Source: Candidatus Roizmanbacteria bacterium CG22_combo_CG10-13_8_21_14_all_34_12
Lineage (GTDB): Bacteria > Patescibacteriota > Microgenomatia > UBA1406 > GWC2-37-13
Assembly: GCA_002786595.1 (NCBI GenBank)
Contig: PCTC01000017.1
Location: 1-7,676, forward strand
Direction of reading: 5' to 3'
Length of the DNA: 7,676 nucleotides
This document shows positions 1 through 7,676 of the stretch, in pieces. The notes under the pieces were generated by a model. It had not been told where the DNA came from. It did not search any database and saw only the letters and a program-made list of their open reading frames with translations. A program made the position numbers and the translations under genes. Position 1 is the stretch's first letter. Each line of letters opens with the position of its first letter.

Positions 1-24
1 TTTATTATAAATTATAACAATCAA
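1..24 (+). promoter_or_regulatory. AT-rich leader of tdh with possible -10 boxes
   Basis: The bases before the tdh start contain two TATAAT-like hexamers, TATAAA at 6-11 and TATAAC at 13-18. They could be a sigma70-type -10 box, but the window begins here, so no -35 element can be assessed. A -10 this close would leave a very short 5' UTR. There is no Shine-Dalgarno sequence. In an AT-rich genome such hexamers are common by chance, so this is only a candidate. Confidence 0.2.
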
Positions 25-966
25 ATGAAAAAAATTCTGATAACTGGAGCCTACGGTTTGGTAGGTACTGATTTAGTTTTAGCTCTACGCAAGAAGTACA
101 AGAGTAGTGAAATTGTTACTCTTTCACATAAGACGACCCATAACCAATTTGATGTTATTTCAGAAAAAGGTGATGTCCGCGATAAAGATAAGTTGGAAAA
201 AATAATTAAAAAACACAATATTGGTATAGTCTATCACTTGGCAGGATTACTATCAGTTGCCAGTGAAAAAAATCCCGATCTTGCTTGGGATATTAATCTT
301 GGCAGTCTGAAATCGATTCTTGATCTGGCCGTTAAATATAAGTTTAAACTTTTTTGGCCGAGTTCGATTGCGGCTTTTGGAGCAACAACTCCAAAAATAA
401 ATACACCACAAAGAACAGTTCTCGAACCAACCACGATGTACGGAGTTAATAAAGTAGCCGGTGAACTTTTATGTCAATATTACTTTTTGAGATATGGAGT
501 TGATAGTCGCAGTCTCCGCTATCCCGGGTTAATCGGTTATAAAACTCCACCAGGAGATGGGACGACCGAATATTCAGTCCATATTTTTTATGGCGCTATT
601 AAAAATAATAAATATACCTGTTTTTTGAAAAAAGATACCAGATTGCCGATGATGTACATCGACGATGCAATTTATGGAACGATAAAACTCATGGAGGCAC
701 CAGCTAAAAAAATCACCGTCCGCACCAGCTATAATTTTGGAGCAATTAATTTTACTCCAATTGAATTAGTCGACGAAATTGAGAAACTATCTCCTAAATT
801 TAAATGCGACTATAAACCGGATCAAAGGCAGAAGATTGCTGATTCCTGGCCAAAATCGATAGACGATTCACAGGCAAGGCGCGACTGGGGATGGAATCAT
901 AAATATAATCTTAAAAAAATGACCAAAGTCATGTTGGATCAATTAAAAATTGTATTAAAAAAATAA
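25..966 (+). CDS. tdh: L-threonine 3-dehydrogenase, SDR (epimerase-like) type
   Basis: This cytosolic NAD-dependent enzyme oxidises L-threonine to 2-amino-3-ketobutyrate, the first step of threonine breakdown to glycine and acetyl-CoA. The 313-residue protein opens with a Rossmann fold and the dinucleotide motif GAYGLVG (residues 8-14). The extended-SDR catalytic set is visible: Ser113/114 in the WPSS segment, Tyr139 and Lys143 in YGVNK. Several stretches are typical of the short-chain TDH family rather than generic epimerases: SLRYPGLI (163-170), KTPPGDGTTEY (173-183), LPMMYIDDAI (207-216), and IADSWPKSIDDSQARRDWGW near the C-terminus. This is not the zinc-dependent MDR TDH of E. coli. The ATG at 25 puts the glycine motif where the family expects it. 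The stop is one base from the kbl start, so the two are surely co-transcribed and probably translationally coupled. Confidence 0.93.
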   Translation: MKKILITGAYGLVGTDLVLALRKKYKSSEIVTLSHKTTHNQFDVISEKGDVRDKDKLEKIIKKHNIGIVYHLAGLLSVASEKNPDLAWDINLGSLKSILDLAVKYKFKLFWPSSIAAFGATTPKINTPQRTVLEPTTMYGVNKVAGELLCQYYFLRYGVDSRSLRYPGLIGYKTPPGDGTTEYSVHIFYGAIKNNKYTCFLKKDTRLPMMYIDDAIYGTIKLMEAPAKKITVRTSYNFGAINFTPIELVDEIEKLSPKFKCDYKPDQRQKIADSWPKSIDDSQARRDWGWNHKYNLKKMTKVMLDQLKIVLKK

Positions 967-967
967 T

Positions 968-2221
968 ATGTCACGGAACAATTTTTTTTCAGTATTAAAA
1001 AAAGAAGTTGATAGGATTGATCAAGCAAAGACTTCAAAACGTTTTGAAAAAATAATTACTGGCTTTACAAAAGAAAAGTCACCAAAAGCAATCATTGGTA
1101 AAGAAAAATATCAAGTTTTTAATTCAAATGATTATCTGGGATTGCGTCATAATCCACTTTTAAAGAAAGCCGAACGTCAAGTTTCAGAAATATTTGGCAC
1201 GGGTCCAGGAGCTGTCCGATTTATTTCCGGGAGTCTAAAGATTCACCGCGATCTTGAAAAGGCTTTGGCTAAATTTCACAAAAGAGATGATGCCATGGTT
1301 TTTTCTTCGTCATTTGCGGCTAACCTGGCGGTTTTATACTGCCTGATCGCCGGACAAAATAAGGATTCGTTAGTCGATAATAATGTTATTGTTATTTCTG
1401 ACGCTTTAAATCATCGCAGTATCATTGATGGTATAAGGGTTGCCAATCTTCCAAAAGAACAAAGAACAATTTTTAGACATATGGATCCAGCGCATTTAGA
1501 GGAAGTTCTCGAGAATAATAAAAAAAACTATAAAAGAGCTCTAGTTGTGACCGATGGAATTTTCAGCATGTTGGGTGAATATCAAAAACTTAAGGAAATT
1601 AGAGCAGTCGTTGACAAATATGCTAAAGAGTATGAAAATGGAGTTTTGCTTGTAGTTGATGATGCTCATGGAGTCGGAATCGCCGGAAAAACTGGGCGGG
1701 GAGTTGAAGAGATTGAGGACGTCAAAGCCGATGTTTTAATTGGTACATTTGGTAAGGCTTTTGGAGCTGATGGTGGATACGTGGTTGCCAATCAGACAAT
1801 TATTGATTACTTAAGAGAATCTGCGGCCACCTATATTTATTCAAATTCAGTTCCACCAGGAACGGCTGGAGCGGCTTTAAAAGCTATTGAACTTTTAGAT
1901 AAATCTGTAGGAAAAAAATTATTAGAAAATTCAAGGGAGAAAGTTATATATTTTAAAAAGCAGATGAAAACGGCAGGTTATCTTTTTGCTGTCGATTCAT
2001 CTCATCCGATTCAACCTGTCTTAATTGGCGATCCAATTAAAACCAGTGATTTGGTAAAAAAACTTTTCAAAAAAAATATTATTGTCACCAATATCAGTTT
2101 TCCGGTCGTACCTAAAGGTCGCGATGAAATCAGAGTACAGATTTCTGCTGTCCATACAAAAGGCGATATTGACCAACTGGTAAAAGCTTTTGCGGAAGAA
2201 AAAAATATTAATAGTTTATAA
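968..2221 (+). CDS. kbl: 2-amino-3-ketobutyrate CoA ligase (glycine C-acetyltransferase)
   Basis: A PLP-dependent alpha-oxoamine synthase of 417 residues. With CoA it cleaves 2-amino-3-ketobutyrate to glycine and acetyl-CoA, completing the pathway begun by tdh. Visible family features are SNDYLGL (53-59), the glycine-rich GTGPGAVRFISGS segment (77-89), the ring-stacking histidine in DALNH (His149), DDAHGVG with the likely cofactor Asp231 and His234, and the Schiff-base lysine in GTFGKAFG (Lys263). The closest paralogue is 8-amino-7-oxononanoate synthase (BioF). The functional assignment rests on being one base downstream of tdh, because fold motifs alone do not separate the two. No biotin genes are visible. 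The protein runs about 20 residues longer than typical Kbl, mostly at the N-terminus. No Shine-Dalgarno precedes the ATG. thrS starts 10 bases after the stop. Confidence 0.87.
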   Translation: MSRNNFFSVLKKEVDRIDQAKTSKRFEKIITGFTKEKSPKAIIGKEKYQVFNSNDYLGLRHNPLLKKAERQVSEIFGTGPGAVRFISGSLKIHRDLEKALAKFHKRDDAMVFSSSFAANLAVLYCLIAGQNKDSLVDNNVIVISDALNHRSIIDGIRVANLPKEQRTIFRHMDPAHLEEVLENNKKNYKRALVVTDGIFSMLGEYQKLKEIRAVVDKYAKEYENGVLLVVDDAHGVGIAGKTGRGVEEIEDVKADVLIGTFGKAFGADGGYVVANQTIIDYLRESAATYIYSNSVPPGTAGAALKAIELLDKSVGKKLLENSREKVIYFKKQMKTAGYLFAVDSSHPIQPVLIGDPIKTSDLVKKLFKKNIIVTNISFPVVPKGRDEIRVQISAVHTKGDIDQLVKAFAEEKNINSL

Positions 2222-2231
2222 TTAAATAAAT

Positions 2232-4004
2232 ATGGAAAAAAATAATTTAGATTCACTAAGACATTCGTGTGCACATTTACTCGCAAAGTCCGTTCTTGAA
2301 ATTTGGCCAGGAAGCCATAATGCCATAGGACCTGCGATCGAAAACGGGTTTTACCAGGACTTTGATATGGGTGAAGTAAAACTTACAGAAGATAGTTTAT
2401 CGAGGATAGAACAAAAAATGAGAGAAATTGTAAAAACCTGGAAAAATTTTGAGATTAAGGAAGTTTCACTGGATGAAGCAAAGAAGTTATTTAAACATAA
2501 TCCTTATAAGGTTGAATTGGCCGAAGAATTTGCAGGAGAAGGAAAAAAACTAACAACCAATAACCCGGGTAATTTCCTGGATTTATGTAAAATGGGCCAT
2601 GTTGACAATCCAAAAGAAAATCTAAAACACTTTAAACTATTATCAATTGCCGGAGCATATTGGCGGGGGAACGAGAAAAATAAGATGTTAACAAGGATTT
2701 ATGGAATAGTTTTTCCATCTAAAGAAGAACTTGATAAATATCTTTGGCAACAGGAAGAAGGGAAAAAGCGCGATCATAAAAAACTAGGAAAAGCCTTAGG
2801 CTTATATTTAATCGATGAGAAAGTTGGTCAGGGATTGATAATTTGGAAGCCGAACGGGGCAATCATCCGTCGTCAGATGGAAGAGTTTATCATGAAAGAA
2901 CAGTTGAAACGAAGATATAAAATTGTTTATTCACCCCATATTGGAAAAAAACAGCTTTGGGTTACATCTGGTCACTGGGATTTGTACCGTGACAAAATGT
3001 ATTCACCGATGAAAATCGATGATGTTGAATATATGGTCAAACCAATGAATTGTCCGATGCACATGATGGTCTATCAATCGGATCCTCATTCATATCGTGA
3101 TCTGCCACTCCGAATTTCTGAAAACGCCTCCGTTTACCGGTATGAACAAGCGGGGGAACTTTCAGGTATGGCTAGAGGTCGTCATTTTACTCAAGATGAC
3201 TCCCACATTTTTTGTACAGAAGAACAGGTCACATCTGAATTTATCAATGTCATGGATTATGCGTTTTATTTTCTAAAAGCATTTGGTATTAAAGATTACT
3301 ACATGCAGCTTTCAGTCCGCGATCTTGAAAAAAAAGATAAATATCTAGGTTCGGACGAAGTTTGGGAAAATGCGGAAAATAAAATTAAAGAGGCCGTCAA
3401 AACAAAGAAAGTTCCATTCAAAATTAAAGAAGGCGAGGCAGCTTTTTATGGACCAAAGCTCGATTTCATGATTAAAGATGCTCTTGGCCGTGAATGGCAG
3501 TGCGGAACAATTCAAATTGATTTTTCACTTCCTGAAAGATTTAAACTTGAATATATAGATGAGAAGGGAAAAATCAAAAGACCGGTTGTTATACATCGGG
3601 CGATAGCCGGATCTCTTGAACGTTTCTTTGCAATTTTGGTCGAACATTATGCCGGAGCATTTCCTTTATGGCTTTCACCAGTTCAAGTGGCCATCCTACC
3701 AATTTCAGAAAAATTCTTGGAACCGGCTCAAAAAGTGAAAGATGAGCTTGAAAAAAATAACATTCGAGTTGAATTAAATGCTGACAACAAATCACTTGGG
3801 GGAAAGATCCGTCAATCAACCTTGCAAAAAGTACCTTTTATGATTATAATTGGAGAGAAGGAAGTTCAAAGATCAAAAATCAAGGATCAAAAAGAAGAAG
3901 AATTATTTATAACAATAAGAACGAGAGAAGGAAAGGATCTTGGAATGATGGAAGTTAAAAAGTTTATAGATCAAATAAAATCTCAAATTGAGAATTTTTC
4001 ATAA
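2232..4004 (+). CDS. thrS: threonyl-tRNA synthetase lacking the TGS domain
   Basis: Class II synthetase that charges tRNA-Thr, 590 residues against about 640 for full bacterial enzymes. The usual N-terminal TGS domain is missing. The protein begins directly with the editing domain, whose metal-type residues are present (His11 and His15 in RHSCAH; Cys119 and His123 in CKMGH). The catalytic core follows: motif 1 near 188-220, motif 2 around YRYEQAGEL (302-310) running into RGRHFTQDDSH, and motif 3 at HRAIAGSLERF (455-465). The zinc ligands are Cys274, His325 and His455. The C-terminal anticodon-binding domain spans about 480-590 and contains an extra charged run encoded by a heptamer repeat (residues 546-554). 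The start is fixed: the reading frame meets a TAA at 2223-2225, so no TGS domain can be encoded upstream. Its end overlaps the infC frame. Confidence 0.95.
   Translation: MEKNNLDSLRHSCAHLLAKSVLEIWPGSHNAIGPAIENGFYQDFDMGEVKLTEDSLSRIEQKMREIVKTWKNFEIKEVSLDEAKKLFKHNPYKVELAEEFAGEGKKLTTNNPGNFLDLCKMGHVDNPKENLKHFKLLSIAGAYWRGNEKNKMLTRIYGIVFPSKEELDKYLWQQEEGKKRDHKKLGKALGLYLIDEKVGQGLIIWKPNGAIIRRQMEEFIMKEQLKRRYKIVYSPHIGKKQLWVTSGHWDLYRDKMYSPMKIDDVEYMVKPMNCPMHMMVYQSDPHSYRDLPLRISENASVYRYEQAGELSGMARGRHFTQDDSHIFCTEEQVTSEFINVMDYAFYFLKAFGIKDYYMQLSVRDLEKKDKYLGSDEVWENAENKIKEAVKTKKVPFKIKEGEAAFYGPKLDFMIKDALGREWQCGTIQIDFSLPERFKLEYIDEKGKIKRPVVIHRAIAGSLERFFAILVEHYAGAFPLWLSPVQVAILPISEKFLEPAQKVKDELEKNNIRVELNADNKSLGGKIRQSTLQKVPFMIIIGEKEVQRSKIKDQKEEELFITIRTREGKDLGMMEVKKFIDQIKSQIENFS
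3866..3893 (+). repeat. four tandem 7-base units inside thrS
   Basis: Four consecutive heptamers fit TCAARRA: TCAAAGA (3866-3872), TCAAAAA (3873-3879), TCAAGGA (3880-3886) and TCAAAAA (3887-3893). Since 7 is not a multiple of 3, the units are read in rotating frames, giving the charged peptide QRSKIKDQK (ThrRS residues 546-554). It sits between the conserved strand VPFMIIIGEKEV and the strand ELFITIRTREGKDLG, where other ThrRS proteins have a short turn. It looks like a tolerated microsatellite insertion in a surface loop. Confidence 0.75.
3988..3996 (+). promoter_or_regulatory. candidate non-AUG start codons of infC
   Basis: TTG at 3988 and ATT at 3994 are the only plausible initiation codons upstream of the conserved IF-3 N-domain apart from ATA 4036. 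Neither has a Shine-Dalgarno at normal spacing. The purine run AGAAGG (4005-4010) lies downstream of both. In E. coli, infC starts with AUU, and IF-3 represses its own translation by rejecting that codon. The same feedback is plausible here, more so if ATT 3994 is the true start. The site lies within the last codons of thrS, so arriving ribosomes could re-initiate. Confidence 0.5.
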
Positions 4005-4524
4005 AAGAAGGTTTACACCAAGAAAGTTTTATTTTATAAACTTCAGAATCGAGGCTCCTGAATTAAGGGTGCTTGATGAAAAAGGTGAACAGATAGCAGT
4101 GATGAGTAAGCAAGAGGCTCTTAATAAGGCCCAAGAATTAGGTGGGGATTTGGTGTTGATAGCACCAAAGGCGGTACCACCAGTAGCAAAAATAATTGAT
4201 TTCAAAAAGTTTTTGTATCAGGAAGAAAAAAAAGAAAAAGATGCCAGAAAAGGAGTAAAAAAAGGAGTCGTCAAAGATATTAATTTAGGATTGTTTATAG
4301 GGCAAGCAGATTTGGAGAGGATGGAAAGACGATCGAAAGAATTCTTGTCTGAAGGACACCAGGTAAGAATAAATTTATTACTCCGAGGGAGAGAAAACGC
4401 TAAAAGGGATATGGCCTTTGCTTTAGTTAACAAATTTATTGTTAGTTTAGGCGAGGTTAATATTTCCAAACCGCCAAAATTAGAGGGAAAGATTGTGAGG
4501 GCAGTTGTAGCGAAAAAAAAGTGA
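3988..4524 (+). CDS. infC: translation initiation factor IF-3, non-ATG start
   Basis: IF-3 binds the 30S subunit, blocks early 50S joining and checks start-codon pairing. The N-domain is recognisable from INFRIEAPELRVLDEKGEQ (about residues 17-35) through IIDFKKFLYQEEKKEK. A lysine-rich linker follows, then the C-domain from VVKDINLGLFI through VRINLLLRGRENA to the KKK tail. Length is 178 residues from the TTG at 3988, normal for the family. The first in-frame ATG (4102) is residue 39, inside the N-domain, so initiation must use a non-ATG codon: TTG 3988 or ATT 3994, with ATA 4036 less likely because it would remove the basic N-terminal segment. The frame is closed by a TAA at 3976-3978. The gene overlaps thrS by 11 or 17 bases and ends in TGA. 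The exact start is uncertain. Confidence 0.93.
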   Translation: MRIFHKRRFTPRKFYFINFRIEAPELRVLDEKGEQIAVMSKQEALNKAQELGGDLVLIAPKAVPPVAKIIDFKKFLYQEEKKEKDARKGVKKGVVKDINLGLFIGQADLERMERRSKEFLSEGHQVRINLLLRGRENAKRDMAFALVNKFIVSLGEVNISKPPKLEGKIVRAVVAKKK

Positions 4525-4529
4525 ATACA

Positions 4530-4651
4530 GACGGTAGATGATAGATAATAGATGATAGTTGTTGAAGTTAGATGATAGAAGATAGAAACAATAATCTACC
4601 TTCAAGCCTCTATTTTCTAATACTATTCTCTATATTCAATCATCTATCGTC
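4530..4651. repeat. heptamer-built foldback filling the infC-rpmI gap
   Basis: The gap is a long imperfect inverted repeat. Folding 4530-4590 onto 4591-4651 without gaps pairs 42 of 61 positions. The outer 29 bases pair at 23, starting with GACGGTAGATGAT against ATCATCTATCGTC. The left arm is degenerate tandem heptamers: TAGATGA (4535), TAGATAA (4542), TAGATGA (4549), TAGTTGT (4556), then after one 6-base unit TAGATGA (4569), TAGAAGA (4576) and TAGAAAC (4583). The right arm keeps a strict 7-base step from 4594 to 4649, with CTA at positions 2-4 of most units. An alternative inner stem pairs 4562-4573 with 4594-4605 (11 of 12). There is no convincing ORF or terminator U-tract. In RNA it would form a long AU-rich hairpin just before rpmI. 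Confidence 0.75.
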
Positions 4652-4674
4652 GGTATTAGAATTTTAATTTAAAT

Positions 4675-4878
4675 ATGGCAAAAAATAAACCAAAAACAAG
4701 AAAGTCTGCCGCAAAAAGATTTAAAGTTAGTCCTAAGGGTAAAGTCTTGAATCGGGGACAAGGTTTTCGACATTTAAGGGGTAAAAAAAATAAAAGCTGG
4801 TTGAGACGCAAAAAGAAAACGTTAGAAGTGGTCGGGAGAATGAAAAGAAAAGTATTAATGATGTTAGGCAAGAAGTAG
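4675..4878 (+). CDS. rpmI: 50S ribosomal protein L35
   Basis: A 67-residue, strongly basic protein matching bL35 of the large subunit. It begins MAKNKPKTRKSAAKRFKV, corresponding to the family start with its KTxxxAAKRFK motif, and continues with KGKVLNRGQGFRHL and a lysine/arginine-rich tail. Length is normal (about 65 residues). Its place between infC and rplT is the conserved bacterial order. The ATG at 4675 is preceded only by AT-rich sequence with no Shine-Dalgarno. It is unusual in being isolated on both sides by about 125-150 bases of repeat-type spacer, where these genes are normally close together. It ends in TAG. Confidence 0.95.
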   Translation: MAKNKPKTRKSAAKRFKVSPKGKVLNRGQGFRHLRGKKNKSWLRRKKKTLEVVGRMKRKVLMMLGKK

Positions 4879-4994
4879 AAAATAGTTGTTCGAAAATAGT
4901 GAATAGTAATAGAAATTAGAGAATAGAAATTTGAAATTCAAGTTTTTAGTTTCGTTTTTCAATTACTAATTTCGAATCACTAACAACTAATTTC
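4878..4994. repeat. heptamer-built foldback filling the rpmI-rplT gap
   Basis: The spacer folds about base 4936. Pairing 4878-4935 with 4937-4994 without gaps gives 41 complementary positions out of 58, including GAAAATAGTTGTT against AACAACTAATTTC (12 of 13), AGTAAT against ATTACT in the same register, and TTGAA/TTCAA at the tip. Left units include TAGTTGT (4883), TAGTGAA (4897), TAGAAAT (4910), TAGAGAA (4917) and TAGAAAT (4924). Right units include CTAATTT (4966), CTAACAA (4980), CTAATTT (4987) and CTAAATA (4994). The design matches the infC-rpmI spacer. The left arm touches the rpmI stop and the right arm ends 9 bases before the rplT start. No ORF or terminator tract is seen. Confidence 0.75.
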
Positions 4995-5003
4995 TAAATA
5001 ACT

Positions 5004-5348
5004 ATGGTACGTATAAAAGGTGGAGTCAGAACTCGAGCAAAACATAAAAAGGTCTTGAAGATGGCCAAAGGTTTTTGGATGACCAGGCACAAGCAATTTA
5101 AAAAGGCCAAAGAAGCCGTCCTTCATGCCGGAGAGTATGCTTTTGCCGGGCGCAAACACAAAAAAAGAGATTTCCGTCAATTGTGGATCATGAGAATGAA
5201 CGCGGCCTTGAGAGAATTAGGTATGAAATATAGTATTTTTATCAATAAACTTAAAATTAATAAGATTGAGCTTGATAGAAAAATCCTCTCCCAACTGGCT
5301 GTAGAACATCCATCCGTCTTCAAAAAAATCGTAGAAAAGGTGAAATAA
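5004..5348 (+). CDS. rplT: 50S ribosomal protein L20
   Basis: bL20 binds 23S rRNA early in large-subunit assembly, and in several bacteria it represses its own operon. The 114-residue protein (family about 118) has the usual order: a basic N-terminal extension MVRIKGGVRTRAKHKKVLKMA, then GEYAFAGRKHKKRDFRQLWI (about 43-62), MNAALRELGMKYS, and the C-terminal globular part with KINKIELDRKILSQLAV. The ATG at 5004 corresponds to the family start MARVKxG. No Shine-Dalgarno is present. Whether L20 regulates this cluster cannot be told. The two foldbacks upstream are possible RNA targets by position, but they do not resemble known L20 sites in any way I can verify. Confidence 0.96.
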   Translation: MVRIKGGVRTRAKHKKVLKMAKGFWMTRHKQFKKAKEAVLHAGEYAFAGRKHKKRDFRQLWIMRMNAALRELGMKYSIFINKLKINKIELDRKILSQLAVEHPSVFKKIVEKVK

Positions 5349-5386
5349 GATTGTCATTTAATTCTTCATAATCTATAATTCTTCTT
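5349..5386 (+). other. short AT-rich rplT-pheS spacer
   Basis: A 38-base spacer with no Shine-Dalgarno; the bases before the pheS ATG are TTCTTCTT. The run ATTCTTC, ATAATCT, ATAATTC (from 5361) hints at a 7-base step like the larger spacers, but it is too short and degenerate to call a repeat. Confidence 0.3.
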
Positions 5387-6424
5387 ATGGTTGATGTTGG
5401 ACAAATAACAAAACTAGCAGAAAAAGAGATTAAACGATCAGTTAGTCTTGATGTTTTAAGTAAATTGGAGATTAAATATTTAGGCCGGAATGGTGAAATA
5501 AATAAATTGCTTTCTGCAATCAAAAATATCCCTGATGAACAAAAAAAAACCTACGGGCAAAGAGTCAATAAACTAAAAGCTTCGATGTATCGATACATCG
5601 AAACAAGGAAAAAAGAATTGCAAAATAAAAAATCTGGGGTTTTTTTTGATAAAACTTTACCTGGGAAAACCTATCCAAAAGGTAGTTTGCATATAGTTTC
5701 GTTTGCAATTGAAGAAATTACCAAAGTATTTGAAAAAATTGGGTTTATCCGCGTTTCATATCCCGAAGTCGACTGGGAATATGGCGCTTTTGAATCGCTA
5801 AATATGCCCGTTAATCACCCGGCACGGGATGACGTTGAAACGTCCTTCATTGACATGCCCGCTCATCCAAAATTAGGAAAAATGGTCTTAACTCCTCACA
5901 CTTCAAATGGTCAAAATCGGGAGATGAAAAGAGTCGGAAAACCACCAATAAGAATGATCAATATTTCCAAATGCTATCGGCCAAACTGGGACGCCACCCA
6001 CACCCCGATGTTTCATCAATTTGAAGGCTTATGTGTTGATAAAGATATTAGCATCGTCAATCTTAAAGGAACTCTTGATTATTTTGCGGAAAAATATTTT
6101 GGTGTTGGAACAAAAACCCGGCTTCGACCTCATCATTTTCAATTTACCGAACCTTCATTTGAGGTTGATATTTCATGTAACAATTGCGGTGGCACAGGGA
6201 TTATTAAAGCCAATCGTTGTAAAGTATGTAAATCCGGCTGGTTAGAGTTAGGAGGAACTGGGATGGTTCACCCCAATGTCCTGCGGGAAGGTGGAATTGA
6301 TCCTTCGGCAAGCTCAGGATGGGCATTTGGATTTGGAATAGAGCGGGTAATTATGATGAAATATGGATTAGATGATATTAGAAATTATTACAGCGGGGAC
6401 ATACGATTCCTGGAACAATTTTAA
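5387..6424 (+). CDS. pheS: phenylalanyl-tRNA synthetase alpha subunit
   Basis: Catalytic subunit of the alpha2beta2 class II synthetase that charges tRNA-Phe; 345 residues, normal length. The N-terminal tRNA-binding coiled coil covers about 1-80 and includes the family landmark KYLGRNGEINKL. The core holds the class II motifs: LTPHTSNGQ, the motif 2 region through DATHTPMFHQFEGL, FTEPSFEVD, GMVHPNVL, and motif 3 GWAFGFGIERVIMMKYGLDDIR near the C-terminus. An insertion after FEVD has four cysteines, Cys264, Cys267, Cys278 and Cys281, spaced CxxC-x10-CxxC, a likely zinc ribbon; similar inserts occur in many bacterial PheS. The stop is one base before the pheT start, so the subunits are probably translationally coupled. 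A 22-base palindrome lies in the coiled-coil coding part. Confidence 0.96.
   Translation: MVDVGQITKLAEKEIKRSVSLDVLSKLEIKYLGRNGEINKLLSAIKNIPDEQKKTYGQRVNKLKASMYRYIETRKKELQNKKSGVFFDKTLPGKTYPKGSLHIVSFAIEEITKVFEKIGFIRVSYPEVDWEYGAFESLNMPVNHPARDDVETSFIDMPAHPKLGKMVLTPHTSNGQNREMKRVGKPPIRMINISKCYRPNWDATHTPMFHQFEGLCVDKDISIVNLKGTLDYFAEKYFGVGTKTRLRPHHFQFTEPSFEVDISCNNCGGTGIIKANRCKVCKSGWLELGGTGMVHPNVLREGGIDPSASSGWAFGFGIERVIMMKYGLDDIRNYYSGDIRFLEQF
5581..5602. repeat. 22-base perfect palindrome inside pheS
   Basis: The half-site TTCGATGTATC (5581-5591) is followed immediately by its exact reverse complement, giving perfect dyad symmetry with no spacer. As RNA it would form a 9-bp stem with a TCGA loop (5590-5593). 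It is read in frame as residues within SMYRYIETR of the N-terminal coiled coil, so the protein reads through normally. It could be a protein-binding site, a remnant of a mobile palindrome, or chance. Confidence 0.7.
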
Positions 6425-6425
6425 A

Positions 6426-7676
6426 ATGAATATCAAAATAACTCACAAGTGGCTTCTCGACTATTTAGACACTGACGCGACTCCTGATCAAGTTCGCGAG
6501 TATCTTTCTTTGTGTGGTCCATCGATTGAAAGTGTGGAAAAAATTGGAAGTGACTACGTTTTTGATATTGAAGTGATTTCAAATAGGATTGATTATGCAT
6601 CAGTTCTCGGTATTGCCCAAGAAGCCGTTGCAATCCTCCCGATGTTTGGAAAGAAGGCAAAATTTAAGGAAAATCCGTTAGAGAAATATAATTTTAAAAA
6701 ATATTATCTTACCCACGATCGTGATATAGATAATAAAAAACTTAATATTGAGATTAAAAATAAATTTCTGTGCCCACGTTTTACTGCCGTTATTATTGAT
6801 AACGTAAAAATTGGGACATCACCGAAATTTATTACGGAAAGATTAATTGCTTGCGGTATTAAATCAATAAACAACGTCGTCGACATATCAAATTATCTGA
6901 TGTTAGCATTCGGTCAACCTGTCCATGTATTTGATTATGACCAAATAAAAGGAGAGACGATGATTATGAGAGAATCTAAAAAAGGTGAAAAAATTGTTAC
7001 TTTGGATGAAAAAGAAGTTACATTACCGGGTGGAGATATTGTTATGGAAGATGGATCCGGACGATTAATCGATCTTTGTGGAATAATGGGGGGCTTGAAT
7101 TCGGCAATCACTGAAAAGACAAAAAGCGTTGTGCTTTTTGTCCAGACTTATGACAAAGTCCAAATCAGAAAAACAACCATGTCTACCGGTGTTAGAACCG
7201 TTGCCTCGACTTTTTTTGAAAAGGGACTTGATCCAGAAAGGGTTGAGCCGACTTTAGTTTTCGGTGTTGAACTTTTGGAAAAATATGCAGGAGGAAAAGT
7301 CGCATCGAAAATTTACGATATTTATCCTAAACCAAGTAAAGAAAAGCTATTAATGATGAGTTACAGGTTATTTGATAAAAAAATCGGCGTTGAAATACCA
7401 AGAAAAAAAATTAATGAAATCTTGATAAATTTAGGGTTTACCGTTGGGGAGGACTCAAAACAGGGTCTGACCCTCGTCGAGGGTCAGACCCTACATATAA
7501 CCGTTCCATCATTCCGAACTAACGATATCAATATCCCCGAGGATATAATTGAAGAGGTTGCCCGTGTTTATGGATATCAAAATATTCCCTCGGTCTTGCA
7601 GCCAATTGTTTATGTTGATCAGCCAAAAGAGATGGAAGACATATTTGTTTTCCAAAATCGCATTAAAATATTTTTA
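6426..7676 (+). CDS. pheT: phenylalanyl-tRNA synthetase beta subunit, 3' end outside window; lacks EMAP-II-like domain
   Basis: The first 417 codons of PheT are present, and the frame is still open at the window end. The beta subunit edits mischarged Tyr-tRNA-Phe and binds tRNA. The protein opens MNIKITHKWLLDYL, then GPSIESVEKI (about 31-40), and passes directly to VFDIEVISNRIDYASVLGIA (45-64). Full-length bacterial PheT has about 100 residues of EMAP-II-like OB fold between these two points, so that domain is absent. The B3/B4 editing region follows: CPRFTAVIIDNV, INNVVDISNYLMLAFGQPVHVFDYD, GEKIVTLDEKEVTLPGGD, GIMGG and FEKGLDPERVEP. Next comes the B5-like segment with VPSFRTNDINIPEDIIEEVARVYGYQNIP, carrying a palindrome-encoded insertion at residues 346-356. 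The start is one base after the pheS stop. The gene is incomplete only because the window ends. Confidence 0.94.
   Translation, partial: MNIKITHKWLLDYLDTDATPDQVREYLSLCGPSIESVEKIGSDYVFDIEVISNRIDYASVLGIAQEAVAILPMFGKKAKFKENPLEKYNFKKYYLTHDRDIDNKKLNIEIKNKFLCPRFTAVIIDNVKIGTSPKFITERLIACGIKSINNVVDISNYLMLAFGQPVHVFDYDQIKGETMIMRESKKGEKIVTLDEKEVTLPGGDIVMEDGSGRLIDLCGIMGGLNSAITEKTKSVVLFVQTYDKVQIRKTTMSTGVRTVASTFFEKGLDPERVEPTLVFGVELLEKYAGGKVASKIYDIYPKPSKEKLLMMSYRLFDKKIGVEIPRKKINEILINLGFTVGEDSKQGLTLVEGQTLHITVPSFRTNDINIPEDIIEEVARVYGYQNIPSVLQPIVYVDQPKEMEDIFVFQNRIKIFL
7462..7492. repeat. 31-base GC-rich palindromic element in frame within pheT
   Basis: Two perfect 15-base arms, AGGGTCTGACCCTCG (7462-7476) and its exact reverse complement (7478-7492), flank a single T at 7477. 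Each arm also contains a smaller palindrome, AGGGTC-T-GACCCT at left and AGGGTC-A-GACCCT at right, so the element is two inverted 13-base units joined by CGTCG. It is 20/31 G+C, well above its AT-rich surroundings. It is read without stops as part of residues 346-356 (QGLTLVEGQTL), between VGEDSK and HITVPSFR, a variable turn in the B5-like domain. The layout resembles a pair of inverted REP units or an in-frame palindromic element of the Rickettsia RPE kind. Confidence 0.85.

Follow-up and report, generated by a model that had tools for sequence, protein, structure and literature searches.

The Palindrome in the pheT Gene

The window, that is the whole stretch of 7,676 nucleotides analyzed here, carries an operon-like run of genes ending with pheS and then the start of pheT; names of genes other than pheT are presumed from their sequences. 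Inside pheT (table 1) lies a perfect inverted repeat of 15+1+15 bases, AGGGTCTGACCCTCG-T-CGAGGGTCAGACCCT, which contains two AGGGTCWGACCCT units and is read in frame as QGLTLVEGQTL, residues 346-356 of PheT when numbered from the ATG at 6426 and part of its B5 domain (residues 312-384). The initial annotation had described these perfect 15-base arms around a single T, in frame in pheT at 7462-7492, and was right in coordinates and structure, as in its figure of about 65% G+C in an AT-rich gene (64.5%, vs. 35.1% in the remaining part of pheT). With spacers of up to 5 bases allowed, no other perfect palindrome of the window is as long; among 60 Markov sequences matching the window in length, the longest arm had 12 bases, and arms of at least 11 appeared in two. 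When up to two mismatches are tolerated, AGGGTCWGACCCT occurs in the window only as the two units of the palindrome, against an expectation of 0.06, and two or more occurrences were found in 1 of 200 shuffles. Chance formation is ruled out by these shuffle and Markov controls.

Table 1. Features in and around the pheT Palindrome, with Positions in the Window
Feature	Position	Strand	Remark
pheT, phenylalanine--tRNA ligase beta subunit	6426..7676	+	Truncated by contig end
Imperfect palindrome TATTATCTTACCCACGATCGTGATATAGATAATA	6702..6735	.	Another PheT loop; 81% complementary
REP doublet (REPIN-like palindrome)	7462..7492	.	In frame in pheT
First 13-base unit AGGGTCTGACCCT	7462..7474	.	
5-base linker CGTCG	7475..7479	.	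Differs among copies and among species at one site
Second 13-base unit AGGGTCAGACCCT	7480..7492	.	Inverted with respect to the first

Other repeats were seen in the same window. Within pheS, positions 5581-5602 form a perfect 22-base palindrome, TTCGATGTATCGATACATCGAA, with arms of a length (at least 11) reached in 2 of the 60 Markov sequences; no such palindrome was listed in the pheS-bearing pieces of two related genomes, G002 and G008. Two AT-rich intergenic stretches, 4530-4650 and 4871-4999, hold imperfect TAGATGATAGA-like and GAAATTAGAGAATAG-like repeats together with inverted partners.

Copies in the Same Genome, Its Sisters, and Wider Databases

The genome from which the window derives (G000; 649,759 bases in 84 contigs, 76% complete) contains 10 AGGGTCWGACCCT units and seven doublets, the reversed-pattern controls giving zero in both cases, so that a unique insert is ruled out and the recurrence predicted by the initial annotation is borne out. 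Exact AGGGTCNGACCCT units number 14, of which 13 belong to the seven doublets, one of these pairing an exact unit with a unit that carries one mismatch, and one stands alone in topA. The copies are thus dispersed and mainly doublets, as in REPINs, and the pheT palindrome is a real, dispersed REPIN-like element lying in frame. The single 13-base unit of topA is also in frame, at the same place in G000 (L001 1501-1513) and G008 (L200 1615-1627).

Scanning 72 genomes of the family with up to three mismatches, a threshold that misses more decayed doublets, we found doublets at 7 places in G000, 17 in G008, 10 in G002, and 9 in G014, none in the remaining 68 genomes, and none with the reversed control in any genome. 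Exact AGGGTCNGACCCT units among the 20 genomes of the genus are similarly distributed (14 in G000, 35 in G008, 16 in G002, 22 in G014, and 1 in G016), being absent from the other 15; the reversed control occurs once each in G005 and G007. Among 84,980 GTDB species, which may not include the G000 records, a search for the doublet with any linker of 5 bases gave 26 stretches, of which three Candidatus Roizmanbacteria genomes (G014, G008, and G002) contributed 25. A wide spread of the doublet is therefore rejected, just one stretch lying outside Roizmanbacteria, namely L107 5476-5506 in a Portnoybacteria contig remote from the genus; it holds a single doublet linked by TAAAA, and the piece examined shows no HUH motif. 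The viral contig set searched returned no doublet, and a phage origin was dropped for want of such a match.

The 43 places of the family scan were sorted into 41 copies at 23 sites, two overlapping pattern hits of G002 being counted once, as was the G008 copy at which two contig ends overlap. Most sites are outside genes: 12 of the 23 (20 copies) lie outside genes or touch just the upstream part of a frame, and five (7 copies) lie at the ends or junctions of open reading frames, including the C-terminus of a RAYT (REP-associated transposase) itself. The remaining six (14 copies) are inside open frames, namely those of pheT, an ATP-dependent DNA ligase, lepA, a PaaX-like protein, a glycosidase-like protein (our own reading, for it has no Pfam match), and a DHH protein resembling RecJ, whose frame exits the sequenced piece two codons past the element. 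Copies within genes are read in two frames only, producing peptides of the types GLTLxEGQTL and GSDPxxGSDP, a usage seen in the pheT, ligase, lepA, PaaX-like, and glycosidase-like genes. The third frame meets a TGA when the center is T; at one G014 junction (C21), this TGA terminates the upstream open reading frame. Elsewhere in G000 (C64; L016 147-2363) a doublet sits between a glycosyltransferase and a FemAB-like domain of a single 739-residue frame, and a similar glycosyltransferase frame of G008 (L109) stops directly after the element.

RAYT Transposases and Their Flanking Doublets

Hits of Y1 type are present in 15 of the 20 genomes of the genus. The RAYT frames of G008 C8 (248 residues) and G014 C11 (255 residues) each lie between two doublets having C-NNN-G linkers, and in G008 C24 and G002 C64, where the RAYT is of a second type (245 residues), the doublets on either side have GTGTT as their linker; in all, four RAYTs of three sisters bear the doublet on both sides, with two flanking REPs apiece. 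The enzymes of G008, G014, and G002 contain MPNHFH together with YIHRNP or YIHLNP, hence the HUH motif and the presumed catalytic tyrosine. Across the 11 close RAYT loci, HFH and YIHxNP are combined in eight, the other three having HxH without the second pattern. Matches to profile models are modest: three of the RAYTs tested against NCBIfam NF047646 (REP-associated transposase) scored a weak 33-35 bits, below the cut-off of 80, and PF01797 matched at 25.8, slightly above its cut-off of 23.

Several RAYTs with 47-59% identity to the G014 enzyme (those of G015, G008 C22, G005, G011, and G017 C18) have nearby hairpin doublets in other letters, for example AGGTCCGTCCT with AGGACGGACCT, or AAGACAGTCTT; at G017 C18, where the locus ends early, the doublet is on one side. 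Transposase and repeat therefore tend to change together. The RAYT of G009 C9, with one internal stop, has a single palindrome on one side only, and the hairpin scan gave no palindrome at G017 C10, though related letters are visible.

Within the 20 genomes of the genus, all those that have the doublet, except G000, also have a RAYT with 66% or more identity to the G014 enzyme. In this incomplete assembly we saw no RAYT flanked by the AGGGTCWGACCCT doublet; there are two IS200-like hits, one of which runs off the end of its contig, and a RAYT fragment of 40 residues that lies at the end of another contig, lacks its start, and has a different repeat as its neighbor. The RAYT partner envisaged by the initial annotation thus exists in the genus and is doublet-flanked in the sisters, but not visibly so in G000. 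The opposite case is G016 (97% complete), in which the best RAYT hit has 31% identity, doublets are absent, pheT holds half an element, lepA has a remnant-like stretch, and the ligase site is empty; as a single case, this pattern fits decay in a lineage without the transposase, whereas G000 has intact arms and no visible cognate RAYT.

Could the association with RAYTs be coincidental, the doublet being moved by an ordinary IS200-like transposase or copied by template switching during replication? The IS200-like Y1 hits of G000 and its lack of a visible cognate RAYT would suit such a mechanism, which nevertheless has to contend with the four doublet-flanked RAYT genes, with the presence of a close RAYT in every other doublet-bearing genome of the genus, and with the distinct doublets owned by several other RAYTs; we regard it as very unlikely.

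The PheT Loop and Its Various Inserts

The comparison with other PheT proteins supports the initial observation that they are shorter at this turn. In the alignments examined, the PDB chains 2rhq and 2rhs lack 9 residues at the position of the insert, and 36 of 50 loci have a loop of 16-17 residues from F to VPS, as opposed to 25 in G000 (G031 and G049 also have 25, with no palindrome). Relative to the usual loop, PheT is longer by a net 8-9 residues, fewer than 31 bases would encode, and for this reason the insert cannot be delimited exactly. That the loop might be a conserved PheT feature, the counter-case raised with the first reading, was rejected, the residues QGLTLVEGQTL not being conserved in distant PheT proteins. 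In the AlphaFold model of full-length PheT (mean pLDDT 84; pTM 0.59) the insert corresponds to residues 364-374, between predicted strands 357-360 and 373-378, and pLDDT falls below 50 at 362-370. Such a loose turn in the model agrees with tolerance of the insert without proving it; of the tolerated surface turn proposed initially, it is the low confidence between two strands that the model bears out.

Other palindromes occupy the same loop. At the DNA level, G017, G025, and G035 carry ACCATCT-like palindromes there, matched by none of 100 shuffles. This test covered 50 loci with 100 shuffles each, and the doublets too gave 0 of 100; the ordinary-length loops of G019 and G045 also reached 0.01, a value that is weak by itself. 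The loop stretch of G009, which we take to belong to a repeat family, is no more palindromic than its shuffles (0.75). The ACCATCT..AGATGGT palindrome was found at 13 places in 7 of 23 genomes, with none for the control, and nine of these places are in frame in open reading frames of at least 120 residues. In a like context in three species (G000 C13, L231; G002 C47, L230; G008 C3, L228), the palindrome ACCATCT..CGATCG..AGATGGT is translated in frame as YHLSNDRAKMV or YHLNNDRAKMV; the protein of G000 has matches to models of nucleotidyl- and pantetheine-phosphate adenylyltransferases.

Among 119 PheT proteins (one of 120, P0066, ends short of the loop and was left out), 21 have the doublet peptide, 7 half of it, 17 an ACCATCT-type peptide, 5 a VGxxSLQ peptide, and 69 none of these. 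These labels follow our own peptide patterns, which have a DNA-level basis for the doublet in four species and for the ACCATCT-like type in G017, G025, and G035, VGxxSLQ being known as protein only. A quick tree of the 119 proteins, built without the loop, implies that the doublet changed state 11 times or more, gains and losses lumped together, and at least seven of these changes are forced by starred branches (33 of the 114 inner branches are starred). The tree would favor repeated events on the longer scale.

A second PheT loop shows a comparable variety: the window and G008 have an imperfect palindrome there (6702-6735 in the window), and G002 and G016 a GTAGGGAAC..GTTCCCTAC palindrome. 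The pheT of G014 has a second in-frame doublet at C12:948-973 (L104), of the AGGWCNGWCCT family (AGGACAGTCCTTATAAGGACGGACCT), and in G016 a perfect 20-base palindrome, GGACAATTCATGAATTGTCC, lies about 360 bases upstream of pheT (L020 1144-1163).

Re-used Loops in Other Proteins

Depending on the species, different inserts occupy the loops of PheT, DNA ligase, LepA, and the PaaX-like protein. In the ligase, the doublet is present in G002, G008, and G014, arrays resembling by eye the RAYT-side repeats of the same species are found in G017 and G011, G005 and G007 have a longer, dissimilar stretch, and the loop is short in G016, G015, and others. The lepA loop has the doublet in G002 and G008 and, by eye, other inserts in G014, G019, G035, and G011; the PaaX-like site has it in G000 and G008 and, again by eye, another repeat in G014. 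Deducing insertion borders and a target motif from the empty ligase and lepA sites was abandoned because these loops are too variable. Proteins of L091, L100, L096, and L097 contain other repeat-like peptides (LPAGRQVG, LPAGKQ, AKASADK, and AEASAKAG), which may represent additional repeat families within coding sequence.

One pheT Site in Four Species and the Constancy of the Arms

In pheT, the element lies at the identical base, and in the same phase, in G000, G002, G008, and G014. Here the arms are identical in all six species pairs, whereas the flanks are 72-75% identical, and these copies, found through the protein, are free of the bias of an arm search; they are the cleanest case, that of one gene. 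The linkers differ in all four (CGTCG, CCTGG, CCGAG, and CCGGG), the CGTCG type expected by the initial annotation being present in G000 and just one of several. In G002 both center bases are swapped (A..T for T..A), which preserves the palindrome, and the predicted energy of the RNA hairpin is -27.3 kcal/mol in all four copies. As the G008 contigs C11 and C16 end and overlap at the pheT copy, an assembly artefact or contamination might be suspected; we give it practically no credence, because separate assemblies agree on the position and protein clusters from several sources bear the peptide.

The same contrast extends to the 13 shared sites, which provide 24 species pairs: arms agree in 573 of 576 letters, counting the 24 letters of the two units and leaving the centers out, and flanks in 5314 of 6715, a difference that is overstated outside pheT since near-exact arms were the search pattern. 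Centers agree in 30 of 48 letters and linkers in 66 of 120. These variable positions tend to be complementary: center bases are complementary in 32 of 38 copies (shuffle mean 13.8; none of 20,000 shuffles as high) and the inner linker pair in 23 of 38 (shuffle mean 10.7; not reached in 20,000 shuffles), counts which shared descent inflates and which omit three of the 41 copies, with altered arms, in G002 C45, G008 C5, and G014 C9. Linkers at one site are more alike than those across sites and genomes (P = 0.033), but linkers within a genome are not clearly more alike than those between genomes (P = 0.077), and their concerted evolution within genomes was accordingly not retained. Similarity by site and not clearly by genome speaks for vertical descent rather than frequent re-copying.

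These observations could be accommodated by one old insertion, inherited vertically, whose letters have been held by host selection for a useful peptide loop or a useful hairpin of the pheT mRNA or DNA. The common base and phase in four species, the resemblance of linkers at one site, and the uniform hairpin energy would all follow. Yet the same arms recur without change between genes and inside unrelated ones, and some close relatives have, judging by peptide, no element, half of it, or another insert, G016 being the example of a half element; this explanation appears unlikely to us. The data need no function of the 11 residues, and the PheT loop is likely a passive harbor.

Probable Origin and Possible Upkeep of the Element

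In evolutionary terms, the question becomes how a copy came to this loop and why its arms remain the same. The explanation that we consider quite probable is the following: the element in pheT belongs to a scattered family whose inverted 13-base repeats flank RAYTs in sister species, and a RAYT likely inserted it into a PheT loop which is loose in the model and likely tolerant of inserts. As an enzyme of the HUH type, the RAYT would bind the hairpin of single-stranded DNA, cut beside it, and join it elsewhere. In genes, the insertions that survive would be those which keep the frame, miss the TGA frame, and are permitted by the fold. The uniformity of the copies would then come from continued re-copying dependent on the RAYT, or from the disappearance of copies with altered arms. 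The movement of the doublet by a RAYT is something that we infer from comparing sequences. The initial proposal of a mobile palindrome that invaded pheT is strengthened by the recurrence of the element and by the doublet-flanked RAYTs of the sisters, but the insert is not private to one species, four having it at an identical position.

Against this has to be weighed the possibility that each lineage received its own copy at a favored target, with arms too young to have changed and no upkeep. It shares with our preferred explanation the core of insertion by a RAYT, the odds of the two overlapping, and it would be in keeping with the number of state changes in the PheT tree, with the other palindrome type found in the DNA of the same loop in G017, G025, and G035, and with the opposite sense of the G002 center bases. 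On the other hand, it would have to produce an insertion at the identical base in four species whose flanks differ by about a quarter, no strict target motif is apparent by eye, and further sites, including intergenic ones, are common to two or three species. We consider it possible, if doubtful. The shared base would favor, among G000, G002, G008, and G014, a single insertion with upkeep.

Returning to RAYT insertion followed by upkeep, a bolder version can be formulated, which we advance tentatively and think rather improbable. A few loops of essential proteins in this clade would be standing docking places at which palindrome families replace one another over species time, and the RAYT would rewrite its own copies in place, fixing the arms while linker and center drift in matched pairs. 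If so, a mobile element would maintain its sequence at fixed addresses rather than surviving by jumping.

Comparison with Known REP Systems

REPs are named for lying outside genes. What is gained here is an insert traceable at one pheT base through four species, with a fifth (G016) that has half the insert and no close RAYT, and therefore a setting in which one can test how such an insert persists where the transposase is present and where it is not. The different inserts of the PheT, LepA, DNA ligase, and PaaX-like loops bear on how unusual insertions in proteins of Patescibacteria are to be interpreted and on the search for sites at which a protein can accommodate added peptides. Among the best-ranked matches in the open-licence PMC literature, we found no report of REP-like elements in Patescibacteria or the Candidate Phyla Radiation. 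According to the part available of one recent study, the persistence of REP populations is an active question (PMC8049555).

The closest known system is that of REPINs and RAYTs, as described in the available portions of two papers (Nunvar 2010, PMC2817692; Bertels and Rainey 2011, PMC3116915). As in REPINs, two inverted REP units form one hairpin, the copies are dispersed and mostly doublets, and the RAYTs of the sisters are flanked by the same units; as reported for Proteobacteria in the accessible text of PMC2817692, where transposase and REP change together, RAYT and repeat letters tend to change together here. In contrast to the inter-REP spacings of 71 and 110 bp reported for two REP groups of Pseudomonas fluorescens, the whole doublet has 31 bases with a 5-base linker; it has no GTAG head and a low copy number, and its host belongs to Patescibacteria. 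Placement differs as well, 6 of 23 sites being inside genes, whereas in the material consulted 14 of 1067 16-mers of P. fluorescens SBW25 overlap genes.

Intragenic GTAG and CGTC REPs and their dimers, including cases in tRNA synthetase and DNA ligase genes, together with different REPs at about one recB site in two Xanthomonas species, are described in the accessible part of Di Nocera (2013, PMC3733652). The present doublet likewise lies inside reading frames, synthetase and ligase genes included. Unlike the REPs of that description, its units do not end in a fixed GTAG or CGTC, and the arms can be traced unaltered at a single site over four species. A constant unpaired GTAG or GTRG head is absent, linkers are CGTCG, CGACG, CCAGG, CCGGG, GTGTT, and others, and the outer flanks vary; CGTC appears only in the linker of some copies, which, with the RAYT partner of the sisters, separates the element from CGTC-type REPs.

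Palindromic elements in frame in unrelated genes are also known from Rickettsia, at about 150 bp in the review portion consulted (PMC10969869); two of them, RPE-4 and RPE-6, are equated with CGTC REPs, without a transposase partner, in the accessible part of Di Nocera (PMC3733652). The doublet resembles them in being a palindrome in frame in genes of unrelated function. As far as those descriptions go, it is set apart from them by its 31 bases, its different host, and the RAYTs paired with it in the sisters. The element works like a very short REPIN, and what is notable in it is the identity of its arms and the re-use of the protein loops in which it is found.
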